Assembly: GCA_020053305.1 (NCBI GenBank)
Contig: JAGVNJ010000030.1
Location: forward strand, 23,940 to 87,939
Reading direction: 5' to 3'
DNA from: Candidatus Edwardsiibacteriota bacterium
Lineage (GTDB): Bacteria; Edwardsbacteria; AC1; EtOH8
DNA length: 64,000 bases
Shown here: piece by piece, positions 1-64,000 of the stretch
Layout of the letters: each line of letters starts with the position of its first letter
How positions within the stretch are numbered: position 1 is the stretch's first letter
Position numbers and translations under genes: made by a program
Notes under the pieces: generated by a model
Database searches by the model: none
What the model saw: only the letters and a program-made list of their open reading frames with translations
Told to the model about the DNA's origin: nothing

Positions 1-2
1 AG

Positions 3-359
3 GGTTCAGTTAAGATTGGTGTTAACTATCAGAGATTTAGTGAATTATTGCAAAATATGTCTACAGAAGCAACTATTGTAAAAGATCAAATCAAAACAGA
101 AGAAGAAGCGGAATTATTAAAAAGATATGAAATAATTTTAGAAACATATCAGGAAAGTGGTATAGTTTGGCAAAATATGAGGTATGGATATATATATGTT
201 GAAGGAGAGATAGAAGCAATAGTGGTAAAATACAATTTACCGACTGAAACACATAAATTCCCTCGGAAATTCAGGACAATATCGGGCAATGTAATTCAAC
301 TAATATGGGAAACAGCACGTATCAAAACTGATTCTGCAAATGTTATATTAAACAAATGA
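3..359 (+). CDS. Hypothetical protein, 5'-truncated by the window edge
   Basis: Frame is open from base 3 (GSVKIGVNYQRFSELLQNMSTEA...) to the stop at 359; no family recognised; AT-rich. Confidence 0.5.
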   Translation, partial: GSVKIGVNYQRFSELLQNMSTEATIVKDQIKTEEEAELLKRYEIILETYQESGIVWQNMRYGYIYVEGEIEAIVVKYNLPTETHKFPRKFRTISGNVIQLIWETARIKTDSANVILNK

Positions 360-381
360 AACATAAATGTTTCACAAGTAA

Positions 382-822
382 ATGATTATGAAGTTTGATA
401 TTACATCGGCAGCAATAGCTACGTTAATATCAACGGCAGTTAACGTTTTTATTAACTTGAAAATGCGCAATGGTGATGAGGCAAAGCGCTTACAAGAGCA
501 GTTACACGATATTAATAAAATATCAATAGAGTACCCTTATTTTGAGGACCCCGAATTTACTAACAAATGGAATAATCGTGGAAAATCAGACCCACAATAT
601 TTGCGTTATGAAAATTATTGTGCCATAATATTTAACTTTTTGGAACGCCTCTTCTATCATTGTAATTTTAATGACAAAAAGATCAATGGTTATGTAAATG
701 CAAAAGATTGGGTAAGAAATCATCAGCAGTGTTGGGAAAACCCAACATCTGCTTTTGAGAATGCCGATAGCTACCCAAAAAGGTTTAGGGAACGTATTTT
801 GGAGTATTTAAAAAATTATTAG
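382..822 (+). CDS. Hypothetical protein with a single N-terminal TM segment
   Basis: ORF 146 aa; hydrophobic N-terminus ITSAAIATLISTAVNVFINL followed by a soluble domain (EYPYFEDPEFTNKW...YENYCAIIFNFLERL); immediately upstream of the caspase-like ORF. Confidence 0.65.
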   Translation: MIMKFDITSAAIATLISTAVNVFINLKMRNGDEAKRLQEQLHDINKISIEYPYFEDPEFTNKWNNRGKSDPQYLRYENYCAIIFNFLERLFYHCNFNDKKINGYVNAKDWVRNHQQCWENPTSAFENADSYPKRFRERILEYLKNY

Positions 823-1582
823 GAAAGCATTAATAATCGTTTGTCCGGGAGAAAAACAACGTCAACAAGGTTGCAACCCATTATCTGGCGTAAAGGTTGA
901 TGCCGAAAAGTTACAGTCTTTTCTTTTAAGTGATATTGGTGGTGCTTGGGCTGATGATGAAATTGAGGTGCTTAGTGATCCCACAAAAAAAGAAGTTACA
1001 ATAAGTTTAAATTCAGTAGCTTTCTCGGATTATGCATTAGTGGTTTTTTCCGGTCACGGTTACACAAATAGAATGGATAACAGAACCTATTTAGCACTTG
1101 CTGATTCAGATATTGCTGAAAGTCAATTGGTGTGTTGTGCAAAGCAAACCATAATACTTGATTCTTGTCGTGAATATCATACACCGATACAAGAAATGAG
1201 GAAATTTGCTGATGGCCTTGGTGCATCAGTCTCTGGTCAGATTCCTAACGCACGATTATTATATAACCAAGAAATAGAAAAGGCTAAAGATGGTATAATT
1301 TATATGCATGCAGCCAGCATCGATCAACCTGCATCGGTTTATTCGGAAGGTTCATGCTATATACAATCTTTACTTGAAGTCAGTAATACTTTTGGTAAAT
1401 CAACAGGTTCTTTGCAAATTTTAAATGTTTATTCCGCGCATGATAGGGCCATTGAGGTCTTAAAAAGGGAGTACCCATTGGAAGCACAAAATCCAACAAT
1501 AACAGGTAGTATTAAAAGATGGGATTGGTTTCCATTTGCTCTTAGAGCTCAAGAAGAATTATATTATGTTTTCGATAATTAA
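815..1582 (+). CDS. Caspase-like (peptidase C14 / metacaspase fold) protein
   Basis: Motifs VVFSGHG (His) and IILDSCRE (Cys) plus N-terminal KALIIVCPGE...LSGVKVDAEKLQSFL. The frame is open from 812; the track starts at GTG 968, which would cut off the first core strand. ATT at 815 (GGAG at 801-804) is the likeliest start. Confidence 0.75.
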   Translation: MIRKALIIVCPGEKQRQQGCNPLSGVKVDAEKLQSFLLSDIGGAWADDEIEVLSDPTKKEVTISLNSVAFSDYALVVFSGHGYTNRMDNRTYLALADSDIAESQLVCCAKQTIILDSCREYHTPIQEMRKFADGLGASVSGQIPNARLLYNQEIEKAKDGIIYMHAASIDQPASVYSEGSCYIQSLLEVSNTFGKSTGSLQILNVYSAHDRAIEVLKREYPLEAQNPTITGSIKRWDWFPFALRAQEELYYVFDN

Positions 1583-1598
1583 CATAAATGAGGTTTAA

Positions 1599-2570
1599 AT
1601 GGATATTCTGAAAATATTTCTCTATCTGCTGGTCTATCCGGGCCTGCTGTTCCTGTTCGTCTATTCCACTTTCGTGGAATGGGTGGACCGGAAACTGTAT
1701 GCCAAATTCCAGAACCGGATGGGCCCCATGCATACCGGCAGCCACGGCATCCTGCAGCCCATCGCCGATTTCGTCAAGCTGATGGCCAAGGAGGACATCG
1801 TTCCCAAGGAGGCCGACAAAAAGCTGTTCAATGCCGTTCCCATCCTGGCCCTGACCTCGGTGCTGACCGCCGGGCTGTTGCTGCCGGTGTGGCATTTCAG
1901 CGATACCTTCCAGTCGGCCACCTCTTTCCAGGGGGATATCATCGTCATCGCCTACCTGCTGTCGCTTCCCAGCTTCGCCTATTTTCTGGCCGGCTGGGCC
2001 TCGGCCAGCATGTACGCCGCCATCGGCGGGGTCCGGGTGCTGACCCTGCTGTTCGCCTATGAAGTGCCGATGTTCCTGGCCATCCTGTCGCCGGCGGTAA
2101 TGGCCGGCAGCTGGAGACTGGCTGAGATCGCCGCCTACTATCAGGCTAATCCCTGGCATCTGCTGATCAACATCTTCGCCTTCGCCGTGGCGATAATCAC
2201 CCTGCAGGCCAAATTAGAGAGGGTGCCGTTCGACATCCCCCATGCCGAGACCGAGGTGGTGGGCGGCGCCTTTACCGAATATTCCGGCCGCAAACTGGCC
2301 ATGTTCCGCCTGCTGGCCGACATCCAGATGGTGGTGGGCGCCGGCCTGATCGCCGCCCTGTTCATGGGCGGCTTCCCGGGCGGGCTGATCCCCGGGTTCA
2401 TCTGGTTCATTGTCAAGACCCTGGTCGTGGTCTTCATCCTGTCCGCCATGCGCGCGGTGACCGCCCGGCTCCGGATAGACCAGATGATTTCCTTCAGCTG
2501 GAAATGGCTGGCCCCGCTGGCCCTGCTGCAGCTGGTAATCGTAATATTCTTGAAGGGGTATCTGCAATGA
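1599..2570 (+). CDS. NuoH-like / membrane-bound [NiFe] hydrogenase subunit (complex I subunit 1 family)
   Basis: VEWVDRKLYAKFQNRMGP, LLAYE-like FAYEVPMFL, VPFDIPHAETEVVGGAFTEYSG motifs of the NuoH/HycD/EchB family. Confidence 0.85.
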   Translation: MDILKIFLYLLVYPGLLFLFVYSTFVEWVDRKLYAKFQNRMGPMHTGSHGILQPIADFVKLMAKEDIVPKEADKKLFNAVPILALTSVLTAGLLLPVWHFSDTFQSATSFQGDIIVIAYLLSLPSFAYFLAGWASASMYAAIGGVRVLTLLFAYEVPMFLAILSPAVMAGSWRLAEIAAYYQANPWHLLINIFAFAVAIITLQAKLERVPFDIPHAETEVVGGAFTEYSGRKLAMFRLLADIQMVVGAGLIAALFMGGFPGGLIPGFIWFIVKTLVVVFILSAMRAVTARLRIDQMISFSWKWLAPLALLQLVIVIFLKGYLQ

Positions 2571-2947
2571 GTTTAAGATTAGGAGCGATGCTGCCCGAGG
2601 TGCTCAAGCACCTGTTTAAAAAACCGGCCACCGTCCAGTATCCTTTCGAAAAGATCGGAGTGCCCAAGGGTTTTCGCGGCCGCCCGGTGATGGACCCCAA
2701 TCTGTGCATCGGCTGTCAGCTGTGCGTCAAGGATTGTCCCTCCGAGGCCCTGGAGATCCACAAGGAGTCCGAGAGCACCGATGAGGCCGGCAAGGTGGCC
2801 AAGAGATTCTCCATGACCTTCTTTCTGGACCGCTGTTCCCACTGCGCCCAATGCGCCGAAGTGTGCCCCAAGAAGGCCATTCACATGAATACCGAGTTCG
2901 AGGATGCCGCCTTCGACCGCGGAGCGCTGAAGATCGTTTATAAATAA
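2567..2947 (+). CDS. NuoI-like 2x[4Fe-4S] ferredoxin subunit
   Basis: Two CxxCxxCxxxC motifs (CIGCQLCVKDCP, CSHCAQCAEVCP); ATGA overlap with the upstream gene gives the start at 2567. Confidence 0.85.
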   Translation: MSLRLGAMLPEVLKHLFKKPATVQYPFEKIGVPKGFRGRPVMDPNLCIGCQLCVKDCPSEALEIHKESESTDEAGKVAKRFSMTFFLDRCSHCAQCAEVCPKKAIHMNTEFEDAAFDRGALKIVYK

Positions 2948-3167
2948 TTACGGCGACGTTTTAATGATGGTCGGGCATTACTTGTCCGGCCATTTTATGC
3001 ATGACAAATTGCCACGAGAAAAATTTCCCACGAAATAAACGAAAAAGACTGAACCACGAGATTTTATCAGCGCATTAAGCCAAGTTGATTTACTAGATAC
3101 CTAATATCGTTTATCGCAATTCGGGAGTTCAAGGGGTTTCCCTAGGAAATATTTACTGGAGCAAAGT

Positions 3168-3692
3168 ATGGAATGGACCGATGCGGTGGCTTCGGCCGTC
3201 GAGGCCTCCGGCAAGCTGATGATCTTCGGCATCGGCAACGAGATGATGGGCGACGATGCCGCCGGCTCGCTGGTTGCCCGGGAACTGCGGATGATGCTGC
3301 AGGAGTGCGATTATGGCGGGTTTGCCGAAGTGCTGGTGGCCGGGACCAATCCTGAGAATTTTTCCGGCCTGGTCAGGAACAAAAAGCCCGACCTGGTGCT
3401 GTTCATCGATGCCGCCGACATGGGGCGGCCAGTGGGTGAGATAGCCTTTCTCAACCACAAAGATATGCACTCCATGATGCACTCCACCCACACCATGCCG
3501 CTGTCCTTTTTGGGTGACTATCTGGAGAAGATAACCGGGGCCAAGGTCATCGCCCTGGGCATCCAGGCCGGGCAGATCCAACTGGAGGTGCCAATGAGCC
3601 GGCCGGTGGCGGTGAGCGTCAAAAGGATTTCACGCTTCCTGAATCAGGCCATCTTGGATAAGTTGAAAGCTCCGACAAAAGGCCTCCCCTGA
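3168..3692 (+). CDS. Hydrogenase maturation protease, HycI family
   Basis: MIFGIGNEMMGDDAAGSLVARELR and DAADMG motifs; downstream of the NuoH/NuoI-like genes. Confidence 0.8.
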   Translation: MEWTDAVASAVEASGKLMIFGIGNEMMGDDAAGSLVARELRMMLQECDYGGFAEVLVAGTNPENFSGLVRNKKPDLVLFIDAADMGRPVGEIAFLNHKDMHSMMHSTHTMPLSFLGDYLEKITGAKVIALGIQAGQIQLEVPMSRPVAVSVKRISRFLNQAILDKLKAPTKGLP

Positions 3693-3695
3693 ACG

Positions 3696-3724
3696 TTGAC
3701 TTGCCTAATAAATAAAGATATAAT
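3696..3724 (+). promoter_or_regulatory. Sigma70-like promoter TTGACT-N17-TATAAT
   Basis: -35 3696-3701, -10 3719-3724, upstream of the Trm112-like gene. Confidence 0.6.
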
Positions 3725-3762
3725 ACTCTGTGTTTAAATTTTAGTAAAAGGATAGGGGAATT

Positions 3763-3942
3763 ATGCTGGATCAAAAATTACTGGATATCCTGGCCTGCCC
3801 CAAATGCAAGGGCGAGCTGGAGTACCGGCCCAAGGAACTCAAATTGTTATGCTGGAGTTGCAAACTGGGCTACAATATCAAGGATGATATCCCGGTGATG
3901 CTGATAGACGAGGCCGAGCCGATTAGCCTCGACAAGAAATAG
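3763..3942 (+). CDS. Trm112/YcaR-like small zinc-binding protein
   Basis: MLDQKLLDILACPKCKGELEYRPKELKLLCWSCKLGYNIKDDIPVMLIDEAEPI; 59 aa, missing from the ORF track because of its size. Confidence 0.85.
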   Translation: MLDQKLLDILACPKCKGELEYRPKELKLLCWSCKLGYNIKDDIPVMLIDEAEPISLDKK

Positions 3943-4132
3943 GATTGATCATTGTTTGAGATGTCAGGCTTTGCTGTTGGGCAACGTTTGAATAGTCCGG
4001 CAGAGCGTTGGAATGTTGTTCGAAACGTTGGAACATCGTCGGGCTATTAAATTTTGAATCTCCGACATCGTTTTACAGAATATTGTGACACCTCAAACTG
4101 AACAACAATAAATTAATTTTAGCGGGAGCAAA

Positions 4133-5407
4133 GTGGATAAATTCATCATCCAAGGCGGAAGATCTTTGTCCGGCATGATCCGGGCCTCGGGCGCCAAGAA
4201 CGCGGTGCTACCGGCCATGGCAGCCTGCCTGCTGGCCCCGGGAAGGTCCGTTCTGACCAACGTTCCCAATGTGATGGATGTGCGCACCATGAGGCGTTTG
4301 CTTGTCAGGCTGGGGGCCAAGGTGGACTTTGAGGACAACCGGATGACCGTCGATGTTCCCGAGAAACTTAAGTGCGAGGCCGAATACGAGATCGTCAAGC
4401 AGATGCGGGCCTCGTATTATGTCCTGGGGCCTCTGCTGGCCAGGTTCGGGAGGGCCAAGGTATCCCTGCCGGGGGGATGCTCCATAGGGGCCCGGCCCAT
4501 AGACCTGCATCTGAAAGGCATGGAGGCCCTGGGGGCTAAAATTCAGATACTTCATGGTTATGTCGAGGCTCAAGGCAGGCAACTTAAAGGGGCCAGGGTC
4601 CTTTTGGCCGGTACCCACGGGGTGTCGGTAGGGGCCACCATCAATGTGATGATGGCGGCGGCTTTGGCCAAGGGGATCACGTTAATCGAATCGGCGGCCC
4701 TGGAGCCCGAAGTGGTATCCACCGCCCAGATGCTGATATCCATGGGAGCGGACATCACCGGCGCCGGCACTCCGGTGATGACCATCGCCGGGGTGGATGG
4801 CTTAAGGCCGGCCGAGACCAGGATGATCCCCGATCGTATCGAGGCCGGGTCATTGATGATAGCGGCGGCCATCAGCGGAGGCTGCATAACCATAGAGGAT
4901 TGCCGGCCGGATCATTTGGGTGCGGTAATCGAAGCCCTGAGGGCCATGGGGGTCAAAGTGGCGGCCGGTGACGAGATGGTGACCGTGGAGGCCCGGCGGC
5001 GGGTAAAACCGATAGATCTCACCATTGCCCCCTATCCGGGCTTTCCCACCGATATGCAGCCCCAGATGATGGCTCTGATGGCCACGGCCACGGGTCTTTC
5101 GGTGATCACCGAGACCATCTTCGAGAACCGGTTCATGCACGTTCCTGAGCTGCAGCGTTTGGGGGCCGATATCAAGATAGAGGGTAAGAGCGCCGTGATC
5201 AAGGGCGTGCCCGAATCGACCGGGGCCCCGGTGATGGGCTCAGACCTGAGGGCTTCGGCGGCCCTGGTCATCGCCGGGCTCAAGGCTGAGGGGAAGACCG
5301 AGGTCAACCGCGTATACCATCTGGATCGGGGTTATGAGAGATGGGAAAGAAAGCTGAAGAAACTGGGGGCCAAGATCCGCCGGGTGCATGAGCCAATGGC
5401 GGTTTGA
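4133..5407 (+). CDS. murA: UDP-N-acetylglucosamine 1-carboxyvinyltransferase
   Basis: MurA fold throughout: LSGMIRASGAKNAVLPAMAACLLAPG, PGGCSIGARPIDLHLKG, FPTDMQPQMMAL; GTG start. Confidence 0.93.
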   Translation: MDKFIIQGGRSLSGMIRASGAKNAVLPAMAACLLAPGRSVLTNVPNVMDVRTMRRLLVRLGAKVDFEDNRMTVDVPEKLKCEAEYEIVKQMRASYYVLGPLLARFGRAKVSLPGGCSIGARPIDLHLKGMEALGAKIQILHGYVEAQGRQLKGARVLLAGTHGVSVGATINVMMAAALAKGITLIESAALEPEVVSTAQMLISMGADITGAGTPVMTIAGVDGLRPAETRMIPDRIEAGSLMIAAAISGGCITIEDCRPDHLGAVIEALRAMGVKVAAGDEMVTVEARRRVKPIDLTIAPYPGFPTDMQPQMMALMATATGLSVITETIFENRFMHVPELQRLGADIKIEGKSAVIKGVPESTGAPVMGSDLRASAALVIAGLKAEGKTEVNRVYHLDRGYERWERKLKKLGAKIRRVHEPMAV

Positions 5408-5442
5408 AATTTAATTATTACAATTACGACTTCAGAGAGAAT

Positions 5443-6396
5443 ATGAATAAGATCGATAAGGCTGTCAAGGTGGCTTTGGAACAGTGCCTGGCCGTTAAGA
5501 AAAGCGAAACGGCGCTGGTGGTTACCGACGATGCCAACCTGAAGGTTGGAGAGGTTTTATACCGAACCGCCCGGCCGCTGTGCCGCGATGTGGTGCTGAT
5601 GATCATGCCGGAGAGGGAGAACAACGGGCAGGAGCCCCCGGATGAGGTGGCTGCTTCCATGCTGAAAAGCGATGCCGTTTTTCTGGCCACCACCAAGTCG
5701 CTGTCCCATACCCGGGCTCGTAAAAATGCCTCAAAGGCCGGGGCCAGGATCGCCAGCATGCCGGGGATAACTTTGGATATGATGAGCAGAACCATCGATG
5801 TGGATTATAAAAAGATGGAAAAAGTAGGGGAACGGATATGCCGTTTTTTAGAAAACACCAATGAAGTTCTGATTAAAACCGAGCGCGGAACCAGCCTGTG
5901 CTTCTCCATCAAAGGGCGCCGGGCGGAGCCCGATATAGGCATCATCCCCAATCCCGGCGGTTTCACCAATCTTCCCGCCGGCGAGGTCTACCTGGCCCCG
6001 GTGGAAGGCACTGCTTACGGCCGGCTGGTGGTGGACGGCTCCATCGGCGATACCGGGATCCTGAAAAAACCGATAGAGATAGCCCTATCCCATGGCTTTG
6101 CGGTGGGCATCAAGGGCGGAAGGGAAGCCAGAAACCTTTGGGAGATGCTTTCCAAACATGGGAAGAATGCTTTCAATGTGGCCGAGTTCGGCATAGGCAT
6201 AAACTCCAAGGCCACCATCACCGGGAATATTCTGGAGGATGAAAAGGCCCTGACCACCATTCATATCGCCTTCGGAGACAACAGTGGCTTCGGCGGCAAG
6301 ATAAGCGTTCCCAGCCACCAGGACGGCATTGTGCGCGACCCCAGCGTCTGGGTGGACGGGAAACTACTGCTGGAAAAAGGCAGATTGAAGATATAA
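5443..6396 (+). CDS. M29-type aminopeptidase (leucyl aminopeptidase / aminopeptidase T family)
   Basis: Family-like NLPAGEVYLAPVEGTAYG and EFGIGIN...GNILEDEKALTTIHIAFGDN; ATG 5443 preferred over TTG 5404. Confidence 0.8.
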   Translation: MNKIDKAVKVALEQCLAVKKSETALVVTDDANLKVGEVLYRTARPLCRDVVLMIMPERENNGQEPPDEVAASMLKSDAVFLATTKSLSHTRARKNASKAGARIASMPGITLDMMSRTIDVDYKKMEKVGERICRFLENTNEVLIKTERGTSLCFSIKGRRAEPDIGIIPNPGGFTNLPAGEVYLAPVEGTAYGRLVVDGSIGDTGILKKPIEIALSHGFAVGIKGGREARNLWEMLSKHGKNAFNVAEFGIGINSKATITGNILEDEKALTTIHIAFGDNSGFGGKISVPSHQDGIVRDPSVWVDGKLLLEKGRLKI

Positions 6397-6402
6397 TTAT
6401 TC

Positions 6403-8217
6403 GTGAAAAGAAATCTATCACATATATTGCTGCTGTCCCTGGCATTGCTGTTTGGGGCCTGCGGAAAGAAGGCGGTCGATAAGATAGCCGAGCCGGTTGA
6501 CGAGGGAGGCCCCCGGCTGAAGCTGGGTAATGTAACGTTCGTCGGGAATACGGCCTTTTCCGAGAAGGAACTGCGATCCAAGATGACCAGCGAATCAGGC
6601 AAGCGTTACGACGAATATACTTTTGAGCAGGATACGCGGAAGATCATTTATATGTACCGCAAGAAAGGGTATCTTGACGCGAAATTCATAAATACGGATA
6701 AAAAGGTCCGTATCGAAAAACAGGAGTTGGACTGTATCCTTACCATTGAGGAAGGCAACATCAGGAAGATCGGGCAGCTCCGGTTCAGCGGCAACCAAGT
6801 CTTGTCCGATTCTCTGCTGTTGTCGCTTCTCAAGGTTAAGACCGGCGATCCGCTGAACCTCCCGGCCATAAACCAGACGTCTTCGGGCATAGTGGCCCTC
6901 TATGCCGAGCGGGGGCATATCTATACCACTGTCAACGATACGGTGACCGAGACGGAAGAGCCATACACTTCAGACATCCTGTTCAATATCACCGAAGGGC
7001 CGCAGGTCCGGCTGGGGGAGATCCGGATAGAGGGGAATAAAAAGGTCAGGGATCGGGTGATAGAGAGGGAGTTCACCCTCAAATCCGGAGAACTATTCAT
7101 ACCCTCCAAGGTCTATTATAACCAGCAGAGGGTTTATGCCCTGGGGCTCTTTACCGAAGCCAAGTTCGAGATGGAGGGTATGGCGGAAAAGCGCGATACG
7201 GTGGATCTTCGGATGATGGTGAAGGAGGATAAGACCAACTGGGTGGGCTTCAATTTCGGTTTCGAGTCATCCGAGAGGGTGTTTTTGGATAGGATCCAGG
7301 GCGGCCTGGAGTGGGGCAGCGATAATATCTTCGGCAATCTGCAAAAGCTGACCATCAAAAGCGAGGCCTCCTACGGTCTGCAGAAGAATGACCAGACAGG
7401 GATGCATGCCTATACCAATAATTACTTCCTGGACTATCTGGAGCCGTACTTTTTAAGCTCCTCCTACAAGGCCAGCGGTTCTGTCTACTACAAACGGGAA
7501 AGGCAGGAGAGCTCCTTCTGGCAGCAGCTCAGCCGGATAGGCGGCGAGACCAAGGTCGGCAAAAGTCTTACCAAATCGTTGCAGGCCTATGTCGGATATA
7601 AATACGAATTTCTGGAGGAGACCCAGAACACCACCAGTGACATTTTCCTGACCGCCAGCTTCGACAGCCGGGACGACATGTTCAATCCCCGGAAAGGGGT
7701 GAGCTCCTCCTTTCGGGTGGACAATGCCGGCTCGGTGCTGGGCGGATCAAACGATTACCGCAAGAGCACCGGAGACTTCTCCATGTTCTATGGCATAGGC
7801 CGGGGTGTGATAATGGCCTGGCGGGCCCGGGCTGCCGGCATCTATACCTACGGACGCAACGGCCCGGTGCCCATCCAGGAGAGGCTAAAATTGGGCGGAG
7901 GCATGAACCTGAGGGGGTACAAGACCGACGAGATCACCACCGACACTGCCAGCATCACCAATATGCTGGTCAACGGAAATTTTGAGCTTCGGATTCCGAT
8001 ATACTGGATGTTCGGGGCGGCCGTCTTCGTGGATGCCGGGAACGTCTGGGCCGGCTTCGGGGATGTCAGATGGAGCCAATTTCAGGCAGGGACCGGACTG
8101 GGCCTGAGATTCATCACTCCGGTGGGCCCCATCAGGGTGGATTATGCGGTCAAGACCGAGGAGACCATTGATTTCAAGGAGGGTTTGTTTTATATCAACC
8201 TGGGCCACGCATTCTGA
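6403..8217 (+). CDS. Omp85/BamA-TamA family outer membrane protein with POTRA domains and lipobox
   Basis: POTRA-like repeats (GNTAFSEKEL, GNQVLSDSLL, GNKKVRDRVI), C-terminal D15 barrel (GLGLRFITPVGPIRVDYA); N-terminal LLLSLALLFGAC lipobox. Confidence 0.88.
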   Translation: MKRNLSHILLLSLALLFGACGKKAVDKIAEPVDEGGPRLKLGNVTFVGNTAFSEKELRSKMTSESGKRYDEYTFEQDTRKIIYMYRKKGYLDAKFINTDKKVRIEKQELDCILTIEEGNIRKIGQLRFSGNQVLSDSLLLSLLKVKTGDPLNLPAINQTSSGIVALYAERGHIYTTVNDTVTETEEPYTSDILFNITEGPQVRLGEIRIEGNKKVRDRVIEREFTLKSGELFIPSKVYYNQQRVYALGLFTEAKFEMEGMAEKRDTVDLRMMVKEDKTNWVGFNFGFESSERVFLDRIQGGLEWGSDNIFGNLQKLTIKSEASYGLQKNDQTGMHAYTNNYFLDYLEPYFLSSSYKASGSVYYKRERQESSFWQQLSRIGGETKVGKSLTKSLQAYVGYKYEFLEETQNTTSDIFLTASFDSRDDMFNPRKGVSSSFRVDNAGSVLGGSNDYRKSTGDFSMFYGIGRGVIMAWRARAAGIYTYGRNGPVPIQERLKLGGGMNLRGYKTDEITTDTASITNMLVNGNFELRIPIYWMFGAAVFVDAGNVWAGFGDVRWSQFQAGTGLGLRFITPVGPIRVDYAVKTEETIDFKEGLFYINLGHAF

Positions 8218-11200
8218 TGAAAGCCAAATACAGCAACATAATCATTGCCCTTTGCGCCGGGATCATCCTCCTGGGTTTGCTGATACTGGTTATTTATCTG
8301 CCCAGTCCCAGTTTCCAGAAGGAGGTCAAGCTGGAAACCAACAATGCCCTGTCGGAAATTCTGGGCCGGGAGTTTTCCCTTGGCGCGGTAGAATTCCATT
8401 TTCCTTTCACTATCGTGATCAATGAGGTGGCTATTGCTTCCCGTGATTCCCTGGCGCGCGGCCGGCTTATATCCGCCCCCCGGATAAAGCTGCAGGCCCA
8501 TCCCTGGTATACAGCCACCCGGAGGCGGCTGGTTATCGGGAAGGTGGAACTGACTGATGCCAGGGTGTGCCTGGTTCGGGACAGCAGCGGCATCTGGAAC
8601 TTTGACGGCATGTTCAAATCCGACACCACCAAGCCCAAAGGCAAAATGAACCTGCCGCCGCTGTCGGTGGAGGATATTTCTTTTAAGAATTTGTCGGTCT
8701 CCGTAGAGACACCGGGAAATAAACAACTTATCGAAGACATCAATATTCAGCTGGGCTTGAAGATGGGGGGCGAAAAGCTGTCGGCCACCCTAAAAAAAAT
8801 CAAAGCCTATGATAAAACCCGGAATATAAATTTGACAAAAGGGTCGGGCGATTTTGCCATATCCGGCGATACCCTCAAGCTGAAAGAATTTGAGATGAAT
8901 ACGGTAAACAGCCGGATATATTTGTCGGTGAAATTTAATCCCAAATCCCAGGAAATAGATCTGTCCAAGCTAGATATTAGTTTCGGAATGGCAGATATCC
9001 CCCGGATCATAAGATCCGAGGGGCAGAATTGGTCGGGGAATGTTGCCGTCTCGGCCGCCCTCAAGGGGAGCCTATCCTCTCCGCAGGGCAGCCTGTCAAT
9101 CCGTTCCCGGGAGCTGAAGATAAATGGTTTGGAGTTATCCGGCTTAGATGTTAAGATTCAGGTGAAGGACAATCTGGTAGACTTGACCAAGCTGTATTTG
9201 AATGCCGGGAAAGGCAATATCGAGGGCGAGGGGCAGGTGGATTTGAAGAGCCAAGTCTACGATTTTCTGCTACTGTTCAATCAAAGTGACTTCGGCGCCG
9301 CTTTGGCAAAAGGGGACATCCCCCTTAAAACTGAGATAAACGGAGATCTGCGGATAAAGGGAAGAGGCTTCGATCCCCAAAAGGCCAGGGTATCTGTCGG
9401 CCTGATTTTAACCAAAAGCCTGGTCAATTCCATTCCGGTGGACCAGCTGCTCTGCAACCTGATTTATGGTGATCGGGCCGTTTTTATCGAAAGATTCGAT
9501 CTTACCAGCGGCCAGGCTAAACTGAAGGTCAGAGGGGATATCTTCAAGGAGGCCCTCAGCGTGGACGTGGAGACCGACGAAATAGAGCTGGCCCAATTTG
9601 GGCCCCTGCTGGGGCTGAAGGACTTTCAGGGCAAACTGCGCTTCACCGGGCTGATCTCCGGCCTGACCAAGGATCCCGATGTGATCGGCACCTTCCGCTT
9701 GAAGGAGGCCGTCATCTCCAATTTCTCCTGCCTTTATTTTGACGGAAGCATGTCCCTGAAACAGCTGGCATCCAAACCGCAGGGGGACGGTAAATTCGTG
9801 GCCACCGGCCTGGCCATCGGCAGTCAGACCATAGATCGGGTGGAGCTGCTGACCGAGCTTCGGGGCCTGGATTGGGGAGGGCTTTCGGTTCACGTGGTCA
9901 AGGATTCCATCACCGAGGCCATGGCAACCGGCCTGGTGGAACTGAGGGGAAAACAGATAAATCTGTCCATCAGCAAGCTGTTCTACAATTTCGGCGATCA
10001 GACGGTGGTCAACAGCCAGCCGATACGCCTATCAATTGAGGGATCCAACATAAACCTGGAACCCACCAAACTGATTGCCGGGCGGGGGTCAATATCGCTG
10101 GAGGGATTTTACCACAGCGATAAAAGCGTCTATCTCAAGCTTAACGGCGATGCCATTGACAGCCGTAAAATAGTGGAACTGTTCAACCTTAAAAAGACAG
10201 TGCACGGGTTGTTGGATTTTGACATAAATATATCAGGCAGCCTGAATGCCCCGGAGATGACGGCCAGACTGCTTTTGAATAATGCCAGATTCGAGCAGTT
10301 CACGGCGGATCGGGTGACGATCGATTGCCGGTATGCCGACCAGGTTGTCAACCTGGACAAGCTGGCTGTCACCCGTTACGGCCAACTGTCGGAGATCGTC
10401 CTCAGCATTCCCATAAACCTGGGGATCGGCCCCGAGCTGGGAAAGATGCAGGATCAGCCGATGTCGGGCGAGGTGATACTGAGGGACATCGGGACCTGGG
10501 CGTTTTACCCCATGGCCGATCTGTTGAGCGTCTATGAGGGGAAGGTGGACCTGAGCGTCAAGCTTTCTGGCACGCCTTTCAAACCACTGTTGAACGGCCA
10601 GATGACCATCGCCAACGCCAAGATGGTGCTTCGCCCCTTCGGGATGTACCTGCACAAGGTCCAGGCCTTGGCCCATTTCAACGCCGACAGTTTGGTGATA
10701 GACAACATCACCGCCAGCACCGAGAACCAGGGGAGGGTGGAGATAAAACGCGGCGAGATCATCCTGGATAAATTCATTCCCTCCGCCATGTATTTTCTGA
10801 TCGAGGTCGAAAAAGCCCCGGTCAGAAACATTCCTTTCATCGAGGGCAATGTCAACGCCCGGATCACGATCGGAGGAACGGTCAATTACCCCAAGATCAA
10901 AGGGGAGGTGTACGCCAATTCGGCCCTGATCACCCTGCCCTTCGCCCCGGCCGAGGAGCCCCCGCCGCCGGAGGGCGGGGCCAAGCCGCTGGACCTGGAC
11001 CTGTCGATTACCGGCTCCCAGGGGATCTGGCTCAGGAATGCCGACGCCGACATCGAGCTTAAGATCGAGAACCTCAACGTCCGGATGCAGCAGAACGTGC
11101 TGTTCCTGTCCGGACGGCTGGAGACCATCCGAGGGGAATATCGTTTTGCCGACCGCCGGTTTGACATCACCGAAGGCCAGCTGACCTTCACCAATGCCGC

Positions 11201-11723
11201 GGTCATCAATCCGGAGCTGAACCTTTCGGCCCAGACCGAGCTGAACGACGAGAAACGGACCAGGGTTTTTCTGAAGGTGAGCGGCTCGGCCCTGCAGCCC
11301 AAGCTGTCCTTCACCTCCGAGCCATCGATGTCGGAACAGGACATCCTGACAATGATTTCGGTGGGCATGAAGCTTGAGGGAGAGGACAACGGCGACCTTA
11401 CCGAACAGGTGATCAACCGGGGGGCCGATTATCTGAGCAATATGCTGGGGGGCATGATCCAGAAGAAGACCGGTTTGGTGGATGTGGTCAAGATGAAGAC
11501 CTATACCGGCCAGGAGAAGGGGGCCGAAGTGACCCTGGGCAAATATGTGACCCGGAATGTTTTCGTCAGCTACACCCGGGGCTTTGCCGCCGACCTGAGC
11601 GAAGAGTTCAGGGCGGAATATCTGTTTGGCAAAAGGAGCGCCCTGTTCGTTCAACGCTCCAAGGATGAGGCCAATGACGAACAGAAGATCAACCTGGGCA
11701 TCAGAATGAAATTTAAATATTAA
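8217..11723 (+). CDS. TamB-like translocation/assembly module protein (DUF490/AsmA-like)
   Basis: 1168 aa with N-terminal TM, long beta-helical body and C-terminal TamB domain (ADRRFDITEGQLTFTN...LFVQRSKDEANDEQKINLGIRMKFKY); start overlaps the tamA-like stop. Confidence 0.85.
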   Translation: MKAKYSNIIIALCAGIILLGLLILVIYLPSPSFQKEVKLETNNALSEILGREFSLGAVEFHFPFTIVINEVAIASRDSLARGRLISAPRIKLQAHPWYTATRRRLVIGKVELTDARVCLVRDSSGIWNFDGMFKSDTTKPKGKMNLPPLSVEDISFKNLSVSVETPGNKQLIEDINIQLGLKMGGEKLSATLKKIKAYDKTRNINLTKGSGDFAISGDTLKLKEFEMNTVNSRIYLSVKFNPKSQEIDLSKLDISFGMADIPRIIRSEGQNWSGNVAVSAALKGSLSSPQGSLSIRSRELKINGLELSGLDVKIQVKDNLVDLTKLYLNAGKGNIEGEGQVDLKSQVYDFLLLFNQSDFGAALAKGDIPLKTEINGDLRIKGRGFDPQKARVSVGLILTKSLVNSIPVDQLLCNLIYGDRAVFIERFDLTSGQAKLKVRGDIFKEALSVDVETDEIELAQFGPLLGLKDFQGKLRFTGLISGLTKDPDVIGTFRLKEAVISNFSCLYFDGSMSLKQLASKPQGDGKFVATGLAIGSQTIDRVELLTELRGLDWGGLSVHVVKDSITEAMATGLVELRGKQINLSISKLFYNFGDQTVVNSQPIRLSIEGSNINLEPTKLIAGRGSISLEGFYHSDKSVYLKLNGDAIDSRKIVELFNLKKTVHGLLDFDINISGSLNAPEMTARLLLNNARFEQFTADRVTIDCRYADQVVNLDKLAVTRYGQLSEIVLSIPINLGIGPELGKMQDQPMSGEVILRDIGTWAFYPMADLLSVYEGKVDLSVKLSGTPFKPLLNGQMTIANAKMVLRPFGMYLHKVQALAHFNADSLVIDNITASTENQGRVEIKRGEIILDKFIPSAMYFLIEVEKAPVRNIPFIEGNVNARITIGGTVNYPKIKGEVYANSALITLPFAPAEEPPPPEGGAKPLDLDLSITGSQGIWLRNADADIELKIENLNVRMQQNVLFLSGRLETIRGEYRFADRRFDITEGQLTFTNAAVINPELNLSAQTELNDEKRTRVFLKVSGSALQPKLSFTSEPSMSEQDILTMISVGMKLEGEDNGDLTEQVINRGADYLSNMLGGMIQKKTGLVDVVKMKTYTGQEKGAEVTLGKYVTRNVFVSYTRGFAADLSEEFRAEYLFGKRSALFVQRSKDEANDEQKINLGIRMKFKY

Positions 11724-11733
11724 GACGGGTGAT

Positions 11734-12738
11734 ATGCAGAAGAGAACCATCCTGGCAAGCCTGGCGCTTTTTAGCGCCTCTTGTCTGTCGGCTTCTCCCA
11801 TAGACTGGCTGACCTACCAGGGGCCGGCGGTGGGGGCCCGGGCGGCGGCCCTTTCCGGCAGCATCGTCGCCGATGATAACGACCCCAATCTAACCTTTTG
11901 GAACCCGGCCGGCCTGGCCAACATCAAATGGTCAATGGCCTCCTGCAGCTACCTTCATTCCATGGGACTGCTGTTCGACCCGGTCTTCTCCGGTCCCAAG
12001 CGGCTTAACTACTTGGTTTTTGCCGGGAAGGGCATGGGAATAGCCTGGCGATCGGCGGCCCGTTATATCGGGTCAGATTTAACGCTCGAGGGAGCGGATT
12101 CGGTAAATACTTATTTAAAATACGGGGTTGATGAATTTGCCGTTGCCGTTGCCAAGAAGGACGACCTGCATCAGTCGATGTCTTTGGGGCTGTCGGCCAA
12201 GCTGATCTCGGCCAGGATGACCGAGGTCAAACAGAAAAAGATCGACACCCTTTGGAGCCAGGCTGATATCACCGATGAGAACGGGATAGGCTACGGCCTG
12301 GACCTGGGATTTCACGGCGGCCGGGAACCCTTCATGGTCGGCATCAATGTTCAGAACCTGATGGGGAAGGTCTATTGGAAGGATTTTGACGACGACAAGC
12401 TGAAGCCCAAGATCTACGGGGGGATCTCCTGGCACAACGGAAAATTGCCCAAAATTACGGCCAGCGCCGAAAAATTCTGGGGGAAGGGTGTTCCGGAGTT
12501 GAAATACATGGCGGGTGGGGAATACAAATATAATATGCCGGGATACGGGGCGGTAGTCTTCAGGGCCGGTGCCAGCCAATATAGAAAATCCCCGGACGGC
12601 GAATACGACTGGTCGGTGGGGCTGGGATATATCTATAAAAGCATTTTGGTGGACGCCGCCAGCATGGATCAGAAGGGTTCAATCGACGGAACGCGGCAGA
12701 AGACCTACATGGCCTCCTTGAGCCTTTTCCTGGAATAA
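11734..12738 (+). CDS. PorV/PorQ-family outer membrane protein
   Basis: PAVGARAAALSGSIVADDNDPNLTFWNPAGLA signature. Confidence 0.7.
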   Translation: MQKRTILASLALFSASCLSASPIDWLTYQGPAVGARAAALSGSIVADDNDPNLTFWNPAGLANIKWSMASCSYLHSMGLLFDPVFSGPKRLNYLVFAGKGMGIAWRSAARYIGSDLTLEGADSVNTYLKYGVDEFAVAVAKKDDLHQSMSLGLSAKLISARMTEVKQKKIDTLWSQADITDENGIGYGLDLGFHGGREPFMVGINVQNLMGKVYWKDFDDDKLKPKIYGGISWHNGKLPKITASAEKFWGKGVPELKYMAGGEYKYNMPGYGAVVFRAGASQYRKSPDGEYDWSVGLGYIYKSILVDAASMDQKGSIDGTRQKTYMASLSLFLE

Positions 12739-12751
12739 ATTGCGAAGACCC

Positions 12752-12787
12752 AAAACGCCCGGTTTGCCCGGGCGTTTTATTTTTTTA
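12752..12787 (+). terminator. Rho-independent terminator
   Basis: AAAACGCCCGGTTTGCCCGGGCGTTTT followed by a T tract. Confidence 0.8.
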
Positions 12788-12795
12788 TGGCCCTA

Positions 12796-12824
12796 TTGAC
12801 AAAGCCGGCCCAAGCTGATATAAT
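12796..12824 (+). promoter_or_regulatory. Consensus sigma70 promoter TTGACA-N17-TATAAT
   Basis: -35 TTGACA 12796-12801, -10 TATAAT 12819-12824, 17-bp spacer. Confidence 0.85.
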
Positions 12825-12826
12825 CC

Positions 12827-12842
12827 GACTGACTGGTCAGTC
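12827..12842. promoter_or_regulatory. TetR-type operator palindrome GACTGACTGGTCAGTC
   Basis: 6-bp arms GACTGA/TCAGTC around CTGG, just downstream of the -10 and over the expected TSS; a TetR gene lies in the same operon. Confidence 0.65.
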
Positions 12843-12863
12843 AATAAATGAACGGTAAGGTTA

Positions 12864-13637
12864 ATGAATAAATACATCACCAGTAAAATATCCGGCGCCT
12901 TCTCGGAGATATACCGCTTTTTCTTCTTTCAATGGGAGGTGTTGAGGCGGTTCCTTCGGCCGCCCTATTACGGTAAGACCATCTGGGAGCAGATGGACCG
13001 GATCGGGGTGGATTCGCTTTCCATTGTCGTGCTGGTGGGTTTCTTCACCGGATTTGTCCTGGCCTTTCAGATAGGCTATGCCATGATGCGGTTCGGCGCC
13101 AAGATATACGTGGGCGGCATCGTGGCGGTCTCCCTGGTGCGGGAGCTGGGGCCGGTGCTGATAGCCATGGTCTTTGCCGGGCGGGTGGGGGCCGGGATAA
13201 CCGCCGAGCTGGGCGCCATGCAGGTATCCGAGCAGATAGACGCCATGAGGGCGCTGGCCACCGACCCTTTGCGAAAGCTGGTGATGACCAGGGTCATCGC
13301 TTCCACCCTGATGCTGCCGGTGTTGGTGGTCTTCGGGGACTTGGTCGGCATTTTTGGGGGAATGCTGGTGGGGGTGCTGAACCTGGGGCTGACCGCATCG
13401 TTCTATAAAAGTTCGGTGATAAACTCCCTGGTGTTCAACGATCTGTTCAGCGGGCTGCTAAAACCGCTGGTTTTCGGGGCCATGATCTCCCTGGTGGCCT
13501 GTTATTACGGGATCAACACCAAGGGCGGCACCAAGGGGGTGGGAGAGGCCGTGACCAGAACGGTGGTGGTATCCTCGGTGCTGATTTTCCTGTTGGATGC
13601 GGTCATAACCAAACTGTTATTTTTGCTGGGAATATGA
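12864..13637 (+). CDS. mlaE: MlaE/YrbE-family ABC transporter permease
   Basis: GFVLAFQIGYAMMRFGA, LVRELGPVLIAMVFAGRVGAGITAELGAMQVSEQIDAMRAL. Confidence 0.9.
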   Translation: MNKYITSKISGAFSEIYRFFFFQWEVLRRFLRPPYYGKTIWEQMDRIGVDSLSIVVLVGFFTGFVLAFQIGYAMMRFGAKIYVGGIVAVSLVRELGPVLIAMVFAGRVGAGITAELGAMQVSEQIDAMRALATDPLRKLVMTRVIASTLMLPVLVVFGDLVGIFGGMLVGVLNLGLTASFYKSSVINSLVFNDLFSGLLKPLVFGAMISLVACYYGINTKGGTKGVGEAVTRTVVVSSVLIFLLDAVITKLLFLLGI

Positions 13638-13652
13638 TATGGATCAGGGCGG

Positions 13653-14396
13653 ATGATAGAATTAATTGATATACATAAATCCTTCGAGGGGAAGCAGGTG
13701 CTGAAGGGCGTCAGCCTTTCCCTGGGCGACGGCGAAACCATCGTGATACTTGGGCGCTCGGGCTGCGGCAAGAGCGTGCTGCTAAAGATCATCCTGCGCC
13801 TGCTCAAACAGGACCAGGGCTCGATCCTGATCGACGGCAGCGATACCACCCGTTACCGCGAGGAGCAGATGATGCCGGTTCGGAAGCGGATGGGAATGCT
13901 GTTTCAGGGCGCGGCATTGTTCGACTCCTTCAATGTGGGGGAGAACGTGGCCTATGCCCTCAGGGAACATACCAAACTCTCCGAGGAACAGATAGGGGCC
14001 AAGGTGGCCGAATGCCTGGAATTTGTGGAGCTGTCCGGGACCGGGCGTCTTATGCCATCCGAGCTATCCGGCGGGATGAAGAAGCGGGTGGCCCTGGCCA
14101 GGGCCATGGCCCTGGATCCGGTCTATATGTTCTACGACGAGCCCACCACCGGGCTGGATCCCCTGACCTCAAGGAAGATAAACCAGCTGATCCGCAAGCT
14201 TCAGACGGAGCGCAACGTATCCTCGATCGTGGTCACCCACGAGATCGCCAACGCCTTTCAGGTGGCCGACCGGTTCGTGGTCATCAAGGACGGGGAGATA
14301 CTGATGGCCGGAAGCGCCGCCGAGATCAAGGGATCCAAGTTGAAATTTGTTCAGGATTTTATAAAAGGAGGGATAATAAGCGATGGCGGGCAGTAG
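13653..14396 (+). CDS. mlaF: MlaF-like ABC transporter ATP-binding protein
   Basis: Walker A GRSGCGKSVLLK, ABC signature LSGGMKKRVALARAMA, Walker B MFYDEPTTGLDP. Confidence 0.9.
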   Translation: MIELIDIHKSFEGKQVLKGVSLSLGDGETIVILGRSGCGKSVLLKIILRLLKQDQGSILIDGSDTTRYREEQMMPVRKRMGMLFQGAALFDSFNVGENVAYALREHTKLSEEQIGAKVAECLEFVELSGTGRLMPSELSGGMKKRVALARAMALDPVYMFYDEPTTGLDPLTSRKINQLIRKLQTERNVSSIVVTHEIANAFQVADRFVVIKDGEILMAGSAAEIKGSKLKFVQDFIKGGIISDGGQ

Positions 14397-15342
14397 AATA
14401 TCACACGAGTTGAAGGTGGGGGCCCTGATCACCGGTGGACTGATCATTGCCCTGATAACCATTTTCTCGGTGGGCGAGCGCCAGGGTTTGCTCAAGCAGA
14501 GATATTTTCTAAAGAGCCAGTTCGACGATGTCGGCGGCCTGCAGAAAGGCGCTCCGGTCAGGGTCTCCGGCTTCCAGGTGGGGGTGGTGAACAGCATCGA
14601 CCTGGTGGAGACGTCCGGAAAACCAAGGGTGGAGGTAACCCTGCGGATAGAGAAAAGCTGGCAGTCCAAGATCAGGAGGGGATCGGTGGCCAGGATCAGC
14701 AGCCTGGGATTGTTGGGCGACAAGCTGGTGGAGATAGTTCCGGCCGGGCCGGACGGCGCCCTGCTTAAAAACGGGGACCTTCTGTCCACCAAGGAGGTGA
14801 TGCCTCCGGAGGAGATACTGGCCAGGGCCGCCGAGATATCCGATACCCTGATGTCCACCGCCTATTCCCTGAACGCGATAATAAAGAAAGTGGAAAAGGG
14901 CACCGGGACGCTGGGCAAGATGATAGACGACCCCAGGCTGTACACCAACCTGGATTCCGTTTTGGTGACCCTCAACCACTTGATGATAACAATAAAATCA
15001 GGCCAGGGATCTTTGGCCATGCTGATCAAGGATCCCGCCCTGTATAAAAACCTCAACCAATCGCTGGCCAACGCCAACGCCATCTCCGACAGCCTGAGGC
15101 GGGGACAGGGCAGTCTGGGCAAGCTGCTGCGGGAGCCGGATGTCTACAACACACTGGACTCCACCTCCAAACGCCTGGATGTCATTCTCTCCCGGATGGA
15201 GAGGGGTGAGGGGACATTGGGCAAACTATCCAAGGACGAGGAGATGTATAAAAAACTGAAGGAATCGTCCGATGACTTGAATAAACTTATCAAGGACCTG
15301 AAGGAAAACCCCAAGAAGTACCTGGGGGTCAGTATCTTTTAA
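14383..15342 (+). CDS. mlaD: MCE/MlaD-family substrate-binding protein
   Basis: MCE domain (YFLKSQFDDVGGLQKGAPVRVSGFQVGVV...GLLGDKLVEI) plus repeated GTLGKM-DPxLYxNL units. Confidence 0.88.
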   Translation: MAGSRISHELKVGALITGGLIIALITIFSVGERQGLLKQRYFLKSQFDDVGGLQKGAPVRVSGFQVGVVNSIDLVETSGKPRVEVTLRIEKSWQSKIRRGSVARISSLGLLGDKLVEIVPAGPDGALLKNGDLLSTKEVMPPEEILARAAEISDTLMSTAYSLNAIIKKVEKGTGTLGKMIDDPRLYTNLDSVLVTLNHLMITIKSGQGSLAMLIKDPALYKNLNQSLANANAISDSLRRGQGSLGKLLREPDVYNTLDSTSKRLDVILSRMERGEGTLGKLSKDEEMYKKLKESSDDLNKLIKDLKENPKKYLGVSIF

Positions 15343-15353
15343 AGGAATTTATA

Positions 15354-15992
15354 ATGAAAAAAATCATTACCGACAAGGTTTCCCGCAAAGAAAGGGAAAA
15401 GCTGGCCCGGCGCTCCGAGATACTGAAAGCGGCCAGAAGGATATTTGCCGAAAAAGGGCTTCACGAAACCACCTTGGATGATATCGCGGTCAAGGCCGAA
15501 CTGGCCAAGGGCACGATATACGGATATTTTGAGAACAAGGATGACCTTTTTTTCTCGGTACTGGAAGAGGCGATCGGCAACCTGGAAAACGTCGTTCAAA
15601 AAACCTGCCAAAGCGATCTGCCTCCACAGGAAAAAATGCTGAACCTGGTGAAAACAATGCTCAGCCTGTTTGAGAAGAACGAGGATCTGATGCAGCTGAT
15701 GACCCGCAACCAGCCCGGCCAGTTGATGCATAAAATGCAGGAAAAAATGCAAAATCATTTCAAGAACCTCATCAAATCGGTATCCGGGGTGTTGCAGGAG
15801 GGGATCCGGCAGGGCTTATTCGGAAAGATAGATACCGAAAAGGCGGCGGCAGCTTTCTTCAATCTGATACATGGCAATGCTATGAGCTCCTTCTGGAACA
15901 AGAGAAAAATATACAACAAGGAAGATCTGGAATTCATGGCAAATTTCTACCTCCATGGCATATCGGTTTACGATGAAAAAGAGAAAAAATAA
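15354..15992 (+). CDS. TetR/AcrR-family transcriptional regulator
   Basis: HTH: ILKAARRIFAEKGLHETTLDDIAVKAELAKGTIYGYFENKDDLF. Confidence 0.92.
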   Translation: MKKIITDKVSRKEREKLARRSEILKAARRIFAEKGLHETTLDDIAVKAELAKGTIYGYFENKDDLFFSVLEEAIGNLENVVQKTCQSDLPPQEKMLNLVKTMLSLFEKNEDLMQLMTRNQPGQLMHKMQEKMQNHFKNLIKSVSGVLQEGIRQGLFGKIDTEKAAAAFFNLIHGNAMSSFWNKRKIYNKEDLEFMANFYLHGISVYDEKEKK

Positions 15993-17346
15993 CATGAAAA
16001 TGATAGTTGCCTTATTATCGCTGTTTTCAACACTTGCTGTTGCTAATGATCTGTCGCTGAACCAAGCCATCGACATTGCCCTAAAACAAAACACCGGCCT
16101 GAAGATGGCCGAATATAAGGTCAACTCCGCCCAGGGCCAGCTGATGACCGCCAGGGGGTATCTGGTCCCCCAGCTTTCTGCCTCCGGCAGCCTCCTGCGG
16201 ATGAACAGCCTGATGGACATGAAGCCCGGCCCTACGTATTATCTGCCGGTTCTGGACAGCGCCACCTATGCGCCCACCGGGGACATCGTTTCCATGTCCA
16301 GTGCGGGGATATCGATGGAAAAAATAGGGAATACCTATGCCGGGAAACTATCCGCCAACTGGCCGGTCTATACCGGCGGAAAAATATGGCAGGGCTACCA
16401 GATAAGCCGGTTGAACCGCCAGGCTGCTGAAGAGTCTTACGATAGCGCCAGGGCCGAGGTGATCTATGCCGTCAAGCAGGCTTATTACGGCCTGCTGCTG
16501 GCCCAGAGTGCCTACGCCGTTACCCAAGAGGCGGTAGCCTCCATAAAGAAACATTTAGGGCGGGTGCAGGCCTTATATCAGAAGGGGATGGTCTCCCGTT
16601 ATGATTTGTTGCGGGCCGAGGTCCAGCTTTCGAATATGCAGCCCCAGCTTATCCGTATGCAGAATGCGGTGGAGCTTTCCCGGCAGTCATTCAACATGGT
16701 GCTGAACCGGGAACTGGATGCCCGGGTGATTCTTATCGATTCCATGATATTTCATTTGGTGGAGGTCGACAGCGCTCGGCTGGTAGAGCAGGCCTTTCTA
16801 TCCAGGCCGGAATATAAATCAATTTTAATCAGACAAAAAATGGTTGATAGGGCCAAGCTGATATCCTATGCCGGCTATCAGCCCACCGTGGCCCTGATAG
16901 CCGATTACTCCTACAGCAAGGGATCGGGATTCTCCGGCTCGGATGAATGGCAGAAGAACTGGGACGTGGGGGTATCGGCCAGCTGGCCATTGTTCGACGG
17001 CGGTTCAGGGCTGGGCAAGATCAAGGAAGCCAAAGCCAATGCCCAGCAGCTTAGATTGGCAAAAGAAATGGCGGAGAACGGGATCAAGCTTGAGGTTTCG
17101 GCCAATTACCTGACGATGAAAGCCAATGAAAAGGCCATCTCTTCACAGGATAAGGCAGTGCAGCAGGCACAGGAAGCCCTAAATATAGCTCAAACCCGCT
17201 ATGAGAACGGTCAAGCCACCAATCTGGATGTGCTGGATGCCGAAGTGGCCCTGACCCAGGCCAAGACCAACAAGATTCAAGCCTTGCATGACTATTTACT
17301 AAGCCTGGCCAAACTGGAGAGGGCGGTGGGAGCGGCTTTAAAATAA
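15973..17346 (+). CDS. TolC-family outer membrane efflux protein
   Basis: Signal peptide; LSLNQAIDIALKQNTGLKMAEYKVNSAQGQL; C-terminal NGQATNLDVLDAEVALTQAKTNKIQALHDYLLSLAKLERAVG. Confidence 0.9.
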   Translation: MKKRKNNMKMIVALLSLFSTLAVANDLSLNQAIDIALKQNTGLKMAEYKVNSAQGQLMTARGYLVPQLSASGSLLRMNSLMDMKPGPTYYLPVLDSATYAPTGDIVSMSSAGISMEKIGNTYAGKLSANWPVYTGGKIWQGYQISRLNRQAAEESYDSARAEVIYAVKQAYYGLLLAQSAYAVTQEAVASIKKHLGRVQALYQKGMVSRYDLLRAEVQLSNMQPQLIRMQNAVELSRQSFNMVLNRELDARVILIDSMIFHLVEVDSARLVEQAFLSRPEYKSILIRQKMVDRAKLISYAGYQPTVALIADYSYSKGSGFSGSDEWQKNWDVGVSASWPLFDGGSGLGKIKEAKANAQQLRLAKEMAENGIKLEVSANYLTMKANEKAISSQDKAVQQAQEALNIAQTRYENGQATNLDVLDAEVALTQAKTNKIQALHDYLLSLAKLERAVGAALK

Positions 17347-17504
17347 GGCAGGATAAGCGTAAATTATAATTTTTATTGGCATCCCAAAATAAAGTGTTTA
17401 TCCGGGGGATCTGTATTGTCGGATATTAGGGTGGCAAAACAATAAGTTCATTCCCGTAAATAACATAAAATAAAGATATACAGTAAAAGGAGCAAGGTTT
17501 ATTC

Positions 17505-18401
17505 ATGAAGGGCAAGACAATTTTAATTACCATAGCCGCTATGATGGCCCTTTTCCTGGGGTTCAAAGTAATAAAGTCGGTTTCTGGTAAAAAAGCTGTG
17601 ACGGTGCAGGCCCAAATATTTCCAGTGGAGGTTTTGACTGTCACGCCCTCGGACTATGACGAGACCATAAACTTATCCGGAACCATGATGGCCGAGAACC
17701 AGACCGAGGTTCCTTCCAAGGTTTCCGGAAAGATCTTAAAATATCTGATGGAAGAAGGGGCCTGGGTGGAGAAGGGTCAGAATGTGGTCTCCATCGACCG
17801 GGACGAGATCGGGGTGGAGTTCAAGGAAGCCTCGCTGGAAACCCCAATTTCAGGCTGGCTCACCAAAAAATATTTTGATACCGGCGCTCATGTAACCCCG
17901 GGCATGACCCTGTTCCAGATAGCCGATTACCACCGGGTCAAGCTGGTGATCCAGATACCCGAAGCCGAGATATCCCGGGTCAAGACCGGGGCGGGCGCCC
18001 ATATCTCAATAGACGCTTGGCCGGATCAAAAGTTCATTGGTTCAGTCAGCCAGATGTCGCCTACAGTCGATTACCTGAGCCGTACGGTCAAAACCGAGAT
18101 CTCCCTGAAAAATCCCGGTATGAAGATCCGCCCGGGGATGTATGCCCGGGCCAGGATCAACATCAAGCGCCATGTCAAAGCCATCGTTATTCCCACCACC
18201 GCCATCATTGAGCGGGAAACCGGCACCATGGTATTCGTGGTGGAGAACGGTTTGGCGGCGGTTCGGCAGATCATGGTCGAACTGGACATGGGCGAAACCA
18301 GCTCCGTCAAATCCGGCCTGTCTTTTGGCGATAAATTGATAGTGGCCGGCCAGCACACCGTGGCTCAGGGCTCGGCGGTGGAGGTCGTGGGAGGCAAATA
18401 A
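17505..18401 (+). CDS. RND efflux periplasmic adaptor subunit
   Basis: Membrane-fusion lipoyl/beta-barrel architecture: GTMMAENQTEVPSKVSGKILKYLMEEGAWVEKGQNV. Confidence 0.9.
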   Translation: MKGKTILITIAAMMALFLGFKVIKSVSGKKAVTVQAQIFPVEVLTVTPSDYDETINLSGTMMAENQTEVPSKVSGKILKYLMEEGAWVEKGQNVVSIDRDEIGVEFKEASLETPISGWLTKKYFDTGAHVTPGMTLFQIADYHRVKLVIQIPEAEISRVKTGAGAHISIDAWPDQKFIGSVSQMSPTVDYLSRTVKTEISLKNPGMKIRPGMYARARINIKRHVKAIVIPTTAIIERETGTMVFVVENGLAAVRQIMVELDMGETSSVKSGLSFGDKLIVAGQHTVAQGSAVEVVGGK

Positions 18402-18403
18402 TC

Positions 18404-21400
18404 ATGATACTTTCTGAATTCGGTATCAAACGCCCGGTGACCGTCTTCATGATATTCATCGGCATCACCATCATCGGGCTGGTGGCCTTGGTAAACTTGA
18501 ACATCGACCTGCTGCCCGACATGTCTTTCCCCATTGTGGCGGTGATGACCGATTATCCCGGGGTGGGCCCGGCCGAAGTGGAGGCCATGGTCAGCCGGCC
18601 GATGGAGAGCGTGGTCAGCATGGTGCGTAACGTCAAGAACGTGCACTCCAACTCCAAGGAAGGTTCCTCGATGATCACCCTGGAGTTCGACTGGGGCACC
18701 GACATCGATGCCGCGGCCATAGACGTCCGGGAGAAGATCGACCTGGTAAAATCCCATCTGCCGGCCGGGGTGCAGAATCCCACCATCGTCAAATTCGATC
18801 CGGCCCTGATGCCGGTGATGGTGGTGGGCGTCTCCAGCCCCCGAGGAGTCTCCGAGCTTCGTCAATACTGCGACGACAACCTTAAGGACCGGCTGGCCCG
18901 GATCCCGGGGGTGGCCGCAGTAACCGTGCAGGGCGGCCAGGACCGTCAGATCCAGGTGAACATCGACCGCACCAGGATGGAGGCCCTGGGGCTTTCATTC
19001 GACCAGGTGGGTCAGTCCCTGATGGCCTCGAACCTGAACCTGCCCGGCGGACATTTAAAGAGCGGCCAGCTGGATTTTTTGATCCGGATCCCGGGCGAGT
19101 TCAAGAGCGTGGAGCAGATCTCGGCCACCGTCATCGGCAACCGGGGCGGGACCCCGGTCTACCTCCGGGATATCGCCAAGGTGGAGGACAGTTTTACCGA
19201 AATAGACACCGAGACCAAGCTCAACGGGCAGCGCTCGGTGGCCCTGGTCATCCAGAAACAATCCGGTTCCAACACCGTGGCGGTCAGCAACAAGATCCAG
19301 GCCAAGATCAAGGAGATGCAGAAGCAGATGCCTTCCGACATCAAGCTGTCGACCGCCTTTGATTCTGCCGAGTTCATCCGGGAATCCGTTAAAACCCTGC
19401 AAACCGAGGCCATCGGCGGTTCCCTGCTGGCCGTCCTGATCATACTGCTGTTCCTGCGCAACTTCTCCAGCACCCTGATCATCTCTCTGTCCATACCATT
19501 CTCAATCATTCTCACTTTCGTGCTGCTCTATTTCCGGAACATGACCCTGAACATCATGACACTGGGAGGGCTGGCCCTGGGGGTGGGGCGTTTGGTGGAC
19601 GATTCCATCGTGGTGCTGGAGAATATCTACCGTCACCGCCAGGCCGGGCAAAGCCCCGAGGAGGCCGCCCTGAAAGGCTCGGACCAGGTGTCCATGGCGG
19701 TGCTGGCGGCCACCATCACCACCATCGTGGTCTTTTTACCGATAGCCTTCGTCTCCGGAATCGCCGGGGTGCTTTTCCGGCCGATGGCCTACACTGTGTC
19801 ATTCTCCCTGATCGGCTCCTATTTCGTCTCCATGATGCTGCTGCCGCTTTTGACCAGCCGTTTCCTGAAGTTGGAAAAGCATGAGGCCATTGAGGCCGGT
19901 TCTACTTGGTGGAAAAAATTGATGGATAAGATAGGCAAATGGCAGAACGAAATGGATGGGTTCTACCAACGGGTATTGACCTGGTCCTTGTCCCATAAAA
20001 AAGCAGTGATGGGAATAACCCTGGCGGTGGTGGTGGCCAGCCTGTCGCTGTTTTTCTTGATCGACTCCGAGTTCATCCCCTCCAGCGACGAGGGGGAGTT
20101 CACCGTAAATGTGACCATGCCGGTGGGCACGTCGTTCAGGCAGACCGGCAGCATCATGCAGCGGATGGAGGATATCGTCAAAGCCGATGTCCCCGAGATC
20201 CGCACCTTATTCACCACTTTCGGCGAGGGCGAAGGGATGCGCAAGGCCATGGCCGGAACCGGGCCCAATATCGGGGCCATGCGGGTCAAGGTCGGTCCGC
20301 GCTCCCAGCGGAGCCGCAGCGTCGATCAGATCATTAATATGCTGAGAACTAAATTTTCGGCCATCCCTGACGCCCAGTCGGTGTTCCTCTCCGGAAGCCT
20401 GATATCCCAGATCATGAGCATGGGCGCCGGCGGGGCCATCCAGGTCGACATCCAGGGATATGACCTGGACAACTCCCGGAAGCTGGCTGAGCGGGTCAAG
20501 CAGACCGTGGCCTCGGTCAAGGGCACCAGGGACGTCAACATCAGCCGCAAGGAAGGCATGCCGGAATTGCAGGTGCTGGTGGACCGCGACAAGGCCGGGG
20601 CCATGGGCTTGAGTATTTACCAGGTGGCCTCGGCGGTGGAAACAGCCTTCAAGGGCAGGACCGTAACCCGTTTCCGCGACAGCAAGTTCGGCAAGGAATA
20701 TGACGTGGTGGTCCGTTTTCAGGAAAAAGACCGCACCCAGGTGCCGGACATCAAGAACCTTAAAGTGATGAGCCCTACCGGGCAACTGGTTCCGGTTTCC
20801 AACATCGCCAAAGTCCAAAAGGCTTTCGGCCCGGTGGACATCAGCCGCAAGAACCAGCAGCGGATAGTGTCAGTAACGGCCAACGCCACCGGCCGGGCCA
20901 TCGGCGCCATCAACGGCGAACTGGCCGAAAAGATAGGAAAGATCAGCATTCCCGAAGGCTTTACTGTGGAAGTGGGCGGCTCGGCCAAGGACATGGCCGA
21001 TAGTTTCAAGAACCTGTTTTATGCCACCCTGCTGGCCATCATGCTGGTATACATGGTGCTGGCCTCCCAGTTCGAATCCCTGCTGGACCCGTTTGTGATA
21101 ATGTTCTCGGTGCCGCTGGGCATCGTGGGCGTGATCTGGGGGCTGTTCCTGACCGGACACAATTTTTCGGTGATCGCTTTCATCGGCGTCATCATGCTGG
21201 TGGGAATAGTGGTCTCCAACGCCATCCTGCTGGTGGATTACGCCAATGTGCTGCGGCGGGAAGGGCTGGGACTTTACCAGGCGGTGATCAAGTCGGGCCA
21301 CACCCGGCTGCGCCCGATATTGATGACCACGTTGACCACCATCGTGGGCATGCTGCCCATGGCGCTGGGGATAGGCGAAAGCGCGGAAACATCGGCCCCG

Positions 21401-21502
21401 CTTGCCATTTCGGTGATCAGCGGGTTATCGGCATCCACGTTGTTGACCTTGATCTTTGTGCCAACGCTTTATGTGTTGTTTGAGGAAAGGCTGAGGAAAT
21501 AA
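18404..21502 (+). CDS. RND efflux transporter permease (AcrB/Cus-like superfamily)
   Basis: 1032 aa; FGIKRPVTVFMIFIGITIIGLVAL, GVGRLVDDSIVVLENIYRH, FIGVIMLVGIVVSNAILLVDYAN. Confidence 0.93.
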   Translation: MILSEFGIKRPVTVFMIFIGITIIGLVALVNLNIDLLPDMSFPIVAVMTDYPGVGPAEVEAMVSRPMESVVSMVRNVKNVHSNSKEGSSMITLEFDWGTDIDAAAIDVREKIDLVKSHLPAGVQNPTIVKFDPALMPVMVVGVSSPRGVSELRQYCDDNLKDRLARIPGVAAVTVQGGQDRQIQVNIDRTRMEALGLSFDQVGQSLMASNLNLPGGHLKSGQLDFLIRIPGEFKSVEQISATVIGNRGGTPVYLRDIAKVEDSFTEIDTETKLNGQRSVALVIQKQSGSNTVAVSNKIQAKIKEMQKQMPSDIKLSTAFDSAEFIRESVKTLQTEAIGGSLLAVLIILLFLRNFSSTLIISLSIPFSIILTFVLLYFRNMTLNIMTLGGLALGVGRLVDDSIVVLENIYRHRQAGQSPEEAALKGSDQVSMAVLAATITTIVVFLPIAFVSGIAGVLFRPMAYTVSFSLIGSYFVSMMLLPLLTSRFLKLEKHEAIEAGSTWWKKLMDKIGKWQNEMDGFYQRVLTWSLSHKKAVMGITLAVVVASLSLFFLIDSEFIPSSDEGEFTVNVTMPVGTSFRQTGSIMQRMEDIVKADVPEIRTLFTTFGEGEGMRKAMAGTGPNIGAMRVKVGPRSQRSRSVDQIINMLRTKFSAIPDAQSVFLSGSLISQIMSMGAGGAIQVDIQGYDLDNSRKLAERVKQTVASVKGTRDVNISRKEGMPELQVLVDRDKAGAMGLSIYQVASAVETAFKGRTVTRFRDSKFGKEYDVVVRFQEKDRTQVPDIKNLKVMSPTGQLVPVSNIAKVQKAFGPVDISRKNQQRIVSVTANATGRAIGAINGELAEKIGKISIPEGFTVEVGGSAKDMADSFKNLFYATLLAIMLVYMVLASQFESLLDPFVIMFSVPLGIVGVIWGLFLTGHNFSVIAFIGVIMLVGIVVSNAILLVDYANVLRREGLGLYQAVIKSGHTRLRPILMTTLTTIVGMLPMALGIGESAETSAPLAISVISGLSASTLLTLIFVPTLYVLFEERLRK

Positions 21503-21517
21503 TAGTTCGCAGATTAT

Positions 21518-21553
21518 AAATAGCCCGTTCTATATGAACGGGCTATTTATTTT
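21518..21553 (+). terminator. Rho-independent terminator
   Basis: AAATAGCCCGTTC-TATAT-GAACGGGCTATTT followed by an AT-rich tract. Confidence 0.8.
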
Positions 21554-21554
21554 A

Positions 21555-21583
21555 TTGACAATGCCTTATTTTACGGATAAAAT
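21555..21583 (+). promoter_or_regulatory. Sigma70-like promoter TTGACA-N17-TAAAAT
   Basis: -35 21555-21560, -10 21578-21583, upstream of the YhaM-like gene. Confidence 0.65.
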
Positions 21584-21606
21584 AGGCCAAACAGGTGGAG
21601 AATAAT

Positions 21607-22602
21607 ATGAGTCGAATTACAATCTCCCAGCTTAAAACCGCCGAGATGCAGGGCCGGGATCTGATAGAAATTTACGCTCTGCGCAAGGTGGAGATCAAGA
21701 CCAAGGAGTCCGACGGGAAATCTTTTCTTTCCCTGGAGGTGGGCGACGCCACCGGACGGATTGATGCCATAATGTGGAACGAGGCCGATGCAGCCTATAG
21801 GCAGATATCCCCCGGCGATGTGGTCCAGGTCAAGGCTGTGGTCGGTAAATACAAGGATAATGCTCAGCTGAGGATAGACAATATACGAAAGTGCGAAAAA
21901 AATGAGTATCGGCTGGCTGATTTTCTGGCGTCATCAGTTTTCTCCCACAGCGAACTGGAGGCATCCATAAGGTCGGAGACGGCCGGGGTCAAGAATCCCC
22001 ATCTGGCAAAATTGTTGAAGCTGTTCTTTGATGATCAGGACTTCATGAGGGAGTTTCTGGATGCCCCGGCAGCCAAGTTGTGGCATCACGGCTGGATCGG
22101 GGGCCTGGCTGAACACACGATCTCTGTTTGCCGGCTGGCCCGGGCGGCCCTTAAAAATTACCAGCTGCTGGAGCCCGATATCCTGATCACCGGTTGCCTG
22201 TTGCACGATATCGGCAAGATCAGGGAATTTGCCGTGAGCACCTTCGTAGATTATTCCGATGACGGCCGTCTGATGGGACATATAGTGCTGGGTGATCAGA
22301 TGCTGTTGGAGAGGATGGCCAAAATAAAGGATTTTCCAGAGGAGACGGCCAAACGTCTCAGGCATATCGTGCTCTCCCACCACGGAGAGAAGGAGAAGGG
22401 CTCCCCGGTGGTCCCGGCCACCCTGGAGGCGCTGGTGGTGCACCACTGCGATTTCATGGACGCCCATGCCGCCGCCTATGAGAGGATCATTCGAAGGGAA
22501 GGGAGCGACAATAAACGTTGGAGCGAGTACGTCAATCTGATAGACCGCTTCATCTATTTGGCCCGGGAGGAAGGAGGCCCAGATAATCTACAACTTTTTT
22601 AA
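21607..22602 (+). CDS. YhaM-like 3'-5' exoribonuclease (OB fold + HD domain)
   Basis: OB-fold N-terminus (SFLSLEVGDATGRIDAIMWN) and HD motif (LAEHTISVCRLA...ITGCLLHDIGKI). Confidence 0.82.
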   Translation: MSRITISQLKTAEMQGRDLIEIYALRKVEIKTKESDGKSFLSLEVGDATGRIDAIMWNEADAAYRQISPGDVVQVKAVVGKYKDNAQLRIDNIRKCEKNEYRLADFLASSVFSHSELEASIRSETAGVKNPHLAKLLKLFFDDQDFMREFLDAPAAKLWHHGWIGGLAEHTISVCRLARAALKNYQLLEPDILITGCLLHDIGKIREFAVSTFVDYSDDGRLMGHIVLGDQMLLERMAKIKDFPEETAKRLRHIVLSHHGEKEKGSPVVPATLEALVVHHCDFMDAHAAAYERIIRREGSDNKRWSEYVNLIDRFIYLAREEGGPDNLQLF

Positions 22603-22686
22603 TTGCCCCTTGCCAAAATGTGCTTCTTATGATAATATTTACTGTAGTAATTGAATATAATAGTAATAAATAATTAAGGAGAACCG

Positions 22687-22917
22687 ATGGAAGATCTCAA
22701 TCTGGCGAAAAAACTGGTCAGGGCCCTGGACATGGCTATAAAGTTCGAAAGGCAGGCCCAGGAGAGGTATGCCCGGGAGGCCACCTATTCTTACGAATAC
22801 GACGTGAAGAGCCTGTTCAAACAGCTGGTTTCCGAGGAGTTGAAGCATGAAAGGATCCTGACCCAGAAGAAGAATCTGGTGCTCAAGGATATCGCCAAAA
22901 TGGATAAGAAGAAATAA
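22687..22917 (+). CDS. Short ferritin/rubrerythrin-like protein
   Basis: 76 aa; ALDMAIKFERQAQERYAREATY...LFKQLVSEELKHERIL resembles one helical half of a ferritin-like domain. Confidence 0.6.
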   Translation: MEDLNLAKKLVRALDMAIKFERQAQERYAREATYSYEYDVKSLFKQLVSEELKHERILTQKKNLVLKDIAKMDKKK

Positions 22918-22934
22918 TTTACAAGGAGTTGAAT

Positions 22935-23135
22935 ATGCCCAAAAAAACCTATCCCAAGATCGATGTTGAGGCCTGTATTGGCTGCGGAGCCTGCGTTTCG
23001 GCCTGTCCCACCAGCGTACTGGATATGCCTTCGGACAAGGCGGTAGTGGTCAAGGCCGATGCCTGCACCGAATGCGGAGCCTGCGTGGATGCCTGCCCGG
23101 TTTCCTGCATTGTACTGGCCGAGCAGGATATTTAA
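22935..23135 (+). CDS. 2x[4Fe-4S] ferredoxin
   Basis: CIGCGACVSACP and CTECGACVDACP. Confidence 0.92.
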   Translation: MPKKTYPKIDVEACIGCGACVSACPTSVLDMPSDKAVVVKADACTECGACVDACPVSCIVLAEQDI

Positions 23136-23160
23136 TCAAAAAACATCAAATGAGAAAATT

Positions 23161-23823
23161 ATGAAAAAGATCGCGATAATTCTGCTGGCTGGTGCCTCTA
23201 TGGCGGCAAGCGCCTCGGCCGGGATGCTGCCTTTTGCCAACAGCATGTTGACCTTAAAGGGTGGGTATTATAATCCCTCCGGGGTGAAGGGCAACGGAGG
23301 GCTTCTGCTGGGCTTGGGGGTCGGCAATGCGGTGGACGATATGGTCAGCCTGTCGCTGGGGCTGGAATACTTCGGCAAGAGTTTCGAGGAAAAGCAGGAA
23401 GCAGACACCTCCAGCACCACCGGGATAACCACCACCACCATGGTCAAGGTGCTTTACGAGCATAAGGTTACTTATCTGCCATTATGGGCCAGTTTGAACA
23501 TCACCATCCCCGCCGGCGGGGCCATAAAACCTTTTGTAGGGGGCGACCTGGGGTGGGGATTGGCCAAGGTGTCCTATGATTACAAGGATACCACCATCGC
23601 CGCCGATAAGATCACCCAGGGTCCGGATGACGGTTTTTACACCGGCTTCGGCTGGCGGGCCAGGGGAGGGGCCAGGATCGGGCTGGGGATGCGCAGCACC
23701 CTGCTACTGGAGGCCTCTTATAACGGCACCACAGTGGCCCGCGAAGAGGACGGTGGCTGGGAGAGGGAGCTGGACATGTCCGGCATCGGTATTGGCGCAG
23801 CCATAGAATTAAAAGGTTTTTAA
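23161..23823 (+). CDS. Outer membrane beta-barrel protein
   Basis: Signal peptide MKKIAIILLAGASMAASASA; alternating barrel strands; start moved to ATG 23161. Confidence 0.65.
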   Translation: MKKIAIILLAGASMAASASAGMLPFANSMLTLKGGYYNPSGVKGNGGLLLGLGVGNAVDDMVSLSLGLEYFGKSFEEKQEADTSSTTGITTTTMVKVLYEHKVTYLPLWASLNITIPAGGAIKPFVGGDLGWGLAKVSYDYKDTTIAADKITQGPDDGFYTGFGWRARGGARIGLGMRSTLLLEASYNGTTVAREEDGGWERELDMSGIGIGAAIELKGF

Positions 23824-23843
23824 AGCTCACATCAAAATAATTG

Positions 23844-23876
23844 AAAAGCCCCCGCTTAGGCAGGGGCTTTTTCTTA
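23844..23876. terminator. Terminator hairpin between convergent genes
   Basis: AAAAGCCCCCGCTTAGGCAGGGGCTTTTT between the OMP (+) and recG (-). Confidence 0.75.
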
Positions 23877-25937
23877 TCCGGTGGCGGTGAACTTATCAGC
23901 CTCGGGATGAAAAGCATGAAGCCCGGTTTTGATGCCCAAATGTTGTTTTTGGGACAGGTCTGGATCGCCGGCCAGGATGCGCTTGGCTTCCTCCCTGGCT
24001 GGGGCGATCAAGGCAACGTCTCTTGCCAGATCGGCGATCTTAAGCTGAGGCAGGCCGTGCTGTCTGGTGCTCCAGAATTCTCCCGGGCCGCGCAGTTCCA
24101 GATCTTTTTCCGCGATCTTGAAGCCGTCGCTCATGCTTTGCATGGTATCCAGCCTTTGCCGTGCCTCGGGCGTCAGTTTAGGCCCGGCCATCAAGATGCA
24201 GTATGATTTGTGGCTGCCCCGGCCCACCCGGCCCCTTAGCTGGTGTAGCTGGGATAGCCCGAACCTTTCGGCATGCTCGATGAACATGATGTTAGCATTA
24301 GGGACGTCTATCCCCACCTCAATGACCGTGGTGGAGACCAGGATATCGATGGCATGGTTCCTGAAGTCCTCCATCACCGCCTGCCGGTCCTCGGTTGACA
24401 GCTGGCCATGCATCAGCCCCACCCGGCGCTCATTGAAGATATCCTGTGATAATGTCCGATGCATCTTGATGGCGGCCTTCAACTCGGTTTTATCCGACTC
24501 CTCGATCACCGGGTAGACCACGTAAGCCTGTCTTCCCTGTCCTATCTGCTGTTCGATGAAATCGTAGACCTTTGAACGATTGGCCTCAGCCGTCCATTTG
24601 GTGGTTATACTCTGCCTTCCCTGGGGCATCTGATCTATGGTGGAAAGGTCCAGGTCCCCGTATACCGTCATAGCCAGGGTCCGGGGTATGGGCGTGGCGG
24701 TCATCACCAGGGTATGGGGATACTTCCCCTTAAAGCGGAGTGCCGCCCGCTGGCTTACCCCAAAGCGGTGCTGTTCGTCGATAATCGCCAGGCCCAGGTT
24801 GGAGAACACGACCGATTCCTGGATCAATGCCTGGGTGCCCATACAGACGTTTACTCTGCCATCGCTAAGCCCCTGGTTAATAGCGATCCGCCCCTTGTTT
24901 TTGATCTTGCTGGTCAGCAGTGCGGAGACAATGCCCAGCCTGTCAAGCCAGGGGCGCAGGGAATTGTAATGCTGTTCGGCCAGCAGTTCGGTGGGGGCCA
25001 TCAAACTGGCCTGGGTTCCGCCTCTTACCGCCTGTATTATGGCTGCCAGGGCCACAATGGTCTTGCCGGAGCCGACATCGCCCTGAAGCAGGCGGTGCAT
25101 CGGCCTGGCCTGGCCAAGGTCGGTCGTTATCTCTCCGATCACCCGTATTTGGGCATCGGTCAGCCTAAAGGGGAGGATGGAGGAAAAATTATTTCTCCAA
25201 TCCGATGATTTTACCCTGGCGCCGACCCTTTGTTTCTGCAGGGAATTCTTCTTAAGCAAAAGGATCAGTTCCAGGTATAGTAATTCTTCAAAGGCCAAGC
25301 GGCGGTGAGCCTGTTCCAATATCTCCGGGGTCTCCGGGAAATGAAGCTGGGCTATGGCCTGCCGGATGCCCATCAGGCTTTTGGCTTCGATAAGCTCCGG
25401 GGGCAGGGGTTCAGCTATCTCGTCCAGGTATCCTTCCATGGCGGATTTTATCACCTGCCGGATCTGTTTGGCAGAAAGTCCGCTGGTGGCGGGGTGGAGG
25501 GGGACGATCCTTCCGGTGTGGATAAGTTCGGCATCCTCGCTGTCCAGCAGCTCATATTCCGGGTTGGACATGGACAGGCCATGGTCGGACAGCACCTGTC
25601 CCGAGACCACTATGCGGTCGCCTATCTGAAACCGGTCTTTCAGGTAGGGCTGGTTGAACCATTTGCACAGCAGGTAGCCGGTATCGTCGCTCACCAGCAG
25701 ATTGAAGATGGTAAAATTACGGCGGGTGTGGACCAACCCCTTGTCGGACACCTGGCCGAAGACAGTGATATTTTCGCCGACCCGGATATCATGGATGTTT
25801 TTGATAAGGCTGCGGTCCAGGTATCTCCGGGGGGGGTAATACAGCAAATCCCTCACCGAAGCTATCCCCAGCTTATTGAAAAGCAGGGCTCGTTTGGGCC
25901 CCACTCCTTTTAAATATTGAATATTAGTTTCCAGCAT
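23874..25937 (-). CDS. recG: ATP-dependent DNA helicase RecG
   Basis: Wedge domain start (LKGVGPKRALLFNKLGI), LLQGDVGSGKTIVA, IIDEQHRFGV, QLRGRVGRG. Confidence 0.95.
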   Translation of the reverse strand: MLETNIQYLKGVGPKRALLFNKLGIASVRDLLYYPPRRYLDRSLIKNIHDIRVGENITVFGQVSDKGLVHTRRNFTIFNLLVSDDTGYLLCKWFNQPYLKDRFQIGDRIVVSGQVLSDHGLSMSNPEYELLDSEDAELIHTGRIVPLHPATSGLSAKQIRQVIKSAMEGYLDEIAEPLPPELIEAKSLMGIRQAIAQLHFPETPEILEQAHRRLAFEELLYLELILLLKKNSLQKQRVGARVKSSDWRNNFSSILPFRLTDAQIRVIGEITTDLGQARPMHRLLQGDVGSGKTIVALAAIIQAVRGGTQASLMAPTELLAEQHYNSLRPWLDRLGIVSALLTSKIKNKGRIAINQGLSDGRVNVCMGTQALIQESVVFSNLGLAIIDEQHRFGVSQRAALRFKGKYPHTLVMTATPIPRTLAMTVYGDLDLSTIDQMPQGRQSITTKWTAEANRSKVYDFIEQQIGQGRQAYVVYPVIEESDKTELKAAIKMHRTLSQDIFNERRVGLMHGQLSTEDRQAVMEDFRNHAIDILVSTTVIEVGIDVPNANIMFIEHAERFGLSQLHQLRGRVGRGSHKSYCILMAGPKLTPEARQRLDTMQSMSDGFKIAEKDLELRGPGEFWSTRQHGLPQLKIADLARDVALIAPAREEAKRILAGDPDLSQKQHLGIKTGLHAFHPEADKFTATG

Positions 25938-25998
25938 TTCCTTACAAACGAGACCAACCGAAAGCGATTCGATTGGTCTTGATAATCTTTATTTCCAT

Positions 25999-26589
25999 CT
26001 ATATTGATCTTTTGCCGACATTTCCCAGCACTTGGCGGGCGATCTCCTTCAGGGTCTCAAAAACGCCTATTCCCTGGCTGGCCACGGCCTCGAAATCGGG
26101 CAGATTATTGCCGTTCAGCTGGGACTTCAATTCGTCCAGGGATACGATGTTGGGCAGGTCCCTTTTATTATACTGAATGACCAGCGGTACGGTGTCCAGG
26201 GAGAGGGACATCTCGGCCAGGTTTTCCTTTAAATTGGCGAAACTGGCCAGGGTGTCCTCATATCGTTCCTGCTGGGAATCGGCCACGAATACTATACCGT
26301 CGACGCCCCGCAGCACCAGCTTGCGGCTAGCGTTATAGAACACCTGGCCGGGGACGGTGTATAAATGAAACTTGGTTTTGTATCCCTGGATGGTACCCAG
26401 GTCCAAGGGCATGAAATCGAAGAACAGGGTGCGGTCCAGTTCGGTGGCCAGCGATATCAGCTGGCTCTTGGCCTGGGGGTCAACCTTCTGGTAGATCTGC
26501 CGGAGGTTGGTGGTCTTGCCGCCCAGGCCGGGGCCGTAAAAAACGATCTTGCAGCTGATCTCCCGGGAGGCTCGGTTTATAAGGGCCAT
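25999..26589 (-). CDS. MglA-like small Ras-family GTPase
   Basis: KIVFYGPGLGGKTTNLRQIY, DFMPLDLGTIQGYKTKFHLYTVPGQVFYNASRKLVLRGVDGIVFVADSQ, NKRDLP. Confidence 0.88.
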   Translation of the reverse strand: MALINRASREISCKIVFYGPGLGGKTTNLRQIYQKVDPQAKSQLISLATELDRTLFFDFMPLDLGTIQGYKTKFHLYTVPGQVFYNASRKLVLRGVDGIVFVADSQQERYEDTLASFANLKENLAEMSLSLDTVPLVIQYNKRDLPNIVSLDELKSQLNGNNLPDFEAVASQGIGVFETLKEIARQVLGNVGKRSI

Positions 26590-26600
26590 AAACGGTCGCT

Positions 26601-28058
26601 TTATGTTAATTTATAAAACAATTCCAGGTACTTTCGGGCCGAGGCCTCCCAGGAATAGTCGCAGGACATGGCACTTGACATCAACTGTTGCCATGAAGGT
26701 TGGGTCTTAAAAAGCTCCAGGGCTCTGGAGATTGCCCCGGAAAAGGCCGCCGGGGAATATTCGTTAAAAGTGAAGCCATTGGCTTTTTGATGTCCCGGGT
26801 GATAATCGACTACGGTATCGGCCAGGCCGCCGGTACTCCGGACAATGGGTATGGCCCCATATCTTAGGGCTATCAATTGCCCCAGGCCGCAGGGCTCATA
26901 ACGGGAGGGCATCAGGAACATATCCAAGCCGGCATAGGTCAGGTGGGCCATTTCGTTGTCAAAGGCCAGCTTCAGGCCGAGCCGTTCCGGATACTGTTGC
27001 TGCCGGCTGATAAGCAGTTCGTGGTATCCGATGTCTCCGGTGCCCAGAACAGCCATATCCAGGTTGCTCTCGAATAGACGGGGCAGGGCTTCGGCCATTA
27101 TATCCAAACCCTTTTGAGCGGACAGCCGTGAGACCATCCCCAACAGGGGTTTTTCGACCCGATATTCCAGGCCGAATCTCTTACAAAGAAATCTTTTGGC
27201 AATTTGTTTATTGGCAAAATCCGCTGCATCGTATCTGGCCGGTAGAAACCCGTCGGTTTCTGGATCCCACTCGGAATAATCTATGCCGTTGATGATCCCG
27301 GTAAGTTTGTGCTGCAGGATATTCAATAGTCCGTGCAGGCCGCATCCGAACTCCGGGGTCAATATCTCCCGGGAATAATTAGGACTGACCGTGGTGATGT
27401 GATCGGAGAATGACAAGCCGCCCTTTAAAAAGTTCATCTTGCCATAGAATTCAAGGCCGTCAATGTGGAAGATGGACCAGGGCAGGCCGGCCGTAAGCAT
27501 GGTCTCGGGCGGGAATAACCCCTGAAAGGCCAGATTATGGATGGTGAAGACAGTTCTGGTATCCTTGAAAACGGGGTTATTGTCATAAATGTTCTTGAGA
27601 TACACCGGGACCAGGCCACTCTGCCAATCATGACAATGGATGATATCGGGGTTCAGCCCCAGCCGGATGATCAACTCCAGCGAGGCCCGGGCAAACAGGA
27701 TGAACCTCTGGGCGTTATCCTGATAATCGCCCCTGGATGTGCCGTATAATTCCAGGCGGCTGTTGAAATAGGGATGGTCGATGAAATAGGTGGTGATGCC
27801 GGTAACGGCCCGGGAACTGATGACGGTTATTTTTTCGGCGCTATGGCCTATCGGGACATCGAATTCGATGCCGGTTGGTTCGACCTGCATCCTGGTTTTA
27901 TCGATAGCCTGATAAGACGGCAGGATGGCAATGGACCGATGCCCCGCCTGATGGTACATCCGGGCCAGAGAGCCGGCCACGTCGGCCAGACCCCCGGTTT
28001 TGGCAAAGGGAACCATCTCGGAGGAGATGGTTATAATGTTCAACGTCCGCCCGGTCAA
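26601..28058 (-). CDS. glgA: Glycogen synthase
   Basis: SSEMVPFAKTGGLADVAGSLA, HCHDWQSGLVPVYLK, MPSRYEPCGLGQLIALRYG. Confidence 0.93.
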   Translation of the reverse strand: MTGRTLNIITISSEMVPFAKTGGLADVAGSLARMYHQAGHRSIAILPSYQAIDKTRMQVEPTGIEFDVPIGHSAEKITVISSRAVTGITTYFIDHPYFNSRLELYGTSRGDYQDNAQRFILFARASLELIIRLGLNPDIIHCHDWQSGLVPVYLKNIYDNNPVFKDTRTVFTIHNLAFQGLFPPETMLTAGLPWSIFHIDGLEFYGKMNFLKGGLSFSDHITTVSPNYSREILTPEFGCGLHGLLNILQHKLTGIINGIDYSEWDPETDGFLPARYDAADFANKQIAKRFLCKRFGLEYRVEKPLLGMVSRLSAQKGLDIMAEALPRLFESNLDMAVLGTGDIGYHELLISRQQQYPERLGLKLAFDNEMAHLTYAGLDMFLMPSRYEPCGLGQLIALRYGAIPIVRSTGGLADTVVDYHPGHQKANGFTFNEYSPAAFSGAISRALELFKTQPSWQQLMSSAMSCDYSWEASARKYLELFYKLT

Positions 28059-29056
28059 TTTACATCGACCTCCCTTAAGAAAGCAGCCGCCTCCTCGGGC
28101 GGGGTGGGGTTTATGTAGAATCCGGTGCCTCTTTCAAAGCCCGCCACCCTGGTTAAGCGGGGCATGATCTCTATATGCCAGTGATAGTGGTCAATTTTGG
28201 GCCGGTCGCAGGGGGCGGTGTGGAGGACCAGATTGTAGGGCGGGGTGTTGACCGAACGATTCATGCGCAATAGCGTTCCTTTAAGGATTTCGGCCAGTAT
28301 TTTCAAGTCAGGAATGGTAGTGTTTTCAAAGCTGGATAGATGATTTTTGGGCAATATCCATGTCTCGAAAGGAAACCGGGCGGCATAGGGAACGATACTG
28401 ACAAAACGGTCGTTCTCAATGACCAGCCTCCGGGCGTCCTCAATCTCTTGCTTGATGATATCACAGAATACGCAACGCTCTTTATATTTGTAATATTCCA
28501 GAGAGCCCTCCATCTCCTCCTTGATGGTCTTGGGGACGATGGGCGTGGCGATCAACTGGGAGTGGCTGTGTTCCATGGTAGCCCCGGCCCGGAACCCCTG
28601 GTTTTTGAAGATCATCAGGTATTTGAGCCGGATGTCGCGCTTCAAATCCTGCATCCGGGACACAAAGGCCTGCAGCAGATCCGCTATCTGACCGGTTTCC
28701 ATATCGGCCAGATGAAGGTCATGCACCGGGGTTTCGATGAAAATCTCATGGGCCCCGATGCCGGTCATTTTGTCGTAAAGACCTTCGCCGGATTTATCCA
28801 ACTGACCTTCAACCCGGAGGGCGGGAAACTTGTTGGGTACCACCCGCAATTGCCAGCCCGGGCCGTTGGGAGGGGAACCGGGCGGCCGGGCGGCCATGAT
28901 CTCCGGGGGAGTAAGCGCTTCGTTCCCATAGCAAAAAGGACACCCCCCTTTTTTGGTTGGCTCCGGTACTACTTCGTAATCAACCGGACGTTTGCCTCTT
29001 TCGGTGGAGATGATGACCCAACGGCCGATGATGGGATCTTTTCTTAATTCAGGCAT
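28055..29056 (-). CDS. galT: Galactose-1-phosphate uridylyltransferase
   Basis: RKDPIIGRWVIISTERGKRP, CPFCYGNE, HWHIEIMPR. Confidence 0.92.
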   Translation of the reverse strand: MPELRKDPIIGRWVIISTERGKRPVDYEVVPEPTKKGGCPFCYGNEALTPPEIMAARPPGSPPNGPGWQLRVVPNKFPALRVEGQLDKSGEGLYDKMTGIGAHEIFIETPVHDLHLADMETGQIADLLQAFVSRMQDLKRDIRLKYLMIFKNQGFRAGATMEHSHSQLIATPIVPKTIKEEMEGSLEYYKYKERCVFCDIIKQEIEDARRLVIENDRFVSIVPYAARFPFETWILPKNHLSSFENTTIPDLKILAEILKGTLLRMNRSVNTPPYNLVLHTAPCDRPKIDHYHWHIEIMPRLTRVAGFERGTGFYINPTPPEEAAAFLREVDVN

Positions 29057-29122
29057 AATTATATACTAATTTCTGAAATGCTTATGTTCATTATAGCCTA
29101 ATCCTTTTACCAAAGTCAATAA

Positions 29123-29160
29123 ATAAGAGGCTGGATGGATTGCCAGCCTCTTATTTATAT
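29123..29160 (-). terminator. Terminator hairpin
   Basis: AATAAGAGGCTGG-ATGGATTG-CCAGCCTCTTATT downstream of the PPIase gene. Confidence 0.7.
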
Positions 29161-29180
29161 TGTTGGGAAGTGTCTTTTAC

Positions 29181-30677
29181 TTATTTTCTGGGTTTAGCCT
29201 TCTTTTGGAGTTTTCCCTTGGGCTCCTGTTTTTCAACCGGAGTGTCTTCCATCTTGGCCGGCTCCGGAACTTCGATAAAATATTCTATCTTGGCCTCTTC
29301 CTTCAATCTCTTCAACAGTCCGTCATAAAGGGCCTGCTGGCGCTCCTTCTGGAGCTGCCCGCTTATCTGGCCCTGGACCTGCTGAAAATCCCTGACCCCG
29401 GCCTTGATCTTGTCATCGATGCGATAAATGGCGTATTTGGCAAAATATTTGACCGGTTTGATAGTGAATTTGCCGGCTTTCAGGCCGGAGGCGGCTTTGA
29501 AAACCTCCGGGGCCACCTGGTCCCTGTTCACCAGGCCCAGATCGCCGCCCTTATCCTTGCTGGCATCCAGAGATATCTTCCCGGCGATGGCGCTGAATGA
29601 TTCGGGCGCCGCTTTGATCTCCTCGATTATCTTCTTGGCCTCATCCTCTGACCCGATTACGATCCAGCTTAGGTGCAGCTTCTGGCCTTCCTTTTTTTCC
29701 AGCTTGACAACGGCATAGCGGGGCTCGGTCGGGATTATCTTGGAATATTGGCCCTTGGCGGTCTTGAACAGGGCCGGTTCCGGCGCAGGCTTCTGATCCT
29801 TATTGATCAGCCCCAGGCTGCCGTTGCTCCGGGCGTTGGGGGCAGTGGAGTATTTGGCTACCAATGTATCAAAGGGCTGGCCTTTTTTGGATTTCAATTC
29901 CTGGTATATCTTCTGGGCCTGGGCATAGTTGTCAACCAATATCTGGCTGGCCCTCACCTGCTCCGGGGTCTGGTACTCCTTGATGTTTTTTTTGTAGTAA
30001 TTCTTTACTTCCTTGTCGGAGGGCTGGGCCTTTTGGATGACCTCCTGGTCGTATAACCCCCTGATCAGCAGGTTCTGCTCGGTATCCTTGATCCGCTGAA
30101 AGGTCTCCGGGTTGTTGATGATCCCCTGCTTCTGGGCCTCGGCGTGAAGCAGCTGGCGCTCGATGAGCTGGTCCAGAAACCTCTTCCGTCCGGCGTCGCC
30201 CTCGAACTGGGTCCGGTAGTGGGAGGGGACCTTCTCCAGTTCGGCATCCAGCTCCAGCTTGGTCATGGGCTGTCCGTTGATGATGGCGGCATATTCCTTG
30301 AAATTCTTGTTGAAGCAACGGCCCACCCCTTCCAGGGAAAGGCTGTCTATGCCGGGGATGTCGGATTTGGCGTTTTTATAATCGGTGACCACCTTCTGGT
30401 AGTTCTCGGCGGAGGTCTGGAAATTGTTGGACCGCTCATAGGCCAGGGCCAGATAATAGGTATAATCCTTGGCCATTTTCGACTTGGGGTAGCTCTCCAG
30501 AAGCTTATGATATGCGGAGACGGCCTGGGGATAGTCCTGGTATTTCAGGCTCAGCTGGGCCATCTGCGCTAATAACATCTCGGGGTCTTCTTTGGGGGCT
30601 TTGTCCTTGGCGGCCAGGGCGCCTGCCGCGGTTAAGGCCAGGACCAAAATAAGCGCAAAGGTTCTCTTAAAGGCCAT
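29181..30677 (-). CDS. SurA/PpiC-type peptidyl-prolyl isomerase with N-terminal TPR-like region
   Basis: Signal peptide from 30677; two parvulin segments (VRASQILVDNYAQAQKIYQELKSKKGQPFDTLVAKYS, LHLSWIVIGSEDEAKKIIEEIK). Confidence 0.85.
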   Translation of the reverse strand: MAFKRTFALILVLALTAAGALAAKDKAPKEDPEMLLAQMAQLSLKYQDYPQAVSAYHKLLESYPKSKMAKDYTYYLALAYERSNNFQTSAENYQKVVTDYKNAKSDIPGIDSLSLEGVGRCFNKNFKEYAAIINGQPMTKLELDAELEKVPSHYRTQFEGDAGRKRFLDQLIERQLLHAEAQKQGIINNPETFQRIKDTEQNLLIRGLYDQEVIQKAQPSDKEVKNYYKKNIKEYQTPEQVRASQILVDNYAQAQKIYQELKSKKGQPFDTLVAKYSTAPNARSNGSLGLINKDQKPAPEPALFKTAKGQYSKIIPTEPRYAVVKLEKKEGQKLHLSWIVIGSEDEAKKIIEEIKAAPESFSAIAGKISLDASKDKGGDLGLVNRDQVAPEVFKAASGLKAGKFTIKPVKYFAKYAIYRIDDKIKAGVRDFQQVQGQISGQLQKERQQALYDGLLKRLKEEAKIEYFIEVPEPAKMEDTPVEKQEPKGKLQKKAKPRK

Positions 30678-30733
30678 AGTGGGCTCCTTCGTTAGGTTTA
30701 GGTTTAGTTGGTTAATATTTATTGTTAAAAAAT

Positions 30734-31333
30734 CTAATGGAAGAATAGGTGCATCACTGCCCCCGAGGCCAGGGGTATCCGGATATTGTCGTCCAAAGGA
30801 ATGGGCAGAATTTCCACCACCGCCGCGGCCCCGGCCCCGGCAGCCATCTCCCAAAAGGTAAGGTCGGTCCCCGGCAGGTGCATTATTATCAGGCCGATGA
30901 TCAGGCAGCCCGCCAGCCCGGCCCCGGCCCCCTCGAATGATTTCTCAAAAAATTTGGTCCGGCCGACGCTCCGGCCCACCAGGGCCGCCAGGGAATCCCC
31001 GACTATCAGGTAGGAGATGGCCAGTATTGCGATGGAATCCCTGAAAAGCGTGAAGCAGGCCAGGGAGGAGAGCATCAGGTAGGTGGCCCCGGTCAGGGCC
31101 GAGATCTCGTGTTTTCTTAACAGGGGGCCGAATATGTCCAGGAATATTATTTTAATGAACAGGTGCTTGAGGCGGATGATATCCACCACCAGGATGGCCA
31201 CGGCGATAGCGGCGATTATCCATTTGGCCAGAACGGTCAGGTGGAGCAGCATGAAGACATAGTATAGACCCGGAAGGGCCAGGCCGGCCAGTATATGGAA
31301 AGCCTTGCGCCGTATTTCACGTTGAATGATCAT
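30734..31333 (-). CDS. Dolichol/phytol-kinase-like (SEC59/CTP-dependent) membrane protein
   Basis: REIRRKAFHILAGLALPGLYY, YLIVGDSLAALVGRSVGRTKFFEKSFEGAGAG, polytopic. Confidence 0.75.
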   Translation of the reverse strand: MIIQREIRRKAFHILAGLALPGLYYVFMLLHLTVLAKWIIAAIAVAILVVDIIRLKHLFIKIIFLDIFGPLLRKHEISALTGATYLMLSSLACFTLFRDSIAILAISYLIVGDSLAALVGRSVGRTKFFEKSFEGAGAGLAGCLIIGLIIMHLPGTDLTFWEMAAGAGAAAVVEILPIPLDDNIRIPLASGAVMHLFFH

Positions 31334-31356
31334 CAGGCGGCGTCAAATCAAAATTG

Positions 31357-32340
31357 TCAAAATGTGAATGCACCGGAGAGCCGGGTGGAGCTTTCCAGAT
31401 ATTTATGGGCCATATAGGCGTAATCGAAATTGAAGCGCCCCAGTTTCAGCCCGGCTCCGGCGGTGAACCGGCCCTGATCCCCGCCCAATCTTAAAGCGAT
31501 CCTTTTTTTCAGCCAGTATTCCAGACCCAAATGAAGGTCCAGGCTCATGCTGCCCAGGTGGTAATTGGCGGCGGATTGCCGTCCCTCAAACCTGAAATCG
31601 CCGCCCAGAGCCAGGGCCATGGGCCTTTCTCCGGCGATGGAGGGGTGGTAGGAAGCTCCCAGCCTTACGGTGGGAGTAATCACCTCCTTGGTGCCGTTAT
31701 CCCAAGCCAGATAGGTGGTGGTCAGATCCTGCAGATTAATACCAAACTTTATCTTTTCCCTCCAGGCGGTCATCAACCCGGCATCCAAGCCCAATCCCCA
31801 GGCCGAGCTGGGCCCCACTGATTTATTGACGAATTTCAGATTCAGCCCCCAGCGGGTGTCCGGGTTATATTTACGGCTATAATTCAGCAATAAGGCCGAT
31901 TCCACATCATCATTGTAGATGATCTTGGAATAATCCAGCCGCTCTCCGGCATCCATTATGCCGTTGTTGTTCAGGTCTATCAAGGCCTCGCTGGTGTAGG
32001 GAATGTCCTTGACAGACAACCGGATATATACCAGCCCCAGAGCGTATTGCCCCATCGGCCGGGAATATCCCAGGGCATCGTGGGCCACCAGCGAACTGAA
32101 ATTATTGGAATGTGCGAAGATTATCTGATGGCCGGCCGAAAAAGTCCCGGCCGGGTTCCAGTAGCCGGCAAAGGCATCACTGGCGATGGATACATAAGCT
32201 CCGCCCATGCCCATGGCGGCCGATCCCAGGCCGATATTCAGAAATTCACCGGCATATTTTGAGGCAATTGCCGGGAAGGGCAGGGATAAGAAGCAAATAA
32301 TGATGAATTTTATTATTTTCCGTATCATGACTTTAGACAA
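31357..32340 (-). CDS. PorV/PorQ-family protein
   Basis: YAGEFLNIGLGSAAMGMGGAYVSIASDAFAGYWNPAG signature. Confidence 0.82.
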   Translation of the reverse strand: MSKVMIRKIIKFIIICFLSLPFPAIASKYAGEFLNIGLGSAAMGMGGAYVSIASDAFAGYWNPAGTFSAGHQIIFAHSNNFSSLVAHDALGYSRPMGQYALGLVYIRLSVKDIPYTSEALIDLNNNGIMDAGERLDYSKIIYNDDVESALLLNYSRKYNPDTRWGLNLKFVNKSVGPSSAWGLGLDAGLMTAWREKIKFGINLQDLTTTYLAWDNGTKEVITPTVRLGASYHPSIAGERPMALALGGDFRFEGRQSAANYHLGSMSLDLHLGLEYWLKKRIALRLGGDQGRFTAGAGLKLGRFNFDYAYMAHKYLESSTRLSGAFTF

Positions 32341-32396
32341 TGGATATCTTATAAAAGTTTAACAAGTTTTAACATTTAATGATAATTCATAAAAGC

Positions 32397-34688
32397 CTAT
32401 TTGTCAAGATATAACGACAGCTTTGTCCCAGCCGCTCCGTTCTTTTTAGGGGCATAAGCTATGCCCATGATAAACCTAAGCAGTTCCGGATCTTCGGTCA
32501 GATCACCCTTTAATAATACGGTTTTCATGGCTGTTAAGCCGGCCAGACTATCCCGGTTGACAGACAGGGCTGTGGGGAAATCAGGGAATGCCAGGAGAAA
32601 TTTTTTCAAAGCCGTTCTTTCGGAGGCGGACATGCTGTCTCCGGCGATTATCAATAATTTGGAATACTTGTAGCCCAGCGAAGGAGAAAGACTGTCTACG
32701 GCTGTTTTATTGACCACCAGGCCCTTCTCCCGGGCCAGTTTCCCGGCTGATACCGATCTTGCCGAGTTGTTCCTGCCGGGCTGCACCGCGATCAGCAGGT
32801 CGCCGCCGGCCCTGAACGGCTGAAGGACCCGGAAGGGGTTCTCGGCGTAGGGGCGGGGGTAATAATTGAACACCACCACCTGGTCCCGGTGATCAGCACT
32901 TCCCCAGGTAAGGCGATAGGCCACCATTCCGCGGGTTGGTGCTTTACCCAGGATAATAGTAGTATCAGTTATGTCATCGGAAAGCTTAATGGCTTTGACC
33001 CTGCCTGGTGTGGCAGTGGTCAAGGGCTCGATAAAGATACTATCCACAGGTCGGTTAATCTTGATATAAAGCCCGGCTTTTCCGGCTGCAAAGACCATTC
33101 TGGAATCTATGGGCAATGTGCCCAGCTCCTGCCTGACCTTCGAGAAGGCCGCGGCTCCCACGATCAGCCACTCCTGGCTGGAGTGCGGGCCCTTGCGGCC
33201 CCTAATCCCTCTGAACAAATCGTGCCAGAAAAGTCCCTTTACCCGCCCGCCGTCGGTGGTGCCCTTGATGGCGTCGGTCAAACGCCAGTAGAATTCTTCG
33301 GGGGCGGCAGGGACGGTGCTTTTCTGCAACAATACCCAGTCTATTTGTTGGCCGGCCATCATCTGAACCTCATCACCTTTGAGATATTTGGACCAGACAT
33401 TGGTCATCTCAAAACATTGCTGGGCGTTGGATTCGTAGATCATCATGGCATCCAGGTCCAGACCGGCATCGTTCATCATCGGCGGGTCCTGGCCGTGCTC
33501 GTGGCCCTTGTCCCAGCCCAGGGTAAAGCCCCATACCGGCTTGGTTACCCCGGCCTCGGCTATCAGTTTTTCCACCGCGGTGGCCGAGCGATGGGCCTGC
33601 CACCACTGCCAGCGGGCCCGGATGGGCCTGTCGGACATCGGTTTCACCTGCCGGGCTACCCACAGTATCCGGTCCTTTTTGCTCCACTTGTTCCAACCGG
33701 CCGGTTTCTCGATATTCATCTGCTCCACGAAGGCGTCCACCGTCTCGTACCCTCCGGCGCCCGGCCGGATATAATCCAGCCCGATGAAGTCCACGTTGGG
33801 GTCCTCTTGCAGCAGCTTCAATATCATTACAATATCGGCCCGGCGTTTGGCATCATCCAGATTAACGTGATGGTTGGGATAAACCCGGCCGTTCTTGGCC
33901 TCCAGCGAGTAATCGTATTTCAATTTCCTCAAGGGCTTGCCCCATAAAAGATAGCTGCCTACATATCCGCCGAATTGCAAACCCTGTTTGTGGCACTCCT
34001 CGGCCAGCTTGGGGAACACCTTGAAATTCTCCTTGATCCAGGGGTTTTTGTCATTGATCCCGGGATAATCCTCAATAGTCCAGCCCACCGAATACCAGAC
34101 AGCATCGGCCCCCAAATATTTGGCCCAATCGGCAAAATTGGTCCAGTGCCGCTGGTTTTTAACCGGAGAGGGAAGCTTGGCGTTGAGCATATTCCCGGCG
34201 CTCTCTATGGTCATGGCGCAGAATCCGTCGGGTATGGTCTGGGGAGTGCGGGATTTGATCACGAAAGCAGTAGAGTCTGAAAGTAGTAAAGTAGTAACGT
34301 AGGATGATAGCAAAGTAATAGAGTCCACCTTGGCTTGTTTGGAGGTAACCGAGAGCACGGCCTGGTAGCTGCCCAGCGGCGGGTTCCAGGGCATGGCCCA
34401 AGTGCCGCGCCAGATACTGTCCTTTTTGTCGTAGCGTAAAGCAATTTCTGCGCAATTGCCAACCCCGGATATCAGGCTGTCGCCGTGACGGAAGGATACT
34501 TGCAAAGAGGCGGAGTCGGGGTTTACCTTAAGCCGGGAATCCGGCTTAAGGCTCAGATTGACGATCTGATAGCGGTAGTATTCCCCTTGGTCTGTTTTAA
34601 GATAAGATGCTTTATTCCCGGCATTGTCAAGGCCTGCAGTCAGTATAACAATGGCGGACAGGCAGGAGAAAAGGGTGATCTTGTGCAT
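32397..34688 (-). CDS. Secreted GHL10/DUF187-like putative glycoside hydrolase
   Basis: TIM-barrel-like segments (WAKYLGADAVWYSVGW, LAEECHKQGLQFGGYVGSYLLWG, EDPNVDFIGLDYIRPG). Confidence 0.5.
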   Translation of the reverse strand: MHKITLFSCLSAIVILTAGLDNAGNKASYLKTDQGEYYRYQIVNLSLKPDSRLKVNPDSASLQVSFRHGDSLISGVGNCAEIALRYDKKDSIWRGTWAMPWNPPLGSYQAVLSVTSKQAKVDSITLLSSYVTTLLLSDSTAFVIKSRTPQTIPDGFCAMTIESAGNMLNAKLPSPVKNQRHWTNFADWAKYLGADAVWYSVGWTIEDYPGINDKNPWIKENFKVFPKLAEECHKQGLQFGGYVGSYLLWGKPLRKLKYDYSLEAKNGRVYPNHHVNLDDAKRRADIVMILKLLQEDPNVDFIGLDYIRPGAGGYETVDAFVEQMNIEKPAGWNKWSKKDRILWVARQVKPMSDRPIRARWQWWQAHRSATAVEKLIAEAGVTKPVWGFTLGWDKGHEHGQDPPMMNDAGLDLDAMMIYESNAQQCFEMTNVWSKYLKGDEVQMMAGQQIDWVLLQKSTVPAAPEEFYWRLTDAIKGTTDGGRVKGLFWHDLFRGIRGRKGPHSSQEWLIVGAAAFSKVRQELGTLPIDSRMVFAAGKAGLYIKINRPVDSIFIEPLTTATPGRVKAIKLSDDITDTTIILGKAPTRGMVAYRLTWGSADHRDQVVVFNYYPRPYAENPFRVLQPFRAGGDLLIAVQPGRNNSARSVSAGKLAREKGLVVNKTAVDSLSPSLGYKYSKLLIIAGDSMSASERTALKKFLLAFPDFPTALSVNRDSLAGLTAMKTVLLKGDLTEDPELLRFIMGIAYAPKKNGAAGTKLSLYLDK

Positions 34689-34707
34689 GTTGTTCGGCTT
34701 GATGTCC

Positions 34708-34965
34708 TTATTTCTGTTTTTGATATTTGATCTTGAGCGCCAGCAGTATCAGGTTCAACGATATGGTGGCCAGGTTGGCGATGATGATGGGCATCTGCCG
34801 GATCATGAACCCGTAGACGGTCCACAGGGAAAGGCCGATTATCATCAATATCAAAAACCAGATATTGAAATCATCCATGTGCTTGGTTTTCAGACTTTTT
34901 ATTACCTGAGGCAGAAAGCTGAGGGTGGTCAGAAAACCTGCCAGTAGCCCAATAATTTTAATCAC
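34708..34965 (-). CDS. SemiSWEET-like / PQ-loop small membrane protein
   Basis: VIKIIGLLAGFLTTLSFLPQVIKSLKTKHMDDFNIWFL; GTG start at 34965 preferred. Confidence 0.8.
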   Translation of the reverse strand: MIKIIGLLAGFLTTLSFLPQVIKSLKTKHMDDFNIWFLILMIIGLSLWTVYGFMIRQMPIIIANLATISLNLILLALKIKYQKQK

Positions 34966-35079
34966 AGATGTTCTCCGTTGAAGTTCATTATGCAGTATTG
35001 GAAACGGCGAAAAAATGCAGCCTGTCATACATTCAATCTGTTGGGCAAGTGCGTGTTCTCAGTATGACGATCGATGGAC

Positions 35080-35967
35080 CTACTGGGTGTCCAGGATGAT
35101 GGGCAGGCCGTCCTTGCCGGCGCCGATGACTATGACCTTGGCGTTGGGCGAGGTGGCCAGCTTCTCGGTGGCCTCGATGCCTTTCCACCGCAGCAGCGGC
35201 TGGCTGATGCCCTGGGCCACAATGTTCTGGAAGTCGGAGATGCCCTTGGCCTCGATGCGTTTTCTTTCGGCTTCCTGTTTTTCTTTCATGAGCACGAATT
35301 CCATGCGCTGGCTTTCTTGTTCCGCCTTGAGCTTCTCTTCGACGGCATCAGTCACTTTCTTTGGCAGCGTGATGTTTCTCATGGGGGTATTTTCCACGAT
35401 TATTCCTCGTCCCGCCACCAGTTTCTCCAGATCCGTCAGGATGGTCTTGGCTAAAAGTTCCCGCTGGGAAGTGTAGAGGGCCTTGGCCTCGTACCCGGCA
35501 GTTACCCCCCGGCAAACCGAGCGGAATTGCGGGGCCAACAATATCTCCTGGTATTCCAGGCCTACCGTCTTGTACACCTCGGCCGCCTTATCCGGGTCTA
35601 GGTGGAATAGGGCACTGACGCTGATTTTGACGGTCAGCCCTTCCTTGGAGGGCACCTCCATGTCCTCATACAACTGCTGGGTCTTGATGGACATCTTGGC
35701 GATCCGGGCCAGCGGGTTGCGCAAGTTGATCCCGGCCTTAAGGGTCTTGGTGGATACGTGCCCGAAGAAGTCCACCACGCCCACGTGGCCGGCCGGGATG
35801 ACGGTCAGCATCTGGAAGATGGCGACTATCAAAAAGAATACGGCCACGATGCCGGAGACAGCCCTGTTCTTGGCAAAGGCCTCGTTGAACTGCTTGGTCT
35901 TCTGCCCGGCCGAGTACCACATGAAACCGGCCGCGATAGCGATGATCAGTGTGAATATGAAAAACAT
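35080..35967 (-). CDS. SPFH/prohibitin-like band-7 protein
   Basis: N-terminal TM; PAGHVGVVDFFGHVSTKTLKAGINLRNPLARI; EAERKRIEAKGISDFQNIVAQGISQPLLRWKGIEATEKLATSPNAKVIVIG. Confidence 0.88.
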   Translation of the reverse strand: MFFIFTLIIAIAAGFMWYSAGQKTKQFNEAFAKNRAVSGIVAVFFLIVAIFQMLTVIPAGHVGVVDFFGHVSTKTLKAGINLRNPLARIAKMSIKTQQLYEDMEVPSKEGLTVKISVSALFHLDPDKAAEVYKTVGLEYQEILLAPQFRSVCRGVTAGYEAKALYTSQRELLAKTILTDLEKLVAGRGIIVENTPMRNITLPKKVTDAVEEKLKAEQESQRMEFVLMKEKQEAERKRIEAKGISDFQNIVAQGISQPLLRWKGIEATEKLATSPNAKVIVIGAGKDGLPIILDTQ

Positions 35968-36140
35968 GGGGGACCTCCTTTAATGTTTAGATGGTAAATA
36001 GGCAAAATGATTTGGGATAGGATTATACTAATATCTTTCTGTATTTATGTCGCAGCTTATCGGTCGCCGCGCTTGAGTCAGCGATACCATGAATGATATC
36101 GCTGGTTATCATCAAGACTTTTATCAAAGTTTGCAAAACT

Positions 36141-36259
36141 CAACCCCGGCCCTTCTCTTAAAAGAGAAGGGTGCAGGGATAGGTTGGTAAACCTGGATTC
36201 CGACCTCTCCCTGCCTGGCGGCATCCCTCTCCGCTGCGGAGAGGGAGTGAGGGGGAGGT
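36141..36259. repeat. Two small stem-loop repeats in tandem
   Basis: CAACCCCGG-CCCTTCTCTTAAAAGAGAAGGG...GGTTG (36141-36186) and ACCTCTCC...CCCTCTCCGCTGCGGAGAGGG...GGGGAGGT (36203-36259). Confidence 0.65.
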
Positions 36260-36434
36260 TCAGGAATGACAAACTGGGATTGCCTCGTTAGAAGAGCAGG
36301 ATGTCTTCTCGCAATGACGAAAATATCTGTGTGCCTTCTGTGTGTTTTGTGATTAAATCCTGGATTCCTGTCTGCACAGGAATGACACGGGACAATAATG
36401 TTAGTGTCTTTTCGTGTGTTTCGTGGGCAAGGTG

Positions 36435-37460
36435 TTATTCCAGCTTTGCCCCGCAGTCATTGCAGAACTTGCTGCCGGCCGCCACCGGCTTGCCGCACTT
36501 GGGGCAGGGGGTGGTGGCCGGGGCCACCGCCATCGGGCCGCCGCAGTTGGAGCAGAACTTGGCGGTGGTCTGGTTCTGGGTGCCGCACTTGGGGCAGGCG
36601 GCCATAGGTCCGCTGGCCATGGCCTGCTGCAGCATACCGGGCATCATCATCCCCATGCCTATTCCGGCGCCCATGCCTACCCCGGCGCCGGCCGCTCCGC
36701 CCTCCTGTTTGGCGGCGTCTCCCATGGCATTGGCCGCCTTGAATTTCATATACTGGTTAAGATCGCCTACTGCGGCCATCCCCGCCCGCTCGTCCATCCG
36801 GGCCTGAACCTCCGGCGGGGGGGTGATGGCGCTGATGTACAGGTCCACCATCTCCAGGCCGTACTTGCCGAAATCCTCCTGCAGTCTTGCTTTCAGTCCG
36901 GTGCCCAGTTCGTCGTAATGCTGGGCCACGTCCAGAATGGTCTTGTAATTCTCGCCCAGGTAATCGGCCAGCCGGGAGACGATCACGTTCTTCAAAAAGC
37001 CGTCCACCTGCTCGGTGGTATACAAACCCTGGGTGCCCACCATCTTGTTGACGAAAAGCTGGGGATCCTTGATCCGGGTGGAGTAGATGCCGAAGGAGCG
37101 CAGGCGGATCATCTGCAGTTCGCTGTCGCGGAAGGGGATGGGCTCTGAGGTGCCCCATTTCATATCGGTGAAGACCTTGGAGTTGACAAAATAGACCTCC
37201 ACCCTGAAGGGGCTCTTGCCGTCGAATATCCCTTTGAGCATTCCGGTCAGGATTGGCAGGTTCATGGTGGTCAGCGTATGGCGGCCGGCCCCGAAGACGT
37301 CAAGCGCCTTGCCGTCCCTGAAGAAAACCGCCTGCTGGCTCTCCCGGACCACCAGCTGGGAGCCGATCTTGGTCTCGCCCGAGCCGTCCTCGGGAACCCG
37401 GTGTACCAGATGATTGCCGGTATTGTCAAAATATTCTATGACTTCCATAATCTTGGCCAT
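36435..37460 (-). CDS. SPFH-domain protein with two C-terminal zinc ribbons
   Basis: SPFH body (SQLVVRESQQAVFFRDGKALDVFGAGRHTLTTMNLP) and CPKCGTQNQTTAKFCSNCG...CPKCGKPVAAGSKFCNDCG. Confidence 0.88.
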   Translation of the reverse strand: MAKIMEVIEYFDNTGNHLVHRVPEDGSGETKIGSQLVVRESQQAVFFRDGKALDVFGAGRHTLTTMNLPILTGMLKGIFDGKSPFRVEVYFVNSKVFTDMKWGTSEPIPFRDSELQMIRLRSFGIYSTRIKDPQLFVNKMVGTQGLYTTEQVDGFLKNVIVSRLADYLGENYKTILDVAQHYDELGTGLKARLQEDFGKYGLEMVDLYISAITPPPEVQARMDERAGMAAVGDLNQYMKFKAANAMGDAAKQEGGAAGAGVGMGAGIGMGMMMPGMLQQAMASGPMAACPKCGTQNQTTAKFCSNCGGPMAVAPATTPCPKCGKPVAAGSKFCNDCGAKLE

Positions 37461-37519
37461 CGTTGCTCCTAAAGTTTAAAAGGTTTTACAAGTTCAAACT
37501 GTTTAAACGTTTAAACCGC

Positions 37520-38014
37520 TTAAACAGTAGTAGTGATCGCTTCATGCCGGGCATTCAGCCTGTTGTCAAATTTTCTCAGGTCCTCCAGCAGGGCTTTCAG
37601 TATCGAAACCTCCGGTTTGATCACCGAGACCTTGCTCTTCAGGTCCATGATATGCTGGGACAGGTCCATGTCGAACTGATATAGGGCGGCCAAGTGCGGC
37701 TCCAGCACTTTATTGCTGTCGAAGAACCCGGCATAGCCGTAATCGGCGTATTTAAGCCGGTCGATGACCTTCTCCAGCGTTTTGGTTATGGATGAGGCGT
37801 CCGACATCATCTCCAGATGCCCCTTTTGCTTGGACATATCGGCTATGAAGCGGTCGAAGGCCGATTTGACCTCGTCCAACTGTCCGGCCAGATGCAGGCG
37901 CAGGACCTTGTCGGTATTGCGGCGCGATTCCTTCTCGGCATAGCCACCGTATCCTGGGACTATCCGGAACATCTTTTCCATGAAGTTTCTTACTTTATCG
38001 CTGGCATCCGACAT
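37520..38014 (-). CDS. Hypothetical coiled-coil protein in the SPFH cluster
   Basis: 164 aa, helical; same strand and directly upstream of the zinc-ribbon SPFH gene. Confidence 0.6.
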   Translation of the reverse strand: MSDASDKVRNFMEKMFRIVPGYGGYAEKESRRNTDKVLRLHLAGQLDEVKSAFDRFIADMSKQKGHLEMMSDASSITKTLEKVIDRLKYADYGYAGFFDSNKVLEPHLAALYQFDMDLSQHIMDLKSKVSVIKPEVSILKALLEDLRKFDNRLNARHEAITTTV

Positions 38015-38107
38015 GGCGGGCCTCCTTTATCTTGGGGTTAGATTTAATTACAGTTTTTATTACTATGGCAATTAAATAGATCAATAATCCTTATCCATTT
38101 TTCGAAC

Positions 38108-38197
38108 GTCCCTATTGTCATGCCCGTGAAAACGGGCATCCAGGACTGGATTCCCTCTGGAGTTTATCCCGCACTTGATGCGGGATGGGAATGACAC
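38108..38197. repeat. REP-like intergenic repeat (GTCATGCCCG...GGAATGAC)
   Basis: GTCATGCCCGTGAAAACGGGCATCCAG...TCCCGCACTTGATGCGGGATGGGAATGACA; similar units at 36261-36395 and 51776-51890. Confidence 0.65.
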
Positions 38198-38317
38198 ATT
38201 GCGCTATTTATTCGCCGAAGTAATAACAGGACACGGATTAACGCGGATTTTTATCAATGCTTTTTATGCGGAAGTATTATATTTTATAAAAACCTCTGAA
38301 CCTTTTGATAATCATTA

Positions 38318-38393
38318 AAAGGCACCTCCGGAAGTATACGTTATGGTGTATACTTCAGGTATCATCAAACCCCAAAATTACGGAGGTGCCTTT
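38318..38393. repeat. Nested inverted repeat
   Basis: Outer arms AAAGGCACCTCCG/CGGAGGTGCCTTT, inner arms GAAGTATAC/GTATACTTC. Confidence 0.75.
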
Positions 38394-38742
38394 GTGGCCA
38401 AAGGAGTGAGCAAGTGCTGAACATAAAAATTATCATATTTAAAAGGGCAAGTCAACCAAAATCGGAAAAAATCGGACAGGAGGGGACGGCACACAGATTT
38501 CACTGATTGGTTCCGTTTGGCACGGATTTTTTACTTACTGTTATTGCAATGGCAAATGATCACAGCGTTATGGAAGAACTTTTATAATGGCTAACTCGGA
38601 TAATGGTAAATGGCACACAGACTTCACGGATGGGGTCGGATTCACACTGACTTTACTAGTTAACCAAAAATCATAAAATTAAATCCGAGAAGATCTATAT
38701 CAATCTGTGTTTATCTGTGTGCGAAGTCCCCAATCTTTATGG

Positions 38743-38772
38743 TTGACAAAGGGCAAGGCTTGAAACTATAAT
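38743..38772 (+). promoter_or_regulatory. Sigma70-like promoter TTGACA-N18-TATAAT
   Basis: -35 38743-38748, -10 38767-38772, upstream of cysS. Confidence 0.65.
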
Positions 38773-38794
38773 TATCCCAATCAAGGAGGATCAG

Positions 38795-40210
38795 ATGACC
38801 ATAAGACTTTACAACACATTAAGCCGCACCAAGGAGGAATTTGTACCGTTGAAGGCCGGGCAGGTGGGCATGTACACCTGCGGGCCGACGGTCTACGATT
38901 ACGCCCATATCGGCAATCTGCGCACCTACGTTTTCGAGGATGTACTGCGCCGGGCCTTGGAATACAACGGCCTGCAGGTCAACCAGGTGATGAACATCAC
39001 TGATGTGGGGCATCTGGAATCCGACGCCGATTCGGGCGAGGACAAGATGGAGAAGGGCTCCCGCCGCACCGGCAAGACCGCCTGGGAGATCGCGGAGGAG
39101 TACACCCAATCGTTTAAGAGCGACCTCCGGGATCTGAACATCCAGGAGCCGCACATCTGGTGCAAGGCCACCGATCACATAAAGGAGCAGATCGAGACCA
39201 TTGAGTGCATCGAAAAAAAGGGATACACCTACCGGACTTCGGACGGCATATATTTCGACACTGCCAAGCTGAAAAAGTACGGGGTGCTCACCAAGATCGT
39301 GGTGCAGGACCTGATGGCCGGGGTCCGGATAGAGATGGGCGAGAAGAAGCATCCCACCGACTTCGCCCTCTGGAAGTTCAGCCCCGAAGGGACCAAAAGA
39401 CAGATGGAGTGGGAAAGCCCGTGGGGCAAGGGATTCCCCGGCTGGCATATAGAGTGCTCGGCCATGGCCGCCAAGTACCTGGGCCCGCTGTTCGACATCC
39501 ACTGCGGAGGGGAGGACGCCATTGCGGTGCACCACACCAACGAGATCGCCCAGACCCAGGCCTGCCATGGAACCAATCTGGCCAATTACTGGCTGCACGG
39601 CTATTTTCTGCAACTGGGGCAGGAGAAGATGGCCAAGTCCTCCGGGGAATTCCTTACCCTGCAGGTTCTGGTGAACAAGGGATACGATCCTTTGGCCTAT
39701 CGCTATTTCTGCTTCACCGGGCATTACCGTTCGCAGTTGAGCTTTACCTACGAATCTTTGACCGCGGCTCAGCGGGCCCTGGAGAATCTGAGGGCGGAGG
39801 TCAAGAGGCTTGACCCCACCCTTGATCCCTCCCCTAAAGCATTAGGAGAGGGAAAGGTCTCTGATGTCTATAAAAAGAAATTTTTGGCAGCCATAAACGA
39901 CGATCTGAACATGCCTCAGGTGCTGGCTATTCTTTGGGACCTTTTGAAAGACGATAATCTTGACGCATCTCAGAAACTAGGGCTGATAAAGGATTTTGAT
40001 AAAGTTCTGGGGCTGAGATTGATAGAATCTGCCGGAGGGATTGCCAATACTGCCGAGGTTGAGGGGCTGATGCAGAAACGCCAGGAGGCACGGGCAGGCA
40101 AGAACTGGGCCGAATCCGACCGGCTGAGGGACGAGATAGCAAAGCTGGGCTTTGTGGTGGAGGATGGGCCGAAGGGACAGGCCGTTCGGGCGAAAAAGTT
40201 CGGGGAATAA
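38795..40210 (+). CDS. cysS: Cysteinyl-tRNA synthetase
   Basis: MYTCGPTVYDYAHIGNLRTYVFEDVLRR, GWHIECSAMA, KMAKSSGEF. Confidence 0.95.
   Translation: MTIRLYNTLSRTKEEFVPLKAGQVGMYTCGPTVYDYAHIGNLRTYVFEDVLRRALEYNGLQVNQVMNITDVGHLESDADSGEDKMEKGSRRTGKTAWEIAEEYTQSFKSDLRDLNIQEPHIWCKATDHIKEQIETIECIEKKGYTYRTSDGIYFDTAKLKKYGVLTKIVVQDLMAGVRIEMGEKKHPTDFALWKFSPEGTKRQMEWESPWGKGFPGWHIECSAMAAKYLGPLFDIHCGGEDAIAVHHTNEIAQTQACHGTNLANYWLHGYFLQLGQEKMAKSSGEFLTLQVLVNKGYDPLAYRYFCFTGHYRSQLSFTYESLTAAQRALENLRAEVKRLDPTLDPSPKALGEGKVSDVYKKKFLAAINDDLNMPQVLAILWDLLKDDNLDASQKLGLIKDFDKVLGLRLIESAGGIANTAEVEGLMQKRQEARAGKNWAESDRLRDEIAKLGFVVEDGPKGQAVRAKKFGE
39810..39860. repeat. Stem-loop repeat inserted in frame in cysS
   Basis: TTGACCCCACCCTTGATCCCTCCCCTAAAGCATTAGGAGAGGGAAAGGTCT; 11-bp stem with one mismatch; encodes about LDPTLDPSPKALGEGKVS. 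Confidence 0.65.
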
Positions 40211-40263
40211 TTTGATGACCCAGGCGAAAGCCTGGGTCGTTTGTTAAAATTTTTAGGAGTAAG

Positions 40264-40854
40264 ATGGCAGACAATAAATTACAACAGCAGATAGAATTCA
40301 TAACAGAGATCGACAAGCTCAAATCCGTCTTTCGCCGGACGAAAATACTGGACAATTCCCGCTACGAAAATGACGCCGAGCATTCCTGGCACTTCGCCAT
40401 GATGGCCTTGATCCTAAAGGAACATGCCAATGATCCGGACATTGATATCCTCAAGGTTATGAAAATCGGTTTGATACACGATATCGTGGAGATAGACGCC
40501 GGAGATACCTTCATATATGATGACAGTTTGAAAGAAAATAAATACAAAAATGAAAGAGCTGCAGCAGAAAGGATATTCGGTCTGCTGCCATCTGAGCAAC
40601 GTGATGAAATGATCTCGTTATGGGAAGAATACGAGAGGCAGGACACATCGGAGGCAAAATTCGCTATGGCATTGGATCGCCTGGGCCCGGTGATGCAAAA
40701 CCACAACAATCAGGGCCACGCCTGGCGGGTGAACAACGTGCCGGCGGATAAGGTTCTGGCATTGAACAGCCGGATCGATAACGGCTCAAAGCCCCTCTGG
40801 GAATATGCCAAAGGACTGATAGAGGATGCGATAGCCAAGGGGTATATCAAATAG
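40264..40854 (+). CDS. HD-domain hydrolase (YfbR-like)
   Basis: SRYENDAEHSWHFAMMALIL...IGLIHDIVEIDAGD. Confidence 0.82.
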   Translation: MADNKLQQQIEFITEIDKLKSVFRRTKILDNSRYENDAEHSWHFAMMALILKEHANDPDIDILKVMKIGLIHDIVEIDAGDTFIYDDSLKENKYKNERAAAERIFGLLPSEQRDEMISLWEEYERQDTSEAKFAMALDRLGPVMQNHNNQGHAWRVNNVPADKVLALNSRIDNGSKPLWEYAKGLIEDAIAKGYIK

Positions 40855-40855
40855 A

Positions 40856-41815
40856 ATGAGAATATTCATCATAGGCTCCGGCGGTGTGGGTAAAACAACC
40901 TGCGGTAGGTTATTGGCCGATCTTCTTGGCTATAATTTTATCGCTCTGGATGAGGAATACACCAATAAACACGGCACCATCGATGATTATATAAATGAAC
41001 AGGGCTATGAAAGATATAGTCTGGAGAATTCCCGGTTATTTTATGAAATCTTAGAAAAGATCCGCCCGGACTGCGTATTTGTCTTGTCTTCGGGATTTTT
41101 TACGTACGATGGCGGAGAAGGCCTGGCGGAAGAACATACTAAAACTGTGAGAGAGCAGGGAATATCGATTTTACTGTTTCCTTCGGAATCATTGGAGAAA
41201 AGCGCCGATATCGTCGTTAAACGTCAACTTGAACGGCGGCTGGGGTATAAGGAAGAAACTGAAAGGAATAAATTCAATCTTAGGTATCCGAAATATAAAG
41301 TATTGGGCGATATAAAAATATTCTCTGAAGCTTCGCCGGCAGAAATCGCCCAAAAAATGATGATTGAAATCGAAAAATATGGTTCAAAAAGCAGAGTAAT
41401 GAAACAAAGAACCGATAGTAACCTTTTGCGAATAATCTTTTTGATCGCAGGAACCGTCTCTGTCGGATTGGGCATCGTCGGCATATTCCTGCCGTTATTA
41501 CCCACCACGCCGTTCCTCCTTTTGGCAGCGGTATGTTATGCCAGGAGTTCCCAGAGGTTCTACGACTGGCTGATGACCAACCGGTGGTTCGGAAATTATA
41601 TTAAGAATTATCGAGAAAGGCGGGGCATCACCCTTAAAATAAAGATACTGGCCATCTCCACGTTATGGGTCACAATAATGATTTCAGCCTTTTGGATGAT
41701 CAAGATATTATTTGTCAGAATTATATTATTGATCATCGCCGGGGCTGTTTCGTGGCATATACTATCTTTCAAGACATTGAAGATTAAGGCGACAGATGAA
41801 AAGAAATATCCTTGA
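40856..41815 (+). CDS. Shikimate-kinase-like P-loop domain fused to DUF454 (YbaN-like) membrane domain
   Basis: N-terminal GSGGVGKTTCGRLLADLLGYNFIALDEEY; C-terminal GIVGIFLPLLPTTPFLLLAAVCYARSSQRFYDWLMTNRWFGNYIKNYRERRGI. Confidence 0.8.
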   Translation: MRIFIIGSGGVGKTTCGRLLADLLGYNFIALDEEYTNKHGTIDDYINEQGYERYSLENSRLFYEILEKIRPDCVFVLSSGFFTYDGGEGLAEEHTKTVREQGISILLFPSESLEKSADIVVKRQLERRLGYKEETERNKFNLRYPKYKVLGDIKIFSEASPAEIAQKMMIEIEKYGSKSRVMKQRTDSNLLRIIFLIAGTVSVGLGIVGIFLPLLPTTPFLLLAAVCYARSSQRFYDWLMTNRWFGNYIKNYRERRGITLKIKILAISTLWVTIMISAFWMIKILFVRIILLIIAGAVSWHILSFKTLKIKATDEKKYP

Positions 41816-42665
41816 CAGGATAAAAAATGAGTTCCCCGAGATCTCCTGGAAGAAACATCGATTCATCGATCATGGGTGGGACCACCATGTGGCAGTCCTG
41901 GACGAGAGGTTTGTCTTCAGAACCCCTAAAAGGTTTACTTCTGATCCTCCCGGCGAATTTTCCGATGAGATCAGATTGTTGCATTACCTAAAGGGTAGGG
42001 TGAAGATCAATATTCCCTATTATCAGTATATCTCGGCAACTGGGTCGATGGCAGGATACGAAATGCTGAACGGAAAGGAATTGGAGAAAAAGCTCTTCGA
42101 CAGCCTGAATCCTTTTGAAAAGGCTGCGGTGGCCGAGCAATACGCCGGATTCATTACTGCCCTGCATTCGGTGCCCAAGTGCGTTCTGAAGAAGTTTCAT
42201 ATCCGGGTGGAGGACGAAAGCAAGCTTTGTGAACAATTTGCCCGTAGAACACGTAAAAATATTTATCTCAAGATAAACAAAAAAAGCATCAATGCTATTG
42301 AAGATTTTATCAAGGAATTAAAATTCTCGATCGGGAAGATAACACACCGAACACTGGTTCATAATGACCTTACCGGTGAACATATATTGTGGGATAGGAA
42401 ACGGCAACAGGTAAATATAATAGATTTCAGCGATCGTTGTTACGGCGATCCAGCGGCGGATTTCGCCGGGATCATGGAATACGGAATGAATTTTGTCAAA
42501 AAGGTCTATGGCCTGTACGGATGCCGTAAAGATGAAAGCCTGTTACACAGGGCGGAGTTGTATTATAAAAGGGTTCCGCTTTCTATCATGTTGGATTCAC
42601 TTGATGGTTTCCCTTGCACTTTTAAGCAGGGTTATAAAATGTTTAAAGAAAGATTCGGAGTCTGA
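41796..42665 (+). CDS. Aminoglycoside-phosphotransferase-family kinase
   Basis: LVHNDLTGEHILWDRKRQQVNIIDFSDRCYGDPAADFAG catalytic loop; start overlaps the upstream gene. Confidence 0.85.
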   Translation: MKRNILDRIKNEFPEISWKKHRFIDHGWDHHVAVLDERFVFRTPKRFTSDPPGEFSDEIRLLHYLKGRVKINIPYYQYISATGSMAGYEMLNGKELEKKLFDSLNPFEKAAVAEQYAGFITALHSVPKCVLKKFHIRVEDESKLCEQFARRTRKNIYLKINKKSINAIEDFIKELKFSIGKITHRTLVHNDLTGEHILWDRKRQQVNIIDFSDRCYGDPAADFAGIMEYGMNFVKKVYGLYGCRKDESLLHRAELYYKRVPLSIMLDSLDGFPCTFKQGYKMFKERFGV

Positions 42666-42667
42666 GT

Positions 42668-43549
42668 ATGGATGTGGTCGTCATCATATTATTGGAATCC
42701 CCGGAACAGATCAAATCCGCCCGGATACTGATAGACAGCCTCCGCAGTTTCGGCGGGGGATTGAGCACCTCCCAGGTCTATCTGTTTAAAAGCGATCCGC
42801 ATATTCCGGATATTCAGGGAACGAACCTGAAAATATTTCCGTTGGAAATGGATGCCCGGTTGAAGGACTTTCCCCTGGCCGGCAAGGTGGCGGCCTGTGC
42901 CCAGGCGGAAAAGATCGCGGGGCGGGATTGCGGATCGTTGATATGGATGAACCCCGAAACCTTGGTCATCAAACCACCGTCATTGCTTGAATTGGGAAAC
43001 GAATCCGATCTGGCCATCCGCCCGGTCCACATCAGGAACGTGGGGATCCCGGCCGGGGCCCCGCTTGACGATTATTGGGCGGGGATATATAAAAGCATCG
43101 GACTTGAGGGGACAGCATCAACCGTTGAATCTTTTGTTGATGGACAGCAGTTGTGGGCCTACTATAACACCCATGTGTTTTCGGCCGACCCGGCGCTGGA
43201 ATTGTTCGGCCTCTGGCAGGAACATTTTGCCAGGCTGGCGCTGGACCGGGGATTCCAGGCCGGTCCCTGCCATGATGTCATCCACAAGATATTCCTGCAT
43301 CAGGCGGTCCTCAGCGTCCTGATCGAAAAGCTGATCCCGGCCGCCCGGTTGAGGCTGCTGCCGCCGGATTACAGCTATCCCTACAACCTGCAGGACAGGA
43401 TCCCGGCCGGACGTCGGGCAGAGGTGTTGAACGATCTGACGGTGATGGTCTACGAACAGCGTCCGATCGATCCCGTAAAAATGACCGACATAGCCGTCGA
43501 AGAACCACTGAGATCATGGCTGGGCAAAGAATTGGAAATTAATTGCTGA
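42668..43549 (+). CDS. Hypothetical protein, possibly glycosyltransferase-like
   Basis: MDVVVIILLESPEQIKSARILIDSLRSFGGGL...LIWMNPETLVIKPP resembles a nucleotide-sugar transferase topology; weak. Confidence 0.45.
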   Translation: MDVVVIILLESPEQIKSARILIDSLRSFGGGLSTSQVYLFKSDPHIPDIQGTNLKIFPLEMDARLKDFPLAGKVAACAQAEKIAGRDCGSLIWMNPETLVIKPPSLLELGNESDLAIRPVHIRNVGIPAGAPLDDYWAGIYKSIGLEGTASTVESFVDGQQLWAYYNTHVFSADPALELFGLWQEHFARLALDRGFQAGPCHDVIHKIFLHQAVLSVLIEKLIPAARLRLLPPDYSYPYNLQDRIPAGRRAEVLNDLTVMVYEQRPIDPVKMTDIAVEEPLRSWLGKELEINC

Positions 43550-43550
43550 A

Positions 43551-44759
43551 TTGGGAAATATACCTATGGATATCGAAAGACCTGTATCATGCGAAAATAT
43601 TCCCCAAGATCAGATCGAACAACTGGGGCTTAAATTAAAAGGTCTGGGCTTGACCGTCGGGAAGGTCCAGGAACTCCTGGGCCTGGAAAGTCTGTCTGAT
43701 CTGTATCCCTTGGAATATCGACTTTTGCCGCTGTTTGTGGAAAGGCTGGCAGAGAATGCCACTCCTTTAAATCATCTTATCAGTCTGTTCATCTTGGGAT
43801 TACTAGGCAAAAGAGATGTCATTGAGCGGATTTTGGGAACCGCCGATCTGGAATTGCTGTGCAATCTCGGTCTCTGTTCCATTGACCAAATGGATATCCA
43901 TGCTAACTTTACCCTTCTGCCGTTCGAGGACCTGTTGATAGCCACCGACAAGGTCTTTCTGAATATTGACGAATATGGTATGGATCAATATCTGTCGTCC
44001 GACAATCTGGTGTGGCGGCTGGATAAGACCTCATACATCATGGCTCGGGGCCTGGTCCGTACCTCATGCAAATCAGCGCTGGATCTGGGCTGCGGCTCGG
44101 GCCTGCAGTCGCTGATAATGGCGAGATCAACCGAAAAAGTGACCGGGGTGGACATCAATCCCCGGGCCGTAAACCTGGCCGGGTTCAATGCTTTGCTTAA
44201 CGGCATCACCAACGTTGAATTCGTCTGCGGGGATCTATACCAACCGGTAGGCAATGATAAATTCGACCGGATCATCTCCAATCCGCCGTCGGCGCCGGGA
44301 CTGGTGAAGGCCTGGAACCGGGAGGGAGGTATCAGCGGGCGGGAGTTGGTGGAGGAGATCATTTCAGGTGCCCGGGAGCGTCTGGAATACGGCGGGATAT
44401 GCCAGACCACGTTGCATCTGGGCTACAACGAGGATAAGGACATTCTGCTGTGGCTGGAAAAGTATCTGCCGGAAAAGGATTTCCGGAATCTCATCATCAG
44501 GCATACCGACGAGAGGGAAGCGGCGGAATATGCCCTGCAGGAGGCCTATCAGAAATCCGGCCCCAGGGACTACGGAACCTTTGCCCGGACCTACCAGATC
44601 TACCGGGCGGGGCTGAAAGCGGCCGGGATCGAGAGGGTCTCCTTCGGCCTGCTGTCGGCCAAATTCAAGGAGGGCGGACAGCCTCCGGCAATAAGAACCG
44701 CCGACCTTTTAAGGGAGCCGATATCAGGTTTGATGGAAGATCACTGGCCCTGGGCCTAA
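43551..44759 (+). CDS. Class I SAM-dependent methyltransferase (HemK/PrmC-like core)
   Basis: ALDLGCGSGLQSLIMA, VTGVDINPRAVNLAGFNALLNG, FDRIISNPPSAPG; about 165-aa N-terminal extension. Confidence 0.85.
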   Translation: MGNIPMDIERPVSCENIPQDQIEQLGLKLKGLGLTVGKVQELLGLESLSDLYPLEYRLLPLFVERLAENATPLNHLISLFILGLLGKRDVIERILGTADLELLCNLGLCSIDQMDIHANFTLLPFEDLLIATDKVFLNIDEYGMDQYLSSDNLVWRLDKTSYIMARGLVRTSCKSALDLGCGSGLQSLIMARSTEKVTGVDINPRAVNLAGFNALLNGITNVEFVCGDLYQPVGNDKFDRIISNPPSAPGLVKAWNREGGISGRELVEEIISGARERLEYGGICQTTLHLGYNEDKDILLWLEKYLPEKDFRNLIIRHTDEREAAEYALQEAYQKSGPRDYGTFARTYQIYRAGLKAAGIERVSFGLLSAKFKEGGQPPAIRTADLLREPISGLMEDHWPWA

Positions 44760-44772
44760 AATTTCTTATTCC

Positions 44773-44802
44773 TTGACAAGCTCGGGCCTTTTACGGTAAA
44801 AT
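44773..44802 (+). promoter_or_regulatory. Sigma70-like promoter TTGACA-N18-TAAAAT
   Basis: -35 44773-44778, -10 44797-44802, upstream of the YebC gene. Confidence 0.6.
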
Positions 44803-44892
44803 CATATATATTAAGGTTTTAACGGATAATCTATCAACCCAAATATACGTCATGTTTCGATAGGACATGGCCGTTTGCCGAGGAGGGTTTGC

Positions 44893-45642
44893 ATGTCAGG
44901 TCATTCAAAATGGGCTACCATTAAAAGGAAAAAGGCCGGGATCGATGCCGCCAGGGGCCGTGTCTTTACCCGGGTGATAAAGGAGATCTCCATAGCCGCC
45001 AGACAGGGCGGAGGCGACCCCGACGGCAATCCCCGCTTAAGGACGGCCATTGCCATTGCCAAGGCCAGCAACATGCCGGCCGACAACATCGAGCGGGCCA
45101 TCAAAAAGGGCACCGGCGAGCTGGAGGGCGTGACCTACGAGGAGATCACCTATGAAGCCTACGGCCCGGGCGGGGTGGCCCTGCTGATAGACTGCGTGAC
45201 CGACAACAAGAATCGCACCGCCTCCGAACTGCGGCACCTGTTCTCCAAATACGGCGGAAACATGGGGGCCCAGGGCTGCGTGGCCTGGATGTTCGAGGCC
45301 AAGGGGGTCATCACCATAGACTCATCCAAGACCGACGAGGATACTTTGATGGACGTGGCGCTGGAGGCCGGGGCCGATGACGTCAAAACCGAGGAGGGCG
45401 TCTTCGAGGTGTTTACCGCGCCGTCCAACCTGGAAGCGGTGAAGTCGGCCATCGAGGCCAAGGGCATACCGGTAAGCTCGGCCGAGATGAACAAGATCCC
45501 CCAGAACACCGTCCAGCTTGACGAGAGGACCGCCGAGAGCATGCTGAAGCTGATGGACATGCTGGAGGACTTCGACGACACCCAGAAGGTCTATGCCAAT
45601 TTCGACATCTCCCCCGAGATCCTGGCCAAATTAGACAAGTAA
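44893..45642 (+). CDS. YebC/PmpR-family regulator / translation factor
   Basis: [32 protein letters not shown] signature. Confidence 0.95.
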
Positions 45643-45736
45643 CAGGTAAACCACGAAGGCAACATGCAGTTAATTGTTAATGGTTATTCGTTAATAGTTA
45701 ATGGTATTGGTGCCTTGGTGTCTTGGTGGTGATGAA

Positions 45737-46240
45737 ATGATAATATTAGGAATAGATCCCGGAAGCCAGACCACCGGATATGGAGTGTTGGAAAGCGACG
45801 GCCGAAATCGCAAAGTGGTAGCCCTCGGATGCCTCAAGGCACGGCCGGGGGTTTCTCTTTCCGTTCGCTTGGGGGTGATCTACGCCGGGCTTCAGGGGGT
45901 CCTGGAACAGTATCAGCCCGACGAGGTGGCGGTGGAGGCCACCTTTTACGGCAAGAACGTCCACAGTGCCCTGGTGATGGGGCACGCCCGGGGGGTCTGT
46001 CTGCTGGCGGTGCAGCAGGCCGGGTGCAAATTATTTGAATATTCCCCGCTGGAGGTGAAGAAATCCGTGGTGGGCCAGGGCCGGGCCGGCAAGGGCCAGG
46101 TGGGCTTCATGGTCCGGGCCATGCTGGGCCTGCGGGTCAGCCCGCCGGAGGATGCGGCCGACGCTTTGGCGGTGGCGGTATGTCATCTGCAGAGGAGGCA
46201 ATTGGCGCAAATGGTCAAAAAGGCTGACCCCCTTCCTTAG
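45737..46240 (+). CDS. ruvC: Holliday junction resolvase RuvC
   Basis: IILGIDPGSQTTGYGVLE, EVAVEATFYGKNVHSALVMGHARGV, PPEDAADALAVAVCH. Confidence 0.93.
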   Translation: MIILGIDPGSQTTGYGVLESDGRNRKVVALGCLKARPGVSLSVRLGVIYAGLQGVLEQYQPDEVAVEATFYGKNVHSALVMGHARGVCLLAVQQAGCKLFEYSPLEVKKSVVGQGRAGKGQVGFMVRAMLGLRVSPPEDAADALAVAVCHLQRRQLAQMVKKADPLP

Positions 46241-46455
46241 ATCCCTCCCCGAGCATACTTCACCGAAGTATGCAAATATTATTACTGCCGGCTACGTAGG
46301 CTGAATGCGGAGAGGGGAGATTGTCACCCTGAGAAATCAAGCTGCAGGACAAATTGAACGGGTGACGGCGTGATCTCACCCTACCACTTCGAAAGCATGA
46401 CAACTTATCTACCTCAGTGCAGGCTCTCTCCAAAAAGAATTTGGAGAGGGAAAAT
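46225..46455. repeat. Composite stem-loop repeat region between ruvC and ruvA
   Basis: TGACCCCCTTCCTTAGATCCCTCCCC (same edge as the cysS repeat); GCATACTTC-ACC-GAAGTATGC; CTCTCTCCAAAAAGAATTTGGAGAGGG. Confidence 0.6.
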
Positions 46456-46481
46456 GAGAAAAATAATATTTAAATTAAGAT

Positions 46482-47072
46482 ATGTATCATCACATCAAAG
46501 GAACTTTGGTCCATAAATACCCGGCCGAGGCGGTGATAGACACCGGGGGCGTGGGGTATCAGATAAGCATCTCGCTGAACACCTTTGACAAACTGCCGGA
46601 GGCCGGCAACCAGGCCAAGCTGCTGACCTACCTGCACGTCAAGGAAGACATAATGCATTTGTTCGGGTTTGCCTCGGATAAGGAGCGCAAGGTCTTTAAA
46701 ATACTGATCGGCATCTCCGGCATCGGGCCCAAGCTGGCGCTGACGGTGCTGTCTCACATGGCACCGGAGGACCTGGAACAGGCGGTGGCCAACCAGGACA
46801 TGACCATGCTGACGGCAATCTCCGGAGTGGGCAAGAAGACCGCCGAGCGTCTTTTGGTCGAACTGAAGGGCAAAATAGCCGAAGCGGTGGTGGAGGGCTT
46901 GCCGACCATCAAGGGGCAGGGGGCAGGGATCAGCGATCCGGTTATAGAGGCAATGATGTCGCTGGGGCTGAATTACGCCGAGGCCAAAAGCGCGGTGGAG
47001 AAGGCCAAGGCCAAGCTGGGCGAGAAAGCTCCGGTGGAGCAGTTGATAAGGGAAGCACTAAAGGGGAAATGA
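46482..47072 (+). CDS. ruvA: Holliday junction branch migration protein RuvA
   Basis: MYHHIKGTLVHKYPAEAVIDTGGVGYQISISLNTF, HhH GISGIGPKLALTVLS and ISGVGKKTAERLLVELKGK. Confidence 0.95.
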   Translation: MYHHIKGTLVHKYPAEAVIDTGGVGYQISISLNTFDKLPEAGNQAKLLTYLHVKEDIMHLFGFASDKERKVFKILIGISGIGPKLALTVLSHMAPEDLEQAVANQDMTMLTAISGVGKKTAERLLVELKGKIAEAVVEGLPTIKGQGAGISDPVIEAMMSLGLNYAEAKSAVEKAKAKLGEKAPVEQLIREALKGK

Positions 47073-47091
47073 TAAATACTGAGAGGGTAGC

Positions 47092-47799
47092 ATGAGGAAA
47101 GCATTTTTTAATGGGAAAATCACCGATTTAGCTATGGCAGTTATCTTGATCCCAATGTTTATGGTTGGCCATGTATGGGCATCAGAAGCGAATGCACGTA
47201 TAAGCATATCTGTGAAAGATGCCCAAAAAACATCACAGGCACTGCAGAAAATATCAACCGAAAATAAAATTTTCGCTACTAATTTTAACGAATATACCAG
47301 CAGCAAGAAAAAGAAAAAATCAATAAATATCAAATATGAGGTGCCTGAAGCCAGAATATTAGGGTTTATGGCCCAAATTGCGGTATTGGGAGATGTTAAA
47401 TCTCAAAGCTATCAAGCCAAACAAAGCGATTTCGGGAATTTAGAATTAAAAGAGAAAATGCTGGAACAATATAAAAGCCAGCTGGATAAAATAATTGCTT
47501 CAGGGCCCGGCATGCAGGATATGATCACCCAGTTGAACTATAAGATACAAGCCTTGGAAAGAGAAATATCGGAATACGAGAGCCGTAGCGAGGAGGGATA
47601 CGAACCCAAAGTTGTTCTGGATGTTCAAATAAAAGAGCGCGGGTACGACAGCGAGAATGAAGAAAAAAGCGTAACAATAAATCTTATATCATTTATAATT
47701 GTGCTCGTTGCATTGGCAATCATGTCATTATCCCTGGGCATATTAATGGGATGGTTTATATTTAAGAAAAACAAAAATACCGCATCCGGAAACATTTAA
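47092..47799 (+). CDS. DUF4349-like membrane-anchored coiled-coil protein
   Basis: Signal/TM N-terminus, central coiled coil, C-terminal TM; DUF4349-like pattern, tentative. Confidence 0.5.
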   Translation: MRKAFFNGKITDLAMAVILIPMFMVGHVWASEANARISISVKDAQKTSQALQKISTENKIFATNFNEYTSSKKKKKSINIKYEVPEARILGFMAQIAVLGDVKSQSYQAKQSDFGNLELKEKMLEQYKSQLDKIIASGPGMQDMITQLNYKIQALEREISEYESRSEEGYEPKVVLDVQIKERGYDSENEEKSVTINLISFIIVLVALAIMSLSLGILMGWFIFKKNKNTASGNI

Positions 47800-47814
47800 T
47801 ATCCGTAGATTTAC

Positions 47815-48798
47815 ATGGATAAAATAAAATTACAAAAAACGGCAGTATTGCTTATATTGTTGGCAGTACTGGGGGGTGTTTTTACCAAATACACGCTTCC
47901 CCGCAAACACAATATAGTAAGGGGTTTGGTTTACCGGGCCTGGCAGCTTTCGACCGTCGGCATGCATCGCCCGGCGTTGGCATTGTATAATCTGGCTGTT
48001 TCGGTAGAACCAAGCTATTATCAAACATATGTTTTCAGGGGAGACACATATTTAGCCCTGCAAAATGTCCAGAAGGCAGAAGAGGATTACATCCGGACCT
48101 TGGAATTAAAGCCCGGCGACCAGCATGCCATATCATCTCTTAGTATGCTGTATACCATCAATAATGACTTTAAAAGCGCGATTGAGGGATATGAAAAAAT
48201 GTTGAAGGTTGATCTTTCGCAGACCGATTATTATTATTGCCAGATAGGCTTGAATTATCACTTTCTGAAAGATTATGAGAATGCGTTGCTTGCCTTTGAA
48301 AAGGTGCAAAATCCCAAACCAAAATATTCCAACGTTTATAGCTTGAGGGCAACTACTTATTCGGCTTTGCATAGATACGAGTTGGCGGAGGCAGAGTGTG
48401 AAAAAGCATTGGCATTGGATCCATCGCAACAGTATAATTTTACTTCGATGTTGGATATGATTCGGAGAAACAAAGAAAGATATATAAACAATATAATAAA
48501 ATTGGATATCCTGAAAAACTCTTTAGCTGAAAACCCTACCGATGTAAATAAATATTTTGACTTGGCTGGGGTGTATCATGAAATTGGTGAGCCTGAAAAC
48601 GTTATAAAATGTTATACAGCCATAATAGACATAAATAGTAATTCCTGGCAAACGCAAAATGCATATTATAACAGAGGTTGCTTGTATTATGATGACTTGG
48701 GTGATACTCTGGCAGCAATTGAAGACATGAAAACAGCAGCTATGGCGGGGGAAAGGAATGCTAAGAATTGGTTAAAAGAACATAAAATATCTTTTTAA
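47815..48798 (+). CDS. TPR-repeat protein, membrane anchored
   Basis: N-terminal TM, repeated TPR motifs (PSYYQTYVFRGDTYLALQNVQKAEEDYIRTLELKP). Confidence 0.8.
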   Translation: MDKIKLQKTAVLLILLAVLGGVFTKYTLPRKHNIVRGLVYRAWQLSTVGMHRPALALYNLAVSVEPSYYQTYVFRGDTYLALQNVQKAEEDYIRTLELKPGDQHAISSLSMLYTINNDFKSAIEGYEKMLKVDLSQTDYYYCQIGLNYHFLKDYENALLAFEKVQNPKPKYSNVYSLRATTYSALHRYELAEAECEKALALDPSQQYNFTSMLDMIRRNKERYINNIIKLDILKNSLAENPTDVNKYFDLAGVYHEIGEPENVIKCYTAIIDINSNSWQTQNAYYNRGCLYYDDLGDTLAAIEDMKTAAMAGERNAKNWLKEHKISF

Positions 48799-48799
48799 G

Positions 48800-48899
48800 T
48801 GTATAATGAAGCTAAAATGCGGTGGAGAAGGCCAAGGGGAAATTGGGAGATAAGGCTCCGGTGGAGCAGGTGGTAAGGGAAGCATTGAAAGGGAAGTAA
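48800..48899 (+). pseudogene. Diverged duplicate of the ruvA 3' end
   Basis: GAAGCTAAA-ATGCG-GTGGAGAAGGCCAAGGGGAAATTGGGAGATAAGGCTCCGGTGGAGCAGGTGGTAAGGGAAGCATTGAAAGGGAAGTAA aligns to 46980-47072 (EAK..VEKAKGKLGDKAPVEQVVREALKGK*). Confidence 0.9.
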
Positions 48900-48919
48900 T
48901 TTCTTTTAAAGGGGTATCC

Positions 48920-50572
48920 ATGTCTAAGAAAACAAGTCTGGCTTCTCTGTTGCTTGTCATTATGTCTGTTGGGGCATTAGGCCAGGGAGGCCAGTGGCGG
49001 CATTTTTCACAGATAAATCCGGATACTGCTATATCCCTGCAATGCAAATTAGTGAACACGGCAAATAATTTATGGGCAGTTTGGAGTGATCATGTTTATA
49101 GTAGTGATACTGCTTTTATATTTGCGACACGTTTTACGCCCTCTGGGTGGGGTTTAAAACGGAAACTATGTCACACGGTTGGTGAAGAATTTAGCGTGTT
49201 TATGGATATAAATAAGAATGCACACATAACTACAGCGTTTACTGGCGTAATGCCTTCTAAAGACACATTGCTGGGGCCTAACAGAATGGACTGTAGCAGT
49301 TTTGACACTATTTGGAGCCAATTGATATTTGATAATCAGGCAGTTGTCGGTATATCGGCAAATTCACATGATAGCACAGTTTTTGTTTGGCAATTTTATT
49401 TGAATTTCGAGTATTCTATCAATTCAAAGTCTTATTATCAAGGGTGGGGATCCGGGACAACGATTTTTTCTGGGGAGGAATATAAAGGCACCCCTGCAAT
49501 AACATGTGATAAAAATGGCAAATGGTGGACGGGCTGGCAGGAAAATTCACTCTTCGACGGACATTATGACTTGAAGGTGAATTGGCAAATAATTGACACT
49601 TCTGTTGCGAAGCCATTCTGGTCTTTCCATCTAACATCCGATAGCTTGGGTAAAGTATGGGCTTTTTGGTCATCCAATGGAAATATTTTCTACAGGGTAA
49701 ATGAAAGCAATCTTTGGGGTATAGAGGAAACATTGATTGTAGGTTCTAATGTGCAGTCTGTTGCATACAGGGAAGGTATTATCTGCGTGGGAAGACAGCC
49801 CGATAGTTCATTTTATTTCAATTCATTCAATAACTCAGCGTGGAGTGGCTGGCAGTGTATAACAACTGGTGTCAACCGCCAGTTGAAATTGGATCAAATG
49901 GGGAATCCTTGTATTTTGTGGTCAAATGCTAATATATACTATTCTGCCATTTACTGCCGTGATACCATCGCCCCCTGGGTTAAGATAACCGCACCTGTTA
50001 CCGATTCGGTATATTATAAAGGCCAATCGATCCAACTGCAATTCGATCATTCAAGCGATGTGGCTTTTTTAAATGTATATTGCCAGAGGGAAGGGCAGGG
50101 TGATTGGCAGAATATTTTTGACATGATATCAAGGGATTCCCTGGTAAGCTGGACGGTGCCGGATGATTCGGCAAATTATAGATTCAGGGCCGAAGCGATT
50201 GATTCGGGCTGGAACGAAGCCGTTGACAGCACCGGGTGGTTTCTAGTATCACCGCAAGGTATAGCCGGGAAACCGTCTGACTTGCCTGTTAATTTTACTT
50301 TTGGATTAAAAAGCAACGGCCCAAACCCATTTATGCGAAATGCCAAAATCGCATTTGCTGTCGATAAAGCCTGCGATGCAAATATATCGGTATATAACTC
50401 ACTGGGCCAGTTGGTGAAAGTATTATATAATGATAAAACGCTACCCGGGAATTACCAGCTAAACTGGAATGGCTGTGATGTTGCCGGAAAAAAGGCGGCG
50501 GCCGGGGTTTATTTCTGCCGGCTATCTGGCGGCGGCAGAAGTTCCAATATCAAATTAATAAAAGTAAATTGA
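48920..50572 (+). CDS. Secreted protein with FlgD-Ig/T9SS-type C-terminal domain
   Basis: Signal peptide; C-terminal NGPNPFMRNAKIAFAVDKACDANISVYNSLGQLVKVLYNDKTLPGNYQLNWNGCDVAGKKAAAGVYFCRLSGG. Confidence 0.75.
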   Translation: MSKKTSLASLLLVIMSVGALGQGGQWRHFSQINPDTAISLQCKLVNTANNLWAVWSDHVYSSDTAFIFATRFTPSGWGLKRKLCHTVGEEFSVFMDINKNAHITTAFTGVMPSKDTLLGPNRMDCSSFDTIWSQLIFDNQAVVGISANSHDSTVFVWQFYLNFEYSINSKSYYQGWGSGTTIFSGEEYKGTPAITCDKNGKWWTGWQENSLFDGHYDLKVNWQIIDTSVAKPFWSFHLTSDSLGKVWAFWSSNGNIFYRVNESNLWGIEETLIVGSNVQSVAYREGIICVGRQPDSSFYFNSFNNSAWSGWQCITTGVNRQLKLDQMGNPCILWSNANIYYSAIYCRDTIAPWVKITAPVTDSVYYKGQSIQLQFDHSSDVAFLNVYCQREGQGDWQNIFDMISRDSLVSWTVPDDSANYRFRAEAIDSGWNEAVDSTGWFLVSPQGIAGKPSDLPVNFTFGLKSNGPNPFMRNAKIAFAVDKACDANISVYNSLGQLVKVLYNDKTLPGNYQLNWNGCDVAGKKAAAGVYFCRLSGGGRSSNIKLIKVN

Positions 50573-50579
50573 CCCTCAA

Positions 50580-51746
50580 ATGAAATTCAAAATAATATTC
50601 CTGATAATTGTCCTGTTTACCAACCTCTGTCAGGCTGGAAAGAAGACCTTCATCCGCGAATACACCTACCAGGCCAGCGACTACGACAGCCGGCTGACCT
50701 GCCAGGCCATCGCCCTGAGCGAGGTCAAGCGTCTTTTGCTGGAGGAGATCGGCACCTACTTAGTCAGCGGGACCACGGTCCAGAACGGCATGGTGGTGTC
50801 GGACGACATTTCGGTCTATACCGCCGGGGCGGTGCAGACCAAGGTGATCGACCAGAGATGGGACGGCAAGACCTACTGGCTAAAAGCCCGGATCGAGGCC
50901 GATCCCGACAGCGTATCGGCCGCAGTGTCCCGGCTGCGGGAGGATAAAGGCAGGATGAAGGAACTGGAGGACCTCAAGAGGTCGTCCGACCAGGCCTTGG
51001 CAGAGATATCTAAACTGAACCAGGCCTTAAGCCAGGCCCATACCCAGAACGCCGGGTTCGCCGACCAGATAAAATACCTGCAGAACGCCCAAAAATTGTC
51101 GGCCGCCCAGTCGGCCCAGCAGGGATATGCGGCCCTGTCATCCGGCGATGCCACAGCCGCCCTGCTGGCCTTCACCAGAGCATTGGAAACAGATCCCAAC
51201 GACGCGATAGCGCTGATTAACCGCGGCATCGCCTATGCCCAGCTCAAGGATCATAAGAAAGCCCTGGCCGATTACAACCTGGCCCTGAAAGCATCGGCCA
51301 GCGATCCCCGGATATACTATAACCGCGGCATCGCCTATTATCATTTAAAGGAATATACCAAGGCGCTGAATGATTTCAATCATTCGCTGCTGCTGAAACC
51401 GGACAACAGCAAGGCCCATTTCAACCGGGCGCTGACTTATGAAAAATTGGAAAATTGGAAATTGGCCCTGACAGACTACACTAAGGCAATCAAACTGGAC
51501 CCGGCCGATGTTCAGGCGTATGATAACCGTGGGACGATATATCTCCAGCAAAAGTTATATGCCAAGGCTTTGGCTGATTTCGATCAGTCTATTGAGGTGG
51601 ACAATAGATCCGGCGATGCTTACTTGAACCGGGCGGGATTGTACGCCGTCAAAGGGGATATGGAATCCGCCCTGGCCGATGCCCAAAAGGCGGCCCAGCT
51701 GGGAAGCGATGAGGCCAAACTTCTGTTGGAAAGATTGGGACAGTAG
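50580..51746 (+). CDS. Secreted TPR-repeat protein
   Basis: Signal peptide; C-terminal tandem TPRs (INRGIAYAQLKDHKKALADYNLAL and similar). Confidence 0.85.
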   Translation: MKFKIIFLIIVLFTNLCQAGKKTFIREYTYQASDYDSRLTCQAIALSEVKRLLLEEIGTYLVSGTTVQNGMVVSDDISVYTAGAVQTKVIDQRWDGKTYWLKARIEADPDSVSAAVSRLREDKGRMKELEDLKRSSDQALAEISKLNQALSQAHTQNAGFADQIKYLQNAQKLSAAQSAQQGYAALSSGDATAALLAFTRALETDPNDAIALINRGIAYAQLKDHKKALADYNLALKASASDPRIYYNRGIAYYHLKEYTKALNDFNHSLLLKPDNSKAHFNRALTYEKLENWKLALTDYTKAIKLDPADVQAYDNRGTIYLQQKLYAKALADFDQSIEVDNRSGDAYLNRAGLYAVKGDMESALADAQKAAQLGSDEAKLLLERLGQ

Positions 51747-51775
51747 GATAAGAGCCAAATCTCCTAGGTGTCTTC

Positions 51776-51890
51776 GTCATTCCTGCACTTCATTGCATTC
51801 AGCATAAACTCCGGCAGGAATCCAGTTCTTTGTGGATTCCCGTTCCCCGCCTTCGCGAGGACAAGTTTCACGGGAATGACAGATTACAAA
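51776..51890. repeat. REP-like repeat (GTCATTCC...GGAATGAC)
   Basis: CGTCATTCCTGCACTTC...GGCAGGAATCCAG...ACGGGAATGACAG. Confidence 0.6.
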
Positions 51891-51909
51891 AAGTTTAAAT
51901 TTATAAAAT

Positions 51910-52932
<1,023 letters not shown>

Positions 52933-52936
52933 GCTG

Positions 52937-53425
52937 ATGCCATCCCTGTTTTTGACCACCCCCATATCCCCCTCCGATGCGGAGGGGGAGGCAAACATCC
53001 CTCTCCACAATGGAGAGGGGAAGGGGAGAGGTCAAGGTAGACCAGCACACCCCAAAGGCAGCACAGGCCTTATTCGTTTGCAGAAGATTAGAAACGACAA
53101 ATTATTATTGGCCAAATATTTCAGACAGCATATGACCCTTGGTGAAAAATGCTTTTGGAATATGGTCCGTAAAAATCAGGTTAATAGTCTTCGCTTTCGC
53201 CGCCAGCAGGTGATACACGGATTCCTCGCCGACTTTTTCTGTAACCAGATAAATTTAGTGGTCGAGGTGGACGGAGGAATTCATGAGCAACAGAAAGACT
53301 ACGATGAACTACGAACGAAGATAATAAACCAACACGGCGTTAAGGTCTTAAGATTTACCAATGAAGAGGTAGTGAATAAAAGCGATTGGGTATTGGCAAA
53401 AATTACGGGAAATGCCAAAGTATGA
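52937..53425 (+). CDS. DUF559 (Vsr-like, PD-(D/E)XK) endonuclease-domain protein
   Basis: Domain core from about 53078: FRQHMTLGEKCFWNMVRKNQVNSLRFRRQQVIHGFLADFFCNQINLVVEVDGGIHEQQKDYDELRTKIINQHGVKVLRFTNEEV; earlier residues of the ORF are encoded by the repeat; TTG 53078 is a possible true start. Confidence 0.85.
   Translation: MPSLFLTTPISPSDAEGEANIPLHNGEGKGRGQGRPAHPKGSTGLIRLQKIRNDKLLLAKYFRQHMTLGEKCFWNMVRKNQVNSLRFRRQQVIHGFLADFFCNQINLVVEVDGGIHEQQKDYDELRTKIINQHGVKVLRFTNEEVVNKSDWVLAKITGNAKV
52952..53035. repeat. 84-bp stem-loop element bounded by TTGACC/GGTCAA
   Basis: TTGACC...CCCCCTCCG-ATG-CGGAGGGGG...CCCTCTCCA-CAA-TGGAGAGGG...GGTCAA. Confidence 0.7.
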
Positions 53426-53466
53426 TGGGAACTCAAATTCTAAACATCAAAAATAATTAAGCAATT

Positions 53467-54258
53467 ATGAACAACAAACCAAAGATCGGCCTGGCCCTCT
53501 CCGGCGGCGTAGGCTACTGCATGACCCACATAGGTGTATTGCAGGCTCTGGAAAACGCCGGCATCAGGCCGGACATCATCGCCGGGACCTCGGGCGGGGC
53601 CCTGATCGGCGCCCTGTATGCCTCGGGCATCCGGCTGGACCGGATAGAGGAGATCGCCAAATCCGTCAAGTGGAACAAGCTGATGGGCCCCCATTTTCTT
53701 TTCAAGGGCCTGGGCTCCTCCAAGCCCATCGAGGACCTGATGGATGACCTGCTGGGGAGGGGCCGCCGCTTCGCCGACCTCAGCACCAGGCTGCTGGTCT
53801 CGGCGGTGGACCTGGTCAGCGAGCAGAAGATCATGTTCCCCGAGGATGAATCCCAGGCCATCTCTCTGCCGGTCCGGGCCTCCTGCAGCCTTCCGCTGGT
53901 CTTTTCCCCGGTGCGCTACAAGGACCGACTGTTGGTGGATGGAGGAATGCTGGTGCCGCTTCCGGTGCGCGAACTCAAGGCGGCCGGGGCGGGTTTCGTG
54001 ATTGCCGCCGATTTCAAGGTAGCCCGGGACGAGCCCAAAAACATGTTCGACGTGGCCCTGCGCACCCTGCGGATCGCCAACCAGGAAAGAGTGGACGACG
54101 CCATGAAGGCGGCTGACATTGTGATCGAAAGCCATATCGGCGGAGGCAGCCGCTGGGACCTGGCGGCCGCATCGGACCTGATAAAGGTCGGCCGGATGGC
54201 GGCCGAGGATATCCTGGCCAGGAACGGCGAAAAGATCAAAATCATCAAGGATGTCTGA
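53467..54258 (+). CDS. Patatin-like phospholipase (paralog 1)
   Basis: LALSGGVGYCMTHIGVLQALE, GTSGGALIGALYASG, LLVDGGMLVPLPV. Confidence 0.88.
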   Translation: MNNKPKIGLALSGGVGYCMTHIGVLQALENAGIRPDIIAGTSGGALIGALYASGIRLDRIEEIAKSVKWNKLMGPHFLFKGLGSSKPIEDLMDDLLGRGRRFADLSTRLLVSAVDLVSEQKIMFPEDESQAISLPVRASCSLPLVFSPVRYKDRLLVDGGMLVPLPVRELKAAGAGFVIAADFKVARDEPKNMFDVALRTLRIANQERVDDAMKAADIVIESHIGGGSRWDLAAASDLIKVGRMAAEDILARNGEKIKIIKDV

Positions 54259-55069
54259 TAATTATATGTATGACAAACCGAAGATCGGACTGGCTTTGGC
54301 CGGAGGGGTGGGATACTGCCTGGCTCACATCGGAGTGCTGAAGGCTCTGGAGGAGGAAAAGGTAAAGGTCGACGTGCTGGCCGGGACCTCGGGCGGAGCC
54401 CTGATCGGCGCCCTGTATGCCTCGGGCATAGGCGCCGGCCGGCTGGAGGAGATCGCCAAGAACATCTCCTGGAGCCAGCTGATGAGCCCCACCATGATCT
54501 TCCGCAACAAGGGGCTGGTGTCGTCGGAGCCGATCGAGAAACTGGTGGAGGAGCTGATCGGCAAGGACCGCCGCTTCAGCGAGCTGAAGCTTCCCCTCTC
54601 GGTGGCCACCGTGGACCTGATCTCGGGGGACGAGGTGATGTTCCCCCACAGCCCCGACGACCTGATCGCCCCGGCGGTGCGGGCCTCCTGTTCGGTGCCG
54701 GTGGTGTTCGCCCCGGTGAAGATAGGCCAGTGGCTGCTGTCGGACGGCGGCATCAAGGACCCCCTGCCCATCAAGCCCCTGAAAAAATATAATCCCGAAT
54801 TGATGATCGGGGTGGCCTTCGCCACCGGAAAGTACGAGCCCACCAATCTTTTCGAGATCGGGGTCCGCTCTATGATGCTGGCCAACGACAAGATCCTGGA
54901 GGCCTACGAGCAGGAGCTGGATGTGCTGATAAAATGCCAGACCGGCGAGATATCCAGCTGGGACCTTAAAACCGCGGTCCAGCTGATCGATGTGGGCTAC
55001 GAAGCCGCCCGGCAGAACATCGCCAAGCTTAAAGGGTGCTGCGATAACAAAAAAATCAATTTGGGGTAG
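54251..55069 (+). CDS. Patatin-like phospholipase (paralog 2)
   Basis: LALAGGVGYCLAHIGVLKALE, GTSGGALIGALYASG, LLSDGGIKDPLPI; overlaps paralog 1 by 8 nt. Confidence 0.88.
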   Translation: MSDNYMYDKPKIGLALAGGVGYCLAHIGVLKALEEEKVKVDVLAGTSGGALIGALYASGIGAGRLEEIAKNISWSQLMSPTMIFRNKGLVSSEPIEKLVEELIGKDRRFSELKLPLSVATVDLISGDEVMFPHSPDDLIAPAVRASCSVPVVFAPVKIGQWLLSDGGIKDPLPIKPLKKYNPELMIGVAFATGKYEPTNLFEIGVRSMMLANDKILEAYEQELDVLIKCQTGEISSWDLKTAVQLIDVGYEAARQNIAKLKGCCDNKKINLG

Positions 55070-55077
55070 GGCGCAAG

Positions 55078-56199
55078 ATGACCGTGTTGTATGTTCTATT
55101 GACGGCTGTGATAGTGATATTCGGGCTGGGGATGTTTCTGATGCAGAGAAGGACCGACCGGGCACTGCGGGAGATCAAGGATTCCGCCAAGAACGACCAG
55201 TCCCTGAACCTGATGAGCCAGTGGCTGCAGGACACCAAATCCTCCCTGGACGGCCGCCTGCAGGAGACCAGGCAGACCCTGGATTCCCGGCTGGCCGAGG
55301 TGGACCGCAAGATCGGCAACTCCATGGAATCAGTCAGCCAGCGGCTGGAGGGCAACACCAAAACGGTGGGCGACCGGCTGGACAGCGCCGCCCGGGTGAT
55401 CGGCGAGGTCCAGAAGCAGCTGGGGGCGCTCTCCAAGGCCACCGACGCCATGCAGGAGATGGGAAAGGACATCTCGTCATTGCAGGATATCCTCCGGTCG
55501 CCCAAGCTGCGGGGCGGGATGGGGGAATATTTCCTGGGAGACCTGCTGGCCCAGATCCTGCCGCCGCACCACTTTGAATTGCAGTACGGCTTCCGCTCCG
55601 GCGAGAAGGTGGACGCCGTGGTCAAATTGTCCGACAAGCTGGTGCCGGTGGACGCCAAGTTCCCGCTGGAGAATTTTCAGAAGATGCTGGCGGCCCAGAG
55701 CGACGAGGACCGTAAGACCTGGCGCCGGAAATTCGTCTCCGATGTAAAGAAGCACGCCGACGTCATTGCCGCCAAGTATATTTTGCCGGACGAGGGGACC
55801 TTCGACTTCGCCCTGATGTACATCCCGGCCGAGAATGTCTATTACGAGACCATCATCAAGGATGAGAACTTCGGCGAGGAAAAATCCATCTCCACCTACG
55901 CCATAGAGCAAAAAGTGATCCCGGTCTCGCCCAACTCCCTCTATGCCTACCTGCAGGCCATCATCCTGGGCCTGCGGGGCATGAAGGTGGAGGAGAGGGC
56001 CCAGGAGATAATAGAGTCATTATCCCGTCTGGCCGGGGACCTTAGTAAATTCCGGGGGGAGTTCGATGTGGTGGGCACCCATATCGGCAACGCCTGGAAG
56101 AAATACGAGGAGGCCGAGAAACGACTGGTCCGCTTCGAGGCCCGGTTGGAGAGCGTGGAGGGAAAACATTTGGAGCAAACCAAGGAGATAACGGAATAG
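55078..56199 (+). CDS. rmuC: DNA recombination protein RmuC
   Basis: LRSPKLRGGMGEYFLGDLLAQILPPHHFELQYGF, VPVDAKFPLENFQKML, ISTYAIEQKVIPVSPNSLYAYLQAI. Confidence 0.92.
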   Translation: MTVLYVLLTAVIVIFGLGMFLMQRRTDRALREIKDSAKNDQSLNLMSQWLQDTKSSLDGRLQETRQTLDSRLAEVDRKIGNSMESVSQRLEGNTKTVGDRLDSAARVIGEVQKQLGALSKATDAMQEMGKDISSLQDILRSPKLRGGMGEYFLGDLLAQILPPHHFELQYGFRSGEKVDAVVKLSDKLVPVDAKFPLENFQKMLAAQSDEDRKTWRRKFVSDVKKHADVIAAKYILPDEGTFDFALMYIPAENVYYETIIKDENFGEEKSISTYAIEQKVIPVSPNSLYAYLQAIILGLRGMKVEERAQEIIESLSRLAGDLSKFRGEFDVVGTHIGNAWKKYEEAEKRLVRFEARLESVEGKHLEQTKEITE

Positions 56200-56203
56200 A
56201 GGG

Positions 56204-56911
56204 GTGTTTATGAAAATCGATCCCGGAATGATAAATGATCTGTTCCCATTTCTTCTCTTTTCAGTGATATTTACAGTGGCCCTGGTGGGAAGCTATTTCA
56301 GTCTGAAAAAACAGAAAGAGAAGATGAGGGATATCGCCCTGAAACTGGGGCTGGAGTTCAGCGAGACCGACCCGCTGTCATTTATGGGTCAGGGCAAACC
56401 GGTCCGACCCATCTACCATCGTCCCAGAGATGCCGGGTTCGACCTCCAGGGGCTGGTCAAAAAGGTGGCGGCGGGGTTCTCCCCCTGGCGGGTGGCCGGA
56501 AAATACCATGGCTATCAGGTCATCATCCGGACCGAGAAGAAGGACAAGAAGAGCTTTACCGTGGTGCAGCTGCTGTTCAGCCAATCGCTGGGGATGGGCT
56601 TGAACATCGCGGCGGGTAATTTACTTTCCAAGATGGGCAAGAATATTTTCGGCAAGCAACCCGTCGGCACCGGCAACCCCGAGCTCGACGGCAAGGTCTA
56701 CATCTCCGGACAGGATGAGATGAAGATCAAGTATCTGGTGAAGCGATCCGAGTTCCAGCAGGCGTTGCTGTCGCTGTACAATAAGTATCCCGGCATCAGG
56801 GTCGACGACCAGGGCTTCACCTACAAAGAGAAAAAGGTATTGACCGATCTGGCCGCTTACCAAAAACTGCTGGATAGCTTGAGCGGCGCCGCCAAGGCCT
56901 TTGCTCAATAA
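56204..56911 (+). CDS. Hypothetical membrane-anchored protein
   Basis: N-terminal TM, no confident family. Confidence 0.55.
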   Translation: MFMKIDPGMINDLFPFLLFSVIFTVALVGSYFSLKKQKEKMRDIALKLGLEFSETDPLSFMGQGKPVRPIYHRPRDAGFDLQGLVKKVAAGFSPWRVAGKYHGYQVIIRTEKKDKKSFTVVQLLFSQSLGMGLNIAAGNLLSKMGKNIFGKQPVGTGNPELDGKVYISGQDEMKIKYLVKRSEFQQALLSLYNKYPGIRVDDQGFTYKEKKVLTDLAAYQKLLDSLSGAAKAFAQ

Positions 56912-56937
56912 ACCCACTTTGATCCGGGAATATTGTT

Positions 56938-58623
56938 TTGAAAAAGAAACCCTCCAGAACACCAGGCGACACAAAATCGGAGAGGCCCGAAACGAAGCGG
57001 AGATGGCTTCTTTGCCTGATGGTAGCGGCCCTGGCTATCGCCGTCTACCTGCCGGTCATGCGGCATGGCTACACCCTGATGGACGATCAGGGGCTGATAG
57101 CGGAGAATTACAGCCTGATAGGCAATATCGGTAATGTTATCAATGCCTTTAAAACCGACGCCTTCGGCAGCAACGGCGCCCTGTACCGCCCCCTGCTGAC
57201 GGTTTCCTTGATGCTGGACGCCCTGTACAGCGGCCAGAATGCCTGGGGCTATCATCTGACCAATATCCTGCTGCATGCCCTTAGCTGTTGCCTGCTGTTC
57301 TACTTGCTGATATCGCTCAAATACTCTGCCAGGGACTCTTTTATTTCGGCTGCTATCTTCTCAGTTCACCCGGTACTGACCCAGGCCGTGGCCTGGATAC
57401 CGGGACGCAACGATATTCTTTTGACGGTCTGGGTCTTGGGAGCTTTTCTTTCCTGGATCAGATGCCTGGAGGGCAGAAGAAATCTGTGGCTGGCTCTGCA
57501 TCTTATCTCCGGCCTGCTGGCCGTCCTTGCTAAGGAGACGGCCCTGCTGCTGCCGGTGCTGCTGCTGTGGTTCGCCTGGCTGCGAAACCGGACGGCCTTC
57601 CCCAAATCGGCTTTTAAGGCCGCCGCCGGGTGGCTGGTGATCGGCGTCTTATGGCTGTTCATGAAAATGGCGGCCGCCCCGGGGGCGGGGGAGACCACGG
57701 TCAACCGCCTGCCCGAGATCGTCAGCGGTCTGCTGGGCTATATCGGCAAGATAGTCATCCCCTTGAAATTCGCCGCCATCCCGGTCCCTCGTGATACCAG
57801 CCTGGCAATAGGCCTGGCCGGGGTTGTGATACTGGCGGCTGGAATATTCGCCGGCCTAAAGGACCGCAGATCATTTTTATTCGGGGCCGGTTGGTTTTTG
57901 CTGTTCCTGGCTCCCAATTTCTTCAGTAGCACCGATTACGCCAATTTCATGGAGCATCGCCTTTATCTGCCGCTGATAGGCTTTATTATAATGCTCCTGG
58001 AACTTAAGGTCTGGGGGGTGTTGATTAAAAGGCCGGCCATTTTCTACGGCTCGTTTTCAATAGCGCTGATCTTGCTGGGCGTCAGGACCGTGGCCCATGC
58101 CGAAAATTTCAGGGACCCAAAGATCTTTTGGGAATATGCCGTCAAGTCATCCCCCAGTTTGTATTATGTGCATGATATGCAGGGTCGGCTTTTCCTGCAG
58201 GACGGCCGGCTGAAGGAGGCCGGGAGCGCCTTTGAAAAAGCTGTCGCGCTGAAGGGTGATTATCCTCACGGTCACAATGACCTGGGTGTAGTTCAGATGT
58301 CACAAGGCCGGTATCGGGAGGCGGAGATCGGCTTCGCCCGGGCCCTGGAGATAGACCCTTCATTCCGCGATGCCCGGATGAATCTGGGCACCCTGTATCT
58401 GGAGCTGGGCGACTTGGACCACGCCCGGGCCTGTTTCGTCCAAATGCTGGAATACCAACCGGACGACCACCAGGCCCTGAACAATCTGGGGATCGTTTAT
58501 TACCGGCAGAATATGCCGGATTCCGCCCTGATATACCTGAACAGGGCGCTGGCGATCGACCCCGGGAACGGGTCCTATCGGGCGAACCTGCGGGCCGTAA
58601 AAATAAATGCCGTCAGAGATTGA
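56938..58623 (+). CDS. Polytopic membrane protein with C-terminal TPRs (Tmtc/glycosyltransferase-39-like)
   Basis: Multiple TMs then TPRs (PHGHNDLGVVQMSQGRYREAEIGFARALEIDP); TTG start. Confidence 0.78.
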   Translation: MKKKPSRTPGDTKSERPETKRRWLLCLMVAALAIAVYLPVMRHGYTLMDDQGLIAENYSLIGNIGNVINAFKTDAFGSNGALYRPLLTVSLMLDALYSGQNAWGYHLTNILLHALSCCLLFYLLISLKYSARDSFISAAIFSVHPVLTQAVAWIPGRNDILLTVWVLGAFLSWIRCLEGRRNLWLALHLISGLLAVLAKETALLLPVLLLWFAWLRNRTAFPKSAFKAAAGWLVIGVLWLFMKMAAAPGAGETTVNRLPEIVSGLLGYIGKIVIPLKFAAIPVPRDTSLAIGLAGVVILAAGIFAGLKDRRSFLFGAGWFLLFLAPNFFSSTDYANFMEHRLYLPLIGFIIMLLELKVWGVLIKRPAIFYGSFSIALILLGVRTVAHAENFRDPKIFWEYAVKSSPSLYYVHDMQGRLFLQDGRLKEAGSAFEKAVALKGDYPHGHNDLGVVQMSQGRYREAEIGFARALEIDPSFRDARMNLGTLYLELGDLDHARACFVQMLEYQPDDHQALNNLGIVYYRQNMPDSALIYLNRALAIDPGNGSYRANLRAVKINAVRD

Positions 58624-58656
58624 TAGCAGTATGAAAATAAATGATAAAGGAGGCCT

Positions 58657-59166
58657 ATGAGAAATATGATCGCCTTAGCCCTGTCGCTGTCCGCCTTTTG
58701 CGGCCTGGCCCTGGCCCAAAGCACCCAGCCGCTGTTCCATATAGAGCGGACCAAGAACGCCAACATATTATATTACGAAGCAAGGATCAACGATCCCGGC
58801 TATATCGATCCGAAGGATCCGATAAAGACCTATTGGATCATGTGGGCCAAGGACTCGACCGGCAAGACCACCGAGGGCATGAACTTTATTGAGCGGACCA
58901 AGGTCTACGGCTACAACATCAAACCCGACAGCACCGGAAAAGTATACAATATGACGCTCAAACCTTTCAAAGACCGTTTGATCCGGGTCTATATGAAGGA
59001 AGGCGCCGCCAGGGCTGAGATGACCATCAACAACCGGCCGGCCTATTTCCAGAAGATGTTCATCTACGCCAAGGGGGATTCCAAGCCGGATTCCATAAGG
59101 CTGTCCGGTTATGATGTGGACAGCGGCAAGGAGATATTCGAAATGTTTCTGCCGAACAAGAAATGA
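58657..59166 (+). CDS. DUF4833-like secreted protein
   Basis: Signal peptide; LFHIERTKNANILYYEARIND...IKTYWIMWAKDS. Confidence 0.65.
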   Translation: MRNMIALALSLSAFCGLALAQSTQPLFHIERTKNANILYYEARINDPGYIDPKDPIKTYWIMWAKDSTGKTTEGMNFIERTKVYGYNIKPDSTGKVYNMTLKPFKDRLIRVYMKEGAARAEMTINNRPAYFQKMFIYAKGDSKPDSIRLSGYDVDSGKEIFEMFLPNKK

Positions 59167-59245
59167 ACCATCTTAATTTTAATACGGCTGACAGGAAGAT
59201 CATTCGGTCAAAACCACAGCCCGGCCGGCAATACCGGAGCCGCTT

Positions 59246-60118
59246 ATGAAGACAGGCTATGTGGCCATCGCCGGGCGGCCCAATGTGGGCAAATCCACCC
59301 TGCTGAATAAATTTATGGGTGTAAAGCTATCGGCGATCAGCCGCCGGCCCCAGACCACCCGGCAGCGGGTGCTGGGGATAGACAACGGCCCTGACTATCA
59401 GATAATTTTCCTGGACACTCCGGGACTGCTGGATCCCACTTACGCCCTGCAGGAGAAGATGCTGAAAATCGCCCACCGCTCCATAGAGGAGGCGGACCTG
59501 CTCTTGTTTATGATTGACGCCAAGGTCGGGATAACCCTAGAGGATGCGGCCTTCCTTGAAAAAAACAAGAAGGGCAGGGTGATAGGCGTTCTGAACAAGA
59601 TAGACCTGATGGAAAAGGAGGGGGTGCTGAAAGCCATAGCGCAGTTCCACCGACTGACGGCGATCGAAGATATATATCCCATTGCCGCCCTGAAAGGGTT
59701 CGGCATCAATGAATTGCGCCGGGGCATCCTGGAAAAACTGCCGGAGGGCCCGGCTTTCTACGGCCAGGACTCCCTGACCGACCAGCCGGAGAAATTCTTC
59801 GTATCGGAGATCATCCGGGAGAAGATATTCGAGCTGTGCGGGGCCGAGGTGCCCTATGCCACGGCGGTGGTGATCGACCAGTTCAAGGAACAGCCCGGCC
59901 GCAAGGATGTGATCTCGGCCACCATCTGGGTGGAGAAGGAGTCGCAGAAGCCCATCCTGATCGGCCAGGGCGGCCATAAAATGAAGGCCATCGGGTCGTC
60001 CGCCCGGCGGGACATAGAGAAGTTTTTGGACCGGCCGGTGTTCCTGGAGCTGTTCGTCAAGGTCAAGAAGAAATGGCGTTCGCGGGAGAGCGATCTGAGG
60101 GATTTAGGGCTGGGATAA
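59246..60118 (+). CDS. era: GTPase Era
   Basis: GYVAIAGRPNVGKSTLLNKFMGVKLSAISRRPQTTRQRVLGI; C-terminal KH domain. Confidence 0.95.
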   Translation: MKTGYVAIAGRPNVGKSTLLNKFMGVKLSAISRRPQTTRQRVLGIDNGPDYQIIFLDTPGLLDPTYALQEKMLKIAHRSIEEADLLLFMIDAKVGITLEDAAFLEKNKKGRVIGVLNKIDLMEKEGVLKAIAQFHRLTAIEDIYPIAALKGFGINELRRGILEKLPEGPAFYGQDSLTDQPEKFFVSEIIREKIFELCGAEVPYATAVVIDQFKEQPGRKDVISATIWVEKESQKPILIGQGGHKMKAIGSSARRDIEKFLDRPVFLELFVKVKKKWRSRESDLRDLGLG

Positions 60119-60156
60119 GAAAAAGACCGCCGCTGATTCAGCGGCGGTCTTTCAGT
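60119..60156. terminator. Terminator hairpin between convergent genes
   Basis: AAAAGACCGCCGCTGATTCAGCGGCGGTCTTT between era (+) and mltG (-). Confidence 0.85.
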
Positions 60157-61145
60157 TCCTGGACCAGAATTTTGGCCCGGTTGTGCTCCTCCAGGGTTTT
60201 GGTGAATATATGGCTGCCGTCCCCCTTGGAGACGAAGTAAAGATAATTGGTCTGGGCCGGGAAAATTGCGGCCTCCAGCGACCTTCGGCCCGGGTTGCAG
60301 ATGGGGCCGGGCGGAAGTCCCTGCCGTCGGTAGGTGTTGTAGGGGGAGTCTATCTCCAGGTCGTCGTAGGTCAGCCGGCGGTTCTTGTGGCGGGGCAGGG
60401 CGTATTCAACGGTGGCGCAGGATTCCAGGGGGCGCCGGGCCTTGAGGCGGTTGTAGAACACCGAGGCCACCACCGGCCGCTCGGCATCCACCTGGGCCTC
60501 CCGCTCCACCAAAGAGGCCATGATCACCACCTGGCGCAGGTCCCGCGTCTGCCTCTGGATCTCAGCCATCCATTCCGGCTTGATATTGGCAAAGAAGCTC
60601 TCCAACAGCCTATGGGTTATCATCCCGGCGGAGGATCCCCACTCGAAATCATAGGTCTCCGGGAAAAGGTAGCCCTCCAGGGAGGCGGCCGATATCCCGT
60701 GGGCATTCATCAGGGCCGTGTCCCGGAAGGCGCCCATCAACTCCAGGCTGTCGGCCCCGGCCTCGCCGGCCAGGATGCCGGCGATCCGGGCCATGGTCAG
60801 GCCCTCGGGAATGGTGACCTGGTGGTAGACCACCGCCCCGCTGTGGATCTTGTCCAGGGCCTCCCAGGCCGAAAGGGGATAGTCGAAGCGGTAGCGTCCG
60901 GCCTTGAGCCTGCGGTTCAATCCCCCGGCCAGGGCCAGGTATTTGAACATGGCCGGATGCTCGATGACGCCGGCCCTATGCAGCAGGTTGCCGATCTGGC
61001 CGGCCGAGGCCCCTCGCCGGACGGTGATTATTTTGGGCTGCCAGTCCCGGTCGATGGACCGGGTGCCGAAGGCGACAACCAGCAGATAAATAAAAAGGCC
61101 CAATAAGGCCGCCAGGGCTATTTTAATGGTTATCTTTTTTAACAT
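60138..61145 (-). CDS. mltG: Endolytic transglycosylase MltG
   Basis: TIPEGLTMARIAGIL, EGYLFPETYDF, ASLVEREAQ, SPYNTYRRQGLPPGPICNPG. Confidence 0.95.
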   Translation of the reverse strand: MLKKITIKIALAALLGLFIYLLVVAFGTRSIDRDWQPKIITVRRGASAGQIGNLLHRAGVIEHPAMFKYLALAGGLNRRLKAGRYRFDYPLSAWEALDKIHSGAVVYHQVTIPEGLTMARIAGILAGEAGADSLELMGAFRDTALMNAHGISAASLEGYLFPETYDFEWGSSAGMITHRLLESFFANIKPEWMAEIQRQTRDLRQVVIMASLVEREAQVDAERPVVASVFYNRLKARRPLESCATVEYALPRHKNRRLTYDDLEIDSPYNTYRRQGLPPGPICNPGRRSLEAAIFPAQTNYLYFVSKGDGSHIFTKTLEEHNRAKILVQELKDRR

Positions 61146-61554
61146 GAAGTTTTAGAAAATCGCTTAATATCAGTGAAGCGGATATGCTGTCCAGGGCTTT
61201 CTTGTGGTCCTTTAATTTTTGCCCGGCCAGATGGATCGATTGCTGGGCGATCTTGCTGGTGAATCGCTCGTCATAAAGATGGACCGGCAGTTTGAATTCG
61301 TCCTCCATCCGGGATCTTACCTTATCCACGAAGCCGGTCAGATGGGTGTCGCTGCCGTCCAGCCTGGCCGGCCTTCCTATTACAATCTCGGTGACATTGT
61401 TCTGAGTTATTACGGGAAGCAGTTGTTTCATCAGGTCGGGGATCCCCCTGATCTCCAGGGGAGGGAGGGGCTGGGCGCTGATCAGCAGCTCATCGGTAAG
61501 GGCCAGACCCACCCGGCGCCGCCCCAGGTCCAGCCCCAGGATCCGGCCTCTCAT
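61123..61554 (-). CDS. Putative pre-16S rRNA nuclease RuvX/YqgF
   Basis: MRGRILGLDLGRRRVGLALTDELLISAQPL, VIGRPARLDGS, LYDERFTSKIAQ; start at 61554. Confidence 0.92.
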   Translation of the reverse strand: MRGRILGLDLGRRRVGLALTDELLISAQPLPPLEIRGIPDLMKQLLPVITQNNVTEIVIGRPARLDGSDTHLTGFVDKVRSRMEDEFKLPVHLYDERFTSKIAQQSIHLAGQKLKDHKKALDSISASLILSDFLKLHVKKDNH

Positions 61555-62048
61555 TTCCGGCCGGCCAGGAAATCGCGGATGGCATAGCGGTGGGCCTTGA
61601 AAGCGATGTCCCGGGGGAGGTTCTTGGGATTGAACAGCTCGATCTGGCTGGCATCGTCCCCGGCCAACATGTTGCGGGTCATGGCCTGGCCCTGATAGAC
61701 CACCAGGATGACGTGGCAACGGGGATCATCAACCCCGCTATATACGCCCACCAGGGGGCCGGGCTTAATTTTTAGGTTGGTCTCCTCCTTGGACTCCCGG
61801 ACGGCGCATTCCTGGGCGCTCTCGCCGTATTCCATGAACCCGGAGGGCAGCGACCATAACCCGGCGAAAGGCTCGTATTTCCGCTTGACCAGCACCAGCT
61901 TCCCGTCAATCAGGATTATGGAGGCGGCCGCCGGGGTGGGGTTCTGATAATAGATGAAGCCGCAGTCCAGGCAGACCTGCCTTTTATGGGCATCGATCTT
62001 TTTATGCTTAAGGGGCGATTTGCAGAGGGGGCAGTATTTATATTTCAT
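61551..62048 (-). CDS. NUDIX hydrolase with N-terminal zinc ribbon
   Basis: YCPLCKSPLKHKKIDAHKRQVCLDCG; Nudix box GFMEYGESAQECAVRESKEETNL. Confidence 0.92.
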   Translation of the reverse strand: MKYKYCPLCKSPLKHKKIDAHKRQVCLDCGFIYYQNPTPAAASIILIDGKLVLVKRKYEPFAGLWSLPSGFMEYGESAQECAVRESKEETNLKIKPGPLVGVYSGVDDPRCHVILVVYQGQAMTRNMLAGDDASQIELFNPKNLPRDIAFKAHRYAIRDFLAGRK

Positions 62049-62083
62049 AGGCCGTTATGGTGTTTCTAAAAAATGATGTGAAA

Positions 62084-62111
62084 GGGCTGCAAGTTATAAC
62101 GCTTGCAGCCC
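62084..62111 (-). terminator. Terminator hairpin downstream of rpmB
   Basis: GGGCTGCAAG-TTATAACG-CTTGCAGCCC. Confidence 0.6.
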
Positions 62112-62124
62112 CAGGGTGATGGCG

Positions 62125-62316
62125 CTATTTGGCCTTTTGAACCTTGCCGGAACGAATGCAGCGGGTGCAGACGGAGATGCGCTTGACCTTGCCGTCGGTC
62201 AGGACCCGGACCTTTTGCAGATTGGGATTCCAGCGGCGGGAACCAACGTTATGGGCGTGACTGATGGTATGGCCGAAGTCCACCCCTTTGCCGCAGATGT
62301 TGCATATTTGAGACAA
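62125..62316 (-). CDS. rpmB: 50S ribosomal protein L28
   Basis: CNICGKGVDFGHTISHAHNVGSRRWNPNLQKVRV. Confidence 0.95.
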   Translation of the reverse strand: MSQICNICGKGVDFGHTISHAHNVGSRRWNPNLQKVRVLTDGKVKRISVCTRCIRSGKVQKAK

Positions 62317-62338
62317 TGTATGCTCCTTTCGTGATTAT

Positions 62339-62686
62339 TTATTCGGAAAGCCAGTAGAGAAACCGGCCGCAATTGCCGCAGGCCGTCAGCGACTGATTTT
62401 TGCCCACCTTGGTGGCCTGGGCGGTCGGCATCCTGATGTAACAGCCGCAGCACACCCCGTTGATCACCGGGACCACCGGGCGACCGTATCTGGCCTTGAG
62501 CTTCTGATAACGGGAGAAAATATCCTTGTCCACCTGTTTGGCCACGTCGGACTGGGCCTTGGTGAGATGCTCCAGGCTGTCGATCTTGAAGCCCATGGCC
62601 TTCTCCTGGGCGGCATCCTCGGTAGCCTCCTTGATCATTAGCTCCAGGTCGTGCAGCGTAACCAACAATTCCATTTGGGGATGCAT
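62339..62686 (-). CDS. C4-type zinc-ribbon protein (CdsZ-like)
   Basis: N-terminal coiled coil; C-terminal VINGVCCGCYIRMPTAQATKVGKNQSLTACGNCGRFLYW. Confidence 0.85.
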   Translation of the reverse strand: MHPQMELLVTLHDLELMIKEATEDAAQEKAMGFKIDSLEHLTKAQSDVAKQVDKDIFSRYQKLKARYGRPVVPVINGVCCGCYIRMPTAQATKVGKNQSLTACGNCGRFLYWLSE

Positions 62687-62699
62687 GATGACCTCTAAT

Positions 62700-63173
62700 T
62701 TATATGTTCTTTTCTAATTCGGTTATCCGGGAGATGAACTCCGCCGGCTGGTCCGCCGTGAACAGAGCATCAGCGGGTGAAAGTTCCTTGGCCAACTGGG
62801 CGATCCGGCCCAGGGTGATCAGGTACTGATTCTGGGGATCGTGGGGCGGGGCTATGATCAGGAAAAAAAGCTTGGCCGGCTTTTTGTCGATGGAGTCGAA
62901 ATCCACTCCGGCTTTGGACCGTCCCACGATCAGGGTCAGGGAATTAAGCAGCAGGGAGCGGCAGTGGGGGATGGCCACCGATTTTCCGATCCCGGTGGAG
63001 CCCAGCTCCTCCCGCTGTTTCAGGTTGACCAGCAGTATCTTCTGCTCCTTCTCATCCAGCCCGGTCCGGCCCACCAGCTCCTTGAGGACCGAATCCCGCC
63101 CGGCGGCCTTGAGGTTCAGATGAACCCGCTCCGCCTTGAGCAGGGACGATATTTTTACTGACGCACTACCCAT
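62700..63173 (-). CDS. PTS EIIA-Ntr/fructose-type family protein
   Basis: LKQREELGSTGIGKSVAIPHCRS active-site region. Confidence 0.9.
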   Translation of the reverse strand: MGSASVKISSLLKAERVHLNLKAAGRDSVLKELVGRTGLDEKEQKILLVNLKQREELGSTGIGKSVAIPHCRSLLLNSLTLIVGRSKAGVDFDSIDKKPAKLFFLIIAPPHDPQNQYLITLGRIAQLAKELSPADALFTADQPAEFISRITELEKNI

Positions 63174-63598
63174 AATTTTATCGTGGCCTCCACTTCCGGA
63201 TGGAGCCTGATCGGTATGTTGTAGACCCCCAGGGCCTTGATCGGCTCCTCCAGTATTATTTTGTTTTTATCTATGTCCACCCCCTGTTCGCCCATCAGCT
63301 TCACGATATCGGGGATGCTTACCGATCCGTAGAGTTTGTCGTCCTCGCCGGCCTGAACGGTGGCGGTGCAGGATAATTCGTTGAGCTTCTTGGCCAGTTC
63401 CTCGGCCTCCTGCTTCTTCCGGCTGAGCTGAAGTTCCTCTTTCCGGATCTTGATCTGCAGCTGCTTCAGGCTGTTCTGGTTGGCCGGGAGGGCCTTGCCC
63501 TGGGGGATCAGGTAATTCCTGGCGTAGCCCGGCTTGACCTCCACTGCTTCGGTTTTTTTGCCCAGGGAGGGGATGTCCTGGGTCAGTATGACCTTCAT
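63155..63598 (-). CDS. rplI: 50S ribosomal protein L9
   Basis: MKVILTQDIPSLGKKTEAVEVKPGYARNYLIPQGKAL. Confidence 0.96.
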   Translation of the reverse strand: MKVILTQDIPSLGKKTEAVEVKPGYARNYLIPQGKALPANQNSLKQLQIKIRKEELQLSRKKQEAEELAKKLNELSCTATVQAGEDDKLYGSVSIPDIVKLMGEQGVDIDKNKIILEEPIKALGVYNIPIRLHPEVEATIKLWVVRQ

Positions 63599-63622
63599 AT
63601 TGTTACTCCTAAAAATGCTTGA

Positions 63623-63889
63623 TTAACGGTGTTCGGAAATGAACGGGAGCAGCGCCAGATGGCGGGCTCTTTTGACGGCCGTGGTCAGCATCCGCTGGTG
63701 CTTGGCGCAGTTGCCGGAGACCCGGCGGGGGACTATCTTGCCGCGTTCGGTCATGAAGTGGCGGAGCTTTTTGTCGTCCTTATAGTTGATCTGGGCGGCC
63801 TTGTCCAGGCAGAACTTGCAGTCCTTGCGGTGAAATACCCTGCGTTCTCTGGGATTGCGGGGGTTGTCCTTGTTCTCTCTTTTTAACAT
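63623..63889 (-). CDS. rpsR: 30S ribosomal protein S18
   Basis: [60 protein letters not shown]. Confidence 0.95.
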
Positions 63890-64000
63890 GATTTGAATGT
63901 CTTCCTTAAATATATGTTAGGTTGAGTTTTTCTTAAGGTTAGTGGCTTCTGCAAAAGTACCTTTTACCACGGAAACACTGAATATCCAGAAGGAAATCAC

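Follow-up and report, generated by a model that had tools for sequence, protein, structure and literature searches.

A second, diverged ruvA 3' end marks a two-gene insert between ruvA and ruvB in a Candidatus Edwardsiibacteriota genome

Introduction

How did two genes come to lie behind ruvA in this bacterium, with a copy of the ruvA 3' end on either side of them? We asked this of a 64,000-nucleotide stretch of a Candidatus Edwardsiibacteriota genome (the window). A preliminary description of the window had read the arrangement as an insertion that brought a donor ruvA tail, as in elements that insert at gene 3' ends and restore them. We compared the locus with its counterparts in a set of ten genomes of the phylum, all from one family and including the window's own (G000). 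The features of the locus are as follows.

46482..47072, + strand: live ruvA, complete, 196 aa (RuvA_N, HHH_5 and RuvA_C above the Pfam cut-offs)
46980..47072, + strand: 3' end of live ruvA, counterpart of the relic (local alignment)
47092..47799, + strand: DUF4349-like gene, insert gene 1, 235 aa (DUF4349 match below the cut-off)
47815..48798, + strand: TPR327, insert gene 2, 327 aa, hydrophobic N-terminus (TPR families)
48808..48899, + strand: ruvA 3'-end relic (alignment, tree and substitution pattern)
48900..48919, + strand: spacer TTTCTTTTAAA-GGGG..., common with the spacer of G002 from ruvA to the next gene
48920..50572, + strand: gene 48920, putative resident, for a secreted protein of 550 aa with a FlgD_ig / Por_Secre_tail C-terminus
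50580..51746, + strand: TPR388, putative resident, 388 aa (orthologues in G002, G003, G006 and G008; 3'-end remnant in G001)
51910..52932, + strand: ruvB (RuvB_N, AAA_lid_4 and RuvB_C)

The two ruvA 3' ends

Live ruvA encodes a protein with 92 to 94% amino acid identity to those of three congeners. We found that its 3' end (46980-47072) recurs at 48808-48899 with 82 to 84% identity and the loss of one base. The best local alignment, of 46980-47069 with 48808-48896, has a single 1-base gap and a score of 96, compared with 28 or less when the rest of the window was taken in 300-base pieces, on both strands. In a BLAST search of the window against itself, the E value of the pair was 5e-17. Over the 87 nt that are in register, the two are 82% identical, and the tail contains stretches of 19 and 15 bp without any difference. 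Protein and DNA searches of the genome found no third copy of the ruvA tail, and the next DNA match had an E value of 0.007. The duplicate first described as bracketing two genes is thus real. Two details given of it also stood: one base is lost near the start of the second copy, and this copy, which we call the relic, ends in its own stop. Read in frame, the relic is AVEKAKGKLGDKAPVEQVVREALKGK*, and it lacks a proper start codon and the 5' part of the gene. It does not begin right after the TPR327 stop (48798), as had been written, but 9 bases 3' of it.

The relic and the live tail are separated by nine silent and four replacement differences (P = 0.0005 under neutral change), and the relic and the tail of the congener G002 by seven silent and two replacement differences (P < 0.001). 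Because the differences are mostly silent and far from neutral, the relic was a working ruvA end for most of its separate history, as the earlier proposal of a second, once-functional allele held. Of 78 sites compared, the relic differed from the live tail at 13 and from G002 and G003 at 9 each. The live tail itself was at a normal species distance from its congeners (8 to 10 of 78). We also found derived sites that are common to the relic and G002/G003 and absent from live ruvA. Trees favored placing the relic with G002/G003, with a log-likelihood difference of 8 to 9. The approximately unbiased (AU) test rejected the grouping of relic and live tail with the full gene alignment (p = 0.019) but not with the tail alone (about 90 bp; p = 0.19). 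The two tails do not behave as recent tandem copies, and a recent tandem duplication followed by decay of the relic is disfavored.

Instead, ruvA or its end could have been duplicated in place long ago, with the two genes landing in between and the second copy then decaying. No foreign ruvA has to be invoked for this, the sample of 90 bp is small, and the AU test on the tail alone (p = 0.19) does not reject the grouping of relic and live tail. However, a redundant copy should not change chiefly at silent sites, as the relic has against both live ruvA (9:4) and G002 (7:2; P < 0.001). The full-alignment AU test (p = 0.019) argues against it as well, and the derived sites of the relic match G002/G003 and not live ruvA. 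We consider such a duplication very unlikely.

The substitutions between the relic and G002 are uneven, with two in the first 51 sites and seven in the last 27 (permutation p = 0.042), in a test that is borderline, was made post hoc, and is weaker with other references. With a p value this close to the border, we did not rely on a mosaic in the 78-nt tail, in which the relic would resemble G002 in its 5' part and no congener in its 3' part. Along its length, ruvA has mixed phylogenetic affinities and no clean breakpoint. For the live tail, as for yebC, ruvC, and ruvB, the affinities are those of the species, with G001 the closest.

The site without the insert

In G002, we found ruvA, then the orthologue of gene 48920 starting 24 bases past the ruvA stop, then TPR388 and ruvB, with no insert. 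From the relic through the spacer into gene 48920, the sequence matches the corresponding stretch of G002 (ruvA end, spacer, and gene start) at about 87% over 224 bp (86.6% by BLASTN for 48808-49026). Because this homology runs uninterrupted in G002, G002 represents the empty site, and the relic stands where the ruvA end originally was. By the same alignment, the relic belongs to its right-hand neighbor, gene 48920. A duplicate limited to about 92 bp, as originally described, is correct with respect to the live tail; against G002, the homology extends through the spacer into gene 48920. An orthologue of gene 48920 also lies directly 3' of ruvA in G008, which is from another genus.

In G001, the nearest congener, a 197-bp spacer between ruvA and ruvB begins with the last 25 or so nt of TPR388 (score of 37, compared with 27 for the best of 2,000 shuffles). 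This remnant (in locus L032), a few bases past the ruvA stop, is the scar of a deletion of the FlgD_ig-TPR388 block that left ruvA intact. Because of this remnant and the orthologues in G002 and G008 (for TPR388, also in G003 and G006), we take the FlgD_ig-TPR388 block to the right of the relic to be ancestral and the DUF4349-TPR327 pair to be a derived newcomer.

Sequence distances by themselves would also allow the reverse polarity, in which ruvA, the DUF4349-like gene, and TPR327 are resident and the stretch from the ruvA tail through FlgD_ig to TPR388 is foreign, coming from a relative like G002/G003. The relic does group with G002/G003, G001 is nearest for the live tail and for yebC, ruvC, and ruvB, and the FlgD_ig-TPR388 block is absent from that genome. 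We nevertheless hold this to be rather improbable. The TPR388 3' end after ruvA in G001 argues that the common ancestor already had the block. The TPR388 of G000 falls outside the G002/G003 pair (distances of 0.19 to 0.21 to its members, compared with 0.16 between them), as vertical descent predicts. In addition, the reverse polarity requires loss and regain of the block and an otherwise unseen ruvA-DUF4349-TPR state.

Across the family, the ruvA-ruvB interval holds from 0 to 4 genes. Its content differs among all readable genomes save the two without genes. The SulP-like genes were named by eye, and the G009 contig did not show ruvB:

G001 and G004: no genes
G003: TPR388
G002: FlgD_ig and TPR388
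G006: SulP-like transporter gene and TPR388
G008: FlgD_ig, SulP-like gene, and TPR388
G005: distant DUF4349 gene and SulP-like gene
G000 (window): four genes and the relic

The region between ruvA and ruvB is thus a spot of gene turnover in this uncultured phylum. The comparison of ruvA-ruvB spacing that had been proposed was informative: congeners differ in content, and G002 has the empty site. We found the DUF4349-TPR327 insert in this species alone among the ten genomes, and not with the same cargo and duplicate at all phylogenetic depths. Different cargo at the ruvA 3' end elsewhere, for which a search had been suggested, was found in the content of the interval; the tail relic is in the window alone and in none of the loci examined in eight relatives. 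It is highly doubtful that small integrase-free cassettes, each bringing its own ruvA ending, dock repeatedly at the ruvA 3' end in this phylum; if true, cargo would be gained in step with the C-terminal domain of a Holliday-junction protein.

The genes of the insert

The DUF4349-like gene starts 19 bases 3' of the ruvA stop, and because the insert genes run in the same direction as ruvA at this short distance, they are probably cotranscribed with it. The DUF4349 label given to the first gene has a match behind it, but a weak one that falls below the gathering score (22.1 bits versus 27.7 bits). Homologues with 25 to 32% identity are present in seven other genomes of the phylum, and this genome has a second such homologue. 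The best matches of TPR327 elsewhere in the family are TPR-only and at most 33% identical. Neither insert gene has a close relative among the remaining nine genomes of the set. A wider search with the DUF4349-like gene (386 genomes) returned only the distant homologues of the phylum and one marginal match with stops. Among plasmids, phages, and viral contigs, we found no homologue of the DUF4349-like protein, and the PHROGs gave just a TPR-type match, for TPR327. In the gene tree, where long branches meet, the DUF4349-like gene was placed near no other member.

The description of the insert as AT-rich is accurate for its two genes (GC3 of 0.40 to 0.41), but their low GC is nothing particular to the insert, as resident gene 48920 has a GC3 of 0.42. 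The GC3 values of tpr388, yebC, ruvC, ruvA, and ruvB are 0.71 to 0.82.

In G005, from another genus, a distant DUF4349-like gene adjoins ruvA (L039, 3415-4101), by independent arrival or old adjacency. We rejected it as the source of the insert gene at 25% identity, though it lies directly 3' of the G005 ruvA. The second DUF4349-like gene of the window's genome (L048, G000:C59:40625-41188) is beside a gene for a multi-pass membrane protein. This neighbor is kept in congeners, and the second gene was apparently inherited vertically.

How the insert may have arrived

The left joint of the insert is inside an intact ruvA, and at the right joint, at about 48808, unrelated sequence meets a ruvA tail. 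The reading that we favor, and hold to be probable, is that donor DNA with cargo and a ruvA 3' end integrated in the past, assisted by homology and without an integrase. The genus ancestor would have had the order ruvA, secreted FlgD_ig protein, TPR388, ruvB. The donor would have been a related bacterium in whose DNA the DUF4349-like gene and TPR327 came after a ruvA 3' end. Homologous recombination within ruvA would have formed the left joint, giving a whole, in-frame ruvA that ends in the donor allele. The right joint would be nonhomologous or come from a trimmed circle, about 92 bp ahead of the old ruvA stop, and the old ruvA end would thereby have been severed and left as the relic before its original neighbor, gene 48920. 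The likely routes are homology-facilitated illegitimate recombination (HFIR) of linear DNA and single crossover of a circle with a short ruvA end. Insertion with a donor ruvA tail, as first suggested, therefore keeps its second 3' end, but the parts are exchanged: judging from gene order, the live ruvA 3' end is the probable newcomer and the relic the displaced resident end.

Counted against this integration is that nothing visibly marks the live end as foreign: its distance to congeners is normal, and ruvA has no clear step to a donor allele. A scan of genome contigs for RuvA gave three loci and no donor, and we found no donor with ruvA-DUF4349-TPR. ComEC is a DNA-uptake channel and is required for uptake in competent bacteria. 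We found it in this genome and in all six other family members searched, which permits transformation but does not show it.

The preliminary description had instead likened the insert to elements that insert at gene 3' ends and restore them. The insert could be what is left of such a site-specific integrative element, with the ruvA 3' end as its attachment site and the integrase lost or acting in trans. Its anatomy equals that of icd/e14/icdC, in which the whole gene and the insert are followed by a displaced 3' piece with mostly silent differences, the 19- and 15-bp identical runs could be a core, and the uneven substitutions in the relic (p = 0.042) are as expected of a crossover inside the tail. 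That unevenness, however, carries the limits given above. The cargo is just two genes, neither a recombinase and none typical of mobile elements. We found no tyrosine recombinase (PF00589) in the insert or elsewhere on the 88-kb contig (C14); the four in the genome are all on other contigs. The other genomes examined have no ruvA-tail relic, and the DUF4349-like gene has no homologue in plasmids, phages, or viral contigs. With no sign of self-mobility, we regard a site-specific element as unlikely.

The genome, probably metagenome assembled, is in 77 contigs, and the two tails resemble alleles of different lineages. Such a pattern might arise from an assembly chimera of two strains, one ending in TPR327 and the other running from the ruvA tail into FlgD_ig. 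However, the junction lies in a ruvA end severed 92 bp short of its stop, beside unrelated DNA, with no common sequence on which an assembler could overlap, and completeness is 99% with 0.2% contamination. A chimera is scarcely credible.

Comparison with known systems

The closest known look-alike is the scar of e14 in icd (PMC6379469, PMC11148124). There too, the core gene is whole by virtue of an incoming 3' end, the old end is stranded past the insert, and the tail differences are mostly silent with conservative replacements. In Escherichia coli icd, the displaced piece is 165 bp with 12 changes, two of them conservative replacements (PMC11148124). Repetition of the host 3' end at the far end of the insert, a trait of elements at gene 3' ends, is present here. 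In contrast, e14 is a 15-kb prophage with its own integrase, and our insert is 1.7 kb with two genes and no integrase. The 5' part of the ruvA relic, unlike that of the e14/icd scar, is degraded by one lost base.

Like the products of HFIR and single crossover (PMC3240628), the insert would have one homologous and one nonhomologous end under the integration that we propose. Laboratory single-crossover integrations left part-gene duplications of 109 to 950 bp (PMC3240628), and a part-gene duplication likewise adjoins the insert here. In classical HFIR, the deletion is usually about equal to the insertion, and 3 to 10 bp of microhomology are used (PMC3240628); here nothing is missing but the connection between the old tail and the 5' part of ruvA.

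As far as the definition in PMC3082526 goes, the locus resembles the minimal mobile elements of Neisseria (Saunders and Snyder 2002) in having a conserved pair (ruvA, ruvB) with whole-gene content that differs among relatives and no mobility genes. As to homologous exchange in the flanking genes, the signal along ruvA is mixed, with no clear breakpoint. The locus differs from that definition in that we compared species and genera rather than strains and that the variation is partly loss of an ancestral block.

The insertion behind ruvA is a clear and fairly ordinary gene-acquisition scar of a known kind. It is well preserved, with an empty site in a congener, and records the entry of genes into a core repair operon without mobile-element machinery. 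The general picture is not altered: both displaced gene ends and core-gene intervals of variable content were known before.

Other features of the region

A 17-nt inverted repeat (47207-47223 and 48999-49015, 94% complementary) has one arm in the DUF4349-like gene and the other, about 1.8 kb away, within gene 48920; this may be chance. Compared with its G002 orthologue (L034/L036), gene 48920 is just 20 to 27% identical in alignment columns 51-200, with its N-terminus and C-terminal half conserved, suggesting a hypervariable part within an otherwise conserved gene. A tRNA search of the window was negative, and 46200-52000 matched no Rfam family. The noncoding ruvC-ruvA spacer (46240-46480) holds a CTCTCCAAA/TTTGGAGAG hairpin, and the same motif, possibly a dispersed repeat, precedes ruvA in congeners. 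Two patatin-like genes lie in tandem at 53467-54258 and about 54265-54970, with 74% DNA identity over 320 bp, and the pair is present in G002 and G005 too.
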